A DNA stretch of 64,000 nucleotides from Bacteroidota bacterium (GTDB lineage: Bacteria > Bacteroidota > Bacteroidia > UKL13-3), in assembly GCA_947457395.1 (NCBI GenBank), contig CANGVA010000007.1, positions 62,001 through 126,000 on the forward strand, written 5' to 3'. The position numbers and the translations under genes were made by a program. The notes under the pieces are model-generated. The model saw only the letters and a program-made list of their open reading frames with translations. It had not been told where the DNA came from and made no database searches. Positions 1 to 64,000 of this stretch are shown here, piece by piece. Within the stretch, counting starts at the first letter, position 1. The number at the start of each line of letters is the position of its first letter.

Positions 1-779
1 TATCCGGATTTATGATATCGTTCCCACAAATCAGTGTCTTCATGGCCCCAATCCAAATATTCTTCATTTAATTTACCCACTTCGATAAATGTTTGTTTGT
101 GGGTACCAAACATGCCTTTACTGCCATAGGTTTCCCATATGCCATTTTCATTTGATACTACTGTTCGCTTATTGGGGAAAAGAAAGAAATAAATAGGATA
201 CCAAACACTTTTTGTAGTTACAAAGTCACTAAATCTTTCTACGAAATCAGGCGGTAAACTCATATCGGCATCACATATAAACACATACTCATTGTTTGAT
301 TGATCAATGGCTTTGTTTAAGGCGTATGAACGACTGAATGCCTTTTGCTCAGATGCATAAACAAGGCTTCCTTTCCATTGTTCCCTTATTGCTGATTCCA
401 GATTTGCCAGATCGTTTGAGCCACAGTCATACACGGATAACTCTATATATTCCTTGCTTTTCATGCGCTTAATGGAAGGTAGTAAATGGTTTAAATATTG
501 TTCAGAGCGGTTAAATAATCCTGTGCAAATACTAATGCGCTTCATTCCTGCTGCAGGTATCAGACTTCGATAAAGATAAATAATCAATCCGGCTAAATCG
601 GCCAATATGATAGTAGGAGCAATTTTTCTCTGAGGAGATTTAAATACCCACCATAAAGGAAATTTAATTGAATTGGGGATGTTTTTTTTAATTTTTAAAG
701 GCACCTGAGTAGAGAAATGATTTGGGAAAATAGTAAAATAATCCATCATTTTTTGTTTAGATGAAATCGAATTAATCAT
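1..779 (-). CDS. Glycosyltransferase, GT2/galactosyltransferase type (C-terminus cut by window edge)
   Basis: About 259 residues are visible; the rest lies before position 1. The conserved GT-A part begins near residue 79 (MKRISICTGLFNRSEQ). A DAD metal/nucleotide-sugar motif is at about 170-172 (ICDADMSLPPDF), and a WGHEDTDLW stretch near the visible end matches the W-G-x-E-D motif of galactosyltransferase-type C-terminal domains. The ATG at 779 follows an in-frame stop at 840-842. It gives an N-terminal extension of about 78 residues with a short hydrophobic stretch (LAGLIIYLYRSLI); a later start at 545 would remove it. The likely role is transfer of a sugar in polysaccharide or glycolipid synthesis. 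Acceptor and donor cannot be told. It is divergent from the lipid kinase gene. Confidence 0.75.
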   Translation of the reverse strand, partial: MINSISSKQKMMDYFTIFPNHFSTQVPLKIKKNIPNSIKFPLWWVFKSPQRKIAPTIILADLAGLIIYLYRSLIPAAGMKRISICTGLFNRSEQYLNHLLPSIKRMKSKEYIELSVYDCGSNDLANLESAIREQWKGSLVYASEQKAFSRSYALNKAIDQSNNEYVFICDADMSLPPDFVERFSDFVTTKSVWYPIYFFLFPNKRTVVSNENGIWETYGSKGMFGTHKQTFIEVGKLNEEYLDWGHEDTDLWERYHKSG

Positions 780-875
780 AGCATGAGAAGATGTCTGTTT
801 ATGCTCAAGCTGATACACACTTTTGTTTGTATAAAATATTCAAACGGATAGATACTTTTTGTATCATTGCTTGAT

Positions 876-1715
876 ATGAGGCTAGGTATTATCAGCAACA
901 AGCGTTCGGGAAATGGTAAACCGGAAAAGGTATTAAGGGAATTTATCAGTTACCTTGATGCGAAGGGTATTGCATGGCGTATTGTTAACGAGCAGGAGGT
1001 TGGCCCTTTAGTGAATATTGATAGGCTAGTTATTATAGGCGGTGATGGTACCATCAATTTTACGCTGAACAGATTTATGCCACTTACGCTGCCTGTTGCC
1101 ATTATTCCTGCCGGAACCGGAAATGATTTTGCAGCCATGCATTTGGGTAAAGTGAGTATGATACGCTCATTTGAAATAGCCATTGCAGGCTGTATTAAAA
1201 GCGTGGATGCCGGTTTGTGTAATGGAAAAATATTTTTAAATGGTATTGGAATTGGATTTGATGGTGCTATAGCAGGAAAATTAATGCATAAAAAGTGGTT
1301 TAAGGGCCCTTCGGCTTATTACGCAGCTGTGCTTGCTCAGATCTTGTTCTTTAAATCTTTTCGGGCAAAGGTGTCGCTGAGCGAAACCACTATTGAAAAC
1401 TCATTTCTAATGCTTTGCATTGCAAATGGCACCAGTTATGGTGGAGGTTTTAAGGTGGCTCCGCTTGCAAAAGCTGAGGATGGGCTGCTTGATTATATGG
1501 CCGTTGCAGGAATTAATCCGCTTAAACGTTTGCTGAATTTACCTAAAATTAGGGTTGGCAAGCATTTGAATTTGCCAGATGTGCATTATCAACTGATAGA
1601 AAAAATCCATATCAATTCAAGGCAAATGCTGCCTGCACATGCCGATGGCGAGTATTTTGAAAGTAATACTTTTGAAATGAGCTTGCTAAAAGGGTATCTG
1701 AGCCTGCTTTCGTAG
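876..1715 (+). CDS. YegS/BmrU-type diacylglycerol/lipid kinase family protein
   Basis: The protein has 279 residues from the ATG at 876; a TTG at 867 would add three. It carries the nucleotide-binding GGDGT motif (55-59) and the PAGTGNDFA motif (about 78-86), hallmarks of the DAGK catalytic domain shared by YegS, BmrU and DgkB. The C-terminal half is the usual beta-sandwich with a late DGE (HADGEYFE). Family members phosphorylate diacylglycerol or related lipids on the cytoplasmic membrane face; the substrate here is unknown. Length is normal for the family. It stands alone, divergent from the glycosyltransferase, with a 122-base gap before sufB. A loose promoter-like pattern (TTTG near 826, TTTTTG ending at 861) precedes it. 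Confidence 0.85.
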   Translation: MRLGIISNKRSGNGKPEKVLREFISYLDAKGIAWRIVNEQEVGPLVNIDRLVIIGGDGTINFTLNRFMPLTLPVAIIPAGTGNDFAAMHLGKVSMIRSFEIAIAGCIKSVDAGLCNGKIFLNGIGIGFDGAIAGKLMHKKWFKGPSAYYAAVLAQILFFKSFRAKVSLSETTIENSFLMLCIANGTSYGGGFKVAPLAKAEDGLLDYMAVAGINPLKRLLNLPKIRVGKHLNLPDVHYQLIEKIHINSRQMLPAHADGEYFESNTFEMSLLKGYLSLLS

Positions 1716-1817
1716 TTATAATGGACATGTTTTTTTGAATTGTTTTTTCATAGAATAATAGATGAAACTTTATTGGGGATTATTTGTAATTATTTAGACT
1801 AAATACAAATAAATAAC

Positions 1818-1825
1818 TATTTTTG
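1818..1825 (+). promoter_or_regulatory. Candidate -7 box (TAttTTTG) of the suf operon
   Basis: An exact match to the Bacteroidota -7 consensus TAnnTTTG ends 12 bases before the sufB ATG at 1838. No convincing TTG/TTTG lies at the expected 17-23 base spacing; the nearest TTTG ends at 1786, 31 bases away. If used, the leader would be only about 7 bases. The region 1716-1837 otherwise holds nothing I recognise. Confidence 0.35.
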
Positions 1826-1837
1826 TGCCCCAATTAT

Positions 1838-3292
1838 ATGAATCAGGAAAAGGAAAGCGAAGATATCATTGAACAGGTTGTAAGTCAGGAATATAAGTAC
1901 GGATTTACCACCGATATTGAAATGGAAATGGCTCCCAAAGGGCTGAACGAGGATATCGTTCGATTCATTTCTAACAAAAAGAACGAGCCGCAATGGATGC
2001 TCGAATGGCGTCTGAAGGCTTACCGCCATTGGTTAAAAATGGAGGAGCCCGACTGGCAGAACTTCAAATATACCAAACCCAATTATCAGGATATTATTTT
2101 TTATGCAGCTCCCAAGGAAAAGAAAAAACTGAACAGCCTGGATGAAGTAGACCCTGAGTTGCTCAAAACCTTTGAGAAACTGGGAATAAGCCTGCAGGAG
2201 CAAAAACGCCTAACGGGTGTGGCTGTTGATGCCGTATTTGATTCCGTTTCCATTGCCACCACATTTAAAGAACAACTCAAGGAAAAAGGTGTCATCTTTT
2301 GCAGTATCAGCGAAGCTATGCACGAATACCCTGAATTGGTAAAAAAATACATAGGTTCAGTAGTGCCTTATACAGATAACTACTTTGCTGCACTAAACTC
2401 AGCCGTATTCAGCGATGGTTCATTTGTATACATTCCCAAAGGAGTGCGTTGCCCAATGGAGCTTTCTACCTATTTCCGCATCAATGCCGAAAATACAGGC
2501 CAGTTTGAACGCACACTGATTGTTGCTGATGATGCCTCCTATGTTAGCTACCTTGAAGGCTGCACAGCCCCGATGCGAGATGAAAACCAACTGCATGCAG
2601 CTGTAGTAGAACTGATAGCTATGGAAAATGCCGAAATTAAATACAGCACGGTGCAAAACTGGTATCCGGGCGATAAAGACGGCAACGGTGGTATTTATAA
2701 TTTTGTAACCAAGCGCGGAAGCTGCGAAGGTGCCAATGCCAAAATCAGTTGGACACAGGTTGAAACAGGTAGCGCCATAACCTGGAAATATCCGAGTTGT
2801 ATTCTTAAAGGCGATCATTCAATAGGAGAATTCTTTTCTGTAGCTGTAACAAATAATATGCAGGTAGCAGATACTGGCACCAAAATGATTCATATCGGTA
2901 AAAATACACGTAGCCGTATTGTGTCTAAAGGTATCTCGGCCGGCAAGTCACACAATACTTACAGAGGATTAGTTAAAGTTGCCAAAAAGGCTGATGCAGC
3001 AAGGAATTACACGCAGTGCGACAGTATGCTTATTGGCGATCGTTGCGGTGCACATACGTTCCCATATATTGAGATTAACAATAAAACAGCAATGGTTGAG
3101 CACGAAGCCAGTACATCTAAAATTGGCGAAGACCAAATATTCTATTGCAACCAGCGAGGCATCGGCACCGAAGAAGCTATTAGCTTAATTGTAAATGGTT
3201 TTTGCCGCGAGGTATTGAACCAATTACCTATGGAGTTTGCTGTGGAAGCGCAGAAATTGCTGGCGGTTAGTTTGGAAGGAAGTGTTGGATAA
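1838..3292 (+). CDS. sufB: Fe-S cluster assembly protein SufB
   Basis: SufB is the scaffold subunit of the SufBC2D complex, on which sulfur from SufS/SufE and iron are assembled into an Fe-S cluster in the cytoplasm. The product has 484 residues, normal for the family, and carries the SufBD beta-helix core. Conserved C-terminal stretches are visible, including [21 protein letters not shown] (Cys near residue 394) and [18 protein letters not shown] (Cys near 437). The ATG at 1838 is preferred over an upstream in-frame TTG at 1823 that overlaps the promoter-like box. It heads the operon sufB-[insert]-C-D-[insert]-S-E-T. The stop codon directly abuts the left end of the four-helix-bundle cassette. 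Confidence 0.97.
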
Positions 3293-3320
3293 TAGTTCGA
3301 AGTTCATAGTTCGAAGTTAT
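3293..3320 (+). repeat. Left inverted end of the four-helix-bundle cassette (7-mer array)
   Basis: It starts on the base after the sufB stop. Two copies of TAGTTCGAAGTT lie at 3293-3304 and 3307-3318, period 14. On the minus strand it reads as heptamers AACTTCG, AACTATG, AACTTCG and then AACTA. It is the inverted counterpart of 3733-3772, and both arrays end outward in AACTA. TTCGAA within each unit is itself palindromic, so local and long-range pairing are both possible in RNA. Confidence 0.8.
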
Positions 3321-3335
3321 TAGAGTATAAACTGT

Positions 3336-3722
3336 ATGAGTAAAATAGAAAAGTTAGAAGATCTTATCATGTGGCAAAAAGCGATTGATTTGTCTGTTGA
3401 GATTTACACGCTCACAAATGCTCAGCTACTAAAAGATTTTAGCTTTCGCGACCAAATTCGTAGAGCGGCAGTATCGGCAGCATCCAATATTGCTGAAGGA
3501 TACGGAAGAGGCGGAAACGCAGAATTCAATAACTTCTTATCAATTGCAAAAGGTTCATTGTATGAACTGAAAACACAACTAATAATTGCCAGCCGTATTG
3601 ATTACATATCGTTGGCAGAATTCGAACACCTAAACAACGAAGCAGAAGAAATTGTAAAGCTTATTGCCGGTATGATGAATTATCTTCAAAACTCACCACT
3701 AAAAGGACATAAAAAGAAATAA
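3336..3722 (+). CDS. Four-helix bundle protein (23S rRNA IVP / Avd-like family)
   Basis: This 128-residue helical protein has family signatures MWQKAIDLSVEIY near the N-terminus, QIRRAAVSAASNIAEG (40-55) and AKGSLYEL (71-78). The family groups the proteins encoded inside 23S rRNA intervening sequences with the Avd accessory proteins of diversity-generating retroelements; most solo members have no known function. RNA or nucleic-acid binding is an inference from those relatives. It has no role in Fe-S assembly yet splits sufB from sufC in the same orientation, inside inverted arrays of 7-mers at 3293-3320 and 3733-3772. No reverse transcriptase or variable-repeat pair is visible nearby. Confidence 0.9.
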   Translation: MSKIEKLEDLIMWQKAIDLSVEIYTLTNAQLLKDFSFRDQIRRAAVSAASNIAEGYGRGGNAEFNNFLSIAKGSLYELKTQLIIASRIDYISLAEFEHLNNEAEEIVKLIAGMMNYLQNSPLKGHKKK

Positions 3723-3732
3723 TTTATAAACC

Positions 3733-3772
3733 AACTTCGAACTTCGAACTCAGAACTTCGAACTCAGAACTA
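3733..3772 (+). repeat. Right inverted end of the four-helix-bundle cassette (7-mer array)
   Basis: Contiguous heptamers run from 3733 in the order AACTTCG, AACTTCG, AACTCAG, AACTTCG, AACTCAG and then AACTA, with units starting at 3733, 3740, 3747, 3754, 3761 and 3768. It mirrors the array at 3293-3320. Eleven bases follow before the sufC ATG at 3784. Confidence 0.8.
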
Positions 3773-3783
3773 AATAAACGACC

Positions 3784-4542
3784 ATGTTAGAAATAAGAAA
3801 TTTAAAGGCCGAAATTGAAGGTAAAAAAATCCTCAACGGAATAAACCTTACTGTAAACCCCGGAGAAGTGCACGCCATCATGGGACCTAACGGAGCAGGT
3901 AAAAGCACCTTATCATCTGTGCTGGCCGGCCGTGCCGATTATGAAGTAACGGAAGGCGAAATTATGTTTGAAGGCAAAAACCTGCTGGAAATGTCGCCTG
4001 AAGACCGTGCCCGCGAAGGAGTGTTTCTGGCGTTTCAATATCCGGTTGAAATTCCAGGTGTAAGCACCACCAACTTTTTAAAAACTGCCATCAACGAAAC
4101 CCGCAAATACAAAGGACTGGAGCCTATGGAGGCAACCGACTTTTTAAAGTTTATGCGCGAGAAAATGGAATTGATGGAAATGGACAAGTCGTTAACATCA
4201 CGCTCATTGAACGAAGGTTTTAGCGGTGGGGAGAAAAAACGCAATGAAGTGTTTCAAATGGCTATGCTTGAGCCCAAATTGGCCATTATGGACGAAACCG
4301 ATTCAGGTCTAGATATCGATGCACTGCGTTTGGTGTCAAACGGAGTAAACAAATTGCGTAACAAAGACCGCTCATTTGTGGTGATAACCCACTACCAGCG
4401 ATTACTTGACTATATCGTTCCTGATTTTGTGCATGTATTGTACAAAGGACGCATTGTGAAGAGCGGGGATGCGAGCCTGGCAAAAGAACTGGAAGTAAAA
4501 GGCTACGATTGGATTAAAGCTGAAGTAGAGGCAGCTCAATAA
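3784..4542 (+). CDS. sufC: Fe-S cluster assembly ATPase SufC
   Basis: SufC is the cytoplasmic ABC-type ATPase that drives conformational change in SufBC2D. The 252-residue product has Walker A GPNGAGKS (34-41), the SufC-type signature SGGEKKR (147-153), Walker B with Asp170-Glu171 ([12 protein letters not shown]) and an H-loop in [11 protein letters not shown]. All catalytic residues are intact. It is followed 19 bases later by sufD. Because the upstream cassette sits between it and sufB, its expression depends on read-through across the insert or on a promoter inside it; I see no strong promoter there. Confidence 0.97.
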
Positions 4543-4561
4543 TTTAACAGAACAGGTTTTT

Positions 4562-5851
4562 ATGAGCACAATCGAAAAATTAAAGAAAGATTTTGAACAC
4601 TACCGCGCACAGGCAGATGCCAGTGCATTTGCTCAACAACGCGAGAGCGCTTTCGTTGAGTTACAGAAACTGGGTATACCCTCTATTAAGCATGAAGAGT
4701 GGAAATATACCAACCTGAAATTTATAAACGATATTCCTTTTCAGGCATCGTGCCTGCATACAGAGGCGGCAAAAACTTACTACACACAAAACATCGTACA
4801 AACGCTTAAGGCTAACCGACTGGTGTTTATCAATGGCTCATTTGAAGCCACACTAACTCAAATTCAACCGGAGGATGCAGGCATTATAATTACCAATCTG
4901 GCATCTGCCCGAATTGCACATGCTGATATGTTTAGCAAGCATTTTGGTAAATATGCTACTGTTGAGGGTATAGCGTTAAATGCCATGAACACTGCGCTGA
5001 TGAGCGATGGCGCATTTATATATGTGCCTGAAGGTAAGCAAACAGCTTATCCGATTATCATCACCAATATTTCAGATGCAAGCGAAGTAAATGTATTGAA
5101 CCAACCTCGTAACCTCATAGTGGTAGAGAAAAATGCAGCAGCAACGGTTATTGAATCATTTTTTGCATTTGGCAATCATGCTTCTTTTTGCAATATTGTG
5201 AATGAGGTATATGTAGGTGAAAACGCAAGCCTTGAGCACTACAAGCTGCAACGCTTGCTAGGCGAGCATTACCAAAATAATTACACACAGGTATTTCAGG
5301 AAGGCAATACCCATATCAACCAGGTTACGCTTACACTGGATGGAAAATTTGTACGCAACAACCTGCACTTTTACATGAATGGCGAAAACTGCAATACCTT
5401 GCTGTATGGTTTGTATTTGCTGGATGGCAATCAGTTTGTAGATAATCATACACGCGTAGACCATGCCAAGCCAAACTGTTTCAGTGATGAAAAGTATAAA
5501 GGAATTTTAAAAGATAAATCTACGGCAGTGTTTAATGGTAAAATCATGGTTCATTTGGATGCACAAAAAACCAATGCATACCAGCGCAACCAGAATATTT
5601 TGTTAAGTGATGAAGCTACCGTGAACACCAAGCCACAACTGGAAATTTTTGCTGATGATGTGAAGTGTACACACGGAGCCACGGTGGGCCAATTGGATGA
5701 AGAGCCGATGTTTTATATGCGCAGCAGGGGCATCCCGGAAAATGTAGCTCGTAAATTATTATTGAACGCGTTTGCAGATGACATTGCCGAAAAAATAAAG
5801 ATCCCTGAATTGGTAGCCATACTGGAAGAGCAGATAGAAAAGAAGATTTAA
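4562..5851 (+). CDS. sufD: Fe-S cluster assembly protein SufD
   Basis: SufD is the second SufBD-fold subunit of the scaffold complex, needed for iron acquisition. The product has 429 residues with the N-terminal helical region (HEEWKYTNLKFIND) and the beta-helix core. The C-terminal motif KCTHGATVGQLDEEPMFYMR contains His371, equivalent to the conserved functional histidine of the family, followed by SRGI. It lies 19 bases after sufC. Its stop is followed by the second foreign insert, whose gene starts 62 bases later. The left flank 5855-5884 also contains three spaced AGATT words of a kind often dispersed in Bacteroidota intergenic regions. Confidence 0.96.
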   Translation: MSTIEKLKKDFEHYRAQADASAFAQQRESAFVELQKLGIPSIKHEEWKYTNLKFINDIPFQASCLHTEAAKTYYTQNIVQTLKANRLVFINGSFEATLTQIQPEDAGIIITNLASARIAHADMFSKHFGKYATVEGIALNAMNTALMSDGAFIYVPEGKQTAYPIIITNISDASEVNVLNQPRNLIVVEKNAAATVIESFFAFGNHASFCNIVNEVYVGENASLEHYKLQRLLGEHYQNNYTQVFQEGNTHINQVTLTLDGKFVRNNLHFYMNGENCNTLLYGLYLLDGNQFVDNHTRVDHAKPNCFSDEKYKGILKDKSTAVFNGKIMVHLDAQKTNAYQRNQNILLSDEATVNTKPQLEIFADDVKCTHGATVGQLDEEPMFYMRSRGIPENVARKLLLNAFADDIAEKIKIPELVAILEEQIEKKI

Positions 5852-5891
5852 ACATAGATTGCCACAGATTATCAGATTACACAGTAAATAC

Positions 5892-5934
5892 TTAACCACA
5901 AAGAACACTAAGTATGCACGAAGGCCGCCAAGAT
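5892..5934 (+). repeat. Left inverted end of the GxxExxY cassette (9-mer array running into the gene)
   Basis: TTAAC is followed by nonamers CACAAAGAA (5897-5905) and CACTAAGTA (5906-5914), two bases, then CACGAAGGC (5917-5925) and a degenerate CGCCAAGAT (5926-5934). The start codon of the enclosed gene (5914-5916) lies inside the array. The pattern CACnAAGnn recurs inverted at 6307-6345 with the same layout: two adjoining units, a two-base spacer, then more units. Confidence 0.7.
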
Positions 5935-6306
5935 TTATTGCTCGAAAAATTGGCAACTGAGGTGATTGGTCATGCAATTCATGTTCATAAAAAGCTGGGG
6001 CCGGGTTTGCTTGAAAATGCATACAAAGAGTGTATGTTATACGAGTTAAGGAAAAACAACCTATATGCTGAAAAAGAAGTTGCAATGCCATTAGTATATG
6101 AAGAGGTGAAATTAGATGCAGGCTACAGAATCGATTTATTGGTGGAGAATAAACTTGTTGTTGAGTTGAAAGCAGTTGATGCATTAAATGACGTTCATCT
6201 TGCTCAGGTTCTCACCTATCTGAATGTCGGCAATTTTAAACTTGGTTTATTGATAAACTTTAATGTAAAAATGCTCAAGGAAGGTATCAGGAGAGTTATA
6301 CAATAA
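5914..6306 (+). CDS. GxxExxY protein (PD-(D/E)XK-like family)
   Basis: This 130-residue protein has the name-giving motif GLLENAY (Gly31, Glu34, Tyr37), preceded by VIGHAIHVHKKLGPG. A nuclease-like core follows: YRIDLLVENKLVVELKA, with Asp74, Glu84 and Lys86 in the positions of a PD-(D/E)XK triad. Nuclease activity is inferred from fold and unproven; the family is widespread in Bacteroidota and has no assigned function. The ATG at 5914 lies within the 9-mer array, so the first residues (HEGRQD) are themselves encoded by repeat units. It separates sufD from sufS and shares their orientation. Confidence 0.9.
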   Translation: MHEGRQDLLLEKLATEVIGHAIHVHKKLGPGLLENAYKECMLYELRKNNLYAEKEVAMPLVYEEVKLDAGYRIDLLVENKLVVELKAVDALNDVHLAQVLTYLNVGNFKLGLLINFNVKMLKEGIRRVIQ

Positions 6307-6345
6307 CATTGTGTACTTTGTGCCTTCTTCGAGCACTTCGTGGTA
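6307..6345 (+). repeat. Right inverted end of the GxxExxY cassette (9-mer array)
   Basis: On the minus strand the units are CACGAAGTG (6342-6334), CTCGAAGAA (6333-6325), a two-base spacer, CACAAAGTA (6322-6314) and CACAATG (6313-6307). The array fills the space from the stop codon of the enclosed gene to just before sufS, whose ATG is at 6350. It is the mirror of 5892-5934. Confidence 0.7.
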
Positions 6346-6349
6346 AAAA

Positions 6350-7570
6350 ATGAAATTAGATATCAACCATATTCGTAATCAGTTCCCAATTTTACACCAA
6401 GAGGTAAACGGCAAACCTTTGGTATATTTCGACAATGCCGCTACTACCCAAAAACCACAACGTGTAATAGATGCATTGAACAAGTATTACACATTAGATA
6501 ACGCCAACATACACCGTGCTGCGCATACATTGGCATCACGCTCTACCGAATATTTTGAACAAACCCGCAAAGCCATTCAGCAATTCATCAATGCCAAGGA
6601 GGACGCTGAATGCATATTTACCAAAGGTGTAACAGAAAGCATTAATCTGGTGGCACAATCATGGGGCAGAAAGTTCCTGCAGGCTGGTGATGAAGTGGTT
6701 ATTACCACCATGGAGCATCACAGCAATATTGTACCCTGGCAAATGATTTGTGAAGAGAAAGGTGCCATACTGAAAGTAATTCCTATAAACGATGCAGGCG
6801 AGTTACTGATAGATGAGTATGACAAGCTGCTTTCACCAAAAACCAAAATGGTAGCTTGCGTTTGGGTAAGCAATGCGTTGGGAACCATTAACCCTGTAAA
6901 AGAAATTATAGAAAAAGCCCATGCTGTTGGCGCAAAGGTGCTGCTGGATGGGGCACAAGCATGCTCGCATCTGGAGGTAGATGTGCAGGCATTGGATTGC
7001 GATTTTTTAACCATTTCATCTCACAAACTTTATGGGCCAACCGGTGTAGGTGTATTGTATGGCAAACGCGAATTGCTGGATGCCATGCCGCCATACCAGG
7101 GTGGAGGAGAGATGATAAAAGAAGTAACCTTTGCCAAAACTACCTACAACGATATCCCATTTAAATTCGAAGCAGGCACACCCAATATTGCCGATGTGAT
7201 TGCTTTTAAATATGCACTTGATTTTGTGAATGAACTGGGCAAACCTGCCATTGCAAAACATGAAGACCAGCTGTTGCGTCATTTTGTAAACGGAATAGTT
7301 GAAATACATGGAATAAAATTGGTTGGAACCGCTGCGCAAAAAGTATCCGTTCAATCATTTGTATTAAACAATATGCACCATTTTGATGTCGGTATGATGT
7401 TGGATGCAAAAGGCATAGCTGTGCGCACCGGTCATCATTGCACCCAACCTTTGATGCAGCGATTTGGGATGGATGGAACTGTGCGTGCATCGTTTGCAGT
7501 GTATAATACTATAGAAGAAGTTGATGTGCTTTTGGATGCGCTGAGAAAATTAGCTAATTTGAACACTTAA
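6350..7570 (+). CDS. sufS: Cysteine desulfurase SufS
   Basis: SufS is a PLP enzyme that takes sulfur from L-cysteine, leaving alanine, and passes it as a persulfide to SufE. The product has 406 residues. The PLP lysine is Lys226 in SSHKLYGPTGVG and the active-site cysteine is Cys364 in RTGHHCTQPL, at the same positions as in E. coli SufS. TTMEHHSN and the Asp-containing ACVWVSNALG region bind cofactor. It lies 10 bases before sufE. The gene starts four bases after the right end of the GxxExxY cassette. Confidence 0.97.
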   Translation: MKLDINHIRNQFPILHQEVNGKPLVYFDNAATTQKPQRVIDALNKYYTLDNANIHRAAHTLASRSTEYFEQTRKAIQQFINAKEDAECIFTKGVTESINLVAQSWGRKFLQAGDEVVITTMEHHSNIVPWQMICEEKGAILKVIPINDAGELLIDEYDKLLSPKTKMVACVWVSNALGTINPVKEIIEKAHAVGAKVLLDGAQACSHLEVDVQALDCDFLTISSHKLYGPTGVGVLYGKRELLDAMPPYQGGGEMIKEVTFAKTTYNDIPFKFEAGTPNIADVIAFKYALDFVNELGKPAIAKHEDQLLRHFVNGIVEIHGIKLVGTAAQKVSVQSFVLNNMHHFDVGMMLDAKGIAVRTGHHCTQPLMQRFGMDGTVRASFAVYNTIEEVDVLLDALRKLANLNT

Positions 7571-7580
7571 TTCCGAGTAA

Positions 7581-8012
7581 ATGCCCACCCCAAAAGATAT
7601 ACAAAACGAAATTATAGATAACTTCTCCCTATTTGAAGGCGACATGGAGCAAACCCTGATGTACCTTATGGATTTGGGTAAAAAGCTTCCCGCCATGCCT
7701 GAAGAACACAAGATTGAAGAGTTTATTGTAAAAGGTTGCCAGAGCAAGGTGTGGGTTTTCCCAAAATTTACTGATGGAAAAGTGCAGTTTGAGGTAGATA
7801 GCAATACCGAAATCACCAAAGGTTTACTTTATTTGCTGTGGAGCATCTGGAATAACCAAACGCCTGAAACTATTTTAAACACTGAATTGTATTTTATAGA
7901 GAAGATAGGCATGAGCCGCATGATAGGTACCCAAAGAAGCAACGGATTTACTGCCATGATACAAAAAATGAAAGCATTCGCTACCTTGTATCAGCAACAC
8001 GGAAACTCCTAA
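7581..8012 (+). CDS. sufE: SufE sulfur acceptor/transfer protein
   Basis: SufE accepts persulfide sulfur from SufS on a loop cysteine and delivers it to SufBCD. The 143-residue product carries that cysteine as Cys53 in IVKGCQSKVWV, and ends with the family GMSRMIGTQRSNGF region. Length is typical. It sits 10 bases after sufS, which supports co-translation and joint function. The stop codon is followed at once by a solo copy of the repeat element that bounds the GxxExxY cassette, then by the MIP18-like gene. Confidence 0.96.
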   Translation: MPTPKDIQNEIIDNFSLFEGDMEQTLMYLMDLGKKLPAMPEEHKIEEFIVKGCQSKVWVFPKFTDGKVQFEVDSNTEITKGLLYLLWSIWNNQTPETILNTELYFIEKIGMSRMIGTQRSNGFTAMIQKMKAFATLYQQHGNS

Positions 8013-8028
8013 TGTGCTTTGTGGTTAA
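8013..8028 (+). repeat. Solo copy of the GxxExxY-cassette end
   Basis: CTTTGTGGTTAA (8017-8028) is an exact inverted match of the 12 bases TTAACCACAAAG at 5892-5903. The preceding TGTG extends it on the minus strand to a further CACA. It starts on the base after the sufE stop. No gene is enclosed here. Confidence 0.6.
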
Positions 8029-8038
8029 ATAATGACCC

Positions 8039-8392
8039 ATGACAGAAAACGAACTAAATATAGGCCCCACCAAACCCCTGCGCACGTTTGTAGATGTGCA
8101 AAATGAGGCAATACAGGTATTGCAAACAGTATACGACCCTGAAATTCCTGTAAATATTTACGAACTGGGTTTAATATATGAAGTAAACGTAAGTAACGAT
8201 TTGAATATTGAAATCATCATGTCACTTACATCGCCTTTTTGTCCGGCCGCTCAAAGCATGCCTGCCGAGATAAAAGAAAAACTTAGCGCGATGGAAGGCG
8301 TAAAAGAAGTAACAGTTACTGTTACATTTGAACCGCCCTGGACGCAGGATTTGATGAGTGAATCAGCCAAACTTCAGTTGGGCTTCATGTAA
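8039..8392 (+). CDS. MIP18/DUF59 family Fe-S assembly protein (SufT-like)
   Basis: This 117-residue protein has the DUF59 signature YDPEIPVNIYELGLIYEV (about 32-49) and the conserved cysteine motif LTSPFCPAA (Cys68). Proteins of this family (SufT, Yeast Cia2/MIP18 relatives) help mature Fe-S proteins. It closes the suf operon, which supports that role. It ends 22 bases before the convergent lon gene; no clear terminator hairpin is visible in that gap. Confidence 0.92.
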   Translation: MTENELNIGPTKPLRTFVDVQNEAIQVLQTVYDPEIPVNIYELGLIYEVNVSNDLNIEIIMSLTSPFCPAAQSMPAEIKEKLSAMEGVKEVTVTVTFEPPWTQDLMSESAKLQLGFM

Positions 8393-8414
8393 TTTGCAAA
8401 ACCATCAGGGCAAG

Positions 8415-10901
8415 CTAGCTCTTCAACTCCGCAGAATTTTCTTTTACTGTTAAGTCCATTGGTTTTTCAACCAATTCAGTAGAGAGTGCAATATCAATCA
8501 CCTCAAGCATATTCTTTACATAATGAAATTGGAGGCCTTCTAGGTAATGCGCTTTTATATCCTGTACATCTTTGCGGTTGGCTTCGCACAAAATGATATC
8601 GGTTATGCCTGCGCGCTTGGCCGCAAGTATTTTTTCTTTTACACCACCAATGGGAAGAACTTTGCCTCTCAGAGTTATTTCACCCGTCATGGCTACTTTA
8701 TTTTTAACCCTGCGTTGGGTAAAAACAGAAGCCAATGAGGTGAGCATCGTTATTCCGGCACTTGGCCCATCTTTAGGAACAGCGCCAGCAGGCACATGAA
8801 TATGCACATCAAATTGCTCAAATATTTTAGCGTTAATATCCAGATAAGCAGCATTGGCTTTAAGAAATGTAAGTGCAGTAATAGCAGACTCTTTCATTAC
8901 TTCGCCTAGATGGCCGGTAAGGGTTAATTTACCTAAGCCTTTGGTTAAAGTACTTTCAATAAACAGAATTTCACCGCCAACAGATGTCCAGGCCAAACCT
9001 GTTACTACTCCTGCCACGCTGTTATCCTGATAATTTTCCTTCTCCACCTTCTCTATCCCAAGTATTTTTTGAATGTCTTCTACCTCTATCTTTTTCTTAC
9101 TCTTGCCATTCATTACCCTTTCTTTAGCCACAAAGCGTGCAATAGCAGCAATTTGCTTTTCTAATCCACGTACACCGCTTTCTCGGGTATAGCCTTCAAT
9201 AATTTTCTCTAGCACTTGTTCGCTCAGATCAAAATCACCTTTCTTTAATCCGTGATTGTCCTTTTGCTTAGGTATTAGGTATTTTTTAGCTATCTGTACT
9301 TTCTCTTCCATTGTATACCCGTTAATTTCAATAATCTCCATGCGGTCTAATAGGGCAGGTTGAATGGAATCAAGGGTATTGGCTGTAGCGATAAACATTA
9401 CATTAGAAAGGTCGTACTCGATTTCTATATAGTTATCGTGAAATGAGTTGTTCTGCTCCGGATCAAGCACTTCAAGCAGTGCAGAGGATGGGTCACCTCT
9501 GAAATCACTTCCAATCTTATCAACCTCATCTAGTACAAAAACGGGATTTGATGATTTTACTTTTTTAAGATTTTGGATAATACGCCCGGGCATTGCGCCA
9601 ATATAGGTTCTGCGGTGTCCACGTATTTCGCTTTCATCATGCAATCCACCCAAAGCTATACGGGCATATTTCCTGTTTAATGCTTTAGCCACTGATTTTC
9701 CCAACGATGTTTTACCAACGCCCGGAGGCCCGTAAAGACAAAGAATAGGGCTTTTCATATTACCTTTTAATTTAAGCACAGCTAGGTATTCCAGAATGCG
9801 CTCTTTTACTTTTTCTAGTCCAAAATGATCCTGATCTAATATTTTGGCTGCTCTTTTCAGGTCAAAATTATCTGTTGTGGTTTCACTCCATGGCAAATCC
9901 AGCAACAGTTGAAGGTAACTTAATTGAACCGAGTAATCAGGAGCCATTGGGTTCATTCTTTTCAAACGTTCTACTTCTTTTTTAAATGCTTCATGCACCT
10001 CACGCGTCCACTTTTTTTCATCGCCTGCCTTGAGTAGGTTTTCAATATCCTTATCTGGTGATTCGCCCCCCAGCTCTTCTTGCAAGGCTCTAATTTGCTG
10101 TTGTAAAAAGAAATCGCGCTGCTGTTTATCAATATCCCCTCTAACCTTATTTTGAATTTCATTTTTAATCTGCAACACCTGCACCTCTCTACTCAATACC
10201 TCCAATACCTTTTCTGCCCGTTGCTTAAAATCTTCCACTTCAAGAATACTCTGCTTAGTTGCTATATCAGCGTTCATATTGGAAGAAATGAAGTTGAGTA
10301 GAAAATTTGGGCTATCTATGTTTTTAAGGGCAATGGAGGCTTCGCTAGGTATATGCGGAGAAAGGTCGATGATTTGGTTGGCAATATCTTTAACAGAGCC
10401 AATAAGTGCAGTGGTTTCTTTGCTTTTTTCGGGCTTATTTTCCGGAATTGGAATTATGGAAGCTGTAATATAAGGTTCAGAAGCCAGGCATTCGCCAAGT
10501 TTAAATCTGCGTTTACCTTGGATAATAGCGGTACTGCTTCCATCAGGCATGCGAATCATTTTCATAATCCGGGCTACGGTACCAACAGAGTGAAGGTCGC
10601 TAAAGGTAGGATCTTCGATATTTCCGTTGGTCTGCGCCACCACACCAATGGTTTTACTCCCTTTGTAGGCGTCTTTTATAAGTGAAATAGACTTATCGCG
10701 GCCAACGGTGATAGGGATTACCACTCCTGGGAATAATACGGTATTTCTAAGCGGTAAAATTGGCAGGCTTTCGGGCAAAATTTCCTTATTCATTTCTTCT
10801 TCCTCTTCCTGCGAAAGGAGGGAAAAAAAGTCATTACTATCATTTTCCTCGCCAAGCATAGCCTGATTTATAAAGAATTGCTGATTATTTGGATCGTTCA
10901 T
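8415..10901 (-). CDS. lon: ATP-dependent protease Lon
   Basis: Lon is a cytoplasmic AAA+ serine protease that degrades misfolded and regulatory proteins. The product has 828 residues. An acidic N-terminal tail of about 40 residues precedes the LON substrate-binding domain (LPILPLRNTVLFPG). Coiled coils follow (QQRDFFLQQQIRALQEELG), then the AAA+ module with Walker A GPPGVGKT (391-398) and Walker B VFVLDEVDK. The protease domain carries the catalytic Ser714 in KDGPSAGIT and the Lys of the GGVKEK segment near 757. All key residues are present. It is monocistronic, convergent with the suf operon. Confidence 0.97.
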   Translation of the reverse strand: MNDPNNQQFFINQAMLGEENDSNDFFSLLSQEEEEEMNKEILPESLPILPLRNTVLFPGVVIPITVGRDKSISLIKDAYKGSKTIGVVAQTNGNIEDPTFSDLHSVGTVARIMKMIRMPDGSSTAIIQGKRRFKLGECLASEPYITASIIPIPENKPEKSKETTALIGSVKDIANQIIDLSPHIPSEASIALKNIDSPNFLLNFISSNMNADIATKQSILEVEDFKQRAEKVLEVLSREVQVLQIKNEIQNKVRGDIDKQQRDFFLQQQIRALQEELGGESPDKDIENLLKAGDEKKWTREVHEAFKKEVERLKRMNPMAPDYSVQLSYLQLLLDLPWSETTTDNFDLKRAAKILDQDHFGLEKVKERILEYLAVLKLKGNMKSPILCLYGPPGVGKTSLGKSVAKALNRKYARIALGGLHDESEIRGHRRTYIGAMPGRIIQNLKKVKSSNPVFVLDEVDKIGSDFRGDPSSALLEVLDPEQNNSFHDNYIEIEYDLSNVMFIATANTLDSIQPALLDRMEIIEINGYTMEEKVQIAKKYLIPKQKDNHGLKKGDFDLSEQVLEKIIEGYTRESGVRGLEKQIAAIARFVAKERVMNGKSKKKIEVEDIQKILGIEKVEKENYQDNSVAGVVTGLAWTSVGGEILFIESTLTKGLGKLTLTGHLGEVMKESAITALTFLKANAAYLDINAKIFEQFDVHIHVPAGAVPKDGPSAGITMLTSLASVFTQRRVKNKVAMTGEITLRGKVLPIGGVKEKILAAKRAGITDIILCEANRKDVQDIKAHYLEGLQFHYVKNMLEVIDIALSTELVEKPMDLTVKENSAELKS

Positions 10902-10911
10902 GTAGAGTTCT

Positions 10912-10940
10912 CAAAGATTGTGAAGATAATAATGTTTCAA
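10912..10940 (-). promoter_or_regulatory. Candidate lon promoter
   Basis: On the minus strand TTG (10940-10938), 18 bases and AATCTTTG (10919-10912) fit the Bacteroidota pattern, with one mismatch in the -7 box. It lies just upstream of the lon ATG at 10901, leaving a leader of only a few bases. Confidence 0.4.
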
Positions 10941-11006
10941 CAGTTGTGCCAATAAATAATTGGTTCTTTTAATGTTGATGTTTTTAATTAGCAGAAAATT
11001 AAATTT

Positions 11007-11438
11007 ATGAATAAAATTATCTGTGTTTTAGCATTGATTTTGGCATCAACTGCCATTAATGCGCAGCAAGTATCCAGAAATGATCTACCACCAGCTGTTT
11101 TACGCTCTTACCTTTCGCAAAACTCTAAAGGAGCACTTGATTCGGTATGGAGTAAGAATATTGTTACCATTTATAAAGTAAATTATATTGATGAAGGCAT
11201 GCGCTATGAAGCCCAGTACTTTGAAGATGGTAGATGGATAAAAACTTTTACTGAAATACCACAGACCGATTTGCTGAAAGGCATTACCAATCAGATTATA
11301 GATTTATATCCCGGTCACCGTATAAAGCGTGTGACCATTGAATTAAATAATGACGGGAAGTTTTACTCTGTAGACTTGATAAAGGGAAATGATAAGATAA
11401 CGTTATATTTTTTAACCAGCGGACAAATGGTGAAATAA
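11007..11438 (+). CDS. Small secreted protein, PepSY-like
   Basis: This 143-residue protein has a clear signal peptide (MNKIICVLALILASTAINA, cleavage before QQ). The mature part has a repeated pattern of alternating strands: a conserved start LPPAVLRSYLSQ, a YEAQYFEDGRWIKTF strand pair, and a second IIDLYPGHRIKRVTIELNN block. This resembles the PepSY-like/BLIP-like periplasmic proteins common in Bacteroidota; I am not certain of the family. The function is unknown. It is divergent from lon and ends five bases before a convergent gene. Confidence 0.7.
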   Translation: MNKIICVLALILASTAINAQQVSRNDLPPAVLRSYLSQNSKGALDSVWSKNIVTIYKVNYIDEGMRYEAQYFEDGRWIKTFTEIPQTDLLKGITNQIIDLYPGHRIKRVTIELNNDGKFYSVDLIKGNDKITLYFLTSGQMVK

Positions 11439-11442
11439 CTTA

Positions 11443-11847
11443 CTAGCTATATATTATCCCGTTTTGACCAATTACCTCTATGTATATTGTGTTTTTATCA
11501 TTTATACTATAGGGTTCAATTACAAACTTCTTATCATATAGAACTGCACCAATATAATACGTTAGAAAATATTCATTGTAAAAGCCCAGCAAGTCATCTG
11601 GTAATGGTTCTATTTTAGAAAAATTTCCCGGCTCAATTTTATCAATAAAATGCCGAAGGGTAGAGGTGTTACGTTTTTCGCCATCAATCTCTCCATACCC
11701 TTTGCTCATAACCAATACACCATCAATAAGTACCTCTTTCAGATTTATGATGTATATGTTCCAGACCATTTCTCCTTCTGCATTTAATTCATGAACCGCT
11801 GCTATTGTCACATTGCTGGATGCGGGATTGTCAATATCTTTGAGCAT
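11443..11847 (-). CDS. Conserved hypothetical protein
   Basis: This 134-residue protein has no signal peptide or membrane segment, so it is probably cytoplasmic. It is acidic, with mixed alpha/beta character and recognisable blocks NIYIINLKEVLIDGVLV and LPDDLLGFYNEYFLTYYIG. I do not recognise a family with a known function. It starts 14 bases after the DUF458 gene on the same strand, so the two are probably cotranscribed and may act together. Confidence 0.7.
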   Translation of the reverse strand: MLKDIDNPASSNVTIAAVHELNAEGEMVWNIYIINLKEVLIDGVLVMSKGYGEIDGEKRNTSTLRHFIDKIEPGNFSKIEPLPDDLLGFYNEYFLTYYIGAVLYDKKFVIEPYSINDKNTIYIEVIGQNGIIYS

Positions 11848-11861
11848 GCCGCAAAGATATG

Positions 11862-12365
11862 CTAATGTACCATTTTATTTGCGCAGTATGAGCTTGCAAA
11901 AGCATCAGGTTTTGCCTTAAAAACAAATCCCATACTTAGTATATATCCCATGGCTTCACTCAAGGCTGAGTTTGATTTAAACTGAGGGTTGGTATTAATA
12001 TCTGCATGGACTTCAAGGTCAACGTTATATTTGTCTAATAATTCACAAATGCGGTAAGCTATTTCAATTGATTTGGAAACCTCATGCAGCATGCGCTCTT
12101 TTAAGGTAAAAGGTGTTTTGGTTTTTTCACTGCTGATGAGCATAAAGCCACCGCGCTTTTGTCTTACAAAAACAATCACTGTAGCAAATTCCGTAACATT
12201 ATAGGTAACCTGGGAGTCTGTACCAATGCATACTTTGAGTTTGTTGCCCAATTCTGTTTCTTTTATGATTAATTCTTCCACCTCATCTACAATATCTCTT
12301 AGGATGGGTTCGCCATTAAATCTTCTCCATTTCATGGCTGTACCGAAGTTGCTTAATGCGTTCAT
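11862..12365 (-). CDS. DUF458 (YkuK-like, RNase H-fold) protein
   Basis: This 167-residue protein resembles Bacillus YkuK. The KVCIGTDSQVTYN segment carries the first acidic residue of an RNase H-like fold, and the later EVHADINTNPQFKSN segment carries further acidic residues. The family is of unknown function; nuclease activity is only suggested by the fold. The N-terminus (MNALSNFGTAMKWRRF) is typical of Bacteroidota members. It is followed by the 134-residue hypothetical on the same strand, and a 143-base gap without recognisable features separates it from the divergent threonine aldolase gene. Confidence 0.8.
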   Translation of the reverse strand: MNALSNFGTAMKWRRFNGEPILRDIVDEVEELIIKETELGNKLKVCIGTDSQVTYNVTEFATVIVFVRQKRGGFMLISSEKTKTPFTLKERMLHEVSKSIEIAYRICELLDKYNVDLEVHADINTNPQFKSNSALSEAMGYILSMGFVFKAKPDAFASSYCANKMVH

Positions 12366-12508
12366 TTGTTTTTGTTTTATCTAAAAGCCAAGATAAATAA
12401 ACCAAAAGAATAAAACAGTAAATCAGCCTTTTGTGGAATGATTGTGGAAACTATAGTTGATTAAGAACCTGATTTAATAAGTGTGATAAATGCCTATAAT
12501 TGCATGCT

Positions 12509-13531
12509 ATGATTATTGATTTAAGAAGCGATACGGTTACAAAACCATCAGCAGAAATGCTACAGGCCATGCTTACAGCTCAAGTGGGTGATGATGTTTA
12601 TGGAGAAGATCCAACAGTGAATGAATTGCAGGAGTTTGCCGCAAACATGTTTGGTATGGAAGCAGCATTGTTTTGTCCGAGTGGTACCATGACCAACCAA
12701 ATTGCCATTAAGGTGCATACACAACCGGCTGATGAATTGATTTGTGCTGATAATGCCCATATATTTAAATACGAGGGAGGAGGAATAGCTTTTAACTCAG
12801 GCGTGCAGGCGCGTGTGCTGCCATCAACATATGGTAAAATTACTGCTGCACAAATAAGTTCGGCATTAAATGCGGATGATCCTCATTTCCCTGTTACGCG
12901 ATTAGTTTGCATTGAAAATACAAGTAATAGAGGGGGAGGTAGCTACTATAGCCTAAATGAAACAGCGGCAATACGTAAAGAATGTGACCGACTGGGGTTA
13001 AAACTTCATTTGGACGGAGCCCGCCTGTTTAATGCGCTTGTTGCCTCCGGAACCGGTACCAAAGAAACAGGCAGTTTATTTGATAGCATTTCCATATGCC
13101 TAAGCAAAGGCTTGGGTGCGCCCATTGGTTCCCTGCTGTTGGGTTCTGAAACATTTGTTAAGCATGCAAAACGTGTGCGTAAAGTGTTTGGCGGAGGAAT
13201 GAGGCAGGCAGGTTACATTGCCGCTGCCGGCTTGTTTGCACTTAAAAACAATATCAACAGATTGATAATTGACCATGCGCATGCTAAGCAGGTAGCAGAA
13301 ACACTAACGCAGCAAAGCTACGTGAAAGGCATGATGCCTGTAGAAACCAATATCATCATTTTTGAAACAATTGATGAAGCAACGGCTACACAGTTACAGC
13401 AATATCTAAAGAAGCGAGCTGTAATGGCCAATAAGGTTTCCAATACTTCCCTGCGATTTGTTTTTCATCTGGATGTGAGCAGTGCGCAGATTGTGCAGCT
13501 CTGTCAAATCTTGAATGAATTTAAGCCTTAA
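12509..13531 (+). CDS. ltaE: Low-specificity L-threonine aldolase
   Basis: This PLP enzyme of the fold-type I family cleaves L-threonine and allo-threonine to glycine and acetaldehyde. The product has 340 residues from the ATG at 12509; an in-frame TTG at 12500 would add three. Motifs are [11 protein letters not shown] at the N-terminus, [22 protein letters not shown] (PLP Asp) and [10 protein letters not shown] with the Schiff-base Lys200. Its stop codon overlaps the stop of the convergent outer membrane protein gene in a shared TTAA. Confidence 0.93.
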
Positions 13532-14574
13532 GGACTAACTAGGTTAAGGCTTACATTGAAATAAAAGGGATTGGTGAGCCTGTTCTCAATCGTGTAAGGG
13601 TCGCCACCAAAAATACTGCGGAACTGATCTCCACGATCAATATTAAAGTTGTAATTTACCCTGTATCCGGCCTGAACGGAAATCCAGATAAAATTGTAAA
13701 CAGACTTTTCATAAGTAAGCCTGAAACGGAGTTCAGAGCGTTTAAGTTCTAAATCGTTAAACGGCAACTTGCTATCACGGTTTATTAAATGATAACTATT
13801 ACCTTCCAGCTCATAGCCGGCAAGTAGAATATTTCTGGGATTAAATGTTCTGCGCATGGCTGCACGCGCAGGGAAAAGAGCTTCTACACCCCATTTACGG
13901 CTTTCAAAGGTGTGGTTAAACATAACCAAAGGAATATAACCCAATGCGCCCGGACGATAGGTTCTGGAAATGCCCACAGCCACCATGGAACGGTCGTTTC
14001 TTTTCCATCCGTAAAAACCTGCAACCGAATAACGGGTTTTGCCTAAAAAGTCACCGATATCGCTGCTGTTTAGCTGATAATTGCCATTCATATCGGCTGA
14101 AACAAAAGCCAGAATAAAATTTCTTTCATTTAAAGGCTTGAAAAGGGTGGTGTTAATTCCCGTGGTACTTAAGCCGTTTTTATGCAGGTTATGTACCAGA
14201 TCTAACTTGGATTCTGAGTGTTTGGGAATGTCATAAAACGATTGCCAGTGCGTAAATCCAACTGCCCAAACCACCTTGGTTTGAGAAATAACGGGAATAT
14301 TACCGGATATGCGCGTGCCGCTCACGCTATTAACTTCAACATCTTCTCCATCACTGGTAAGGCTGTGCGGCCCCTGATAATCAAAACCAACCGAAATAAG
14401 TTTGTTTGGACTTAAATCCAGCACTTTGGAGGTGCAATATCTTTTTGTGCCTTCAGCTGGTGCCATATCAGCAAACTGGCTAAAATCTATTGCCTCCTCG
14501 GCCGTTGAATCTTGTTGTGCATAGGCCGTAGAAGCCATAATAATTAGAGAGCTGAGTAGTATTTTTTTATTCAT
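13528..14574 (-). CDS. Outer membrane beta-barrel protein, DUF6268-like
   Basis: This 348-residue protein has a signal peptide ([19 protein letters not shown]) and a mature part made of alternating amphipathic strands ending in an aromatic-rich terminus ([14 protein letters not shown]), as expected for an outer membrane barrel. It resembles the DUF6268 group of Bacteroidota. Substrate and function are unknown. It overlaps the convergent ltaE gene by four bases (TTAA), so there is no room for a terminator between them. Confidence 0.75.
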
Positions 14575-14723
14575 ACATTCAAATTAAACACTTTTCTTTT
14601 TTAAAACATCTATAGATGATTTCCATAGATTGTGGATAGTGGGTTTATTGAAATAGTGAGCCCATAATCAAGTTTTATTGAACCATTTTTTCTAATAATT
14701 AAGCCGCAGCTCAATTCGGCCGC

Positions 14724-14757
14724 TTTGGTGTATTTAGCCTGAAAAGTGAGATATTTG
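14724..14757 (+). promoter_or_regulatory. Candidate promoter of the AMP nucleosidase gene
   Basis: TTTG (14724-14727), 22 bases, then GATATTTG (14750-14757) match the Bacteroidota -33/-7 pattern with one mismatch in the -7 box. The ATG lies seven bases downstream, so the leader would be very short or absent. Confidence 0.4.
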
Positions 14758-14763
14758 CATATT

Positions 14764-15537
14764 ATGAAAACCAAAGATGAAATTGTGAAAGATTGGTTGC
14801 CACGTTATACCGGCAGGCCTTTAAAAGAGTTTGGAGAATATATTTTGCTCACTAATTTTATTCATTATGTGGAGCTTTTTGCACAAAGATTTGATGTGGA
14901 AATTGTTGGCAAGGATAAACCAATGCAAACGGCAACAGCCGAGAATATTACCATTATAAATTTTGGTATGGGCAGTGCAATGGCAGCAACCTGCATGGAT
15001 TTATTGAGTGCTGTAGAACCCAAGGCTGCCCTTTTTCTGGGTAAGTGCGGTGGATTGAAGAAGATAACCAAACTGGGAGATATGATTTTGCCAATTGCAG
15101 CCATTAGAGGCGATGGGACAAGCAATGATTATATTATGCCAGAGATACCGGCCTTACCTTCATTCAGGTTGCAGAAAGCTGTATCAGCAGCTATTGTAAA
15201 ACATGATATTGACTATTGGACAGGCACTGTGTATACAACCAACCGCAGAGTTTGGGAACATGATGATGAATTTAAAGCCTATCTTAAGAAAACGCGTGCG
15301 TTGGGCATTGATATGGAAACTGCAACTATATTTATTGTAGGATTTGTAAATAAAATTCCGAAGGGAGCACTGCTGCTGGTTAGTGATAATCCGATGATTC
15401 CAGAGGGTGTGAAAACATCCAAGAGTGATAAATCTGTTACAGAGAAATTTGTTCGCAAACACTTAGAAGTTGGTATTGATGCATTGATTGAATTACGTGA
15501 TTCAGGCGAATCTGTTAAGCACCTTAGGTTTGAATAG
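14764..15537 (+). CDS. amn: AMP nucleosidase
   Basis: It hydrolyses AMP to adenine and ribose 5-phosphate in purine balance. The 257-residue protein has the PNP/UDP phosphorylase fold: NFGMGSAMAATCMDLL and FLGKCGGLKKITKLGD form the phosphate and base pockets, and ALGIDMETATIF is the ribose/base-binding Glu motif. The short form of about 257 residues, lacking the N-terminal regulatory domain of the E. coli enzyme, is common in Bacteroidota. The ATG at 14764 is chosen over a GTG at 14746 because the latter overlaps the promoter. A shared terminator hairpin follows. Confidence 0.88.
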   Translation: MKTKDEIVKDWLPRYTGRPLKEFGEYILLTNFIHYVELFAQRFDVEIVGKDKPMQTATAENITIINFGMGSAMAATCMDLLSAVEPKAALFLGKCGGLKKITKLGDMILPIAAIRGDGTSNDYIMPEIPALPSFRLQKAVSAAIVKHDIDYWTGTVYTTNRRVWEHDDEFKAYLKKTRALGIDMETATIFIVGFVNKIPKGALLLVSDNPMIPEGVKTSKSDKSVTEKFVRKHLEVGIDALIELRDSGESVKHLRFE

Positions 15538-15568
15538 TAGGAACGAAAATCCCTCTCAGATTTTAAAC

Positions 15569-15603
15569 AAAAGAGGTCGGACATATGGATGCCGACCTCT
15601 TTT
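15569..15603. terminator. Bidirectional rho-independent terminator
   Basis: A perfect 12-bp stem pairs AAAAGAGGTCGG (15569-15580) with CCGACCTCTTTT (15592-15603) around an 11-base loop. A-run and T-run flanks make it usable from both sides. It separates amn (plus) from pit (minus). Confidence 0.9.
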
Positions 15604-15624
15604 ATTAAATAACAAAAATGCTTA

Positions 15625-17019
15625 TTAGAAAAGCATTACGATATAATAGGTTATAGCAGCAATGGTAGCGCTAACAGGTATCGTTAGTATCCAAGCCCAT
15701 AAAAGATTTACTGTTACACCCCAACGAACAGCTGATAAACGCTTGGTTGCACCCACACCAATGATTGAACCGGTAATGGTATGTGTGGTGCTAACAGGAA
15801 TACCCATTTGTTCGGTCATAAAAAGGGTAAGTGCTCCCGAAGTTTCTGCACTTACGCCTTCCAAAGGAGTAACTTTTGTAATGCGGGTCCCCATGGTTTT
15901 TACAATTTTCCAGCCACCACTCATGGTGCCTATACCGATTGCGGCATAGCATGCAAGTGGAACCCAATCTGGCATCTGTTTAATATCAGTGATATCACCG
16001 TTTGCAACCATTGCAGCGGCTATAATTCCCATAACCTTTTGTGCATCATTTCCTCCATGCCCAACACTGAATGCTGCAGATGAAAGCAGTTGTAACTTTT
16101 TAAACATATTGGCCATTTTAAAGGCAGTAGGTGTTTTTACCTTCTCTACATAAATGTATGACGCAATAAAAATAATAATTGCTGCCATAATGCAGTAAAC
16201 AATAAACGAGTTATCTGCTTTTGCTATCTCTTTAGATAATTTTTTCTCATCTATGGGGGCGTTTGTATGGAACTTAGCCTGCTCTGCAATCCAGTTGGCT
16301 CCCTTGCTGTCATATTCATTAATTAGAGGTGTAGTTACTTTTACTAGGGCCTGCACTGAATCAAATTTTGCCAAAGCTTCAACACTCTTGCCTGATTCTT
16401 TTTTGAACTTATCCAGTTGGTAATACTTGGCAACATTCTCAGTCATTTTATTCTTTTCCAGTTTATCAAATAAAATCCAGGTTCCAACGGCAGCCAATAA
16501 AATTATCGCAATCCTTAGCCAGGTATTACGCATAATGGTAATCAACGTAATACTCATGGAGATGAGCATACCAATGATAGGTGCAAGGAATATGAATAAT
16601 ACGGTTTTGGTAATTTTATCTAATTCAATAACGCTCCCGAAAGCAACGAAACCCTTGGTAGCAAAGGCATGCGCAACGGCTGCACCTGCAAAGCCACCAA
16701 TAAGTGTATGAGAAGAAGAGGAGGGGATGCCATACCACCAGGTAAAAAGATTCCAGATAATGGCAGCTATAAGCCCTGCAAAAATTACCTGTAGGGTAAT
16801 AAACTCCTTGTGCACAGTTTTGCCAATGGTATTGGCAACTGCATGGTCCTTGAAAATGAAGAAGGCAATAAAATTAAATACTGCTGCCCAAAGAACGGCC
16901 TGAAATGGTGTGAGTACTTTGGTAGAAACCACTGTTGCAATAGAGTTTGCAGCGTCATGAAAACCATTGATATAATCGAATATCAAGGCTAGTATGATGA
17001 TGATAACTAAAAATGTCAT
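15625..17019 (-). CDS. pit: Inorganic phosphate transporter, Pit family
   Basis: This inner-membrane H+/phosphate (metal-phosphate) symporter has 464 residues. The duplicated Pit signature is visible: an N-terminal FDYINGFHDAANSIATVV and a C-terminal SVGHGGNDAQKVMGI, each with its following hydrophobic helices. About 85 residues between them (205-290) form a hydrophilic, charged loop (KFKKESGKSVEALAKF) before the second half. It follows the DUF47 gene by nine bases and is last in the phosphate cluster before the terminator. Confidence 0.94.
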   Translation of the reverse strand: MTFLVIIIILALIFDYINGFHDAANSIATVVSTKVLTPFQAVLWAAVFNFIAFFIFKDHAVANTIGKTVHKEFITLQVIFAGLIAAIIWNLFTWWYGIPSSSSHTLIGGFAGAAVAHAFATKGFVAFGSVIELDKITKTVLFIFLAPIIGMLISMSITLITIMRNTWLRIAIILLAAVGTWILFDKLEKNKMTENVAKYYQLDKFKKESGKSVEALAKFDSVQALVKVTTPLINEYDSKGANWIAEQAKFHTNAPIDEKKLSKEIAKADNSFIVYCIMAAIIIFIASYIYVEKVKTPTAFKMANMFKKLQLLSSAAFSVGHGGNDAQKVMGIIAAAMVANGDITDIKQMPDWVPLACYAAIGIGTMSGGWKIVKTMGTRITKVTPLEGVSAETSGALTLFMTEQMGIPVSTTHTITGSIIGVGATKRLSAVRWGVTVNLLWAWILTIPVSATIAAITYYIVMLF

Positions 17020-17028
17020 ACCAGTCGT

Positions 17029-17676
17029 TTAAGCGTATTTAACAACAATGGACTCAATAACATTTGCTGCGTCTTCAAATTTATCGGTAGCAATTTCCAT
17101 TACCTGATAAATTTCGCGCTTCTTAATCAGTTCTTTTACGTCTGTTTCTGTATCAAACAAACGTTCAATGCACATATCAAATACATCATCAGCCTGGTTT
17201 TCAAAACTATTTACACGAATTACTGCATCTGTAATGTTTTTGATATTTTTCATATTGCGTAATTCTAAAACGGCCGATTTAACTTGCTCAGAACCCTGAC
17301 GGATGATTTCTGCCATTTTTTGAATACCGCTATCCTGCGGATCAACCTTATAGAAGTTGATCTTCTTACCTGATGCATAAATATAATCACAAACATCATC
17401 AAGTGCAGTAGCGAGGTAGTGAATATCCTCTCTATCAAACGGAGTTATAAAGTTTTTACCCAACTCCTGAAATATCTGGTGTGTAAACTCATCATTCTTG
17501 TGCTCTAAATCTTCCAGTATTTTAATTAATGCACCACGTTTGCCAAAGTCGGGCTCAGCTACCACTTCGGTTAAAAGTTTTCCCATGTCAGCAACATTCA
17601 TTGCCACAGATTCAAACAAAGAGAAAAAAATTCTGTCCTTTGGGAGGAATAATGCTAATACACTGTTTAAGCTCAT
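17029..17676 (-). CDS. DUF47 / PhoU-like Pit accessory protein
   Basis: This 215-residue, all-helical cytoplasmic protein is related to PhoU (DUF47, YkaA-type). It contains helical repeats with acidic clusters, for example DLEHKNDEFTHQIFQEL and ENQADDVFDMCIERLFDT, which in the fold bind metal clusters. Genes of this kind typically sit beside pit genes and modulate phosphate uptake through them; adjacency here supports the same role. No direct evidence of regulation is visible. Confidence 0.92.
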   Translation of the reverse strand: MSLNSVLALFLPKDRIFFSLFESVAMNVADMGKLLTEVVAEPDFGKRGALIKILEDLEHKNDEFTHQIFQELGKNFITPFDREDIHYLATALDDVCDYIYASGKKINFYKVDPQDSGIQKMAEIIRQGSEQVKSAVLELRNMKNIKNITDAVIRVNSFENQADDVFDMCIERLFDTETDVKELIKKREIYQVMEIATDKFEDAANVIESIVVKYA

Positions 17677-17699
17677 AATTATTGATTTGATTTTAAGTT

Positions 17700-18884
17700 T
17701 TAAATGCCCATTTCAACTTGGAATCTGATTTGCCAGTGGTTGCTGGCAGGATTTGGAATAATATCGAAGTAAGTAATATCTGTTTGTACTTTTAATCGAT
17801 GCCCCTTGATAAACTTACCTATAACAACTGTTCCCAATTGTGTTTCTTTCTCAACCAATCTGGTATCACCTTCAGGTATTGTTCTTGTATATCGGCCGCC
17901 AATTAACATGCTGTTTAAAAATACATAACTCAACTCAGTATTAACTCCCCATCCATTAAATATGGTGCTTCGCTTTAAATCCTTTGCCAATATTACAATC
18001 GGATTAGCAACATCTCTTCTATATACTTCACTACTCAATGCCCAGCCGTTATACTTAAGCAGCATATCTCCACCATAATTTCTGAAATTCCTTTGTTCTG
18101 TAATTGTTTTTCCAAGTGTGGCACCAGTTCTGTTAGTATGGTCTACATATGCAAAACAGCCTGCAATGGCCAGCTTAGGTTTTTTCTCTCTTGCAAGGTC
18201 GGCTTCAAAATAATCACCACCATTGGTGAATTTGCCTAGCGGATATATTTCTACCCTGGATGAGTATAGTAAACCATTATCTGATTTAGCAATATTTCTT
18301 CCCTCACCGTTTGAAACAGCACCTCTAAGGTTGTAATGAAAATTACCGATATGATTATCATAATACAATTGGATTCCAAAGTCACGATCAACGGTAAATA
18401 TTCCATTTACAGCAGAACGGTCGGCAAATTGTAAATCGCCTGATGAAACAATTCGCTGACGATTTCCAGGTAATTTTGTTTGACCTACACCAATAGTAAG
18501 ATGTTTGTTAGGTCGGTAAAATAACATTGCATCACGTACAATATTGGGATAATCTGTGTTATCCCAATCCATATCCCCTCTGGAGAAAGACAGCTGCAGT
18601 GCGTAAGAAAATTTCTGACTAAATACAAAACCATCAAATCTTAACCTTAACCTTCTTACAATCATTTCCCATTCTTTGGTAGATAGATCCTTATCATCTA
18701 TTGTTGTCATAGCCACACGATTTTGGATGCGAAAACGAATGCCTAGACTATAGCTGCTATCCGGTGTTGTGATGCCCAAACCTTTTCCATAGCTGAAGTA
18801 GGGTATTGGGTTATCAGCATGTTGCGCTATGGAGATAGAATGAAACCAGATCATAGAGATAATTGAAAGTACTATTTTCTTCAT
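17700..18884 (-). CDS. Phosphate-selective porin O/P-like outer membrane protein
   Basis: The product has 394 residues from the ATG at 18884, with signal peptide MKKIVLSIISMIWFHSISIA. The mature protein is a series of amphipathic strands with the OprP/OprO features LRLRFDGFVFSQKFSYALQLS and FADRSAVNGIFTVDRDFGIQLYYD, ending in strand QIRFQVEMGI. It would let phosphate across the outer membrane. It is followed after 23 bases by DUF47 and then pit, giving outer membrane, regulator and inner membrane steps in one unit. The 124 bases upstream (18885-19008) hold no clear promoter. Confidence 0.85.
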   Translation of the reverse strand: MKKIVLSIISMIWFHSISIAQHADNPIPYFSYGKGLGITTPDSSYSLGIRFRIQNRVAMTTIDDKDLSTKEWEMIVRRLRLRFDGFVFSQKFSYALQLSFSRGDMDWDNTDYPNIVRDAMLFYRPNKHLTIGVGQTKLPGNRQRIVSSGDLQFADRSAVNGIFTVDRDFGIQLYYDNHIGNFHYNLRGAVSNGEGRNIAKSDNGLLYSSRVEIYPLGKFTNGGDYFEADLAREKKPKLAIAGCFAYVDHTNRTGATLGKTITEQRNFRNYGGDMLLKYNGWALSSEVYRRDVANPIVILAKDLKRSTIFNGWGVNTELSYVFLNSMLIGGRYTRTIPEGDTRLVEKETQLGTVVIGKFIKGHRLKVQTDITYFDIIPNPASNHWQIRFQVEMGI

Positions 18885-19008
18885 AACTTGATTTTGGTGC
18901 CGCGAACATATAGTTATGAGTCCAATTAACATTGAATTAACAATAATTTAATATTGAAAGTCAGTAAAATAAAGGGTACTTTTTAAATTGAATAGAAAAT
19001 AGAACACA

Positions 19009-19596
19009 TCATAAATATGTCCATTTGTTATGCAAAACAAGAACCTGCGGGATTAGCAGGTGTTCCTCATCATTCTTTATCTCATGATGCGCCTTGCTGA
19101 GTTTTTCGGCTTCTGTCATTTGATTTTTCATGCGTGCCAAAACGGCTTCTTTACTACTGCCATCTCTTTGCATGCTGCGCTCAATACGTAATGATTCAGG
19201 TGCCGTAACAACGATAATCTCATCAAGTTGCTTGTAAGAGTCGGACTCAAACATGAGTGCAGCTTCTTTAACGATGTATTGATAGTTGCTATGCTTGTTG
19301 CACCACTCATCAAAATCAGCAAATACGAATGGATGCACAACCTGATTAAGTTGTTTTAGCAAATCCGGATGTTTAAATGCCTCGGCTGCAATAAATGATC
19401 TGTTTAATGCGCCATCGGTTGTATAGGCATTGCTGCCAAAGATTTCTTTAATGTTGCGGATAAGTATATCATTACTTTCCATGAGCCATTTTGCCCGGCT
19501 ATCCGCATTGTAAACAGGAATGCCCAACTGCATAAATATGCGGCTTACGGTTGTTTTACCGCTTCCTATGCAGCCGGTGATTCCTATTTTTTTCAA
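19009..19596 (-). CDS. coaE: Dephospho-CoA kinase
   Basis: CoaE catalyses the last step of coenzyme A synthesis, phosphorylating the ribose 3'-OH of dephospho-CoA. The product has 195 residues with P-loop GCIGSGKT (8-15), the following DSRAKWLM (nucleotide/CoA site) and the lid region ERSMQRDGSSKEAVLARM. The start codon is TTG, placed directly after the yajC stop (TAATTG with no base between), a layout that suggests tight translational coupling. Confidence 0.93.
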   Translation of the reverse strand: MKKIGITGCIGSGKTTVSRIFMQLGIPVYNADSRAKWLMESNDILIRNIKEIFGSNAYTTDGALNRSFIAAEAFKHPDLLKQLNQVVHPFVFADFDEWCNKHSNYQYIVKEAALMFESDSYKQLDEIIVVTAPESLRIERSMQRDGSSKEAVLARMKNQMTEAEKLSKAHHEIKNDEEHLLIPQVLVLHNKWTYL

Positions 19597-19932
19597 TTAT
19601 TTCTTTTCGTCTTTATTAACTTCCTTTTTAGGATTAAGGTTACGCGAAGCTTCCATTGAAATTGCTGTTCTGTCTACGCGTAAACGGGTGCCTTCACTCT
19701 CAATAACCAAGGCATCTTCATTCACTTCCACAATTTTGGCATGTATTCCACCAATGGTAATTACCTTATCACCCTTGGCAAGGTTTTCTCTGAATTTCTT
19801 TTGTTCTTTATTCTTTTTCATTTGAGGGTAAATCATGAAAAAGTAAAATACCACCATTATTAAAATGAGGGGTAAGAAAGAGGTTAATCCGCCACCGGCA
19901 TTGCCACCGGCCATTAAAAATGTTTGAATCAT
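19597..19932 (-). CDS. yajC: Preprotein translocase accessory subunit YajC
   Basis: This 111-residue small inner-membrane protein of the Sec-associated SecDF-YajC complex has one hydrophobic helix (FLPLILIMVVFYFFMIYPQ) with the conserved FYF-IRPQ-like end. A cytoplasmic domain follows with KKFRENLAKGDKVITIGGIH, the family core, and a lysine-rich tail. It lies five bases after the DUF1573 lipoprotein gene and abuts coaE. Confidence 0.95.
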   Translation of the reverse strand: MIQTFLMAGGNAGGGLTSFLPLILIMVVFYFFMIYPQMKKNKEQKKFRENLAKGDKVITIGGIHAKIVEVNEDALVIESEGTRLRVDRTAISMEASRNLNPKKEVNKDEKK

Positions 19933-19937
19933 ATGTT

Positions 19938-20417
19938 TTATTTTAAGAGTTGACTTTGATTTTTTACTTGCACAAATCCTTTGATTGTTAATGTGGTTTG
20001 TGGTGGGGTGGTATTGGTTGTTACATAAATTTCTTTACTAAATTTATCTTCCCTGTACTCACTGTTAAATTTTACTTTAATAAATCCTTCGTTTCCCGGT
20101 TTAATAGGTTCTTTTGAAAACTCCGGTACAGTGCAGCCGCAGCTGCCAACTGCATTAGCAATAAGCAATTCTGCATCACCCGTGTTTTTAAATTTAAAAT
20201 TAAATTCAGCCCTTTCGCCTTGCATTACGATGCCAAAATCATGCTCAGTCTTGTCAAATACAATGGCAGCTTCTCCTTTAGTTTTTGCATCAGCTGCAAC
20301 TGACGAATCTGCCGAAGCAGCAATATGAATTGAATCTGCTGAAGCTTTAGGTTTTTCATTCTTGCAGGAAAAAACAAAAAACAATGCAAGTGTAGGTATA
20401 ATGAATATTGCTTTCAT
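19938..20417 (-). CDS. DUF1573 lipoprotein
   Basis: The product has about 159 residues from the ATG at 20417 (another in-frame ATG lies at 20423). A lipoprotein signal ends in LFFVFSC, followed by a Ser/Ala/Lys-rich linker. A single DUF1573 Ig-like domain contains FDKTEHDFGIVMQGE and the conserved ANAVGSCGCTVPEFSK cysteine pair. The family is very common in Bacteroidota and its function is unknown. It lies between nusB and yajC with gaps of 15 and 5 bases, so it is probably part of that operon. Confidence 0.85.
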   Translation of the reverse strand: MKAIFIIPTLALFFVFSCKNEKPKASADSIHIAASADSSVAADAKTKGEAAIVFDKTEHDFGIVMQGERAEFNFKFKNTGDAELLIANAVGSCGCTVPEFSKEPIKPGNEGFIKVKFNSEYREDKFSKEIYVTTNTTPPQTTLTIKGFVQVKNQSQLLK

Positions 20418-20432
20418 ATGCATGTAATTAAG

Positions 20433-21377
20433 CTACTCAACCAGCCCTCGACCGGTTTTATTGACTTTATTTTGCTGGCGCAAATCTAACTGAATCTTAT
20501 CAAGTATGCCATTAATAAAACCATGACTATTTGGAGTACTGTATAGTTTAGCTACCTCCAGGTATTCATTTATGCTCACCTTAACAGGTACCTGAGTAAA
20601 TTTGAGTATTTCACACAAGGCCATTTTCATTAAAAGCAAATCTACCATAGCTATGCGCTCTGGTTCCCAGTTTTTTGTTTTATCTGCGATAAGCGCAGTA
20701 AGTTCAGCATCTGCTTCAATACATTGGTTAAAAAGCTGCCGCATAAAGTTTTCTTCATCCTCATCACCAGCATTATAATCAAGCATTCCCTCATCAACCT
20801 TGTAATCCTGCATTTGGTCTATACTTTTAAGCAGGGAAGAGATAACAAGTACCTGATCATCCTCCCAGTTAAGAAATTTTTCTTCTATGTAATGGTCAAA
20901 CAATTCAGATTCAGCAATACATACCTGAAAGAACTCGCTTAACATTTTTTTATCATCATTGAAGGATGGTTTTTCTTTCTGGGAGTATTCAATAAAAGCG
21001 CTGTTATCTTTAAATACCTGCCAAATCTGTTTAAATGTATCAGTGGTATTGTCCCAGATGAGTTTATAATGCTTGGTTTTTGAAAGCAACAATTTGCTTT
21101 CATCCAGCTGCATAATAAGCCTGTTATTATGAAATGCCCTGAGTGGTTTAATGGTTCCTTCCTGAGGGAAGTATTTTGTTTGCTGAATATCCAGCTCTTT
21201 CTCTATGTAGAATTTGAACGCAGGCGGAAGAGCCAGCAAGTAAATGTAAATCTGATAGGCTTTTTCAAGGCTTTTCAGCAGGTTTTTCTCATGCAGGTTT
21301 CTGTTTGCTTTTTCATCCTGCCAGTAAGCATACAATTGATGAAAAACCTTAATCCTTAAAAATCTTCTATTAAACAT
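20433..21377 (-). CDS. nusB: Transcription antitermination factor NusB (long form)
   Basis: NusB with NusE/S10 and boxA RNA supports antitermination of rRNA transcription. The C-terminal half carries the NusB domain: WEPERIAMVDLLLMKMALCEIL and VPVKVSINEYLEVAKLYSTPNSHGFINGILDKI, the family signature. The 314-residue length, with an extra helical N-terminal region starting FLRIKVFHQLYAYWQ, is normal for Bacteroidota but about twice that of E. coli NusB. It heads the nusB-DUF1573-yajC-coaE series. Confidence 0.93.
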   Translation of the reverse strand: MFNRRFLRIKVFHQLYAYWQDEKANRNLHEKNLLKSLEKAYQIYIYLLALPPAFKFYIEKELDIQQTKYFPQEGTIKPLRAFHNNRLIMQLDESKLLLSKTKHYKLIWDNTTDTFKQIWQVFKDNSAFIEYSQKEKPSFNDDKKMLSEFFQVCIAESELFDHYIEEKFLNWEDDQVLVISSLLKSIDQMQDYKVDEGMLDYNAGDEDEENFMRQLFNQCIEADAELTALIADKTKNWEPERIAMVDLLLMKMALCEILKFTQVPVKVSINEYLEVAKLYSTPNSHGFINGILDKIQLDLRQQNKVNKTGRGLVE

Positions 21378-21449
21378 GTATCAGAACGGTAGCTTGTGTT
21401 ATAAATGTAAAATCAGGCTGCAATATTTAGTATCGCAGCTTGAAAAAAA

Positions 21450-22550
21450 TTAGTAGGTAGATTTAACGCGTAAAATATCATTTACACGTTTTTCTGCAAG
21501 TTGTGTGGCTGCCAGTTGGGTATGTATGCCAGTTTGCTCAGCAGTTTTTAAAATATCCAGCGTTACATCGTAAATGCGCTCGGTATTACGCAATGCCGTT
21601 TCCCTGTTATAACCAATATATTCCTGATAAACATTTATTAAACCACCTGCATTAATTAAAAAATCAGGGGCGTAAGTAATTCCTTTTTCCAGAAGCATTG
21701 GGCCATGCACGTTCTCATCAGCCAACTGGTTGTTGGCTGCACCTGCAATAACCTTACATTTTAGTTTATTAATATTCTCTGTGTTAAGCACGGCACCCAA
21801 GGCGCAAGGAGCAAAAACATCAACCTGCTGGCTATAAATTTCATTGCCGCTAACCACGGTTGCGCCTAGATCCTTGGCATATTTGGCCAAAACCTCTTCA
21901 TTAATATCTGAAATAAAAAGCTGAGCGCCTTCTTTGTGTAAGTAATCCAATAAGTGTCCACCTACTTTTCCAATTCCTTGAACAGCTACTTTTTTACCCT
22001 TTAGACTCTCAGAGCCATATACATATTTTGCAGCTGCTTTCATTCCCATATAGGTGCCATAAGCAGTTACCGGGCTGGGGTCTCCGCCACCGCCCATTGA
22101 CTCAGGTAAACCAACAACATGTCCGGTTTCCATGTGCACATATTCCATATCACGTGTTGTTGTATTAACATCTTCAGCTGTAATGTATTTACCACTTAGG
22201 TTCTCTACAAACCTGCCGAATTTGCGCATCAATGCTTCTGTTTTGATGGTTTTCGCGTCACCGATAATAACAGCTTTAGCACCGCCTAAATTTAAACCGG
22301 ATATGGAGGCTTTATAAGTCATCCCGCGTGATAGGCGTAAAACATCGTTTACTGCTTCTGCTTCAGATGCATAGTTCCAGATGCGTGTACCTCCCAATCC
22401 GGGACCTAAAACTGTATTGTGTATGGCAATAATTGCTTTTAATCCGGTATGTTTATCCTGACAAAAAACCAGTTCTTCGTGATCATGCGTAAATAATTGA
22501 CCAAAGATTTCTGCTGATTGATTGTTAGTAGCTCCCTGTGTTGTTGACAT
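21450..22550 (-). CDS. Leucine/valine-type amino acid dehydrogenase (Glu/Leu/Phe/Val family)
   Basis: This 366-residue NAD-dependent oxidative deaminase has the substrate domain motif GPGLGGTRIW, the catalytic-lysine region MTYKASISGLNLGGAKAV, and a Rossmann domain with VAVQGIGKVGGHLL. AGAANNQLAD and the APDFLINAGGLINVYQEY motif complete the family pattern. Length and motifs fit leucine (branched-chain) dehydrogenase better than phenylalanine dehydrogenase, but substrate cannot be fixed from sequence. In the cell it links branched-chain amino acids with their 2-oxo acids. It has its own promoter and is divergent from the ABC exporter. Confidence 0.88.
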   Translation of the reverse strand: MSTTQGATNNQSAEIFGQLFTHDHEELVFCQDKHTGLKAIIAIHNTVLGPGLGGTRIWNYASEAEAVNDVLRLSRGMTYKASISGLNLGGAKAVIIGDAKTIKTEALMRKFGRFVENLSGKYITAEDVNTTTRDMEYVHMETGHVVGLPESMGGGGDPSPVTAYGTYMGMKAAAKYVYGSESLKGKKVAVQGIGKVGGHLLDYLHKEGAQLFISDINEEVLAKYAKDLGATVVSGNEIYSQQVDVFAPCALGAVLNTENINKLKCKVIAGAANNQLADENVHGPMLLEKGITYAPDFLINAGGLINVYQEYIGYNRETALRNTERIYDVTLDILKTAEQTGIHTQLAATQLAEKRVNDILRVKSTY

Positions 22551-22587
22551 AATTATTTTCTTTAGTTCAGGTAATTATTAAAGTTTG

Positions 22588-22595
22588 CAAAAGTA
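22588..22595 (-). promoter_or_regulatory. -7 box of the amino acid dehydrogenase gene (TActTTTG)
   Basis: An exact TAnnTTTG lies on the minus strand, about 37 bases upstream of the ATG at 22550. At 18 bases further upstream TATG is a weak -33 candidate. The site lies in the divergent region shared with the ABC exporter. Confidence 0.5.
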
Positions 22596-22632
22596 ATTCA
22601 ATTTTCGTTTTTTCATAATAAGCCATGACCAA

Positions 22633-24441
22633 TTGAAATCATTAAAACACCTCAATAAGTATCTTTATAAATACCGGTATCGGTTTCTTCTGGGTATTTT
22701 GTTTGTGGTAGCCTCTAATTTATTCTCCGTGTTTCCTGCACAGGCCGTTGGCAGGGCCATTGATTTAATCAAAGAAAAACTTGCACTTTATTTGCAAGAG
22801 TCTGACAGTGTAGTTATTACTAATATTCATAATGAACTTAATAAGAGTATCCTATATTTTTCCGCTCTTATTCTGGCATTTGCTCTTATCCGAGGTGCCT
22901 TTATGTACCTCATGCGTCAAACACTGATTGTTATGTCGCGTAAGGTAGAGTATGATCTTAAAAATGAAATTTTTGCGCATTACCAGCAATTGTCACAGGC
23001 CTTTTATAAGGTAAACAACACAGGTGATCTGATGTCGCGTATTTCTGAAGACGTAAGCAGGGTTCGCATGTATGTGGGTCCGGCTGTGATGTATTTTACC
23101 AACTTGGTGGTTACCTTTTTGGTTGTTATACCTTATATGTATTCGGTTGATTTTTGGTTTGCAACCCTTGTGTTAATGCCTTTGCCAATATTATCTTATG
23201 CCATTTTCAGGGTAAATAATACCATTAATAAAAAGAGTGATGCCATACAGGGTCAACTATCTACCATTACCGGATTTGTACAAGAAACTTTTTCAGGCAT
23301 TAGGGTCATCAAATCTTTTGCTGTGGAAAATGATACAAAGCAGGCGTTTGAGAAGGAACTGGACTTGTACCGAGAGAAGTCACTTTCACTTGCCCGGACC
23401 GATGCTACATTTTTCCCGTTAATGACATTTTTAACAGGTTTAAGCACCCTTATTACACTTGGCATAGGAGGCTGGCTGGTATTGCAGGGTAAAATAGGAG
23501 TGGGAACCATAGCTGAGTTCATTATCTATGTTAATTTATTAACCTGGCCGGTTACTGCCCTTGGCTACACCTCATCACTGGTGCAGCGTGCAGCAGCATC
23601 GCAGGAGCGCATAAATCAGTTTTTATCTGTTAAACCTGATATTGTTTCACTGGAAAATGCGCCTTATAATTTTGATAAAGAAATTAGATTTGAGGATGTT
23701 ACATATTGTTATCCTGAAAAGAAAGTACCTGCCTTAAATAATATATCATTGGTTATTCCCAAGGGTAAGACCATTGCTGTGCTAGGAACCACCGGATCTG
23801 GCAAAACAACGTTGGTTCAACTGTTATTAAGGGTTATGGATTGCACAACTGGTCGTATTACCATTGATGGCAGAGATATTAAAAATTTAAATACCATACG
23901 GCTCAAAACTGAAACCGGATACGCGCCTCAGGAAGTTTTTCTCTTTTCTGATACGGTTTATAACAATATTGCTTTTGGATTATCGGAAGACCAACCGCCT
24001 TTAACCAATGAGCAGATGGTGCAGGCAGTAAAAATGGCTGCACTTTCACAAACCATAACTGAACTGCCACAAGGTTTACAAACCATTGTAGGAGAGCGCG
24101 GTGTATCGCTCTCCGGAGGACAGAAACAGCGCGTGGCTATTGCCAGAGCAATTGTAAAAGATCCTCAATTATTGGTATTGGATGACTGCCTTTCGGCTGT
24201 GGATACGAAAACCGAGGCAGAAATTTTAATGCACCTTAAAAGTTTTATGAAGGATCGTACGGCCCTGATCATCAGCCACAGGGTATCTACGGTGAAGGAT
24301 GCTGATTATATTTTGGTATTGGATAATGGCCATATAACAGAAGAGGGTACACATGCAGACTTAATGCATAAAAATGCCAGGTATGCTATGTTATATAACA
24401 AACAACTTTCAGAAGACACGATTGAAGGTGAATTAAATTAG
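22633..24441 (+). CDS. ABC exporter half-transporter (ATPase-permease fusion)
   Basis: The 602-residue half-transporter starts with an exporter-type transmembrane domain of about six helices (residues 1-320). Its nucleotide-binding domain has Walker A GTTGSGKT (385-392), a Q-loop at APQEVFLFS, signature LSGGQKQR and Walker B LLVLDDCLSAVD. The residue at the catalytic Glu position is Asp518, as in the degenerate site of heterodimeric multidrug exporters; no partner half-transporter is adjacent. Substrate is unknown (lipid or drug efflux are possibilities). The start is TTG at 22633; no in-frame ATG exists nearby, and a tiny out-of-frame ATG frame (22625-22636) ends overlapping it. Confidence 0.88.
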   Translation: MKSLKHLNKYLYKYRYRFLLGILFVVASNLFSVFPAQAVGRAIDLIKEKLALYLQESDSVVITNIHNELNKSILYFSALILAFALIRGAFMYLMRQTLIVMSRKVEYDLKNEIFAHYQQLSQAFYKVNNTGDLMSRISEDVSRVRMYVGPAVMYFTNLVVTFLVVIPYMYSVDFWFATLVLMPLPILSYAIFRVNNTINKKSDAIQGQLSTITGFVQETFSGIRVIKSFAVENDTKQAFEKELDLYREKSLSLARTDATFFPLMTFLTGLSTLITLGIGGWLVLQGKIGVGTIAEFIIYVNLLTWPVTALGYTSSLVQRAAASQERINQFLSVKPDIVSLENAPYNFDKEIRFEDVTYCYPEKKVPALNNISLVIPKGKTIAVLGTTGSGKTTLVQLLLRVMDCTTGRITIDGRDIKNLNTIRLKTETGYAPQEVFLFSDTVYNNIAFGLSEDQPPLTNEQMVQAVKMAALSQTITELPQGLQTIVGERGVSLSGGQKQRVAIARAIVKDPQLLVLDDCLSAVDTKTEAEILMHLKSFMKDRTALIISHRVSTVKDADYILVLDNGHITEEGTHADLMHKNARYAMLYNKQLSEDTIEGELN

Positions 24442-24483
24442 CCCCGAATAGCTTATTTTTTGAGGAAAAGAAAATATTTTGAA

Positions 24484-24510
24484 AAATGTTTGGGAACATT
24501 TAATTTTCCC
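24484..24510. promoter_or_regulatory. Overlapping inverted repeats upstream of the DUF3276 gene
   Basis: A perfect 7-bp inverted repeat, AAATGTT (24484-24490) and AACATTT (24495-24501), surrounds TGGG. A second pairing, GGGAA (24492-24496) with TTCCC (24506-24510), uses part of the same bases, so the two hairpins exclude each other. It may be an operator or an RNA switch between alternate folds; neither is shown. Confidence 0.3.
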
Positions 24511-24543
24511 GAAATTTTAACAAAATAAACAAGAACAAGACCA

Positions 24544-24867
24544 ATGGATGATTTTAACAAGGGCGAAAGACAAGAGATTTTTTCAAAAAAAATCAGAGCC
24601 GGCAAAAGAACCTATTTCTTTGATGTAAAATCTACAAAAGGTAATGACTATTTCATTACCATTACTGAAAGCAAGAAGAAATTTGAAGATGGCAGTTTTG
24701 TGAAGCACAAAATATTCCTTTACAAGGAAGACTTCAACAAATTTCAAGAGGCTCTTGGAGAAACCATCAGCCACGTTAAAACAGAACTGATGCCTGAGTA
24801 CAATTTCGATGAGTTTAATCGTGAATCTCATGATTATAACAATGGCGATTCTGGAGAACTTTCTTAA
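24544..24867 (+). CDS. DUF3276 / PUR-alpha-like nucleic-acid-binding protein
   Basis: This 107-residue protein consists of one PUR-type repeat: IFSKKIRAGKRTYFFDVK, then DYFITITESKKKFEDG, KHKIFLYKEDFNKFQEAL and an acidic tail (ESHDYNNGDSGELS). Bacterial PUR-alpha-like proteins bind single-stranded DNA or RNA as dimers. It is highly conserved across Bacteroidota and is probably cytoplasmic. The physiological target is unknown. Confidence 0.9.
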   Translation: MDDFNKGERQEIFSKKIRAGKRTYFFDVKSTKGNDYFITITESKKKFEDGSFVKHKIFLYKEDFNKFQEALGETISHVKTELMPEYNFDEFNRESHDYNNGDSGELS

Positions 24868-24934
24868 CTACTAAATAAATTACGCGTATTCAATTTTTTA
24901 ACTCAAATTTGCACAACTTTAAAAACAACTAAAT

Positions 24935-25840
24935 ATGAAAAAACTATTTAAATCACTTGTAGTGCTGAGCATCGCTTCAGCCGCATTTTTAGCATCATGC
25001 TCAAAGGAAGATGCAGCAGATGTAACAGTAACCATTTCCGGAGATAAATCCGGTTCTGTTGTACTTAATACAACAAATCCTGCGTTGATAAAACTTACCT
25101 TAGAACTTAAAGGTAATGATGATAACAAATTAAAGAAGGTAACACTTACCAGCAATAAAACTTCTTCACCATTGCTATCTAAAGAATTAACAGGAACCTC
25201 TGCAACTGAAGCAGTAAATGTTAAACTTGACCAGATTGGAACTTGGGTATTCACCGTTTCATTGGAAGGTGAGGGTAATACTGCCACTGCTTCTTATGAA
25301 ATTACTGTTACTGCGCCTACTTCTTATGGTGCACTAGACCCAAGTGCTAACGCGATTCCACTTGGTGCGCAAGCTGCAGAAATTGGTCAGTTTCTTGATC
25401 TAAGCACCGGTGAGGTGTTCGAATATGGTGATGGAAGTGCTAAAGCAAGCTCAGCAAAAATTGATTTAGGTTATGCATACGGTAATACCGGTTTGGCAAC
25501 TCTTTTCTCTCCGTCAAACACAACATACCATAACCAAATTTATAACGATGCTACAAACGGCATTGGAACTTGGTTGGTTAAAAACGCTACTAAAATTGTT
25601 ACCTTGCGTGGTATCGTTACAAAAGCTGATTTTGAAGCTGCAACCAATGACTCAATCATTGTTGTAAACACCGGCAGACTAAGCACTACGCCTAATAACG
25701 TTGTAACTCAATTACAGAAAGATGACGTTTTGTTGTTTGAGATTGCTAAAAACCCTGTTAAAAAAGGTTTGATTATTGTTGACAACATCACCACCTCAGG
25801 TACAGGTCAGATTTCAATTCGCAGAAAAATTCAGATTTAA
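24935..25840 (+). CDS. Surface/periplasmic lipoprotein of unknown function
   Basis: This 301-residue protein has a lipoprotein signal (lipobox AFLASC, then SKEDAAD). The first half (about 30-125) looks like an Ig-like/cadherin-type strand domain rich in Thr and Ser (VTVTISGDKSGSVVLNTT). The second half (about 130-301) starts LDPSANAIPLG and has an FDL-like DLGYAYG stretch. This arrangement resembles other Bacteroidota outer membrane lipoproteins, but I do not recognise a specific family. It is followed by a strong terminator and appears monocistronic. Confidence 0.7.
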   Translation: MKKLFKSLVVLSIASAAFLASCSKEDAADVTVTISGDKSGSVVLNTTNPALIKLTLELKGNDDNKLKKVTLTSNKTSSPLLSKELTGTSATEAVNVKLDQIGTWVFTVSLEGEGNTATASYEITVTAPTSYGALDPSANAIPLGAQAAEIGQFLDLSTGEVFEYGDGSAKASSAKIDLGYAYGNTGLATLFSPSNTTYHNQIYNDATNGIGTWLVKNATKIVTLRGIVTKADFEAATNDSIIVVNTGRLSTTPNNVVTQLQKDDVLLFEIAKNPVKKGLIIVDNITTSGTGQISIRRKIQI

Positions 25841-25858
25841 TTGAATAAGCTAGTAAAT

Positions 25859-25888
25859 AAAAAAGCCGGCCTGCTAGCCGGCTTTTTT
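25859..25888 (+). terminator. Rho-independent terminator
   Basis: A perfect 12-bp stem pairs AAAAAAGCCGGC (25859-25870) with GCCGGCTTTTTT (25877-25888) around loop CTGCTA. It follows the lipoprotein gene by 18 bases and precedes pfkA by 29. Confidence 0.92.
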
Positions 25889-25917
25889 ATTTATGAAGGA
25901 GCATAAATTTTTTGCCA

Positions 25918-26889
25918 ATGAAAAAAATAGGTGTTTTTACATCGGGAGGCGATTCGCCCGGAATGAATGCATGTATTAGGGCGGTTGTTAGAACTGCAAT
26001 TTATAATGGGATAGATGTAATGGGTATTCAACGAGGATATCAGGGGATGATAGAAAATGATATAGATTTTCTGAGTTCTCGTTCTGTTTCCAATATCATT
26101 CAACGAGGGGGAACCATCCTTAAATCTGCCCGAAGCAAAGAGTTTATGACGCCAGAAGGTAGGAATAAAGCCTACAGAAATTTAAAGGAACATGGGGTAG
26201 ATGGCCTGGTTTGTATAGGTGGTAATGGAACATTTACAGGTGCCAAACTTTTTCACGAAGAATACGGTATACCTGCCATTGGTGCTCCGGGTACTATTGA
26301 TAATGATTTATATGGAACTGATTTTACCATTGGTTTCGATACTGCCATCAATACTGCTGTTGAAGCCATTGATAAAATAAGAGATACTGCAGACTCACAT
26401 GGTCGTGTGTTTTTTATTGAAGTAATGGGAAGACATACAGGGTATATTGCGCTTGCAGCCGGTATTGCCGGAGGAGCAGAGTTAATTCTCATACCGGAAA
26501 AACAAGGTCAATGGAAAGATGTGGCGGCCATGTTTGCGGGAGAAACTAAAAGCCCCAAGGCATTTTCCATTGTAATTGTTGCCGAGGGTGATGAGGAAGG
26601 CGGTGCAATTAAAATTGTGGAGCGGCTAACAAAAGAGATACCAGATTTTGACCCTCGTGTAACCATTTTGGGCCATATACAACGCGGAGGATCCCCAACC
26701 GCTTATGATAGGGTTTTGGCTTCCAGATTGGGAAATGCTGCAGTTGAGGCATTGCTAGCCGGGGAATCAAATAAAATGGCTGGGCTTGTAAATAACCAGG
26801 TTGTTCTAACTTCTTTTGACGAGGCAATTAGTAAGAGTAAGCCTTTAAATCCGGGTTTGCTTAAACTGGTTGATATTTTTAATTGTTAG
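25918..26889 (+). CDS. pfkA: 6-phosphofructokinase
   Basis: It phosphorylates fructose 6-phosphate to fructose 1,6-bisphosphate in glycolysis. The product has 323 residues from the ATG at 25918; an upstream TTG at 25912 is less likely. TSGGDSPGMNA binds the nucleotide, PGTIDNDLYGTD holds the catalytic Asp128, and MGRHTGYIA and ILGHIQRGGSPTAYDR complete the family pattern. Gly104 and Gly125 fit an ATP rather than a PPi enzyme. In the metal/phosphate motif, normally GGDGS/T, residue 103 is Asn (IGGNGTFTG), one base from Asp. The 3' end overlaps convergent mnmH by 11 bases. Confidence 0.93.
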   Translation: MKKIGVFTSGGDSPGMNACIRAVVRTAIYNGIDVMGIQRGYQGMIENDIDFLSSRSVSNIIQRGGTILKSARSKEFMTPEGRNKAYRNLKEHGVDGLVCIGGNGTFTGAKLFHEEYGIPAIGAPGTIDNDLYGTDFTIGFDTAINTAVEAIDKIRDTADSHGRVFFIEVMGRHTGYIALAAGIAGGAELILIPEKQGQWKDVAAMFAGETKSPKAFSIVIVAEGDEEGGAIKIVERLTKEIPDFDPRVTILGHIQRGGSPTAYDRVLASRLGNAAVEALLAGESNKMAGLVNNQVVLTSFDEAISKSKPLNPGLLKLVDIFNC

Positions 26890-27931
26890 GTAGCCCATTT
26901 TGATTCAAAAGGGTGTCCTTAGCCTTTAGCAATTGTTGTACATACATATCGTTATTTGCGGCCTTGATGCGGATCAACTTTTCTTTTAATCTTTTAGCTA
27001 TTCCGAAACTATAGGTTTGGTCATAATAATCAAGCACAATATTGAGCCAGGCGGGATAATCGTTAGTTGCTATTGATTCTATTGCCTGTCTCATCCTTAA
27101 ATTACCAATCTTTTTCTCAATCTTTTGTGTGGCGTTTATGAGTTGCTCTTTATCAAAGCTGCCATAAAGCTCAATGATGCTTTGCATTCGCTCCTGCCTC
27201 GTTTTATCAATAAAGAGTAAAGGAGCATTCATCTTAGCCATATAAATTTGCTCAGGCAAAACCACTGTTCCGGTTTTGCGGCTCTCATCCTCAATCCAAA
27301 TAATTTTTTCTGTTCCTGCCTCTACCAGCGCCATTGCCAGGTTGTTTTCAAACTGTTCATTGGTTGGCTGTTCAGGTAATCCTATTGCCCCATAAGCTGA
27401 GCCTCTGTGATTTGCCAGAGACTCAATATCAATGATTATTTCTCCTACGCTGGCAAGCATGTGTAGGATGGGTGTTTTTTCACTGCCTGTATATCCTCCC
27501 AGCACAAGAAATTGATAGGGTTTAAGAAATTGCTCCGCTACATAATTGCGATAAGCTTTATAGCCTCCATGCAATAAGGTGATGTCGAAACCGGCTGTAT
27601 GAAGCACCCAAGCCATAATTTTGCTGCGCAACCCACCTCTAAAACAATGCAACAGTACTTTTTTATGAGGAAACAGTGTAAATGCTTGTTCTATAAATAA
27701 CTTAAATTTTGGCCCTGCAAGCTCGTAACCCAGTAATACAGCTGCATTATGGCCTTTTTGTTTGTAGCAGGTGCCCACAAGTGCTCGTTCTTCATTGTTT
27801 AGAATTGGGAAACTAATTGCCCCGGTAATATGGCCTTGTTTATATTCTCCTTCGCTTCGTGCATCAAGAACGGGGTGCTTTTTGGCAAGGGTCAAAAAGG
27901 TGGAAACATCAGTGGTTTGAAGATTGGGCAT
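26879..27931 (-). CDS. mnmH: tRNA 2-selenouridine/geranyl-2-thiouridine synthase
   Basis: MnmH (SelU, YbbB) replaces sulfur by selenium, through a geranylated intermediate, at the wobble 2-thiouridine of some tRNAs. The N-terminal rhodanese domain has the catalytic Cys96 in LLHCFRGGLRSKIMAW; the C-terminal part is a P-loop domain. The P-loop reads GYTGSEKT, with Glu151 where the family has Gly (GSGKT), a one-base difference. The product has 350 residues from the ATG at 27931; a GTG at 27943 would add four. No selD is in the window. It is divergent from guaA. Confidence 0.9.
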   Translation of the reverse strand: MPNLQTTDVSTFLTLAKKHPVLDARSEGEYKQGHITGAISFPILNNEERALVGTCYKQKGHNAAVLLGYELAGPKFKLFIEQAFTLFPHKKVLLHCFRGGLRSKIMAWVLHTAGFDITLLHGGYKAYRNYVAEQFLKPYQFLVLGGYTGSEKTPILHMLASVGEIIIDIESLANHRGSAYGAIGLPEQPTNEQFENNLAMALVEAGTEKIIWIEDESRKTGTVVLPEQIYMAKMNAPLLFIDKTRQERMQSIIELYGSFDKEQLINATQKIEKKIGNLRMRQAIESIATNDYPAWLNIVLDYYDQTYSFGIAKRLKEKLIRIKAANNDMYVQQLLKAKDTLLNQNGLPNN

Positions 27932-27993
27932 AACTAAACTCACTTCAAATTAAGGTAATGCCGTTCAATTTTCTCAAATTCGCAACTTTAATT

Positions 27994-29520
27994 ATGGAAG
28001 AAAAAGTACTCATCATCGATTTCGGCTCACAATATACGCAACTAATTGCCCGCAGGCTGCGTGAGTTAAACGTGTATTCGGAAATTCATCCTTGTACGCA
28101 CCTACCTGTTATTGATGCACAAACAAAGGCTGTAATACTTTCCGGTAGCCCATATTCCGTAAATGATGGTCTGCTTCCTTCAATTGATTTATCAAACATC
28201 AGGGGTAAATTGCCATTATTGGGTGTTTGCTATGGTGCACAATACCTTGCCTCAAGCAACGGAGGAAAGGTTACGCCTTCAAAAATCAGGGAGTATGGCC
28301 GCGCTCACCTCACACATATTACAGATTCTGTTCTTTTTCAACATATAGATAAAGGCTCGCAGGTTTGGATGAGTCATGGCGATACCATTACATCGATACC
28401 TGACAATTTTGAAATTATTGCGAGTACAAATGATGTGAAGGTAGCTGCATTTAAGGTTAACAATGAGCCTACCTATGCCATTCAGTTTCACCCAGAGGTA
28501 ACCCATAGTACAGATGGTAAAACATTGCTGCACAATTTTATTGCTGAAATTGCAGGTCTTAGCCAAAGCTGGACGCCTGCTCATTTTATTGAATCAATCA
28601 CAAGTGAGTTAAAGCAGAAACTAGGTAATGATAAGGTAATTATTGGCTTATCAGGTGGTGTTGACTCTTCGGTGGCTGCCGTTTTGTTAAAGCATGCCAT
28701 TGGAGATAACCTGACAGGTATTTTTATTGATAATGGTTTGCTGCGTAAAGATGAATATGCTCAGGTGCTGCACGCTTATCATAACATGGGCTTAAATGTA
28801 ATTGGTGTTGATGCAAAGAGCCGTTTTTTGAACGAGCTAAAGGATAAAATAGATCCGGAAGATAAACGCAAAACCATAGGCCGGGTTTTTATTGAGGTTT
28901 TTGAGGAGGAAGCAAAGAAGCTTGATGATGTTAAATGGCTGGCGCAGGGCACTATTTATCCGGATGTGATTGAAAGTGTAAGTGTGAAAGGACCTTCGGC
29001 AACCATTAAATCGCATCACAATGTGGGTGGATTGCCAGAAAAGATGCATTTAAAAATTGTGGAACCTTTGCGCATGTTGTTTAAAGATGAGGTTAGAGCA
29101 GTTGGCACAGCGCTTGGAATAGATCCAATTATTCTGGGGCGCCATCCATTTCCTGGGCCCGGATTGGCAATTCGCATTTTAGGTGAAGTTACAGCGGAAA
29201 AGGTTGAGATTTTACAGGAAGCTGATGCTATTTTTATAAACGGACTTCATGAGCATGGCTTGTACCAATCGGTTTGGCAAGCTGGAGCCATTTTTCTGCC
29301 GGTGCAGTCGGTAGGTGTAATGGGTGATGAAAGAACTTATCAGCATGTGATATGCCTGCGTGCAGTAACTTCTGTTGATGGCATGACTGCGGACTGGAGC
29401 CATTTGCCTTATGATTTTCTAGGAGAGATATCCAATAAAATCATCAACCGTGTTAAGGGTATTAATCGCGTGGTTTTTGATATTAGCTCCAAACCTCCTG
29501 CAACTATAGAGTGGGAGTAA
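27994..29520 (+). CDS. guaA: GMP synthase (glutamine-hydrolysing)
   Basis: GuaA aminates XMP to GMP with glutamine and ATP. The product has 508 residues from the ATG at 27994, which gives the typical N-terminus ([20 protein letters not shown]); an upstream ATG at 27958 would add 12 atypical residues. The glutamine amidotransferase domain holds Cys79 (GVCYGAQ) and FHPEVTHS. The ATP-pyrophosphatase domain holds [13 protein letters not shown], and the dimerisation domain ends in the usual [13 protein letters not shown] and PPATIEWE. All key residues are present. The periplasmic-binding-fold gene follows after 21 bases. Confidence 0.97.
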
Positions 29521-29541
29521 CAGGCAACCCATGGTGTTATC

Positions 29542-30681
29542 ATGCAAAAAGGTATGATTAAATATATTTTCTTATTCTTTTTCGGTTGGATTCAGCTAAC
29601 TGTAAGCGGGCAGATACCGGTAAAAACCAATAAAATCTCTTTGGTATTACCGTTTTGTGCTACCAAAATACTGGCCGATCCAACCCATGCAGAAGCGGAA
29701 CTAGGCAATATATCCAGGGAGTATTACCAGGGTGCTTTAATTGCGATGGATAGCTTTGAAAGAGCAGGCATCCCAATCAGGTTGTCTATTTTTGATACCA
29801 ATAACGATAGTCTTACTATGCATCGCATCTTGCAAAAAGCATCGTTTAAGGAATCAGATCTGATTATTGGTCCCATATTGCAGGGAGGAAATAAAATGCT
29901 TACCCCGTTTTGTAAGGAAAAAGGAATTTTTCATGTTTCACCACTCATGACCTATTCTAAAACCAAACTAAATGATCCGTACTGGATTTCATCAAATCCC
30001 GACCTCCCCGGATATGCCCAAATTTTATATCAGTACTTTCTTTCCGTAAAAAAAGATTCAGCCAATATTATTGTCATTAGTGATAAATCGCCAATGGATA
30101 ACAATATAAGTTTTGCATTTAAACAAATTCCACCAAATACATCTAAAACTGTTAAACTGCGAGTAGTTGACTATAATGCGACATTGGATGTGAATACGCT
30201 TTTTTCTGCAGATTTACCTAATTATTTGGTGGTTCCTTCCTCAAAAGAACCAATGGTTAATAAGTTACTTTATCAAATAAAAGATTCATCTGCATTTGCT
30301 GAGGTTTCCTGTTTTGGTTTTCAACAGTGGTATGATTTTAAATCTATTGATTTTGACCTTTGGCAAAGAAAGCGGGTACATATTGTAACCCCTTATTTTG
30401 TAAATTATGAAGATGATGCGGTAAAGCAATTTGTTTTGGCATACCGTGAAAAATTCTTCACTGAGCCTTCAGAGGCTGCTTTTAAAGGATACGACCAGTT
30501 ATTGCTTTATGGGCAAGCCCTGCAATCCTCCGGACGAAATTTAATGGATAAACTTGCTGAAAAAGATTTTAAAATGTTTCATACGCTGTATCGTTTTAGA
30601 AAGCAAAAGGAGGGTTTTTATCAAAATACCTACCTAAATATCATTCGCTTAGAGTCTGACAGGCCCATCAAGGTTAATTAA
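29542..30681 (+). CDS. Exported protein with periplasmic-binding (type 1) fold
   Basis: This 379-residue protein has a signal peptide (start MQKGMIKYIFLFFFGWIQ, cleavage after about SGQ). The mature part has the alternating alpha/beta pattern of type 1 periplasmic-binding proteins and related ABC substrate-binding proteins: ISLVLPFCAT, YYQGALIAMDSF, SDLIIGPIL and FHVSPLMTY. No transporter genes are next to it, so it is more likely a solute sensor or a cell-wall-related protein such as the LpoA-like group than a transport component; this is inference. It follows guaA by 21 bases. Confidence 0.75.
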   Translation: MQKGMIKYIFLFFFGWIQLTVSGQIPVKTNKISLVLPFCATKILADPTHAEAELGNISREYYQGALIAMDSFERAGIPIRLSIFDTNNDSLTMHRILQKASFKESDLIIGPILQGGNKMLTPFCKEKGIFHVSPLMTYSKTKLNDPYWISSNPDLPGYAQILYQYFLSVKKDSANIIVISDKSPMDNNISFAFKQIPPNTSKTVKLRVVDYNATLDVNTLFSADLPNYLVVPSSKEPMVNKLLYQIKDSSAFAEVSCFGFQQWYDFKSIDFDLWQRKRVHIVTPYFVNYEDDAVKQFVLAYREKFFTEPSEAAFKGYDQLLLYGQALQSSGRNLMDKLAEKDFKMFHTLYRFRKQKEGFYQNTYLNIIRLESDRPIKVN

Positions 30682-30737
30682 GTATCTTGACTAATAGCAT
30701 CCTATTGCGTAACCTTGTTTAATTATTGCGAGAATAC

Positions 30738-31220
30738 ATGATTAAGGTACTTTTTGTTTGCTTAGGAAATATTTGCCGTTCACCACTTGCCGAAGGTATT
30801 TTCAGGGCAATGGTTGAAGAAGAAGAACTCCATCATTCCTTTTTCATTGACTCAGCAGGAACAGCATCCTATCATATTGGGTTTTTGCCCGATGAACGCA
30901 CCCGCAGGGTAGCAGAAGACCGCGGAATCAAACTCACACATAAAGCGCGTGCATTCACAACAAACGATTTTTATGCTTTTGATTTTATAATAACTATGGA
31001 TGAATCAAATCTGAGCAATGTTATCAGATTAATGCCTGAGGATAACAGGGCACGCATACATCTGCTAAGAGAGTTTGATTCAGTTGGTAAGGGGCAGGCT
31101 GTACCCGATCCTTATTATGGAGACATGAGTGATTTTGAGAAAGTTCATGATATCCTGGATCGCAGCTGTATGCACTTGCTTGATTTTATAAAGGCAAATC
31201 ATTTTAACGAAAACAGGTAA
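30738..31220 (+). CDS. Low-molecular-weight protein tyrosine phosphatase
   Basis: The product has 160 residues from the ATG at 30738 (a TTG at 30726 would add four). The N-terminal P-loop VCLGNICRSP holds the nucleophile Cys8 and Arg14 of the CX5R motif, and the late VPDPYYGD supplies the general acid Asp. It removes phosphate from tyrosine (or arginine) residues; substrates are often tyrosine kinases of capsule systems, none of which is nearby. Its stop overlaps the acylphosphatase start in TAATG. Confidence 0.92.
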   Translation: MIKVLFVCLGNICRSPLAEGIFRAMVEEEELHHSFFIDSAGTASYHIGFLPDERTRRVAEDRGIKLTHKARAFTTNDFYAFDFIITMDESNLSNVIRLMPEDNRARIHLLREFDSVGKGQAVPDPYYGDMSDFEKVHDILDRSCMHLLDFIKANHFNENR

Positions 31221-31489
31221 TGCTGCACGTCAGGATTTGGGTTAGCGGAAAGGTGCAGGGAGTATTTTACAGAAGATTTATTGCTAATCAGGCGCAACAA
31301 TTGGGCGTGAAAGGACTTGTGAAAAATTTGCCCGATGGACGCGTATACATAGAAGCAGAAGGAACAGCCGAGCAGTTGAAAGATTTTGAAGCCTGCTGCC
31401 AGGAAGGTTCTCCGGCTTCTGTAGTTAAACAAATAACAAAACAAGAGGGAAGCATCAAAGGATTCGATGTTTTTTGTATTAACAGATAA
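31220..31489 (+). CDS. acyP: Acylphosphatase
   Basis: This 89-residue enzyme hydrolyses carboxyl-phosphate bonds, such as in acetyl or carbamoyl phosphate. The motif VQGVFYRRF supplies Arg18, KGLVKNLPDGRV supplies Asn36, and EAEG follows; all catalytic residues are in place. The start codon overlaps the stop of the phosphatase gene by one base (TAATG), so the two are translationally coupled. Confidence 0.94.
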   Translation: MLHVRIWVSGKVQGVFYRRFIANQAQQLGVKGLVKNLPDGRVYIEAEGTAEQLKDFEACCQEGSPASVVKQITKQEGSIKGFDVFCINR

Positions 31490-31534
31490 ATACAGCTGTA
31501 AACAAAGCGTGCTGAATGATGTTAAATAAAATAT

Positions 31535-33025
31535 ATGATGAAGATTGAAAAAATTAAAACGCTGGGTCAACTGAAAAAGGCAGGATACCAGCCTCGCAGC
31601 ATCAAACAAGAAATGCGTGAAAATCTGATAGCCATGCTAAGATCGGGACAAAATCCTTTTGATGATATCAAAGGTTATGAAGATACTGTGCTGCCGCAGT
31701 TGCAAACAGCTATTCTCTCAAGACATCACATCATATTATTGGGTTTACGTGGACAGGCCAAAACCCGCATTGCCAGATTAATGGTAAGACTTCTGGATGA
31801 GTATATGCCGGTTGTGGAGGGTTCAGAAATTCATGATGATCCGCTTATGCCGCTATCCAGATATGCTTATGATTTGATTAAAGCAGAAGGTGATTTAACG
31901 CCAATTCAATGGATTCACCGTGATGAAAGATATACAGAGAAACTTGCCACTCCGGACGTGAGCGTAGCTGATTTGATTGGTGATTTAGATCCGATTAAGG
32001 CAGCTACAATGAAACTCAATTATGCAGATGAAAGGGTTATTCATTTTGGATTGATACCGCGCTCGCATCGCAGCATTTTTGTGATAAATGAATTACCGGA
32101 TTTGCAGGCACGCATTCAGGTTTCATTATTTAATATCCTACAGGAGGGCGATTTGCAGATAAGGGGTTTTAAACTAAGGCTGCCGCTTGATATTCAGTTT
32201 GTGTTTACTGCCAACCCTGAAGACTATACCAACAGAGGCTCCATAGTAACACCATTGAAAGACAGAATAGATAGTCAAATTCTTACTCATTATCCAAAAA
32301 CCATTGCTGTTTCAAAGGCTATTACACAGCAGGAGGCACTGGTTTTGCCTGAACAAAAAGCCCACGTATCCATGCATGATGCAGTACTGGATTTGGTAGA
32401 GCGCGTAGCCTTTGAAGCCAGAAGCAGTGAGTTTGTTGATCAGAAGAGTGGAGTTTCGGCACGTTTAACAATTTCTGCTTTGGAAAATGTATACAGCCAT
32501 GCAGAAAGACGAATGCTTATATGCAGTGAGCCCAAAACCTATGTGCGTATTGCAGATTTATATGGGGCGTTGCCCTCAATTACAGGAAAAATAGAATTGG
32601 TATATGAAGGTGAGCTGGAGGGTGCAGCCAATGTGGCCTATTTGCTTATTGGTAAGGCTATCAGAACATTATTCGGTGCTCTATTCCCCGACCCTGAAAA
32701 AAGCAAAAAGAACAAACAGGGTAATGCATATGCCGAAATTATAAACTGGTTTAATAAAGGTAATGTTGTGGAGATTCCTGCACTTGCCAACCAGCAAGCT
32801 TATGAAAAGTGCCTTAAAAACGTGGCAGGTTTGGAGGCCTTGGTAGAGAAAACATTGGGCAAATTGCCTGTACCCGAAAAGCTACTCATGATGGAGCTGG
32901 TTTTACATGGACTGGCTGAGTATAGTCAACTTAGCAAGCATCATGTAGATAAAGGTGTAACCTTTAAAGATTTTATGAGTGCCATGTTTGATATGAAGCA
33001 ACAGGATAGGGAAGAAGAATATTAA
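31535..33025 (+). CDS. MoxR/magnesium-chelatase-like AAA+ ATPase
   Basis: This 496-residue protein has Walker A GLRGQAKT (70-77) and a Walker B strand IFVINELPDL (181-190), in which the usual Asp of the DE pair is Asn185. SIVTPLKDRIDSQI supplies an arginine-finger/sensor region. A helical C-terminal part follows. Related ATPases work with a VWA-domain partner to remodel proteins or insert metals; no VWA gene is next to it here. ATG codons at 31535 and 31538 are both usable. It stands alone after acyP by 45 bases and runs towards priA. Confidence 0.8.
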   Translation: MMKIEKIKTLGQLKKAGYQPRSIKQEMRENLIAMLRSGQNPFDDIKGYEDTVLPQLQTAILSRHHIILLGLRGQAKTRIARLMVRLLDEYMPVVEGSEIHDDPLMPLSRYAYDLIKAEGDLTPIQWIHRDERYTEKLATPDVSVADLIGDLDPIKAATMKLNYADERVIHFGLIPRSHRSIFVINELPDLQARIQVSLFNILQEGDLQIRGFKLRLPLDIQFVFTANPEDYTNRGSIVTPLKDRIDSQILTHYPKTIAVSKAITQQEALVLPEQKAHVSMHDAVLDLVERVAFEARSSEFVDQKSGVSARLTISALENVYSHAERRMLICSEPKTYVRIADLYGALPSITGKIELVYEGELEGAANVAYLLIGKAIRTLFGALFPDPEKSKKNKQGNAYAEIINWFNKGNVVEIPALANQQAYEKCLKNVAGLEALVEKTLGKLPVPEKLLMMELVLHGLAEYSQLSKHHVDKGVTFKDFMSAMFDMKQQDREEEY

Positions 33026-33123
33026 AACTATGTAGGGGGCATGTGTTTTATTTCGCTAAATCAATTTCCGGGCATGGATGATTTATTTGCCGAATAGCTA
33101 TACCTTAAAATCAGTTACTCAAC

Positions 33124-35580
33124 CTACATCGGATCTACGTCACAATAATAATAAACACCGTTAAATGCTTTTTGGGTAATTACCTCCATGGCTTGCTCCT
33201 GAATAAATTGTTTAATAGCAGCCAGATGCTTGCTATCGCGTTCAATTTTAATAAGCAACTCTTTTATATATAAATTTTTTATTCTGGAAACATACGGACT
33301 TTCAGGTCCTATGAGCTTATCGCCTAGTCTTTTATATAATAAATTGCGCAATGCAAAGGAAGCGTCACTAACCTGCTTATAGTCTTTGTGCTTTAGCACC
33401 ACTTTTATGAGCCTTTGGAAGGGTGGATACAAGAATTGCTTACGATCAGCCAGTTCATTGGCATAAAACAGATCAAACCGCTGATGAATTACTTCTTGTA
33501 GTACATGATGATCCGGCAAAGAGGTTTGAATAATAACTTTACCTTGTTTATGCTTGCGGCCTGCCCTGCCGCTAACCTGAGTTAGAAGTTGATAGGCTCT
33601 TTCATGCGCCCTGAACTCAGGGAAAAACAGTAGTGCATCTGCATTGATTATTCCTACCACGCTTACATGTTCAAAATCCAGCCCTTTGCTAACCATTTGT
33701 GTGCCCACCAAAATATCAGCTTGCCTTTCTTCGAATGATGCTATAATTTTTTCATGGCCATGTTTTGTTTTTGCCGCATCCTGATCCAGTCTTTCTACCC
33801 TTGCCTCCGGAAAATAGATTTTAATTTCATCCTCTACCTTCTCTGTTCCCATTCCTTTGAATTCAAGTTCATGAGATTGACATGCTGTGCATGTTTTAGG
33901 GAGTTTTTGCTGATATCCGCAATAATGACACTTCAGTACATCGTTGTATTTATGATAGGTAAGACTAATGTCGCAATGGATGCATGTAGGCACCCAGTGG
34001 CATTTTCTGCACTCATACAGCGGTGCAAAGCCTCTTCTGTTTTGAAACAGGATAACCTGTTCGTTATGCTTCAGTGCTGTCTCAATGGCATGCATCAATG
34101 TTGAAGTAAAACTGCCCCGTATGGTTCTGGTTCGTTTCTCTTCAGCAATATCTGCCGTTAAAAGTCCGGGCATTTCAATTTCACCAAAACGCTGATGCAG
34201 CTTAACCAATCCATAACGATTTTGATTGGCATTGTAGTAACTTTCAAAAGATGGGGTTGCTGATCCAAGTAGAACTTTGCCCTGCCAAAGTTGGGACAGA
34301 TAAATGGCAGCATCTCTTGCATGATAGCGGGGTGAGGGATCTTGCTGTTTGTATGATTGTTCGTGCTCTTCATCAACAATAATTAATCCGAGTTCTTTAA
34401 ACGGCATGAAGATAGCCGAACGTGCACCAATAATCACCTGGGCTTCTCCTGAGCTTATCTTCTTCCAAATCTCAACCCGTTCATGCTGGTTATATTTTGA
34501 ATGAAAGGCAACGGCCCGGTTACCAAAATACTTTTTAAGCCTGTTTATCACCTGCGATGTAAGCGCAATTTCGGGTAACAAATACAGAACCTGCTGCTGC
34601 CTTGCAATGGCCTCTTCAATTAATTTAACATAAATATGGGTTTTGCCGCTGGATGTAACACCATGCAGCAGGCACACATCCTTTTCTTTAAGTTGTTCAT
34701 GAATTTGTTGCAGACAATTAAGCTGCAACTGATTGAGATTAAACTCATGTTGCAAGGTTTCTTCCTTGGCTAAACGGTCTACATGCAGCGGATACAACTC
34801 CAGTATTTCATGTTTTATAAGTGTCTTGAGTGAGCTTTCACTAATGTCTCTGTGGCTTAGCAGGCGGCTTTTTTCAATATGCTCAAACTCATGCTTTAAT
34901 TGCAGATAGGCGAGTAGCACGTTGAGCTGTTTTTCATTTTTTTCTAATTTACTAAACAATGTTTCAAGTGCAGCCTCGCTGTTATATGCCTCAGCTAGTT
35001 TTACACAGTTTACAATTTTGGGCTTATAGGTTTCCGTAATTTCCTCAATAAATAGGAGCAGGCCCTTTATATGCAAGCTTTTAAGTAAAGGAAAAACATT
35101 TTTTGAATGTGTTATTTCAGAAATCTGATCTATGCTTAATTCTTTTTGTATGGTAAGTGCCTCGGTAATGAGGAATTCTTTATCACTTAATTCAATGGTT
35201 AAATCAGCATCAGGATTAAGCATGACACGTGTATTGCTCTCAAGCCTGAATGCGGCCGGTAGTGCAGCATTCATAACTTCGCCCGGAGTGCACATATAGT
35301 AGGAGGCAAGCCAATCCCAAAACCTAAGTGTATTTGCAGATACAAGAGGCTCATCATCTAGAATGCTTATAATATACTTAGCTTCATATCCTGCAGGTGG
35401 CTGATGCTGTATATCATGCACAATGGCGGCATAGAGTTTACGTTTGCCAAATTGCACTACCACACGTTTGCCTACTGCAATTTGCCCTGCCAATTCAAAA
35501 GGTACCCTGTAGGTATACAATTTTTGCAGCGGTACAGGTATAATAACATTAACAAAGGTGGCAAACTTCTCTTCAGACAC
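33124..35580 (-). CDS. priA: Primosomal replication helicase PriA
   Basis: PriA restarts stalled replication forks by loading the replisome. The 818-residue protein begins with the DNA-binding domain (FVNVIIPVPLQKLYTYRVP) and a winged-helix region. Its helicase domain holds Walker A LHGVTSSGKT, DEEH box IIVDEEHEQSYKQ and DPSPRYHARDAA. The zinc-binding domain has four CxxC pairs (ECRKCHWVPTCIHCD, then KCHYCGYQQ and TCTACQS), and a C-terminal helicase lobe carries QVSGRAGRK. The start codon is GTG at 35580, with no ATG near. The 98-base gap 33026-33123 holds nothing recognisable. Confidence 0.96.
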   Translation of the reverse strand: MSEEKFATFVNVIIPVPLQKLYTYRVPFELAGQIAVGKRVVVQFGKRKLYAAIVHDIQHQPPAGYEAKYIISILDDEPLVSANTLRFWDWLASYYMCTPGEVMNAALPAAFRLESNTRVMLNPDADLTIELSDKEFLITEALTIQKELSIDQISEITHSKNVFPLLKSLHIKGLLLFIEEITETYKPKIVNCVKLAEAYNSEAALETLFSKLEKNEKQLNVLLAYLQLKHEFEHIEKSRLLSHRDISESSLKTLIKHEILELYPLHVDRLAKEETLQHEFNLNQLQLNCLQQIHEQLKEKDVCLLHGVTSSGKTHIYVKLIEEAIARQQQVLYLLPEIALTSQVINRLKKYFGNRAVAFHSKYNQHERVEIWKKISSGEAQVIIGARSAIFMPFKELGLIIVDEEHEQSYKQQDPSPRYHARDAAIYLSQLWQGKVLLGSATPSFESYYNANQNRYGLVKLHQRFGEIEMPGLLTADIAEEKRTRTIRGSFTSTLMHAIETALKHNEQVILFQNRRGFAPLYECRKCHWVPTCIHCDISLTYHKYNDVLKCHYCGYQQKLPKTCTACQSHELEFKGMGTEKVEDEIKIYFPEARVERLDQDAAKTKHGHEKIIASFEERQADILVGTQMVSKGLDFEHVSVVGIINADALLFFPEFRAHERAYQLLTQVSGRAGRKHKQGKVIIQTSLPDHHVLQEVIHQRFDLFYANELADRKQFLYPPFQRLIKVVLKHKDYKQVSDASFALRNLLYKRLGDKLIGPESPYVSRIKNLYIKELLIKIERDSKHLAAIKQFIQEQAMEVITQKAFNGVYYYCDVDPM

Positions 35581-35650
35581 AACAGCAGTTTTCTTACGAA
35601 TTAACCAATAATATCAAGCGCTTGCAAGCACTGTGGATAAACAAATAATC

Positions 35651-36151
35651 TTAACCTGATATCGGATTTTTAGGAAAATCAAGCCAGATTAACTCACCGC
35701 TTTTTTCAGCAATCTGTTTCCATGTTTGTATAGGAAAAGCAATGGTTGCGATACCTGCAGTTGGCAAATTTTCTATGGGTGTATGTGTTAAATATCCAAT
35801 AAGGCCGGTAAATGCAGGATTATGGCCAAAGAGCATGGCACTTTTAATTTCGTCATCAATATTTCTGATTACATGCAGTAAATCTTCTATTGATGCTTCA
35901 TAAATATCGTACTCAAGGCAAATATCAGATTCCTTTATGCCTAAGGTTGATGCGATATGTTTAGCTGTTTTGAGGGCTCTCTTGGCAGGACTTGAAATAA
36001 GCACTGCCGGTTTTATCTTATTTTTTAATAACCGTTTACCCATTTCTTCTACATCTGCTTTGCCGCGGTCGTTTAGTGGCCTGTCAAAATCACTCAGACT
36101 ATGATTATCATGGCTCGACTTGGCATGCCGCATCAGCATTAAGGTTTTCAT
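35651..36151 (-). CDS. SixA-like histidine phosphatase
   Basis: This 166-residue phosphoglycerate-mutase-fold phosphatase has the N-terminal catalytic MLMRHAKSS with His8, PLNDRGKADV after it, and the late second histidine in MLFGHNPAFTG. Relatives (SixA) dephosphorylate histidine phosphotransfer domains; here that target is only an inference. It starts 12 bases after the pRiA4b ORF-3-like gene and probably shares its transcript. Confidence 0.88.
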   Translation of the reverse strand: MKTLMLMRHAKSSHDNHSLSDFDRPLNDRGKADVEEMGKRLLKNKIKPAVLISSPAKRALKTAKHIASTLGIKESDICLEYDIYEASIEDLLHVIRNIDDEIKSAMLFGHNPAFTGLIGYLTHTPIENLPTAGIATIAFPIQTWKQIAEKSGELIWLDFPKNPISG

Positions 36152-36163
36152 GGGGCAAGGAAA

Positions 36164-36769
36164 TTAATATCGGTCGTCAGCTCCTGCGTCTTCACCGCTG
36201 GCTTCACCCTGTTCATCATCAAACAGACCAAATTCATCGGCCTCATCATCAGATATCTCTCCGGGTATTTCTTCTGATTTATCTAGGTAATTCTTGGTTA
36301 TTTCATCAAACTCATTATCATCAACCAAACCAAAGCGCTGCACTTTATCATATTGTTTAGGAGCCAGCCCTGATGACTTGCTGCAAAACGGATATTTCTG
36401 TCCGGATTTTTCTTTTACATCAATTCCGGTTAACTCAATAAAGAGTGTCCAAATCTCAAGAAAATCATATACATAAATGATTTTCTGGTGAGGGTCGTTT
36501 ATATAATCACAAAGCTTAGATTTGGCCATCACCGGAATTTTATTCTCTGGTTCATCCTCCTCATCGGTCATATCCTCCAAGGTTATTTCCTGACCTTTCT
36601 TCCAAGTATCCGTGCTCATGTAAAATGAGGCCAGCTGCTTTTGGTCAAAGCCAATTGCATCCAGTATGGCTTTATGTAAATCAAGAAAAGTTTGTGTTGA
36701 TTTTATCTCGATTATACGGAAGATATCATCGTAATCTTCAAAGGTTATTTTAAATTTATAAACGGCCAT
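36164..36769 (-). CDS. Plasmid pRiA4b ORF-3 / IS1096 TnpR-like family protein
   Basis: The product has 201 residues from the ATG at 36769 (an upstream ATG at 36814 would add 15). The family core begins VYKFKITFEDYDDIFRIIEI, then LHKAILDAIGFD and MTDEEDEPENKIP. The C-terminus is extremely acidic (EISDDEADEFGLFDDEQ). The family was first seen beside plasmid and IS genes but is widely chromosomal and has no proven function. Here there is no transposase or inverted repeat, so it looks domesticated. It lies between a giant T9SS cargo gene and the SixA-like gene on the same strand. Confidence 0.8.
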   Translation of the reverse strand: MAVYKFKITFEDYDDIFRIIEIKSTQTFLDLHKAILDAIGFDQKQLASFYMSTDTWKKGQEITLEDMTDEEDEPENKIPVMAKSKLCDYINDPHQKIIYVYDFLEIWTLFIELTGIDVKEKSGQKYPFCSKSSGLAPKQYDKVQRFGLVDDNEFDEITKNYLDKSEEIPGEISDDEADEFGLFDDEQGEASGEDAGADDRY

Positions 36770-36821
36770 CGGTTTTAGGTCTTTCGGGCAAAAATAAATA
36801 TTTACCCGAAACATACACCAT

Positions 36822-39800
36822 CTACTTTATGGTAGTAAAATTTCCTCGTTTGGTATAGCTTGAGCCATCCCAGCCTGTATAGGTTACCAGGTATACAAAT
36901 ACGTCAGAAGTTGCGGGATCGTTGTTGTAAATATCCTTATAGGTTTCATATTTATTATTGGTGCTGAAAATGAGCTTACCCCAGCGGTCGTAGATTTTTA
37001 AATCATAATCCTTAACAAACACAGGCCTGATGTTTAGCTCCTCATTTAAACCATCATTATTGGGTGTAAATGCATTTGGTACATAAAGGAGCGGGCTCTG
37101 AATTAACTCTATTGTGTTTGAGCGGCTGGTATAACCATTTCCTGTGTTACCTTCAATAGCATCAACTGTATAATAATATAAGCCATTATCGGTATTGAGT
37201 TTGTCATCGCTATAGTTGGTGAGTTTTTCTGCTGTTGCGCCAATACGCACAGGGCTTTGGCCTGGTTCTTCTTTCAAGATATCATACTCCTTTACCCCTG
37301 CAGCCCAATGTGAGTATGGGCTCCATTGTAAACTATGCTCAAAAGGCCTGGAAATACCTTTTAATAAAATGGTGCAGGCTTCTTTGCCCAACAATGTTTC
37401 CAACCCGCAATCATTAACTTGTTTAACCGTATAGCAATAGGAGCGTTTCTGAACTTCAACATTTTGGTCCAGATATATGCTATCTGCTTTGTTGTTAAAT
37501 GAACTGATGAGTGCATATATTGCATTGGGTTCATTGTTTTTCTTGTATAAATTATACAATGTAAATGACCCATCTGTACTTGGTTTCCAGAAGACGCCAA
37601 TATGCCGGTTTTGTTCAACGGTAACCGTGTAGAAAGATACTGCTTCTGGATAATCCTCCGGTTTTCTAATTGTACAGGCCCATTCACCAGTATCACCTGG
37701 GAGCTGGCAGGAGTTGATAGCGAAAGCAGCATAGCAATAATTGCTGTTTAGGTTATCAGGTGCATCATTATCTGTATAAGTGAAGTCTGCGGCATTAAAA
37801 ACCTTAGCTAGTTCTTTAAAGCTGCCATTCGGGTTTTTTCTAATTAGAACAAAGTGTGAAAAATATTTATTTACGCTAGTTGCCTTCCATCTAACTTGAA
37901 TGCTGTTGCTGCTAAGCCTTCGCACACAGGGCAAAACTGGCGGTAAACCTGCAGGAGGCACAATCACTTTCAACCGTATTTTCCCCAAAATATTTCTTGG
38001 TTGCGGACATTGATTATCCTGGACATAAACATTCATCACTAAATCATTATTCAACACATCATTGCAATTGGCATAATACGAAAACCTAACGCTTGCACGT
38101 GAAAGAGAATCTGTTTTACTTAACTTAAATAAGCGATTATTGCTAAGTAGGGGACCTGAAAGCTGGGCAAATACAGAGTCTTTGCTGTCTGTATCGGTTA
38201 TGGTATATGAAATATGAGCCGTATCACCAGCTATGATTTCTATAACGGTATCCTTACTCAGATAAAAACCTGGAACCCGTGCTGTATCTTCCTTAAAAAG
38301 TGAACATACCGTACGAGAGGTATCAATATGTGGCCGGCATATATTGCTATATGTAATGAAATAGCAATAATTATTAAGCAAGTGATTTTTGGCTTTATTA
38401 TCGGTTAGGTTATTTTTTGGCGGCCAGAAAGAGTCGATCTCAATTGGGCTTAATCCATTCGTGCTTTTAAAAATACTGTATTTTCTGAGGTACTTGGTTG
38501 CTGCGGCAGGCGCACTCCATTTTAACTCTAGTGTGCTGTCGTTTAATGGTTTTAAACATTCAGGAAATGGACTTGGCACGGCAGGTACCGGGCTTACCAA
38601 AACTTTTATTTTGGCTAACGTGGTTCTAAAGTCGGGGCAACCGTTATCACGTGCTTCAATATCAATCACGAGTGTATCAGTTGAGAAATCGTTACATAAG
38701 GTCCTCCATCTGAGTTGCGCATTGATGGTATTGACGGTGCGCGTAAATGTAATGGTAGCCGGATTTACAGGTTTAGAAAACAGGTTACTGTTATAGCTGG
38801 CTATCACAGAATCTCCATCAGGGTCGGTTATAGTAAAAGAATAAACCAGCGTATCAGTTGCGGTAATTTTAAGTAATGTATCTTTAACAATGGGAGCAAA
38901 CTCAGACACGTTAAGATTAATTTTTATTAGTGCATTGTTGCAACCTCCCTGAGTAGGATCATATGGTCTTACACCCTTATTAATATTGCTCCATGCTCCG
39001 TTGGTGGTAGGAAAATCTGAGAAGCCACCGCAGCCAGCGCATACCGACTGATAAACCACTGATTTTTTGTCAAATCGGCTGGTGCCTCCGTCAACGTGAT
39101 CTCCGCTGCCCAGCATCCCGCCAATAAAAGTGGCATAAGAAATATTTTTTATATCGGGTGAGAATACAATGAGGTAAAAGTCAGAACCATCTGTATTACG
39201 CTGAATGGCATTGGTTGTAGTTGGCAAGCCTGTTGTGGTTCCTGTAATTTGATTAAAGTTTTGATTGGCCAGGCCACCCCAGCCGGATACGTATACCCTG
39301 TTACATATATCTACCAGAAATGCAGAAGGAGATATGTTGGGCCCTTGTGTACCAGCAGTACCAAAAGTGGAAGAAAGTATGATGCTATCAAGGTTTCTAT
39401 TAAAGGTGGTTATAAACTGCTTGCCTCCAGGTGCATTGTAAACGTTTCCTTTCACAGGAAATGTATTGCTTTGGGTTTGGCCTGTTATATATACATTGCC
39501 TTTGCTGTCGCCTTGCACAAAGTAAGCCTGGTCATAATTGCTGGTTCCAATAAAAAGTAACTTCATTAAAGATGAACCATTGGCAGCAATGCGGGCAATA
39601 TATGCATCTACACCACCGTGGTGGGCATACGGACCTGATGCCGGCCCAATGGCTGCGCTGGTTGAACCACCGCAAACGTAAATATTCTTAAAAATATCCA
39701 GACCAATACCAAAGCCCGCATCGTGTCCGGTGCCACCCAGATAGGTTGAAAAATCAAGGTTGCTAAGTGCTGCGTTAAATTTTAGTACACAGGCATCCTG

Positions 39801-41240
39801 TGCACCGCCAAAAGTTGTTTGAAAACCATTTACTATAGGAAAACCATTGGCCACACTTGAGCGGGTAGAGGTAGCTACATAAATAGACCCAGTAAGTGTA
39901 TCAATGATTATTTCACCTCGGTAATTATCTCCATAATTGTAGGCTAGCGGGAAGTTGATCGCATTATAATCAAACGCGCCTAATGAGCCGTTGATGCCAT
40001 CATCTGCGCTGCCGCCTATGTAGGTGCTGGCTTGCAGACTTTGTCCGTTGGATGAAAGCCGACTGATAACAATATCGATACCCTGATTATAGGATTGGTC
40101 AAAAACTCCTGCAGTTGTTGGATAATCAGCAGAGCCTGTTGTTCCCATAATATACAATTCATTGTTGCTGTTGCAAATCAAACTATGGGGTTGCTCGTTT
40201 CCGCTCCCACCAAGGTAGGTGCAGTAGAGCAGGTTTTTACCATCAGAACTAAATTTTAAGATACCGATGTCACGCGCGGGTCCGAAGGTGTTATTACCCC
40301 CGGCAAAATTAGTCTGATAAGCACCTGTGGTAGTAGGGAAACCGGTACTGTAAACGGCTCCTCCTGCATATCCGTTTCCATCATTATCAAAAGTTGCTGT
40401 GAATCCGAAATTATCTGCAACAGAGCCTGAAAACGTGCCGAAAATAATATTCGGATCAATGATGAGTGTTTTGTTATGCACATAATTGCCAATACTGTAA
40501 GCAACACTTTGTTTGCTTAAGTCATACGCACTCTCAACTGGTATCTGTTCGCCATCAATAAACTGATAGCAGATGGGTTTTTCTTCCTTAATCAGTGCTA
40601 CGCTGGTTTTTACCTCCAATGCACCATTGCGCAACTCAATTCCATCAGCCCCGGTATAATTTATTTTTATCTGGTTGGGGTTTGCAAAGGGTTTAACGAT
40701 AAAGTTAACTTTCAGGTAATCACTCTTTGCTATGAGCTCCATGTCTATGCCCTGATAAAGATTTTCAAGTGTTACCTTTTCATAAGCCAGGCAATGAGCA
40801 GCCCATTGCGCAGGTTTTGAACCTTGGAAAAAATTATAATACTCTGTAGATGGGTTTTCTTTTCTAACTGTTGGGTTGGGGTTGGCCTGGGTAAAATCAG
40901 CCTTGTAAACATGGCCCTTTATCATTGGGTTTCGGTTTTTGCCATGCGTAAAATCATGCACGGCTTTCTCATCATATAATGAATAAACCAACCCTGTGCG
41001 GGTAGCAAACACGTAACCACCGGGTATGGCCGCCCTAAACAATACAGTTGCCGGCCACTGCCCCTTGTTTTCTATCAGCTTAATTTTTTGCGACCAAATA
41101 TTATCAGGCACATTGGGTTTATGCGCATAAACAAATGAGGTGCAGATAAGCCATGCTAAACAACATATGTAAGATAGTTTTTTCAGTATAACAAATTTAT
41201 GAATTAACCGATGAAAAGGCTTGCTATGGCATAAAACCAT
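36822..41240 (-). CDS. Giant secreted SBBP-repeat protein with type B T9SS sorting domain
   Basis: This 1,472-residue protein has an N-terminal signal region (LSYICCLAWLICTSFVYA) and a DUF7948-like domain (WSQKIKLIENKGQWPATV). Beta-propeller type SBBP repeats follow (about 280-720, with the recurring pattern CTYLGGSGNEQPHS). Ig/FN3-like domains fill the middle, and a gliding-motility-associated C-terminal domain closes it (PNAFTPNNDGLNEELNIRP, IYDRWGKLIFSTNN). Such type B signals direct export by the type IX system and either release or anchoring at the surface. The likely role is adhesion or scaffold; substrate binding is unknown. It is divergent from the sirtuin gene. Confidence 0.88.
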   Translation of the reverse strand: MVLCHSKPFHRLIHKFVILKKLSYICCLAWLICTSFVYAHKPNVPDNIWSQKIKLIENKGQWPATVLFRAAIPGGYVFATRTGLVYSLYDEKAVHDFTHGKNRNPMIKGHVYKADFTQANPNPTVRKENPSTEYYNFFQGSKPAQWAAHCLAYEKVTLENLYQGIDMELIAKSDYLKVNFIVKPFANPNQIKINYTGADGIELRNGALEVKTSVALIKEEKPICYQFIDGEQIPVESAYDLSKQSVAYSIGNYVHNKTLIIDPNIIFGTFSGSVADNFGFTATFDNDGNGYAGGAVYSTGFPTTTGAYQTNFAGGNNTFGPARDIGILKFSSDGKNLLYCTYLGGSGNEQPHSLICNSNNELYIMGTTGSADYPTTAGVFDQSYNQGIDIVISRLSSNGQSLQASTYIGGSADDGINGSLGAFDYNAINFPLAYNYGDNYRGEIIIDTLTGSIYVATSTRSSVANGFPIVNGFQTTFGGAQDACVLKFNAALSNLDFSTYLGGTGHDAGFGIGLDIFKNIYVCGGSTSAAIGPASGPYAHHGGVDAYIARIAANGSSLMKLLFIGTSNYDQAYFVQGDSKGNVYITGQTQSNTFPVKGNVYNAPGGKQFITTFNRNLDSIILSSTFGTAGTQGPNISPSAFLVDICNRVYVSGWGGLANQNFNQITGTTTGLPTTTNAIQRNTDGSDFYLIVFSPDIKNISYATFIGGMLGSGDHVDGGTSRFDKKSVVYQSVCAGCGGFSDFPTTNGAWSNINKGVRPYDPTQGGCNNALIKINLNVSEFAPIVKDTLLKITATDTLVYSFTITDPDGDSVIASYNSNLFSKPVNPATITFTRTVNTINAQLRWRTLCNDFSTDTLVIDIEARDNGCPDFRTTLAKIKVLVSPVPAVPSPFPECLKPLNDSTLELKWSAPAAATKYLRKYSIFKSTNGLSPIEIDSFWPPKNNLTDNKAKNHLLNNYCYFITYSNICRPHIDTSRTVCSLFKEDTARVPGFYLSKDTVIEIIAGDTAHISYTITDTDSKDSVFAQLSGPLLSNNRLFKLSKTDSLSRASVRFSYYANCNDVLNNDLVMNVYVQDNQCPQPRNILGKIRLKVIVPPAGLPPVLPCVRRLSSNSIQVRWKATSVNKYFSHFVLIRKNPNGSFKELAKVFNAADFTYTDNDAPDNLNSNYCYAAFAINSCQLPGDTGEWACTIRKPEDYPEAVSFYTVTVEQNRHIGVFWKPSTDGSFTLYNLYKKNNEPNAIYALISSFNNKADSIYLDQNVEVQKRSYCYTVKQVNDCGLETLLGKEACTILLKGISRPFEHSLQWSPYSHWAAGVKEYDILKEEPGQSPVRIGATAEKLTNYSDDKLNTDNGLYYYTVDAIEGNTGNGYTSRSNTIELIQSPLLYVPNAFTPNNDGLNEELNIRPVFVKDYDLKIYDRWGKLIFSTNNKYETYKDIYNNDPATSDVFVYLVTYTGWDGSSYTKRGNFTTIK

Positions 41241-41275
41241 AACCTATACCATTATTCAATCTATCAAAGTTAACT

Positions 41276-41305
41276 TTTGTTTTTGCATACATACGTTCAT
41301 TTTTG
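41276..41305 (+). promoter_or_regulatory. Promoter of the sirtuin gene
   Basis: TTTG (41276-41279), an 18-base spacer and CATTTTTG (41298-41305) match the Bacteroidota consensus with one mismatch. The ATG at 41326 lies 21 bases downstream. Confidence 0.5.
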
Positions 41306-41325
41306 TAAAATTATAATCAAGATGC

Positions 41326-42018
41326 ATGGCAAAACAAAAGCTTGTAATACTAACCGGAGCGGGGATTAGCAGAGAGAGCGGCCTACAGACCTTTAGAGAT
41401 GGTGACGGGTTGTGGGAGGGACACAATGTTTATGATGTAGCCACGCCTGAGGCTTGGCACAAAAATCCGCGGCTGGTGCAGGACTTTTATAATATGCGCA
41501 GAAAAGCGGTAATGGAGGCAGAGCCTAATAAAGCCCATTTGCTGCTTGCAAGTTTAGAATCGCAATATGAGGTATACATCATTACCCAGAATATAGATAA
41601 CCTGCATGAGCGTGGAGGATCAACCCGGGTTTTGCATTTACACGGAGAAATTACCAAAGCCCAAAGTACCCGCAACCCGGCATTGGTTTATGATATTGAT
41701 GGATGGGAACTGAAGATTGGAGATACTTGCGAGTTGGGCTCACAGTTGAGGCCATTTATAGTTTGGTTTGGCGAGGCAGTGCCTAAAATGGAAGAGGCTG
41801 CAGCATTGGTTGCGCAAGCTGATTTGTTTGCAGTAATAGGTACTTCATTGGTGGTATACCCAGCGGCAGGTTTAGTAAATCTGGTTCCTGTAGAAGCGCC
41901 TGTATTTGTGGTTGATCCTGGAACACCGGAAATGCCTTCAGCAATTGAGCATGTTTTTATAAAAGAGCCAGCAACAACTGGGGTTCAGCAACTCATCAAC
42001 CATTATCTGATCAAATAA
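41326..42018 (+). CDS. cobB: NAD-dependent protein deacylase (sirtuin, CobB type)
   Basis: The 230-residue sirtuin removes acyl groups from lysines using NAD. Motifs are GAGISRESG (11-19), TQNIDNLHERGG (87-98), catalytic His106 in LHLHGEI, and WFGEAVP. Tyr55 and Arg58 in DFYNMRRK match the Tyr-x-x-Arg motif of class III sirtuins that remove succinyl and malonyl groups. The zinc module is degenerate: the region 113-155 contains only one cysteine (GDTCELGSQ) instead of four, as in several other Bacteroidota proteins. It has its own promoter and reads away from the T9SS gene. Confidence 0.92.
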   Translation: MAKQKLVILTGAGISRESGLQTFRDGDGLWEGHNVYDVATPEAWHKNPRLVQDFYNMRRKAVMEAEPNKAHLLLASLESQYEVYIITQNIDNLHERGGSTRVLHLHGEITKAQSTRNPALVYDIDGWELKIGDTCELGSQLRPFIVWFGEAVPKMEEAAALVAQADLFAVIGTSLVVYPAAGLVNLVPVEAPVFVVDPGTPEMPSAIEHVFIKEPATTGVQQLINHYLIK

Positions 42019-42078
42019 TCTGCTTGTGCCGACATGATTGGCTGCCCTAAATAGCAATTTGGGTATTACCTTGCGGCC

Positions 42079-43974
42079 GTGAATTATCTTAGAGCAGAAC
42101 AAATTGCCAAAAGTTATGGCGACAGAACCCTTTTTCAGGATTTAACCATTAGCATAGAAAAGGGCCAGCGCATTGCGCTTATTGCCAAAAATGGCACAGG
42201 CAAAACCAATCTCTTAAACATTTTAGCTCAAAAAGATCAGTCGGATGCAGGAACGGTGCTGGTTAGCAAGGATATTAAAACAGCCTACTTGGAACAGGAG
42301 CCGTTTATTCCTGAAAACTTAACTGTATACGAGGCTCTATTTAACAGTAATAATGAATTGCTGCAGGCAGTTGCAGCCTATGAAAAGGCTCTCGAGCATT
42401 CTGAAACCAATCATGATGATGTCGCAATGGCCGGCTTGCAGCGCTGCATGGAAGAAATGGATCGTTTGCAGGCTTGGGATTATGAATCGCGCATCAGGCA
42501 AATTCTTACCAAATTGGCTATCCACCAATATGATCAGCGGGCAGGTTCATTGAGCGGGGGCCAAAAGAAACGCCTTGCTCTGGCACGCTTGCTTATTAAT
42601 ACCCCCGATTTATTAATTATGGATGAGCCTACCAATCATCTGGATATTGATATGATTGAATGGTTAGAAGGTTACCTCAAAAGTGTGGATACCACCTTAT
42701 TGTTGGTTACCCATGATCGTTATTTTTTGGATAATGTATGCAATCAGATTATAGAGCTGGATCAAGGCAAGCTCTATACTTATAAAGGTAATTATGCCTA
42801 CTATTTGGAGAAAAAAGCTGAAAGAGAATTTAGGGAAGAAAGGGAAACGGAAAAGGCAAGAAACCTGATGCGCAAGGAGTTGGAGTGGATTAGAAGGCAG
42901 CCCAAAGCCAGGGGTACCAAATCTAAATCAAGAATTGATGCCTTTTATGAACTTAAGGAAAAAGCAGCCGGAAAAGCAGAAGATAAAAAGGTGGAACTGG
43001 ATTTAAAAATGCAAAGATTGGGCGGTAAAATTTTGGAGTTACACAAGGTGCATAAGGCGTTTGGTGATAAAAAGCTTGTAACCAATCTTTCATATATCCT
43101 GAAACCCGGTGAGCGCATAGGTATAGTTGGCCGAAATGGCGTAGGGAAATCTACCTTTTTAAATATGCTGATGGGCCTTGAAACACCCGACAGCGGACAC
43201 ATAACCAGAGGCGATACAGTTGTTTATGGATATTATGCCCAAACAGGTCTGCAATTAAAGGAAGATAAGAGGGTATTGGACGTGGTAAAGGATATTGCAG
43301 AATATGTAACGCTAAACAAGGGTGAAAAAATTACTGCATCACAATTGTGTAAGCGCTTTCTGTTTGATGATAAGATGCAACATACCTTTGTATCAAAACT
43401 AAGCGGTGGCGAAAAAAGACGATTGTTTTTACTCACCGTACTCATCAAAAATCCAAATTTCCTTATTCTGGATGAGCCAACCAATGATTTGGATATCCCA
43501 ACACTGAATGTTCTGGAGGAGTTTTTGGAAACCTATAAAGGTTGCTTACTTATTGTTACGCACGATCGCTATTTTATGGATAAGCTGGTAGATCACCTGC
43601 TGATTTTTGAAGGGGATGGCCTCATCAGGGATTTTAACGGTAATTATCAGGACTATCTAAACGAACTGGAGGAGCAAAAGTCCAAAAAAGAGGTGGTTGT
43701 AGTGCCTGCGCAGCCTGTTGCTGTAATTAAAGAGCCCGTAGCAGCCCAGCCTGGTGTGCCTATAAAGAAGAAACTGAGTTATAAGGAGCAAAGAGAGTTT
43801 GAGCAACTGGAGAAAGAAATTCCGGATTTGGAGCGTAAAAAGGCAGATTTAGAAGCCAGACTTGTTTCAGGTGGCGATAACCATGAGGAATTATTACAGT
43901 GGAGCAGGGAAGTGGAGGTGTTAACTAAGCTACTAGATGAAAAAGGATTGCGTTGGCTGGAATTAAGCGAATAA
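42079..43974 (+). CDS. ABC-F family ATPase (Uup-like)
   Basis: The 631-residue protein has two ABC domains without membrane segments: first Walker A AKNGTGKT with LSGGQKKR and Walker B LLIMDEPTNHLD, second Walker A GRNGVGKS with LSGGEKRR and Walker B LILDEPTNDLD. An interdomain linker rich in charges follows the first domain, and a coiled-coil C-terminus (FEQLEKEIPDLERKKADLEA) resembles Uup. The family acts on ribosomes or DNA; housekeeping is more likely than drug resistance. Its start codon is GTG. It is followed by its own terminator. Confidence 0.9.
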   Translation: MNYLRAEQIAKSYGDRTLFQDLTISIEKGQRIALIAKNGTGKTNLLNILAQKDQSDAGTVLVSKDIKTAYLEQEPFIPENLTVYEALFNSNNELLQAVAAYEKALEHSETNHDDVAMAGLQRCMEEMDRLQAWDYESRIRQILTKLAIHQYDQRAGSLSGGQKKRLALARLLINTPDLLIMDEPTNHLDIDMIEWLEGYLKSVDTTLLLVTHDRYFLDNVCNQIIELDQGKLYTYKGNYAYYLEKKAEREFREERETEKARNLMRKELEWIRRQPKARGTKSKSRIDAFYELKEKAAGKAEDKKVELDLKMQRLGGKILELHKVHKAFGDKKLVTNLSYILKPGERIGIVGRNGVGKSTFLNMLMGLETPDSGHITRGDTVVYGYYAQTGLQLKEDKRVLDVVKDIAEYVTLNKGEKITASQLCKRFLFDDKMQHTFVSKLSGGEKRRLFLLTVLIKNPNFLILDEPTNDLDIPTLNVLEEFLETYKGCLLIVTHDRYFMDKLVDHLLIFEGDGLIRDFNGNYQDYLNELEEQKSKKEVVVVPAQPVAVIKEPVAAQPGVPIKKKLSYKEQREFEQLEKEIPDLERKKADLEARLVSGGDNHEELLQWSREVEVLTKLLDEKGLRWLELSE

Positions 43975-44009
43975 ATCTGTACAGCACACATTTTGTCAGT
44001 ATTATATGG

Positions 44010-44035
44010 AGGCTTGCCTGCGGCAAGCCTTTTTT
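44010..44035 (+). terminator. Rho-independent terminator after the ABC-F gene
   Basis: A 9-bp stem AGGCTTGCC (44010-44018) pairs with GGCAAGCCT (44022-44030) around loop TGC, followed by a T run. It separates the ABC-F gene from the operator array of the XRE gene. Confidence 0.88.
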
Positions 44036-44042
44036 ATTACTC

Positions 44043-44227
44043 TTTACGTTTGTAAAACAGCTTAATTTATGTTACACATAAATTATATTAATTATCTATT
44101 TATCAGTTAAATAAATATTATCTTTTAAAGTATAAGTTAAATCATTTATGTAACATTTGTAATAGCTGTTTATAACTTTTGTAAAGCAATATTTACGTTT
44201 GTAAACCTGTTTGTTTACATTTGTTTT
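44043..44227 (+). repeat. Array of five TTTACrTTTGTAAA-type sites before the XRE gene
   Basis: Copies occur at 44043-44056 (TTTACGTTTGTAAA), 44149-44162, 44172-44185, 44192-44205 (TTTACGTTTGTAAA) and 44214-44227. The central C of the copies is at 44047, 44154, 44176, 44196 and 44218, so the last four are spaced by 22, 20 and 22 bases, near two DNA turns. GTAAAC (44201-44206) and GTTTAC (44213-44218) make an added inverted repeat. The 290-base gap between ABC-F and the XRE gene is AT-rich and otherwise empty. Confidence 0.75.
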
Positions 44228-44266
44228 AAGTAATTGATATAATGAATATTAGATATAATATTAGCT

Positions 44267-44725
44267 ATGGATGCCCTAAATACAAGAATTATTGAGGTAA
44301 TGGATAAAAACGGACTAACCAAGTCATCTTTTGCTGCAAAGTTGGGTGTTTCCTTGCCGCTTATTGCACATATATGCAGCGGCCGCAATAAGCCTGGTAT
44401 TGAATTGATTCAGAAGGTAATGCAGGCGTTCCCTGAAATAAACCCTCACTGGTTGTTGTTGGGTCAGGGCAATATGTTTAATCAGGCAACACCCAAAGCT
44501 GATTTATCAGAGATATTAAGACAAATAAATGATTTAAAAGTACTTACAAAGGAACCCAAGGCTATTTTTAAAACCATTTCATCTTATCATAAGATATTGC
44601 TTGATGAGTTGATACATTTAAAAGAAATGGGAATCAATATTGTTCAGGGAGAACAAATTTTAGATAGATTAAGCCATGATTTAGATGCTCTGCAGAGAGA
44701 AATAGTTTCTAAACTAAATGATTAA
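44267..44725 (+). CDS. XRE-family HTH transcriptional regulator
   Basis: This 152-residue protein has an N-terminal Cro/CI helix-turn-helix (SSFAAKLGVSLPLIAHICSG, about 18-38), a WLLLGQGNMF segment (58-68) typical of Bacteroidota members, and a helical C-terminal part (HKILLDELIHLKEMG) likely used for oligomers. The phased operator array directly upstream suggests it represses its own gene. It is flanked on both sides by ABC-F genes; whether it also controls them is not shown. No phage genes are nearby. Confidence 0.88.
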   Translation: MDALNTRIIEVMDKNGLTKSSFAAKLGVSLPLIAHICSGRNKPGIELIQKVMQAFPEINPHWLLLGQGNMFNQATPKADLSEILRQINDLKVLTKEPKAIFKTISSYHKILLDELIHLKEMGINIVQGEQILDRLSHDLDALQREIVSKLND

Positions 44726-44848
44726 ATATATGATTATAAAGTGCTGATATTTATGATTCTATAATTTTAAAATAGCCTAAAAAATTGTATTAAAAAATAG
44801 TGCTTCTCACATCAATCAGCCAAGGTGTCAGCATTACAATAGGAAGGT

Positions 44849-46774
44849 TTATTGCAATCTGGCCAGCTCCTCAAAAACCACTTCATACCTTTTTTCGGTT
44901 TGTTCAAGCAATTGCTTATTTCGCTCATAAACTACTCTGAGGTTATCAAGAGCATTTTTATCTCCTAATACCTCCGGTGAGCCAAAATCAAGTTCATTTG
45001 CTGCTATTTCCTTCTTTAACCGATTTATTTGCTTTTCAATCTCATCAAATTCCTTCTGAAGTTTTTGAATCTGGTTATTTGAAACACTTTTAGGCTTTTC
45101 TTCTGCTTTCACCTCAGGTTTGGGTGCAGCTATTGGAGCAGTTTTGGGTTGATTCTTAGCTTGTTTTAGTGCTTCTTCTTCCTGTTTGGCTCGCCAATAT
45201 TCGTATTCTTCATATGTGCCAGGATATTCTTTCAGTGTTTCATTTTCTATCCACCAAATTTTATTGGCTATTTGAGATACAAAGTAACGGTCGTGTGAAA
45301 CCACAATGAATGTTCCTTCGTATTGTTGCAAGGCTTGCACCAAGATGTTGATGGACCGCATATCTAAGTGGTTGGTTGGCTCGTCCAGCAACAGGAAGTT
45401 GGCCTCCTGCATCAGGGTTTTAGCCAGCGCTACGCGTGCCTTTTCGCCTCCTGATAATACTTTAATACGTTTAAACACCTCATCACCGGCAAATAAGAAG
45501 CAACCAAGTAGGGTACGCACCTCATTTTCAGTGCGTTCACCGGCATGGTGCATCATTTCATCCAGTATTTCATTATTAATATTCAAGGATTCCAACTGAT
45601 GCTGGGCATAAAATGCCGGATTTACGTTGTAGCCAATATTAATTTTGCCTTCAAAGTTTTCCGTTCCTGCAATCATGCGGAGCAGGGTAGATTTACCCTT
45701 GCCATTGGCACCAATCAGGGCAATTTTATCACCTCTTACTATTTCTCCGTTGCTTTTTTTAACAATGTTCACATCTGGAAACGCCTTAGAAATATCTTGT
45801 AGCTCGGCCACCACTTTACCTGATTGTTGTGCCATTCTAAACTGGATATTGATTTCCCTGTTATCTTCCTCCGGGGCTTCTATTTTCTCAATTCGGTCCA
45901 GCATTTTCATGCGGCTTTGAGCCATACTGGCTTTTGAAGCCTTGGCCTTAAAGCGGTTTATGAGCCTTTCCTGATCCCTAATAAACTGCTGCTGATTGTC
46001 GTAGGCGCGTTGTTGCAGTTCTGAGCGTCCGGCTTTGGTAATAAGGTAATTGCTGTAGTTGCCGGGGTACTCAGTTATTTTCTGCATGCTTACTTCCACA
46101 ATTTTGGTAACCATACGATCCAGGAATTCACGGTCGTGAGATACCACAATCACCGTTCCGTCATATGATTGCAGGTATTCTTCTAACCACTGAATGGTTG
46201 GTAAATCCAAGTGATTGGTAGGTTCATCCAGCATGAGCAGATTAGGGTTTTGCAAAAGTAATTTGGCAAGCATAACCCGCATGCGCCAACCACCTGAAAA
46301 TTTCTTATAAGGTTGAGTTAGCTGGGCGGTTGTAAAGCCTAATCCTTCAAGCACTTTCTCGCATTTATGATGGATGTTGTAGCCATCCAGGGCATCAAAT
46401 TCCTGTTGCAAATCACTCAGTCGGTTTATTACCTCGTCTGAATGGTCGGTTTCAAGCAGTTTTAGCACTTCTTCTATTTGTTTTTCCAGCTCCAGTGCGC
46501 GGGCAAAAGCCATCATGGCCACATTGATAATGGAATCATCTGTTTCAAAAGAAAGCTGGTCCTGATTTAAGAATCCAATGGTTAAATCGCGCGGCTTGGA
46601 TATATTGCCATCCGATAACTGGTATTCACCATTAATTACGCGCAGTAGGGTTGATTTGCCGGTACCATTCATGCCCACCAGTCCAATGCGTTCTCCCGGT
46701 TTTATATGCCAGTTGGCATCTTTATAAAGGTATCGGCCACCAAAATCAAATGAAATATTGTTGAGTGCTATCAT
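44849..46774 (-). CDS. ABC-F family ATPase (YdiF/YfmR-like)
   Basis: The 641-residue protein (from the ATG at 46774; an ATG at 46807 would add 11) has two ABC domains: Walker A GMNGTGKS and Walker B LLMLDEPTNHLD, then Walker A GANGKGKS and Walker B LLLDEPTNHLD. The linker is basic and methionine-rich (KASKASMAQSRMKML). The C-terminal tail has an EVKAEEKPKS spacer and a coiled coil (QIQKLQKEFDEIEKQINRLK). It differs from the other ABC-F gene in linker and tail, so the two are distinct subfamilies. It is transcribed towards the XRE gene. Confidence 0.9.
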   Translation of the reverse strand: MIALNNISFDFGGRYLYKDANWHIKPGERIGLVGMNGTGKSTLLRVINGEYQLSDGNISKPRDLTIGFLNQDQLSFETDDSIINVAMMAFARALELEKQIEEVLKLLETDHSDEVINRLSDLQQEFDALDGYNIHHKCEKVLEGLGFTTAQLTQPYKKFSGGWRMRVMLAKLLLQNPNLLMLDEPTNHLDLPTIQWLEEYLQSYDGTVIVVSHDREFLDRMVTKIVEVSMQKITEYPGNYSNYLITKAGRSELQQRAYDNQQQFIRDQERLINRFKAKASKASMAQSRMKMLDRIEKIEAPEEDNREINIQFRMAQQSGKVVAELQDISKAFPDVNIVKKSNGEIVRGDKIALIGANGKGKSTLLRMIAGTENFEGKINIGYNVNPAFYAQHQLESLNINNEILDEMMHHAGERTENEVRTLLGCFLFAGDEVFKRIKVLSGGEKARVALAKTLMQEANFLLLDEPTNHLDMRSINILVQALQQYEGTFIVVSHDRYFVSQIANKIWWIENETLKEYPGTYEEYEYWRAKQEEEALKQAKNQPKTAPIAAPKPEVKAEEKPKSVSNNQIQKLQKEFDEIEKQINRLKKEIAANELDFGSPEVLGDKNALDNLRVVYERNKQLLEQTEKRYEVVFEELARLQ

Positions 46775-46979
46775 AAAAGAGGGCGCGAAGATAATACCAA
46801 GCCACAAATAAATCAGCAGTATATATGGCTTATTGAATGGGTTTTGGTAGTACGTGCATTTTTTTGTTCAGCTTGTCTTAATTTTCTGTAAGAAAGCCGT
46901 TTATTATATCTACACTCAAATGTGTATGAGTAATGCCTGCAATAACTTATTTTGCTTCCCTATTAATTTGAAACGAGAA

Positions 46980-48134
46980 GTGGAATTTCAAGGAAACATT
47001 ACCTCTAAACTACCCAAAACAGGAACAACAATATTTACCGTTATGTCGGCATTGGCTGCTGAGCATGGCGCAATAAATCTGGCTCAGGGCTTTCCGGATT
47101 TTAGTTGCTCTCCCAAACTTGTTGATTTGGTTACACACTACATGCAAAAAGGCTTTAATCAGTATGCACCCATGCCGGGACTTCTGAAGTTAAGAGAAAA
47201 GATTGCTGCCAAAACCCAGGAACTATACAGTGCGACCTACCATCCAGATACAGAAATAACCATTACACCCGGAGGAACACATGCCTTATATGCGGCTATC
47301 TCTGCTTTTGTAAAAGAAGGTGATGAGGTAATAGTGATTGAACCATGTTATGATTCTTATGTGCCGGCCATTCAAATTAACGGGGGCAGGCCGGTATTTG
47401 CCGAATTAAAGTATCCTGATTACCGGGTTGACTGGAATGAGGTTAAAAAGTTGGTTAATTACCGCACCCGTATGATTATCATCAATACTCCGCACAATCC
47501 ATCTGGAATTACCCTTAGTGCTCAGGATATGCAAAAGCTTGAGAAGATGGTAAAGAATTCTGAGATTTTGATTTTGAGTGATGAGGTGTATGAACATATC
47601 ATTTTTGACGGACTTGAGCACCAAAGTGTGGCACGTTATCCTCATTTGGCAGAAAGAAGCATTATTGTATCATCCTTCGGAAAAACATATCATACCACAG
47701 GCTGGAAAATGGGCTATGTAATGGCGCCTGCCAATATTATGTCTGAGTTTAGGAAGGTGCATCAGTTTATGTGTTTTAGTGCAAATACGCCTATACAATA
47801 TGCCATAGCTGATTATATGGATGATAAAGATGCATATTTGGAGCTTTCAGCATTTTATCAGGAAAAAAGAGATTATTTCCTTAAGCTTATCAAAGGATCT
47901 CGCTTTAAGCCCATGCCTTGTGAGGGTTCTTATTTCCAATTACTTAACTATGGTAAAATAACACAGGAAAAGGATGTTGATTTTGCCATAAGATTAACCA
48001 AAGAAAATAAGGTGGCAAGTATTCCTACTTCCGTTTTTTATAATAAGAGAAACGATAATCAGGTACTGCGTTTTTGTTTCGCAAAGCAAAATGAAACCCT
48101 GGAGCAGGCGGCAGAGAAATTACACAAACTATGA
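46980..48134 (+). CDS. PLP-dependent methionine aminotransferase (YbdL/MtnE type)
   Basis: The protein begins near KLPKTGTTIFTVMSALAAEHG, the typical start of this group, so the GTG at 46980 is preferred; in-frame ATGs at 46920 and 46926 would add about 20 residues of unusual, Cys-rich sequence. Fold-type I motifs are AINLAQGFPDF, TPGGTHALYAA, NTPHNPSG, DEVYEHI and SFGKTYHTTGWKMGY with PLP Lys235. The overlapped omega-amidase gene points to the methionine-salvage step in which glutamine donates the amino group. Length is normal (384 residues). Confidence 0.85.
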   Translation: MEFQGNITSKLPKTGTTIFTVMSALAAEHGAINLAQGFPDFSCSPKLVDLVTHYMQKGFNQYAPMPGLLKLREKIAAKTQELYSATYHPDTEITITPGGTHALYAAISAFVKEGDEVIVIEPCYDSYVPAIQINGGRPVFAELKYPDYRVDWNEVKKLVNYRTRMIIINTPHNPSGITLSAQDMQKLEKMVKNSEILILSDEVYEHIIFDGLEHQSVARYPHLAERSIIVSSFGKTYHTTGWKMGYVMAPANIMSEFRKVHQFMCFSANTPIQYAIADYMDDKDAYLELSAFYQEKRDYFLKLIKGSRFKPMPCEGSYFQLLNYGKITQEKDVDFAIRLTKENKVASIPTSVFYNKRNDNQVLRFCFAKQNETLEQAAEKLHKL

Positions 48135-48913
48135 GCAAACTTCAGCTAACACTGGTGCAAGCCAACTTGGTTTGGGAAAATAAGGAGGCCAACCGCAGGC
48201 AACTGGACGATTTGGTTGCTGCAATTGATAAGCCAAACGAGGTTATTGTTTTTCCTGAAATGTTTACCACCGGTTTTAGCATGCGCCCTGAATTATTTGC
48301 TGAGCATGCAGGCAATGAAACACTTGCTTGGCTAACGCAACTCAGTGCCAATAAAAATATGGTTATTTGCGGAAGCCTTATGTTTGCTGAAAATGGTGCT
48401 TACTATAACCGTTTTATATGGATGCAGCCTAAAGGTTCTTACATGCATTACGACAAAAGTCACCTGTTTAGGATAGGCGAGGAAAACAAACATTACCAAT
48501 ATGGTAGGCATAAAACCATTATTCAACACAATGGCTGGCGCATTATGCCGGTGGTATGTTATGACTTGCGTTTTCCGGTTTGGCTTCGCAGAACAGCTAA
48601 TGAGGACTATGACCTGATGTTGGTAGTGGCAAACTGGCCGGATCGCAGAATAGAACACTGGAAAGCTTTGCTTATTGCCAGAGCCATAGAAAACCAGTGT
48701 TATGTGGTAGCCGTAAACCGAGTAGGTGTTGACGGTAATGGTGTAAATCACCCAGGTGATTCAATGGTAATTTCGCCCAAAGGAGAGGTTGTACTACACC
48801 TGAAAGAGCATGCTTTGGCAACTCCGGTAACCTTAGATTTGCAGGAGGTCTTAGCTTGGAGAGAGGCTTTCCCTGCATGGAAAGATGCCGATGGTTTTAG
48901 CATGAACAGGTAG
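48131..48913 (+). CDS. Omega-amidase (nitrilase superfamily, YafV/MtnU type)
   Basis: The 260-residue carbon-nitrogen hydrolase has the catalytic Glu43 (FPEMFTTGF), Lys109 (HYDKSHLF) and Cys143 (PVVCYDLRFPVW). It most resembles omega-amidases that hydrolyse alpha-ketoglutaramate, the product of glutamine transamination. The gene overlaps the aminotransferase gene by four bases (ATGA), so the two are translated together, which supports a paired reaction. Confidence 0.9.
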   Translation: MSKLQLTLVQANLVWENKEANRRQLDDLVAAIDKPNEVIVFPEMFTTGFSMRPELFAEHAGNETLAWLTQLSANKNMVICGSLMFAENGAYYNRFIWMQPKGSYMHYDKSHLFRIGEENKHYQYGRHKTIIQHNGWRIMPVVCYDLRFPVWLRRTANEDYDLMLVVANWPDRRIEHWKALLIARAIENQCYVVAVNRVGVDGNGVNHPGDSMVISPKGEVVLHLKEHALATPVTLDLQEVLAWREAFPAWKDADGFSMNR

Positions 48914-48967
48914 GTTTTGCAACCAAAAGCAGATTTGTTTAGTCAACTATATTAATTGAATAAAAAT

Positions 48968-50128
48968 ATGCATACACGCGTTTTGGCTATGATTTGCCTG
49001 ATAATTATAACACAGGTAGGTTTTGCACAGCAAAAAAAACAGAACCGGTCAACCTCCGGATATAAAGAAATAACCTCACCCAAAAAGGGTACCCCATTTT
49101 TTATCAATGCCAATTATGATTTTGGGGTGATACAGGAGGAACGAGGACTTGCCAAAGCCCGTTTTTATTTTAAAAATATTGGTGCGGGTGCGGTTTCCAT
49201 ACGTAATATTGATGTTAGCTGCGGATGCACTGCCACAGAGTGGTCTACCAAATTGGTTGGAGCAGGCGAGGAGTCTGAAATTTTGGTGACTTACGACCCC
49301 AAAGGTCGCCCAGGTGATTTTAATAAATTGGTGACAGTGCACTTCAATAATGCCGAGCCGGATAAAATTTATCTGAGCATCAAAGGAATTGTAACCAGTG
49401 AAAGTGAGGAAATAATTAAAACCTATCCATTTATACAGGGTAATATTCGACTTAGCACCATTAATCCCATATTGAAAGAGATCTCTGAAAATGCGTTAGA
49501 TTCATTCTCAGTAGCTATCATCAATACATCAGGAAAGCGTTTAAGTATTAATGGATTTAAGACTCCTTCGCACATAGAAGCAAGCAGCTATCATAAACTA
49601 TTGTTGCCGGGTGCAGCAACTTATGTGTTTGTAAAATATAATGCGGCAAAGGCCAAAGATATAGGTGAGCGTATTGATGAGGTTGTTATTGCAACAGATG
49701 ACGACTCAGTACCACTTAAACGATTTATTATTAAATCAACCATAGTAAATGATTATAAAAGCCTGCCGGCAGAGGTGCAGAATAATCCACCTAAAACATT
49801 TCTTTCTAAAGCAGAACATGATTTTGGTGTAATGTATCTGGGCGAAAAAGCTACTTATGAGTTTGAAATAATTAATAAAGGTAAAAGTGATTTGGTAATC
49901 AAGAAAGCGGTAGGTACTTGTGGCTGCACTATTACCAACGTAAGGGAGCCGATTATAATTAAGAAAAAGAAGAAAGGGAAAATTGCAGTTTCATTTGATA
50001 GCGCAAACCAGAGAGGGGTGCAGGAAAAACTGCTCACAGTTTATACCAATGATCCCGCCCGTCCTATCTTTAATTTACGCATTAAGGCTAAGGTGATTAT
50101 ACCCGGAGAAGATCCGTTGGGCAAATAA
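48968..50128 (+). CDS. Exported protein with two DUF1573 domains
   Basis: The product has 386 residues from the ATG at 48968 (an upstream TTG at 48956 would add four). The signal peptide is MHTRVLAMICLIIITQVGFA. DUF1573 domains lie at about 40-135 (ANYDFGVIQEERG, VSCGCTATEW) and 285-375 (AEHDFGVMYLGEKA, VGTCGCTITN), with an Ig-like region between. Its function is unknown. The strong hairpin after the stop ends its transcript before htrA. Confidence 0.85.
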   Translation: MHTRVLAMICLIIITQVGFAQQKKQNRSTSGYKEITSPKKGTPFFINANYDFGVIQEERGLAKARFYFKNIGAGAVSIRNIDVSCGCTATEWSTKLVGAGEESEILVTYDPKGRPGDFNKLVTVHFNNAEPDKIYLSIKGIVTSESEEIIKTYPFIQGNIRLSTINPILKEISENALDSFSVAIINTSGKRLSINGFKTPSHIEASSYHKLLLPGAATYVFVKYNAAKAKDIGERIDEVVIATDDDSVPLKRFIIKSTIVNDYKSLPAEVQNNPPKTFLSKAEHDFGVMYLGEKATYEFEIINKGKSDLVIKKAVGTCGCTITNVREPIIIKKKKKGKIAVSFDSANQRGVQEKLLTVYTNDPARPIFNLRIKAKVIIPGEDPLGK

Positions 50129-50149
50129 AAACGAGATACTTGACGTTAT

Positions 50150-50183
50150 AAAGCAGTGCGATTAAATTTGCACTGCTTTTTTA
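50150..50183 (+). terminator. Rho-independent terminator after the DUF1573 gene
   Basis: A 10-bp stem AAAGCAGTGC (50150-50159) pairs with GCACTGCTTT (50170-50179) around a 10-base AT-rich loop, followed by a T run. The htrA start at 50204 lies just beyond. Confidence 0.88.
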
Positions 50184-50203
50184 ATTTATAATTAAATAAT
50201 CGT

Positions 50204-51652
50204 ATGAAAAAAACAGCCATTATTATAGCCATAGCTTTTATTAGCGGTTTAGCAGGTGCATTTGCATTTCATATGCTTATTCCGCGTCATGTGGTGCTGC
50301 AATCGGCTACCAGTATGCCAGAATCAGCTCAGCAAAATACAAGCAATGTTTCTATGCGTACTGCCGTGGCATCATCAGATGATATGGTAAAGGCAAGCCA
50401 GATAGCCACGCCAACAGTTGTGTTTATAAAAACCTTAAGCCAACAACAAAACTATGTCGACCCGTTTTTCGATTTCTGGAGCAATATGGATTTCTTTGGT
50501 CGCAGAGGGCCTGTTACGAGTTCCGGTTCCGGTGTAATTATTTCACAGGATGGGTATATTGTTACTAACTTACATGTGGTGAAAGATGCTGACGCGATTG
50601 AAGTAATCACCAATAACAACAAACAATCATACAAAGCCAAGCTTGTAGGCACTGACGGCTCCACTGATCTTGCTGTGCTAAAGGTAGAAGCCAAAGGGTT
50701 ACCTCATATAACTTTTGGAAACTCAGACGATGTTAAAATAGGTGAGTGGGTGCTGGCAGTTGGTAATCCATTTAATTTAACATCAACCGTTACTGCAGGA
50801 ATAGTAAGTGCAAAGGGCCGCAATATCAATATAGTAAATAATCGTTTCCCTATTGAATCATTTATACAAACCGATGCAGCCATTAATCCGGGTAACAGTG
50901 GCGGAGCCCTTGTAAATACTAAAGGTGAATTAGTGGGTATTAATACAGCCATTGCCTCCAATACAGGCAGCTATAATGGTTATGGGTTTGCCATTCCTGT
51001 AAATATGGTTAGCAAAATTGTAAAAGACCTAATAGAATTTAATGAGGTGCAAAGAGGTTTTACGGGAATGGATGTGAAAGATATTGATGCAACACTTGCC
51101 TCTAAATTGAATATTAATGATAACCTTGGTGTATACGTTCAGTATGTATTGCCAACCGGACCAAGCGATGAGGCAGGGGTAAAGGCAGGAGACGTAATTG
51201 TAAAGGTTAATGAGAAGGAAATTGATAGTAAATCTATTTTTGATGAACACATTAGCTACTTTCGGCCGGGCGATAGGGTGAAGTTGAGTTTGATAAGAAG
51301 CGGTAAAGCGCTGGATGTATACATCAAACTAATTAACCGTGAGGGCAATACCTCCATTCTTAAGAAACAAAGCGTGACATCAACCACTTTGGGGGCTGAT
51401 TTTCAGGTGATATCCAAAGTAGAGGCTGAAAAATATGGCATACGTACAGGAATTAAAATTGTGAATTTACGCAATGGCCGCATACGCAATATGGGTATTC
51501 CGGAAGAGTTTATCATTACCTCACTTAATAAAAAAGAGTATAGCAGTGCAGAAGAATTGATAAAGGATTTGGAGAAAGTGCGCGGACAGATATTAATTGA
51601 AGGTCTTTATAGCAACGGAAGCCGAGGATTTTATTCTTTTTACAGCTATTAA
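50204..51652 (+). CDS. Periplasmic serine protease, DegP/HtrA family
   Basis: The 482-residue protease has a signal anchor (IIIAIAFISGLAGAFAFHML) and a trypsin-like domain with His124 (VTNLHVVKDAD), Asp155 (STDLAVLKVEA) and Ser232 (NPGNSGGALVN). Two PDZ domains follow (about 285-375, with FTGMDVKDID; and about 390-482). All catalytic residues are present. It degrades or refolds damaged exported proteins in the periplasm. It sits downstream of a terminator and has an AT-rich leader without a clear promoter. Confidence 0.93.
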   Translation: MKKTAIIIAIAFISGLAGAFAFHMLIPRHVVLQSATSMPESAQQNTSNVSMRTAVASSDDMVKASQIATPTVVFIKTLSQQQNYVDPFFDFWSNMDFFGRRGPVTSSGSGVIISQDGYIVTNLHVVKDADAIEVITNNNKQSYKAKLVGTDGSTDLAVLKVEAKGLPHITFGNSDDVKIGEWVLAVGNPFNLTSTVTAGIVSAKGRNINIVNNRFPIESFIQTDAAINPGNSGGALVNTKGELVGINTAIASNTGSYNGYGFAIPVNMVSKIVKDLIEFNEVQRGFTGMDVKDIDATLASKLNINDNLGVYVQYVLPTGPSDEAGVKAGDVIVKVNEKEIDSKSIFDEHISYFRPGDRVKLSLIRSGKALDVYIKLINREGNTSILKKQSVTSTTLGADFQVISKVEAEKYGIRTGIKIVNLRNGRIRNMGIPEEFIITSLNKKEYSSAEELIKDLEKVRGQILIEGLYSNGSRGFYSFYSY

Positions 51653-51804
51653 ACTTTTTGGTTTATTTTAAAAGAAAACGAGGGCTTGGGGCCTATAGCA
51701 TGGGTTAGTTCTCTTTAACAATAGAACACCGGAGTTTTAGTACTGGCAATCGCTATGAAAATAGGTTGCACGCTAAATATAGGTGTTATCAATACAACCT
51801 TATG

Positions 51805-54291
51805 CTATTTCAAAATTCTGCCTTTGGCAACAGCCGCTGCTGTCCAGGGGTCATCGGGCCATGCGTGTTTAGGATACCGCCTCTGCAACTCTTTTTTTAC
51901 TTCAAAATACGTGTTGTCCCAAAAACTTCTTAAATCACTGGTTACCTGCACAGGCTTATACCCGGGTGAGAGCAAGTGAAGCACAACAGGCGTTTTGCCG
52001 GCATTTAAAAGTGGTGTATCTGTTAATCCAAACACCTCCTGCAGCCTCACAGCCAAAACCGGTGTACCCCCATTGGGCAGATAACTAACAGGTATCACAG
52101 AGCCACTGGGTACTTTTATTTTTGCAGGTGCCAATGTTTCTAGCTCCTGTTGCTTATCCCAAGGTAAAAATTGCAATAAGGCTTCTGTGGTATTTATGCG
52201 CTTCAGGTCTTCATTCTTTCTAGCTCCGGTTAAGTGGGCACCTAGCCACACCAACGGAGCTTGCAACAAATGCACAAGTGATACATCTGGCCAGCTATCA
52301 TCATTATTCCATAAGCGTAGGCTATTTATGCGGTTTTGCAATTGCACAAATCTTTCATCAAATGAGAGCAGTTGCTCTCCTTCATTGGAAATTGCTTTTA
52401 AAATGGCCCGTTCCACCAATGCTTCATCAGGGTTGGCCAGCGCTTTACTCTGCAATACAATATTTCCTATCCTCAGCTCTGTTGCGGCTGTTAATCCACC
52501 TTTATGCGTATCCCATTCGGTTATCTGTTTTTGCTTAACCATGCTTACCAGGTCTTTGGGGTTTAGTGGAGAGGCCATAAAAATTTTTCCCAGGCCATCT
52601 CGGGCATCCATATGCGCCACTGCCAGCCAAGGCTCATGGGCTAGATCATCTTTATGGCCCGCAACGGCAATTTTGCCATTGGCCAGCTGAAATTGCGCAT
52701 TATTACCGATGCGTGTGCAAGCAATACGTTCAGGGTATGCGTGCGCAAGTAATAAGCCAGTTTCATAAACATCAGCGGCTGCATTATCTACTTCGGCATT
52801 TACGATGTTGCGGTACTGAGAAGCAATTTTTTCAATTCTTCCCAGGCGATTGCTAAGTCTTCCTGCTTCGCGGTTTCTGCGCAGCAAATCAATGCGTAGG
52901 TTTATATCGATACCTGAGTCTTTGGGCATGGGATCTCTTTCTTCCAGAATAGCTGCAATATCTGCGGCAAGTGCAGCTGTATTATCTGCTTTTGCTTTGA
53001 GCAGCATATGCGCCATCCGCGGGTGACAGGGAAGTTGATGCAGGGCTTTGCCATGTTCTGTTATCTTTCCGTTTTCAATTGCATTAAGTTGTGTTAATGT
53101 TTCAATGGCCATTTGAACTGAGGCTTTTGGAGGTGGGGTGAGCCAGGTTAAATCATAAATATTATTTACACCCCACACAAACAACTCCAGCATTAGGCCT
53201 GTAAGGTCTGCTTCTTCAATTTCAGGTATCCTGTGTTCCTGCATTCGTTCATGTGTTGCTTTGGTCCACATGCGGTAGCAAACACCTTCGCTTAAACGCC
53301 CGGCACGCCCGGCACGCTGTGCTGCTGCATCTTTTGTAACAGGCACAGTTTCCAACCTGGATAAACCGGATTTAGGGTCGAATCTGGAAACACGACTCAG
53401 GCCGCAATCAACCACTATTTTAATACCTTCAATGGTTAAACTGGTTTCGGCAATGGAAGTGGCTAATACCACTTTACGTTTTCCGTTTCTGTCGGGCATG
53501 ATGGCCGCCATTTGCGCAGCGGGAGGGAGTTGTCCATAAAGCGGATGGATGCGAAATGAGCCAAGTTCTTTTTCCAGAATATCTGCTGTGCGTTTTATTT
53601 CGCTCTCACCAGGCAGAAATACCAGGGCATCACCCTCATGTTTTTTTACTGCATCAAAAACTACCTTGGCTGTGAGTTCAGGTAAAAGCATAAGATCGGC
53701 AGCTCCTCCATGAATAACCTCTACCGGATATTGCTTTCCCTCACTTATTGCAACAGGTGCATTAAGTAATGATTGTAACTGAGTCATGTTTAGCGTGGCC
53801 GACATAATCATGATGCGCAAATCCGGACGCAATACTTGTTGTGCTTCCCTGCACAGGGCTAATGCCAAATCGGCATGCAAACTTCGTTCGTGAAACTCAT
53901 CAAAAATAACCAATCCAACATCTTCAAGCGCATTATCCTGTTGCAGCAATCTGGTTAAAATTCCCTCAGTTACTACTTCAATTCTGGTTGTCGCACTTAC
54001 CCTTTGTTCAAATCGAATGCGGTATCCAACGGTGTTACCCACATCCTCACCCAGCATTTCAGCCATGCGCATGGCAATGGTCTTGGCCGCGAGTCGTCTG
54101 GGCTCCAGCATCATTATCTTTTTATGTTGTAGCCATTTTTCCTGCAATAAAGTCAGCGGTAATAAGGTGCTCTTACCTGCTCCCGGAGGTGCATTTACGA
54201 TTAATGTATTATGCTCGCTTAATAGGTTTCTAACATCAGAAACAATATCGGAAACCGGCAAGTTAAAAGTAGTGTAATCAAAATTCACCAC
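51805..54291 (-). CDS. hrpB: ATP-dependent helicase HrpB
   Basis: This DEAH-type helicase has 828 residues. RecA-like domains carry Walker A APPGAGKSTLLPL, DEFH box VIFDEFHERSLHADLA, SAT-like MSATLN and QRAGRAGRLSEG. A long C-terminal HrpB-specific domain ends WPDDPWTAAAVAKGR, the family terminal block. Its role in the cell (RNA or DNA remodelling) is not settled. The start is GTG at 54291; GTG codons at 54291 and 54288 are adjacent. The 152-base gap 51653-51804 before it (its 3' side) shows nothing recognisable. Confidence 0.94.
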   Translation of the reverse strand: MVNFDYTTFNLPVSDIVSDVRNLLSEHNTLIVNAPPGAGKSTLLPLTLLQEKWLQHKKIMMLEPRRLAAKTIAMRMAEMLGEDVGNTVGYRIRFEQRVSATTRIEVVTEGILTRLLQQDNALEDVGLVIFDEFHERSLHADLALALCREAQQVLRPDLRIMIMSATLNMTQLQSLLNAPVAISEGKQYPVEVIHGGAADLMLLPELTAKVVFDAVKKHEGDALVFLPGESEIKRTADILEKELGSFRIHPLYGQLPPAAQMAAIMPDRNGKRKVVLATSIAETSLTIEGIKIVVDCGLSRVSRFDPKSGLSRLETVPVTKDAAAQRAGRAGRLSEGVCYRMWTKATHERMQEHRIPEIEEADLTGLMLELFVWGVNNIYDLTWLTPPPKASVQMAIETLTQLNAIENGKITEHGKALHQLPCHPRMAHMLLKAKADNTAALAADIAAILEERDPMPKDSGIDINLRIDLLRRNREAGRLSNRLGRIEKIASQYRNIVNAEVDNAAADVYETGLLLAHAYPERIACTRIGNNAQFQLANGKIAVAGHKDDLAHEPWLAVAHMDARDGLGKIFMASPLNPKDLVSMVKQKQITEWDTHKGGLTAATELRIGNIVLQSKALANPDEALVERAILKAISNEGEQLLSFDERFVQLQNRINSLRLWNNDDSWPDVSLVHLLQAPLVWLGAHLTGARKNEDLKRINTTEALLQFLPWDKQQELETLAPAKIKVPSGSVIPVSYLPNGGTPVLAVRLQEVFGLTDTPLLNAGKTPVVLHLLSPGYKPVQVTSDLRSFWDNTYFEVKKELQRRYPKHAWPDDPWTAAAVAKGRILK

Positions 54292-54379
54292 GCAAATCTA
54301 ATACATAACCGGATGGCTCGCATCATCTATAATCAAATGAAAAAAACTACATTCGCTTCGCATCAAAAAATATTATAGT

Positions 54380-56572
54380 ATGAAAAAGCTTGCAGCACTT
54401 ATTTTCTGTTTGCCTCTGATAATACATGCGCAAACAGCTCGCGTATCTGCTAATATGCAGTTGTATTTGCAAAATCCTAGGGCATGCAAGCAAATGGTTT
54501 ATTACAAAGCAGGTTTACAAAACTTCATCAGTACCTTTTTGCAAGTACAGCAGCCGTTTAATGAAAAGCCTTTACTGGCGCTTGGTGTTAAAATTGGTAC
54601 CCGTGCAGGAAATGTTTATACCGCGCTTATTCCGGAAGAATCAGTTAATCAAGTGCTGCAAGTTCCGGGTATTGAATACGTGCAATTTGATGAGCCCATT
54701 TTTACCAATTTGGAAAGTGCCCGCAAGGCTGCAAGGGTTGATTCCGTTCATCAGGCCATTCAACTTAATATGCCTTACACGGGTAAAGGTGTGGTAGTGG
54801 GTATTATTGATGCCGGATTTGATTATAGCCACCCGACTTTTTACGACACAACCGGTAGCATCCTGCGCATTAAGCGTGTGTGGGAGCAAAGGCAATCAGG
54901 CAACCCGCCCGCAGGCTATACTTATGGCAATGAATTAACCGATACAGCTGCCATGCTTTCCAAAGGGTATGATGTAAATACCTTTTCACATGGCACACAT
55001 GTGGGTGGAATTGCAGCAGGGTCTGGTTTTGGCAGCACCGGTAATATGCGAGGTGTGGCCTATGAAAGTGATCTGGTTTTTGTAGGCATTAGGCCTGAAA
55101 AAACTGAGTGGACCGGTATGGGCATGGCCAGTATTATTGATGCAGTGAATTATATTTTTACCTACGCACAATCAGTTGGTAAGCCTGCTGTAGCCAATTT
55201 AAGTTGGGGCTGCTCCATTGGGCCCAATGATGGTACTTCTTTGTTTGCTCAGGCATTAAATAATATAACAGGTGGCGGACGCATATTCGTGAATTCTGCC
55301 GGAAACAATGGCGATGAAAACATACACCTGTATAAAGCCTTTACCCCTTCAGATACTGCCTTATATAGTTTTGCAACCCTGCCTGTGGTAAATAGCCAAA
55401 AGCGCAGCTGGATTGACACTTGGGGGAATGAAGGCAAAAGCTTTTCTATATCGGTGCAACTATATAACGGATTGCAACGTTCCTCTGATTCATTGGTATT
55501 TACACTTGCACAAACTACTGTAGATACATTCCTGATAGGTTCTGATGGCGATACATTATTTGTTAAAGCCTTTGGCATAGCAGCCGATCTGAATGGTAAG
55601 CCACACCTGTTGATGGATGTATATAATAAATCGGCCAACCGCATATTGTTTAGCATACATAGCAAAGATGCAAAAGTGCACAGTTGGATGGGTTATGTAG
55701 ATGCCTACAATGGCTATTATGGTTCTTTTGAGCAGGGTGGACTTGCAAAGGCTGTTGATGGTAATAACCAATACACACTTGGAGAAATGTCGTGCACAAA
55801 ATCGGCTGTTACAGTAGCTGCCTGGGTTTCTAAAATTTCATTTCGAAATTTAGCAGGTGGGCAAATTAGTTATTCCGGTTATGCAGGCACAGGTTTTCTG
55901 GCACCATTTAGCAGCAGGGGACCTACGGTTGATGGTCGAATAAAACCCAATATTGCCGCACCGGGAATGACGCTGGCTTCAGCAGTAAATTCGTATGACC
56001 AAAGCTATGCACCTGGAGGGGGTAATTACCAGATGAGTGTATTAAAGTATGTTTCGCCAAAAAATAACCGTGATTACTATTATGCAGAAGCAAGCGGTAC
56101 CAGCATGTCAGCTCCTATGGCCAGCGGTATTGTGGCTTTGATGCTGCAGGCCAATCCTTCATTGGAACCGGGTAGGGTGCAGCAAATACTGGCACAAACC
56201 GCCATTAAAGATACGCGCACGGGCACCAACCCCGATAGCAGCCGCTGGGGTGCAGGAAAAATAAATGCCTATGCAGCGTTGAAACAAACATTGTTAACTG
56301 TTGGTTTAGCCAACACACCAGCTATTGATGAACAAAGTCTGGCATTATTTCCTAATCCTGCCGAAAATTATACCACACTTTTATGTAACCTGCAGCAAGC
56401 TGCACCTGTGCTTATTCGATTGATTGATGTAACGGGTAGGGAAGTGGCAAGTTCCATTGAGCAGGGCAGGGCCGGTACCAACCAGATAAAACTTGATTTG
56501 CAATACCTGAAACCCGGCATGTATTGGGTGCAGATAAACCATAGCAAAGCAATAAAGTTGTTGGTAAATTAA
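54380..56572 (+). CDS. Secreted subtilisin-like serine protease with type A T9SS sorting domain
   Basis: The 730-residue S8 peptidase has a signal peptide (KKLAALIFCLPLIIHAQT) and a short propeptide. Its catalytic domain holds Asp144 (IIDAGFDYSHP), His204 (SHGTHVGGIAAG) and Ser575 (SGTSMSAPMASG). A long insertion (about 330-470) in the domain contains strands. The C-terminal Por-secretion domain (LFPNPAENYTTLLCNLQ, then MYWVQINHSKAIKLLVN) is type A and marks the protein for export by the type IX system. It stands alone between divergent or convergent neighbours. Confidence 0.93.
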   Translation: MKKLAALIFCLPLIIHAQTARVSANMQLYLQNPRACKQMVYYKAGLQNFISTFLQVQQPFNEKPLLALGVKIGTRAGNVYTALIPEESVNQVLQVPGIEYVQFDEPIFTNLESARKAARVDSVHQAIQLNMPYTGKGVVVGIIDAGFDYSHPTFYDTTGSILRIKRVWEQRQSGNPPAGYTYGNELTDTAAMLSKGYDVNTFSHGTHVGGIAAGSGFGSTGNMRGVAYESDLVFVGIRPEKTEWTGMGMASIIDAVNYIFTYAQSVGKPAVANLSWGCSIGPNDGTSLFAQALNNITGGGRIFVNSAGNNGDENIHLYKAFTPSDTALYSFATLPVVNSQKRSWIDTWGNEGKSFSISVQLYNGLQRSSDSLVFTLAQTTVDTFLIGSDGDTLFVKAFGIAADLNGKPHLLMDVYNKSANRILFSIHSKDAKVHSWMGYVDAYNGYYGSFEQGGLAKAVDGNNQYTLGEMSCTKSAVTVAAWVSKISFRNLAGGQISYSGYAGTGFLAPFSSRGPTVDGRIKPNIAAPGMTLASAVNSYDQSYAPGGGNYQMSVLKYVSPKNNRDYYYAEASGTSMSAPMASGIVALMLQANPSLEPGRVQQILAQTAIKDTRTGTNPDSSRWGAGKINAYAALKQTLLTVGLANTPAIDEQSLALFPNPAENYTTLLCNLQQAAPVLIRLIDVTGREVASSIEQGRAGTNQIKLDLQYLKPGMYWVQINHSKAIKLLVN

Positions 56573-56706
56573 AGGTAAGCGTAGTGGCGTGAATTCCTAG
56601 ACCCTAATAAAAGGCTGTTCACTTAGAATTATCTTGCATGTGAATGTATGGTTTGGTATAAAGGATGAATGAAAGTATTTAATAAAATCAATTCTTGGTT
56701 TTTTAC

Positions 56707-57390
56707 TTACATCAAGTCTTCTCTGTTAATCCAGCGCCACTCAGCAGGTTTAAGGTTTTGAAGATGCAGATTGGCAAATGAAACGCGTTTAAGCTTTGTA
56801 ACCTGATAGCCCAGCTTATGGCACATGCGTCTTATTTGCCTGTTAAGACCCTGGGTAAGCTCTATTTGCCAGGTGTTGGCATCTAATCTTTTGGTTTTGC
56901 AAGGCAGTGTTTGTCGGCCTAAAATTTGCATGCCTTGTTGCATGGCTTGCAAGTGCATATCTGTTATTGGTGGTGAGGTTTGCACTTCATATACCTTGGG
57001 CACTTTGTGTTGCGGCCTTAGCAACTTATCGTGCACATGCCCATCATTGGTTAGCAGCAGCAGCCCCTCGCTGGCCTTATCAAGTCGGCCTACATAAAAC
57101 AGATCTTTCAACGCATTTGGCAGAGAATGTACCAGCGCATCCGGATTTTCTTTTTTTAGGGTGCACTCCACGCCAACGGGTTTATACCAACAGGCATATA
57201 CAAATTGTTTCTCAGGCCACAGTGTTTGTTGCCTGAAAACCACCTGATCATATGTAGTAAAGATTTGATTATCATAAACCGGTTGGTTGTTTACGTGTAC
57301 ATCACCTCGTTTAATGCAGGTCTGAGCTTCTTTGTTGCTTAAGCCAGATTTGTGTACCAACAGGTATTGAATGCGGTTACGAAAACCCAC
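56707..57390 (-). CDS. RluF/RsuA-type pseudouridine synthase
   Basis: The 227-residue enzyme converts uridine to pseudouridine in rRNA or tRNA. It has an N-terminal S4 domain (LVHKSGLSNKEAQTCIKRGDVHVN) and a catalytic domain with Asp104 in VGRLDKASEGLLLLTNDG, followed by GLNRQIRRMCHKLGYQV. The motif pattern fits the RsuA/RluB/RluF group; the exact target cannot be told. It is followed six bases upstream in sequence order by a hypothetical secreted protein gene on the same strand. The 134-base gap 56573-56706 holds nothing recognisable. Confidence 0.9.
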   Translation of the reverse strand: MGFRNRIQYLLVHKSGLSNKEAQTCIKRGDVHVNNQPVYDNQIFTTYDQVVFRQQTLWPEKQFVYACWYKPVGVECTLKKENPDALVHSLPNALKDLFYVGRLDKASEGLLLLTNDGHVHDKLLRPQHKVPKVYEVQTSPPITDMHLQAMQQGMQILGRQTLPCKTKRLDANTWQIELTQGLNRQIRRMCHKLGYQVTKLKRVSFANLHLQNLKPAEWRWINREDLM

Positions 57391-57396
57391 AATGGT

Positions 57397-58263
57397 TTAT
57401 TCAAAATTAAAATCGCGCAGCAGGCCTTTCATTTCCCATATACCTGTTTTGGAATTAAACATCAGATAATCATAGCTGCCATCTGGCAAATAGGTTTCAG
57501 GGTGACCATAATCCTGCGGGCGTGTGGGTACTACGGCTTCTATAATCAGGTATTGTTTTTTTGGTACAAACTTTAGGGTTTGGGTGGCTGAGTTGCTAAA
57601 CTCATAAATCAGGCGCGAGAGGGGTTTATTTTTTTGTAAATCAAAAACCGGTTTACCAAAATAGGGCTTATTGTTTTGAAAATACAGGAAATCAACCACC
57701 TTTTTATTGCTTGTTTTGGTATGGCCGTTCCACCCGATTAAGGTGTAACCTGTTTGTTTTTTATAGTTAACCGGCACAATGCTATAATAGTTAGCACCAA
57801 ACCAAAAGTCGGCACCAACAGTGGTGTCCAGTGGATTTTTTATCTGGCTGCTGCGGTCAATAAGCGGGTAAAAGGGTTTAAGCCCAGTTGTATCCTTAAT
57901 GGTTTTGATATACTCAGGGTTAAGCTGTATTACTCCGTAGTAATGAAAGGTTTCATCGGCCAGCACAATATTCCAGGTAAAAATGCGGAAACGGTTATCA
58001 GGTGAGTAGATGCATGACATTACCTTAACCGAATCGAATTTAAAATAGTAAGATTGTTTGATACGAAGTGCCCTGCTGAGTGTTATCAGAAAATTGCGGC
58101 CACTCATCAGCCGTTGCTTTTCATCAAGAGACTGAATCATATTTTGCCCCAGTCCCTCCAGCCTTATCTGCACATCGGATAAGGTATCGTGTGTAAGCGA
58201 ATCAAGTTGTTGCGCCCGCGCATGCAGTGAGCAAAGACATAAAAGCAGTAAGAGGTATTTCAT
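57397..58263 (-). CDS. Secreted protein of unknown function
   Basis: The product has 288 residues from the ATG at 58263 (an upstream ATG at 58287 gives a poorer signal), with signal peptide MKYLLLLLCLCSLHARA. The mature part is rich in strands and aromatics: RIFTWNIVLADETFHYYGVIQL, DFWFGANYYSIVPV, GYTLIGWNGHTKTSNKKVVDF, and an ending GIWEMKGLLRDFNFE. I do not recognise the family. It is upstream of the pseudouridine synthase gene by six bases, so the two are probably cotranscribed. Confidence 0.75.
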   Translation of the reverse strand: MKYLLLLLCLCSLHARAQQLDSLTHDTLSDVQIRLEGLGQNMIQSLDEKQRLMSGRNFLITLSRALRIKQSYYFKFDSVKVMSCIYSPDNRFRIFTWNIVLADETFHYYGVIQLNPEYIKTIKDTTGLKPFYPLIDRSSQIKNPLDTTVGADFWFGANYYSIVPVNYKKQTGYTLIGWNGHTKTSNKKVVDFLYFQNNKPYFGKPVFDLQKNKPLSRLIYEFSNSATQTLKFVPKKQYLIIEAVVPTRPQDYGHPETYLPDGSYDYLMFNSKTGIWEMKGLLRDFNFE

Positions 58264-58360
58264 CAAACAATTATAAGAAACTGACACAACTAATTATTTA
58301 CGCTTATTCAACAGCTGTTAACAGTTGAAAAAAGTCGCGTTGGGATGCCGGTAGTGTAGT

Positions 58361-59539
58361 TTATACTTTTTTAAGAACAATAGCAGAAGCACCGCCACCA
58401 CCGTTGCAAATGCCGGTAACACCAATATTGCCGCCTTCTTTTTTCAAAATATTGGCAAGGGTACCCACAATGCGACATCCGCTGTTTCCAATTGCATGTC
58501 CTAAAGCAATGGCACCACCCCAAACATTTACTTTCTTTTCATCAAGGCCCATAAGGCGGTTGTTAATAATACCAACTACCGCAAACGCTTCATTCAGCTC
58601 ATAATAATCAACTTCTTTGTGCTCAATTCCTGCCATTTTCATTGCTTTGGGCACTGCCAATGATGGAGCCGTGGTAAACCACTCCGGTGCATGAGCTGCA
58701 TCGGCAAAGCCTATAATTTGCGCAAGGGGTTTTAATCCCAGTTCTTTCACTTTTTCTCCGCTCATCAATACCATAGCCGAGGCGCCATCATTTAAAGGCG
58801 ATGCATTTGCAGCAGTAATACTTCCATTCTTATCAAAAACCGGTTTTAGGGTTTTCATTTTTTCAAAATTCCCTTTGGTGTATTGCTCATCGGCATTAAC
58901 TATAATAGGGTCTTTACCGCGTTGCTCAATACTTACCGGAACAATTTCATCATTAAATGCATTTTTTGCATAAGCGGCCTGTGCACGCTTGTAAGATTCT
59001 ATAGCAAATGCATCTTGTTCTTCTCTGGTGATGTTGTGTTCTTTGGCGCACAACTCACCGGCACTGCCCATATGAAAATCTTTGTATACATCCCAAAGGC
59101 CATCTTTAATCAATCCATCGGTTATTTGTCCGTGTCCTAATCTATAACCGTTGCGGGCTTTATCTAAATAAAATGGCACATTGCTCATGCTTTCCATACC
59201 ACCGCAAACCACCACATCGTTTACACCCAGCATTACACTTTGCGCACCCATAATAATAGCCTTTGAGCCTGAAGCGCATACTTTATTTACAGTTGTAGCA
59301 GGTACGGTATTAGGTATTCCTGCATAAATCATGGCCTGGGTGGCAGGGGCCTGCCCTAAACCGGCCGAAATAACATTACCCATAAACACTTCTTCAACCA
59401 TTTCCGGTTTTGTATTGGCGCGCTCCAGCGCACCTTTAATGGCAATGGCACCCAGTTGTGTTGCGCTAAAGGAAGAGAGGCTACCGCCAAAACCACCAAC
59501 AGGTGTGCGGGCAAATGATACGATAAATACATCTTTCAT
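58361..59539 (-). CDS. Acetyl-CoA C-acetyltransferase (thiolase)
   Basis: The 392-residue thiolase has the acyl-accepting Cys88 (NKVCASGSKAI), NEAF box, His348 (GHAIGNSGCRI) and Cys378 (ICNGGGGASA), all catalytic residues in place. It condenses or splits acetoacetyl-CoA, in ketone body, fatty acid or mevalonate-related metabolism; the role cannot be told from context. It is divergent from the membrane protein gene, and an exact -7 box is found upstream. Confidence 0.93.
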   Translation of the reverse strand: MKDVFIVSFARTPVGGFGGSLSSFSATQLGAIAIKGALERANTKPEMVEEVFMGNVISAGLGQAPATQAMIYAGIPNTVPATTVNKVCASGSKAIIMGAQSVMLGVNDVVVCGGMESMSNVPFYLDKARNGYRLGHGQITDGLIKDGLWDVYKDFHMGSAGELCAKEHNITREEQDAFAIESYKRAQAAYAKNAFNDEIVPVSIEQRGKDPIIVNADEQYTKGNFEKMKTLKPVFDKNGSITAANASPLNDGASAMVLMSGEKVKELGLKPLAQIIGFADAAHAPEWFTTAPSLAVPKAMKMAGIEHKEVDYYELNEAFAVVGIINNRLMGLDEKKVNVWGGAIALGHAIGNSGCRIVGTLANILKKEGGNIGVTGICNGGGGASAIVLKKV

Positions 59540-59563
59540 CGGTTAGTTTTTTTTAAAGTCGGG

Positions 59564-59571
59564 CAAATGTA
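59564..59571 (-). promoter_or_regulatory. -7 box of the thiolase gene (TAcaTTTG)
   Basis: An exact TAnnTTTG lies on the minus strand 24 bases upstream of the thiolase ATG at 59539. The -33 position has no clear TTG. Confidence 0.45.
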
Positions 59572-59587
59572 GTTATTTCCATTTTAG

Positions 59588-59617
59588 TTGGATAAAATTT
59601 TACAACAAATAGATTTG
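59588..59617 (+). promoter_or_regulatory. Near-consensus promoter of the membrane protein gene
   Basis: TTG (59588-59590), a 19-base spacer and an exact TAGATTTG (59610-59617) match the Bacteroidota promoter pattern very well. The proposed start codon at 59623 lies six bases downstream, so the mRNA would be leaderless or the real start is further in (GTG at 59629). Confidence 0.6.
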
Positions 59618-59622
59618 CTGTA

Positions 59623-61176
59623 TTGAAAGTGCAACAAAAGAATGAACAGAGCCTTATATGGCTTTATGCATGGGCTTTGGCTATGTTAGCCATATGCTAT
59701 CAAGGTTATCGGTTTAATAGCGGAGATCAGGCTGAGCATCTGCCGCAGGTATACAGGCTGCTGGATCCTGAATTATTCAGAGGCGATTTCTTTCTCTCTT
59801 TGTATGACCAAACCTTTACCGTAAGGGAATACTGGGTTTGGCTGGTTTATGGGTTATCAACCCTAGTAGGGGTAAAGGCGGCCTGTTTTGCTTTACATGT
59901 TTTTTGCCTATGGCTCATATCTTACTCATGGATACAAATTGGTCGGCACCTCACAGGCTCTTTTGCTGCAGGGGTAGCGGGTACTTTTTTATCTCTAACC
60001 TTGCTCAACAGCTTTACGGTAGGTGGTAATACTCTTGCCGGTTCATTTTTCATAGGCAGCATGCCGGCAGAGGCACTGGCTTCTTTAGGTTTATTGCTTT
60101 ATATAAAAGACAAACAACGCTTTGCATTTGTTGTGCTTGGAATAGCCACATGGTTTCAGGCACTGGTAGGTTTGCAATGGTGCATACTATTATTCCTTAC
60201 AAAAATTGCACAGTTAAACCGTACGCATATCAGGCAGGCCTTGTTGTATGGTTTGCTATATCTGCTGGCCGCTTCACCCATGCTGGTACCCGTGCTTATA
60301 CGGCAGTTTTATAGTAATACCTCTTATGATAAGGAGTTATATTATCGGCTGCTCTTTGTAAACCGAAATATGCTGCATTACCTGCCTTCATTATTCCCAT
60401 TAACAGATTATATAAAAGCAACATTGCTAGCAATACTTGCAGCCATTTTTATTAAAACCGGACGTGCCTTTATGTTAAAAACAGGCAAATACTGGATGCT
60501 GATTATCATATTCGTCTGTGTAGTTTACAGCGTCTTGCTTATGGAGCTGCATGTAATGGCTGTTGGTAAACTGCAATGGTTTAAAACAACGGTTTGGTTA
60601 AATGTATGCAGCAGTATGGCAATTGCCTCTGCATTGGTGCAATGGAAACAATTTAATGAGCAGTGGATAATGGGTATTTGGGCTCAAAAAGCAGTGGCAG
60701 TTTTAGGAGTGGCCGGTTTGCTGTTTATTTTCGCTTCGGGTTATTTGCCATCAGCGCGTTTAAATAACCGTTACCAATTGTGGGCAAATCCAGCAACAGA
60801 TTTACAGCTTATGCATAGCTGGATAGCGCAGCATTTGCCAAAAGATGCTCTAGTGTTGGTTCCGCCCGATGATGATGCCTTTGCATGTGAGGCAAAACGG
60901 CCAACACCTGTAAACTTTAAAGCAGTTGTACATGAGCCTTTTTATTTTATGGCATGGAAAAAAAGCATGGAAGATTATTATCAGGTTGATTTTACCACAT
61001 TAACAAAACAATCAGCCTTGCCTGCGGCTATTGCTAATTACCGAAGCAGCAGACCCGCACCGGAAGTAAATAAAGCGCGATACAGATTAGATGATACAGG
61101 CAATTGTGATTTTTTGTTGCAACTTGGCCCACGCATACACCAACAAGGTAAATGGATATTAACCGAAATAAAATAA
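59623..61176 (+). CDS. Multi-pass membrane protein of unknown function
   Basis: This 517-residue integral membrane protein has roughly ten hydrophobic helices, the first near LIWLYAWALAMLAICYQGYR. It has an aromatic, loop-rich extracytoplasmic part after the first helix (QAEHLPQVYRLLDPELFRGD) and a soluble C-terminal region of about 120 residues (LVLVPPDDDAFACEAKRP). This layout resembles glycosyltransferase-C type membrane proteins, but no catalytic motif is certain. The TTG at 59623 or the GTG at 59629 is the start. Its 3' end overlaps the next gene by 25 bases. Confidence 0.75.
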   Translation: MKVQQKNEQSLIWLYAWALAMLAICYQGYRFNSGDQAEHLPQVYRLLDPELFRGDFFLSLYDQTFTVREYWVWLVYGLSTLVGVKAACFALHVFCLWLISYSWIQIGRHLTGSFAAGVAGTFLSLTLLNSFTVGGNTLAGSFFIGSMPAEALASLGLLLYIKDKQRFAFVVLGIATWFQALVGLQWCILLFLTKIAQLNRTHIRQALLYGLLYLLAASPMLVPVLIRQFYSNTSYDKELYYRLLFVNRNMLHYLPSLFPLTDYIKATLLAILAAIFIKTGRAFMLKTGKYWMLIIIFVCVVYSVLLMELHVMAVGKLQWFKTTVWLNVCSSMAIASALVQWKQFNEQWIMGIWAQKAVAVLGVAGLLFIFASGYLPSARLNNRYQLWANPATDLQLMHSWIAQHLPKDALVLVPPDDDAFACEAKRPTPVNFKAVVHEPFYFMAWKKSMEDYYQVDFTTLTKQSALPAAIANYRSSRPAPEVNKARYRLDDTGNCDFLLQLGPRIHQQGKWILTEIK

Positions 61177-61916
61177 ACCGCTCATTTTTTTATGGCGATT
61201 TGCTCTTTGAAACCATCCGGGTAGCAAATGGGCAAGCCATGCATATTGCTTTGCATTTTGAACGCCTGCAACGTGGACTACAATTAATGGCCATTAACGG
61301 TTTAGCATTAGATGCAGATAGATTTACGCAATTAATTACCGAAGAAATCGCAGCCAATAATCTGATAGATGCACGTATACGTTTTACTGTGTTGCGCGGG
61401 GGCGAGGGTGGATACCGTTTTAGCCATGCCGAGCCTCAAATTCATATACACTCAGAAGCTTTAGCCAAAGCGCAATTGCATGTATGCAATATGCTGGGTT
61501 TATTTGAGGAGATAAAGCGGCCAATACATCCACTCTCTACCATAAAAACCGGACAGGCGCTCACACAAATTATGGCGGGCCTTGCAGCTCAAAAATACGG
61601 CTGGGATGACTGTGTTATTTTGAATGAAAACCAAACGGTGGCCTGCACCATACAAGCAAATATATTTATACTAAAAAACAATAGGCTTAAAACCACCAAT
61701 GCCTTGCAGGGGGCCATATGCGGCATTATGCAGCAGGTGGTAACAAATTTGGCCAATATGCCCGTGGATCATGGGGTGGTTACATTAAATGATTTGCAGG
61801 AGGCTGAGGAGATTTTTTTTACCAATGCCATCAGAAAGGTAGTACCTGTACTGAGGTTTAATGACAAAACCTATGCTACAGATTTTGCCCGCTTATTATA
61901 TGGGCTAATACCCTGA
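61152..61916 (+). CDS. Class IV aminotransferase-fold protein (PabC-like)
   Basis: The 254-residue protein has the class IV fold: FFYGDLLFETIRVANG near the start, HFERLQRGLQLM, and the PLP Lys132 in STIKTGQALTQIMAG. The region GWDDCVILNENQTVACTIQANIFIL aligns with the cofactor-binding helix of PabC and D-amino acid transaminases, but where those have Glu contacting the PLP pyridine nitrogen this protein has Cys165. It could be a 4-amino-4-deoxychorismate lyase, another class IV enzyme or an inactive relative. The gene overlaps the membrane protein gene by 25 bases. Confidence 0.75.
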   Translation: MDINRNKINRSFFYGDLLFETIRVANGQAMHIALHFERLQRGLQLMAINGLALDADRFTQLITEEIAANNLIDARIRFTVLRGGEGGYRFSHAEPQIHIHSEALAKAQLHVCNMLGLFEEIKRPIHPLSTIKTGQALTQIMAGLAAQKYGWDDCVILNENQTVACTIQANIFILKNNRLKTTNALQGAICGIMQQVVTNLANMPVDHGVVTLNDLQEAEEIFFTNAIRKVVPVLRFNDKTYATDFARLLYGLIP

Positions 61917-61955
61917 AAAATCCTATTATTGTCGCTTATATTTTATCATTCTGTT

Positions 61956-64000
61956 ATGAAAAAAAGTATTATTCTTTTCCCGGTAGTTGTGCTATTCTTA
62001 TTGCTTACTTCACTTACCAATAAAAAACATGATGAGGGCATGTTTCCGCTCTCAGACCTTAAAAATCTTGATCTGCAAAAGCTGGGTTTAAAAATTTCTC
62101 CGCAGGAGTTATATAATCCCAATGGTACCAGTTTAATTGATGCCATTGTGCGCGTTGGAGGCTGCACAGGTTCTTTTGTTTCAGCAGACGGACTCATTGT
62201 TACCAATCATCATTGTGCATTTGGCTTTGCCGCTGCCGCAAGCACCACCGCAAATAATTATGCCAAGCATGGTTTCCTGGCCAATAAACCGGCTGAAGAA
62301 ATTCCGGCCAAAGGTTTGGTTTGCAAAATAACTGTTGGCTATGCCGATGTTTCCTCCAGGGTACTGCAGGGTACCACGCAAATAACTGATCCTATCATGC
62401 GTTTAAGAAAAATTGGAGAAAACATACGTTATATTACCAGGCAGGAAAATGAAGCCAATCCCGATGTTCAGAGTGAAATATCTGAAATGTTTACCGGCAG
62501 AACCTATGTATTATTCAGATACAAATTATTAAAAGATGTTAGGCTGGTGTATGTGCCTGCACGCTCCATTGGGGAGTATGGGGGCGAACTGGACAACTGG
62601 GTTTGGCCCCGCCATTCAGGCGACTTTGCATTTTTACGCGCATATGTTGGTAAAAACGGAGAAGCTGCAGAATATAGCCCTGAAAACGTACCTTATAAAC
62701 CTGCAAGATTCTTAAAGGTTAATCCGAAAGGGGTTAATGAAAATGATTTTGTTTTTATACTCGGTTATCCCGGCCGCACCTTCCGTCATCAGCCGGCTGC
62801 ATTTTATAAGTATCACGAGCAGTATATGCTTAAATATATTAGCGATATTTTTGACTGGCAAATTCATAAAATGGAGGAGTTGGGCGCAGGCAATGATTCA
62901 TTGCAACTACGCTATGCATCTAAAATTAAATCACTGGCCAATACTACAAAAAACTATAAGGGCAAGCTACAAGGTTTTAGAAGGGCAGGTATTGTAAAAC
63001 AAAAAGAAGCAGAGGAGGCTGAACTCACAAGGTTTATAATGGCCACCGAGGAAAACCGCAACAAGTATGGCAATCTTATCTCTCGCGTAAATGAGATTTA
63101 TGCCGATGTGATAAAATTTGCGCCTAAAAATCTGTGGTTTTCTCAGATATATCAGGTGTCTCCAACAATCGGCATTGCATCAACCATTGCCATTTTGCAG
63201 GATCAATACAACCAGCTTAAAACTAAAGAAGAAAAAGCTGCATTTGTAGAGCAAAACAAACAAAAACTGCAGGCAGCTTATGCCAGGTTTTGCAATTCAG
63301 CTGATCCGGAATTTGAAATGGCGGCCTGGCGCAAAATGATAGATGATGCCACTGTCTTTAATGCCGATAATAAAATTAAATGGATTGATCAGCTAAAGCT
63401 TCAATCTAAAAATAACATAGAAGGATATTACTTGCTGCTAACCAAAAAAAGTAAACTAACACGCTACAAAGAAACTGAGGAGTTGCTCAAAACCAATCCC
63501 GCTAAGGTGTTAGAGCGCAAGGATGTATTAATTGATTTGGTTAAGGAACTTAACAAAGAGGCACTTGCCGAAGAAGAACTTAGAGGTAAAAGAGATAGCG
63601 AGTTAAATTTATTGATGGCCAAATATGTTGACGCCCGCTCTGAGTGGCGCAAAACACAATTCATACCCGATGCAAATGGAACCTTGCGTTTTACCTATGG
63701 TTTTGTAAAGGGCTATAGCCCCAACGATGCAGAATACCATCAGCCTTTTACCACGTTACGCGGTGTTATCGAAAAGGAAGACGGAAAGGAATATGAGCTG
63801 CTGCAGGCCATTAAGGATTTATATGCCGCAAGGGATTTTGGCCCGTTTATGCATCCGCAGTTAAATGATTTGCCTGTAAATATTTTATACAACCTTGATA
63901 CCACAGGAGGCAACAGTGGCAGCCCCGTAATGAATGACAAAGGTGAGCTAATAGCAATTAACTTTGATCGCGCCTACACAGCCACCATCAATGATTATGC
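61956..64000 (+). CDS. S46-family dipeptidyl-peptidase, DPP11-like (truncated by window end)
   Basis: 681 residues are visible. A signal peptide/anchor (IILFPVVVLFLLLTSLT) is followed by the S46 domain with His85-His86 (TNHHCAFG) and Ser654 (TGGNSGSPVMN). The usual GYPGRTFR is present. Arg672 (NFDRAYTA), 18 residues after the Ser, matches the Arg of DPP11 that selects Asp/Glu at P1; DPP7 has Gly there. It would release dipeptides from peptides in the periplasm for uptake. The C-terminus lies beyond the window. Confidence 0.9.
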   Translation, partial: MKKSIILFPVVVLFLLLTSLTNKKHDEGMFPLSDLKNLDLQKLGLKISPQELYNPNGTSLIDAIVRVGGCTGSFVSADGLIVTNHHCAFGFAAAASTTANNYAKHGFLANKPAEEIPAKGLVCKITVGYADVSSRVLQGTTQITDPIMRLRKIGENIRYITRQENEANPDVQSEISEMFTGRTYVLFRYKLLKDVRLVYVPARSIGEYGGELDNWVWPRHSGDFAFLRAYVGKNGEAAEYSPENVPYKPARFLKVNPKGVNENDFVFILGYPGRTFRHQPAAFYKYHEQYMLKYISDIFDWQIHKMEELGAGNDSLQLRYASKIKSLANTTKNYKGKLQGFRRAGIVKQKEAEEAELTRFIMATEENRNKYGNLISRVNEIYADVIKFAPKNLWFSQIYQVSPTIGIASTIAILQDQYNQLKTKEEKAAFVEQNKQKLQAAYARFCNSADPEFEMAAWRKMIDDATVFNADNKIKWIDQLKLQSKNNIEGYYLLLTKKSKLTRYKETEELLKTNPAKVLERKDVLIDLVKELNKEALAEEELRGKRDSELNLLMAKYVDARSEWRKTQFIPDANGTLRFTYGFVKGYSPNDAEYHQPFTTLRGVIEKEDGKEYELLQAIKDLYAARDFGPFMHPQLNDLPVNILYNLDTTGGNSGSPVMNDKGELIAINFDRAYTATINDY

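Follow-up and report, generated by a model that had tools for sequence, protein, structure and literature searches.

A gene of the GxxExxY family, located between sufD and sufS in the genome of a Bacteroidota bacterium, was found to be enclosed by matched inverted arrays of short repeat units. Hairpins of such arrays lacking the gene were detected only in genomes encoding GxxExxY, and the element therefore looks like an undescribed small mobile cassette. Its anatomy, the locus-specific matching of the arms, the clade-specific unit spacing, the dependence of gene-less arrays on the gene, the co-direction with the host operon and the turnover at single junctions were established directly. The broader interpretation, a mobile cassette residing in operons and recognised at its arrays by its own PD-(D/E)XK protein, could equally well prove right or wrong, with binding, cutting and mobilisation all inferred. 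The window denotes here the whole analysed stretch of DNA, 64,000 nucleotides in length, to which the coordinates given without a locus name refer.

Structure of the cassette in the sufD-sufS junction

The upstream host gene, sufD, occupies positions 4562..5851 of the plus strand (stop codon 5849-5851), and the cassette region lies 3' of this stop codon. The left array (5895..5934, plus strand) is composed of ACCAC with the units CACAAAGAA (5897-5905) and CACTAAGTA (5906-5914), the spacer TG (5915-5916), the unit CACGAAGGC (5917-5925) and the degenerate unit CGCCAAGAT (5926-5934). The ATG of GxxExxY (5914-5916) falls within this array, and the ORF (5914..6306, plus strand) encodes 130 amino acids and ends with the stop codon 6304-6306. 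The base directly after the stop codon is the first base of the right array (6307..6344), which is inverted. Read on the minus strand from the outermost unit inwards, it consists of ACCAC with CACGAAGTG (6342-6334) and CTCGAAGAA (6333-6325), the spacer GG (6324-6323), CACAAAGTA (6322-6314) and CACAATG (6313-6307). The downstream host gene, sufS (6350..7570, plus strand), starts with the ATG at 6350. All the array units named in an initial annotation of the region, made from sequence alone, were present at their places and correct to the base. The start codon inside the left array and the arrangement of two adjoining units, a two-base spacer and further units on each side were confirmed as well.

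Directly 3' of the sufD stop codon (5852..5885, plus strand), only the left half remains of what was an older CACAGATT-type array; the right partner is gone. This remnant falls outside the CACnAAGnn motif that had been proposed for the ends of the element. Two cases, in different genera, were observed of an AG-type cassette immediately interior to the left half of a GATT-type array that has lost its right half (locus L264, about 2575-2660, and the window, 5852-5934). One cassette may have taken the place of the inner and right portions of another.

The inverted match of the window's arrays was significant against dinucleotide-style shuffles (P = 0.0009), and the arms could be aligned in phase and without gaps over 44 nt, with agreement mainly at the motif letters. 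The triple-unit pattern CRCNRAGNNCRCNRAGN{2,6}CRCNRAG had a single match in the whole genome of the window, exactly at this locus, and the backwards control of the pattern gave 0 matches in 62 genomes (about 190 Mb). The genome-wide array counts presented here and below were obtained by pattern searches. Coincidence, by chance or through low complexity, at an otherwise ordinary gene would be in agreement with the degenerate right array and with the modest arm score of 28, which places the window among the weaker pairs. Against it stand the shuffle test, the single genome-wide match with zero control matches and the whole comparative record, and coincidence is practically ruled out. The strongest support comes from the comparison of many loci rather than from the window's own arms.

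The GxxExxY protein

The protein matched TIGR04256 with an E value of 4e-42 and 143 bits (curated cut-off 35) and PF13366 with an E value of 1e-40 and 139 bits (cut-off 22). PF13366 was the only Pfam match in the cassette protein; no recognised transposase domain and no Y1 domain (PF01797) was detected in it. Residues E34, D74, E84, K86, Q98 and Y102 were 96-100% conserved among 103 relatives, and 12 positions were invariant in an alignment of 14 members. The conserved residues form the PD-(D/E)XK pattern with a QxxxY motif of the RecB/lambda-exonuclease type; the nuclease activity itself is inferred. The AF2 model had a pLDDT of 95. The top solved Foldseek match was the Cas4 nuclease SSO0001 (4ic1; E 8e-4), followed by lambda exonuclease, with query TM-scores of 0.43-0.50. 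The sequence search for solved relatives returned nothing but spurious S100 matches, and PADLOC reported a weak Cas4-like similarity and nothing stronger. The PD-(D/E)XK-like core suggested by the initial annotation was upheld by the conserved residues, the model and the fold matches.

The window's GxxExxY and its ortholog in genome G001 differ by a dN of 0.027 and a dS of 0.22. A second GxxExxY copy in the window's genome (L001, at a locus termed site A) is flanked by CACAGAGGC arrays. The site A orthologs of two same-genus genomes, the window's and G001 (L001 and L040), differ by about 9 amino acids without any synonymous change in 125 codons, a pattern that gives no sign of constraint. The right array of L001 (1437-1490; G000:C23, minus strand) falls within the part of the downstream gene that codes for a signal peptide, and the hydrophobic stretch of this peptide, LCLCASVV, is encoded by the array.

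A regulatory or defensive module, in which the arrays would be control sites of a nuclease with another, anti-phage or toxin-like role, is supported by the fully conserved nuclease-type active site, by the weak similarity to Cas4 models and by the start codon in or beside the left array. However, neither mirror arrays on both sides nor gene-less hairpins would be needed for such a module. The cassettes are located in housekeeping operons (suf, fabD-fabG) rather than in defence islands, and no match to GxxExxY, which might have pointed to a phage origin, was found in 50,697 phage records. This explanation is considered unlikely.

Matching of the arms within the family and across phyla

In the window's family, 48 of 64 genomes had PF13366. 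Flanking sequence was read for 110 copies and was long enough at 108 of them for the arm test, in which the left 200 nt were compared with the right 200 nt in reverse complement and a score of at least 36 was considered high. The own arms reached this score at 60% of the 108 loci, in contrast to 3% with the flanks of other loci and 0.2% with shuffles; among flanks taken 500-900 nt away, 0/196 reached it. A second sample comprised 80 loci from named genomes, with many MAGs, of Bacteroidota, Ignavibacteria, Chloroflexota, Planctomycetota, Acidobacteria, Alphaproteobacteria and others. The own arms scored at least 36 in 61% of the 77 loci that could be scored, compared to 9% of cross pairs and 0/180 distant flanks. 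About 40% of loci have no clear arm pair by this score, and the threshold misses weak pairs such as the window's.

The element was also found on complete plasmids: between radA and the gene of a FAD protein in Bacteroides finegoldii, between ade and the gene of mannose-1-phosphate guanylyltransferase in Bernardetia, and between fabD and fabG in Sphingomonas parapaucimobilis. At the Sphingomonas plasmid locus (L309, about 1250-1322; NZ_CP155749.1), the 3' end of the GxxExxY gene contains the right array, which therefore encodes the C-terminus of the protein. The stop codon of this gene is located 2 bases 5' of fabG.

The counts across loci are not independent, since many copies are related by descent. 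Kinship was only partly corrected by the genus-wise permutation described below and by the phyla-wide sampling, and many of the relatives are MAGs. According to the initial annotation, the ORF and its ends form a single unit linked by the arrays, a claim to be refuted if other GxxExxY genes lacked such arrays or if random genes carried them as often. Neither was the case, and the claim is supported. The CACnAAGnn ends are only partly general, being one of several array classes, each of which belongs to a protein clade. The family, described there as widespread in Bacteroidota, proved to be wider and is not confined to this phylum.

Unit code and protein clade

Among 55 loci with CRCnRAG units, the same unit spacing was determined in both arms in 45 cases, whereas 17.8 were expected. 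The two variable purine positions of CRCnRAG agreed between the arms in 93% of cases, compared to 54-55% across loci; for the spacer letters, the corresponding values were 44-51% and 27%. The unit spacing (8, 9 or 10 nt) required 7 changes on the protein tree, in contrast to 15.2 after shuffling (0/200), and the clade with 8-nt spacing is common to Bacteroidota and Alphaproteobacteria. Other protein clades of the family are associated with other units: CACAGATT, CCCGCAGATT, TCTGAA...GATT and ACATAG. The first array-class labels scored many true weak pairs as 'none', and the link between class and clade is consequently understated.

At a site shared by genus g6, a 12-nt stretch of the left arm of genome G069 differs from that of the relatives and is identical to its own right arm, which indicates copying from one arm to the other. 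At site A, which g1, g2, g9 and g11 have in common, CACAGAG gave way to CGCAAAG in both arms together. The unit code may reflect a protein that reads units at fixed spacing, which fits the data better than pure base pairing does, although no binding data support it. Co-inheritance of array and gene is possible for any element with its ends and is alone no proof of binding.

A second cassette in the window and possible pairing at the RNA level

Between sufB and sufC, the window contains a cassette with a gene of a four-helix bundle (4HB) protein of the 23S rRNA intervening-sequence protein (IVP) family (3336..3722, plus strand; TIGR02436, E 2e-35; PF05635, E 2e-36). The left heptad array (3294..3318, plus strand) reads AGTTCGA, AGTTCAT, AGTTCGA, AGTT, and the inverted right array (3733..3771, minus strand) reads AGTTCTG, AGTTCGA, AGTTCTG, AGTTCGA, AGTTCGA, AGTT. 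The match of these arms was reached by 0/20000 shuffles. The sufB-sufC junction of the same-genus genome G001 (sufB 95% identical) is 35 bp long and empty of the 4HB cassette, and the junctions of G021 and G002 contain gene-less heptad hairpins. Of 33 4HB loci, 61% had own arms with scores of at least 36, compared to 5% of cross pairs and 0/58 distant flanks. The array period was 7 in 21/22 cases.

The cassette could instead act at the RNA level. The arms would pair in the operon mRNA, loop out the ORF and keep the neighbours translationally close, and RNase III, or GxxExxY with RNA as its substrate, may cut them. This explanation is possible. It is supported by the location of the cassettes in stop-to-start gaps inside operons and by the strong co-directional bias: where both neighbours share a strand, 77 loci agree with them and 4 do not. 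Moreover, the 4HB protein of the sister cassette belongs to the same IVP family as the proteins of 23S rRNA intervening sequences, which are excised by RNase III (PMC4990558), and the window's 4HB arms could form a duplex of -34 kcal/mol. However, G-U pairs were not in excess over A-C mismatches on the coding strand in three data sets when the composition was allowed for, and an RNA stem was rejected as the main constraint on these grounds. The agreement of the motif letters (93%) far above that of the spacer letters (44-51%) is not predicted by pairing alone, and the window's own GxxExxY arms pair poorly. The RNA-level explanation keeps weight due to the co-direction and the analogy with the intervening sequences.

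Gene-less arrays

In 720 kb around GxxExxY loci, 310 CRCnRAG tandem arrays were counted, compared to 21 for the reversed motif. The left arrays were mostly on the plus and the right arrays mostly on the minus strand. The same region contained 33 gene-less inverted CRCnRAG pairs; that gene-less hairpins are common had not been foreseen by the initial annotation. Triple CRCnRAG arrays were detected in 30 of the 62 related genomes, and all of these (30/30) encode GxxExxY. None of the 15 genomes without GxxExxY had such arrays (Fisher 8e-6), and the link between array and gene persisted in a within-genus permutation (P = 0.0003).

Genome G044 has one GxxExxY gene and 17 triple arrays. Of its 15 solo arrays, 13 carry the resident CACnAAG unit, and several of those read share its TTTAACAC-type outer end. 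Solo arrays resemble in their code the resident element more than the elements of other genomes (P = 0.006), in a comparison based on a hand-pruned list of solo arrays. In several genomes, solo arrays with letters unlike the resident element were observed. RAYT, a Y1 transposase (PF01797), had no match in the array-bearing genomes G001 and G056 and was rejected as the mobiliser. The presence of 4HB did not predict CRCnRAG arrays, and 4HB was rejected as their driver.

Turnover at single junctions

The sufD-sufS junctions of the window and G001 hold an AACCACnnAG cassette beside the left half of a CACAGATT array. In G010, G072, G020, G064, G065 and G068, the junction is occupied by another GxxExxY clade with CACAGATT/CGCTGATT arrays starting from the sufD stop codon; complete cassettes with these arrays were found at the position orthologous to 5852-5885 in G010, G020, G064, G065 and G068. 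The GTG start of sufS lies inside the end of the right array (AATCTGTGGC / AATCAGTGGC) in G010 and G020 (L010 and L013, near 1500). G066 has CACAGATT ends outside and CGCAAAG hairpins inside. Empty sufD-sufS junctions, the search for which had been proposed together with the annotation, were found: that of G009 is bare (TAGTGG), and those of G021 and G018 are without a cassette.

One junction of genus g3 is empty in G040, G003, G016 and G041. In G046 it is occupied by a gene-less hairpin, whereas 4HB cassettes are located there in G053, G050 and G051 (broken). G044 has a CACAAAG cassette at this place, with an orthologous one in G048, and G047 has a CACGCAGATT cassette. A third junction (g6) contains only gene-less arrays of several kinds. 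In L316 and L318, CTTCGACAAGCTCAGTGACC-type repeats were observed at the g6 junction, where sister genomes hold CACAGATT or CGCAAAG hairpins.

The clade II proteins (TCTGAA elements) are 84-94% identical and are located at non-homologous sites, which suggests recent movement or transfer. Many copies, including the window's, have stayed at one inherited site within a genus or between genera, and movement is therefore rare or old. Some junctions were reused by several cassettes, as might be the case for a homing endonuclease element, yet the elements occur at many unrelated sites. No target-site duplication was found between filled and empty junctions, the intergenic DNA being too diverged to define duplications, and no excision intermediate or product was found. 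The empty-site search with L257 gave no result because the left flank is itself repeated, and that with L271 gave repeat matches only.

The passenger model proposes that the arrays are spread by another activity, i.e. a transposase in trans, or replication slippage or template switching, and that GxxExxY is a gene captured between the arrays which has an unrelated task of its own. The model is possible. The arrays are often gene-less, the unrelated 4HB family has the same design with 7-mers, the junctions collect several repeat types, and the copying of arms is evidence that template switching occurs. In contrast, arrays are missing in 15/15 genomes without GxxExxY, a RAYT/Y1 transposase is lacking in the array-bearing G001 and G056, 4HB is not predictive of arrays, and the spacing follows the GxxExxY tree across phyla. 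That one design is shared by two unrelated proteins leaves the model with some weight.

Discussion

In the mobile-cassette interpretation, GxxExxY would bind the units of its own arrays, probably through a row of protomers placed at the unit spacing, and would cut or resolve the inverted-array hairpin. The cassette would spread by this activity, as would gene-less hairpins in trans, in the manner proposed for a RAYT and its REPINs. The co-directional bias would then be a matter of survival, as only those insertions that are read from the host operon without disturbing it would persist, and the arms would be re-matched over time by the copying of one arm onto the other.

The REPIN-RAYT system (PMC3116915) resembles the cassette in its inverted repeat pairs forming hairpins, its gene-less copies in intergenic space, its dependence on a protein gene among similar repeats and the coevolution of repeat class with protein clade. 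The REPIN-RAYT criterion of gene-less inverted pairs in protein-bearing genomes is met by the cassette (30/30; 0/15 without the gene). In contrast to the RAYT, a Y1 tyrosine transposase, the cassette protein is of the PD-(D/E)XK type. Each cassette arm is built as an array of 8-10-mers, not as a single palindromic REP, the inverted pair encloses the gene, and arrays are also present where a genome has no Y1 transposase at all.

The intervening sequences of 23S rRNA with S23p/IVP, e.g. those of Coxiella burnetii (PMC4990558), are likewise short in-transcript elements with complementary ends and one small ORF, and the window's sister cassette encodes the same protein family (PF05635). However, the cassettes are located in protein-coding operons (sufD-sufS, and sufB-sufC for 4HB), not in rRNA, and possess arrays of 7-mers or 8-10-mers without a G-U signature, and GxxExxY is an unrelated nuclease-like protein. 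Insertion sequences and MITEs share with the cassette a gene between inverted ends and gene-less derivatives with common ends. Unlike them, the cassette has no known transposase, its ends are locus-specific short tandem arrays, and no target-site duplication was seen. The RecB, lambda-exonuclease and Cas4 nucleases have the same fold and QxxxY active-site pattern, whereas GxxExxY is a minimal single domain of 120-130 amino acids without partner proteins and is embedded in arrays.

TAACTGA heptamer arrays have been described in Beggiatoaceae, Cyanobacteria and Bacteroidetes as direct repeats with no linked gene (PMC4679880). Similarly to the arrays of the cassettes, these are intergenic 7-mer arrays often located beside start codons, and horizontal spread by an agent not known has been suspected. 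They may be of the same class as the heptads of the 4HB cassette, which is only a lead.

No description of such cassettes was found in searches of open PMC papers, one of which mentions GxxExxY in passing. According to a bolder reading, the GxxExxY nucleases would be the enzymes of an undescribed class of mobile elements in many phyla, which read the clade-specific spacing of inverted 8-10-nt arrays and spread themselves and gene-less hairpins through operons. 4HB (IVP) would be a parallel class reading 7-mers, with the 23S rRNA intervening sequences as its specialised offshoot. We lean slightly against this reading at present.

Two widespread families without known function, GxxExxY and 4HB/IVP, gain a shared and testable context, namely matched inverted arrays with a repeat period characteristic of the protein clade. 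A source is thereby offered for the short intergenic repeats of Bacteroidota genomes, such as CACAGATT, CGCAAAG, CACGAAGG and similar ones. The cassettes also provide small, clone-ready pairs of a protein and its predicted binding site. If the enzyme indeed mobilises the arrays, this would be a machinery unrelated to known transposases that could be studied with one protein and one oligonucleotide.
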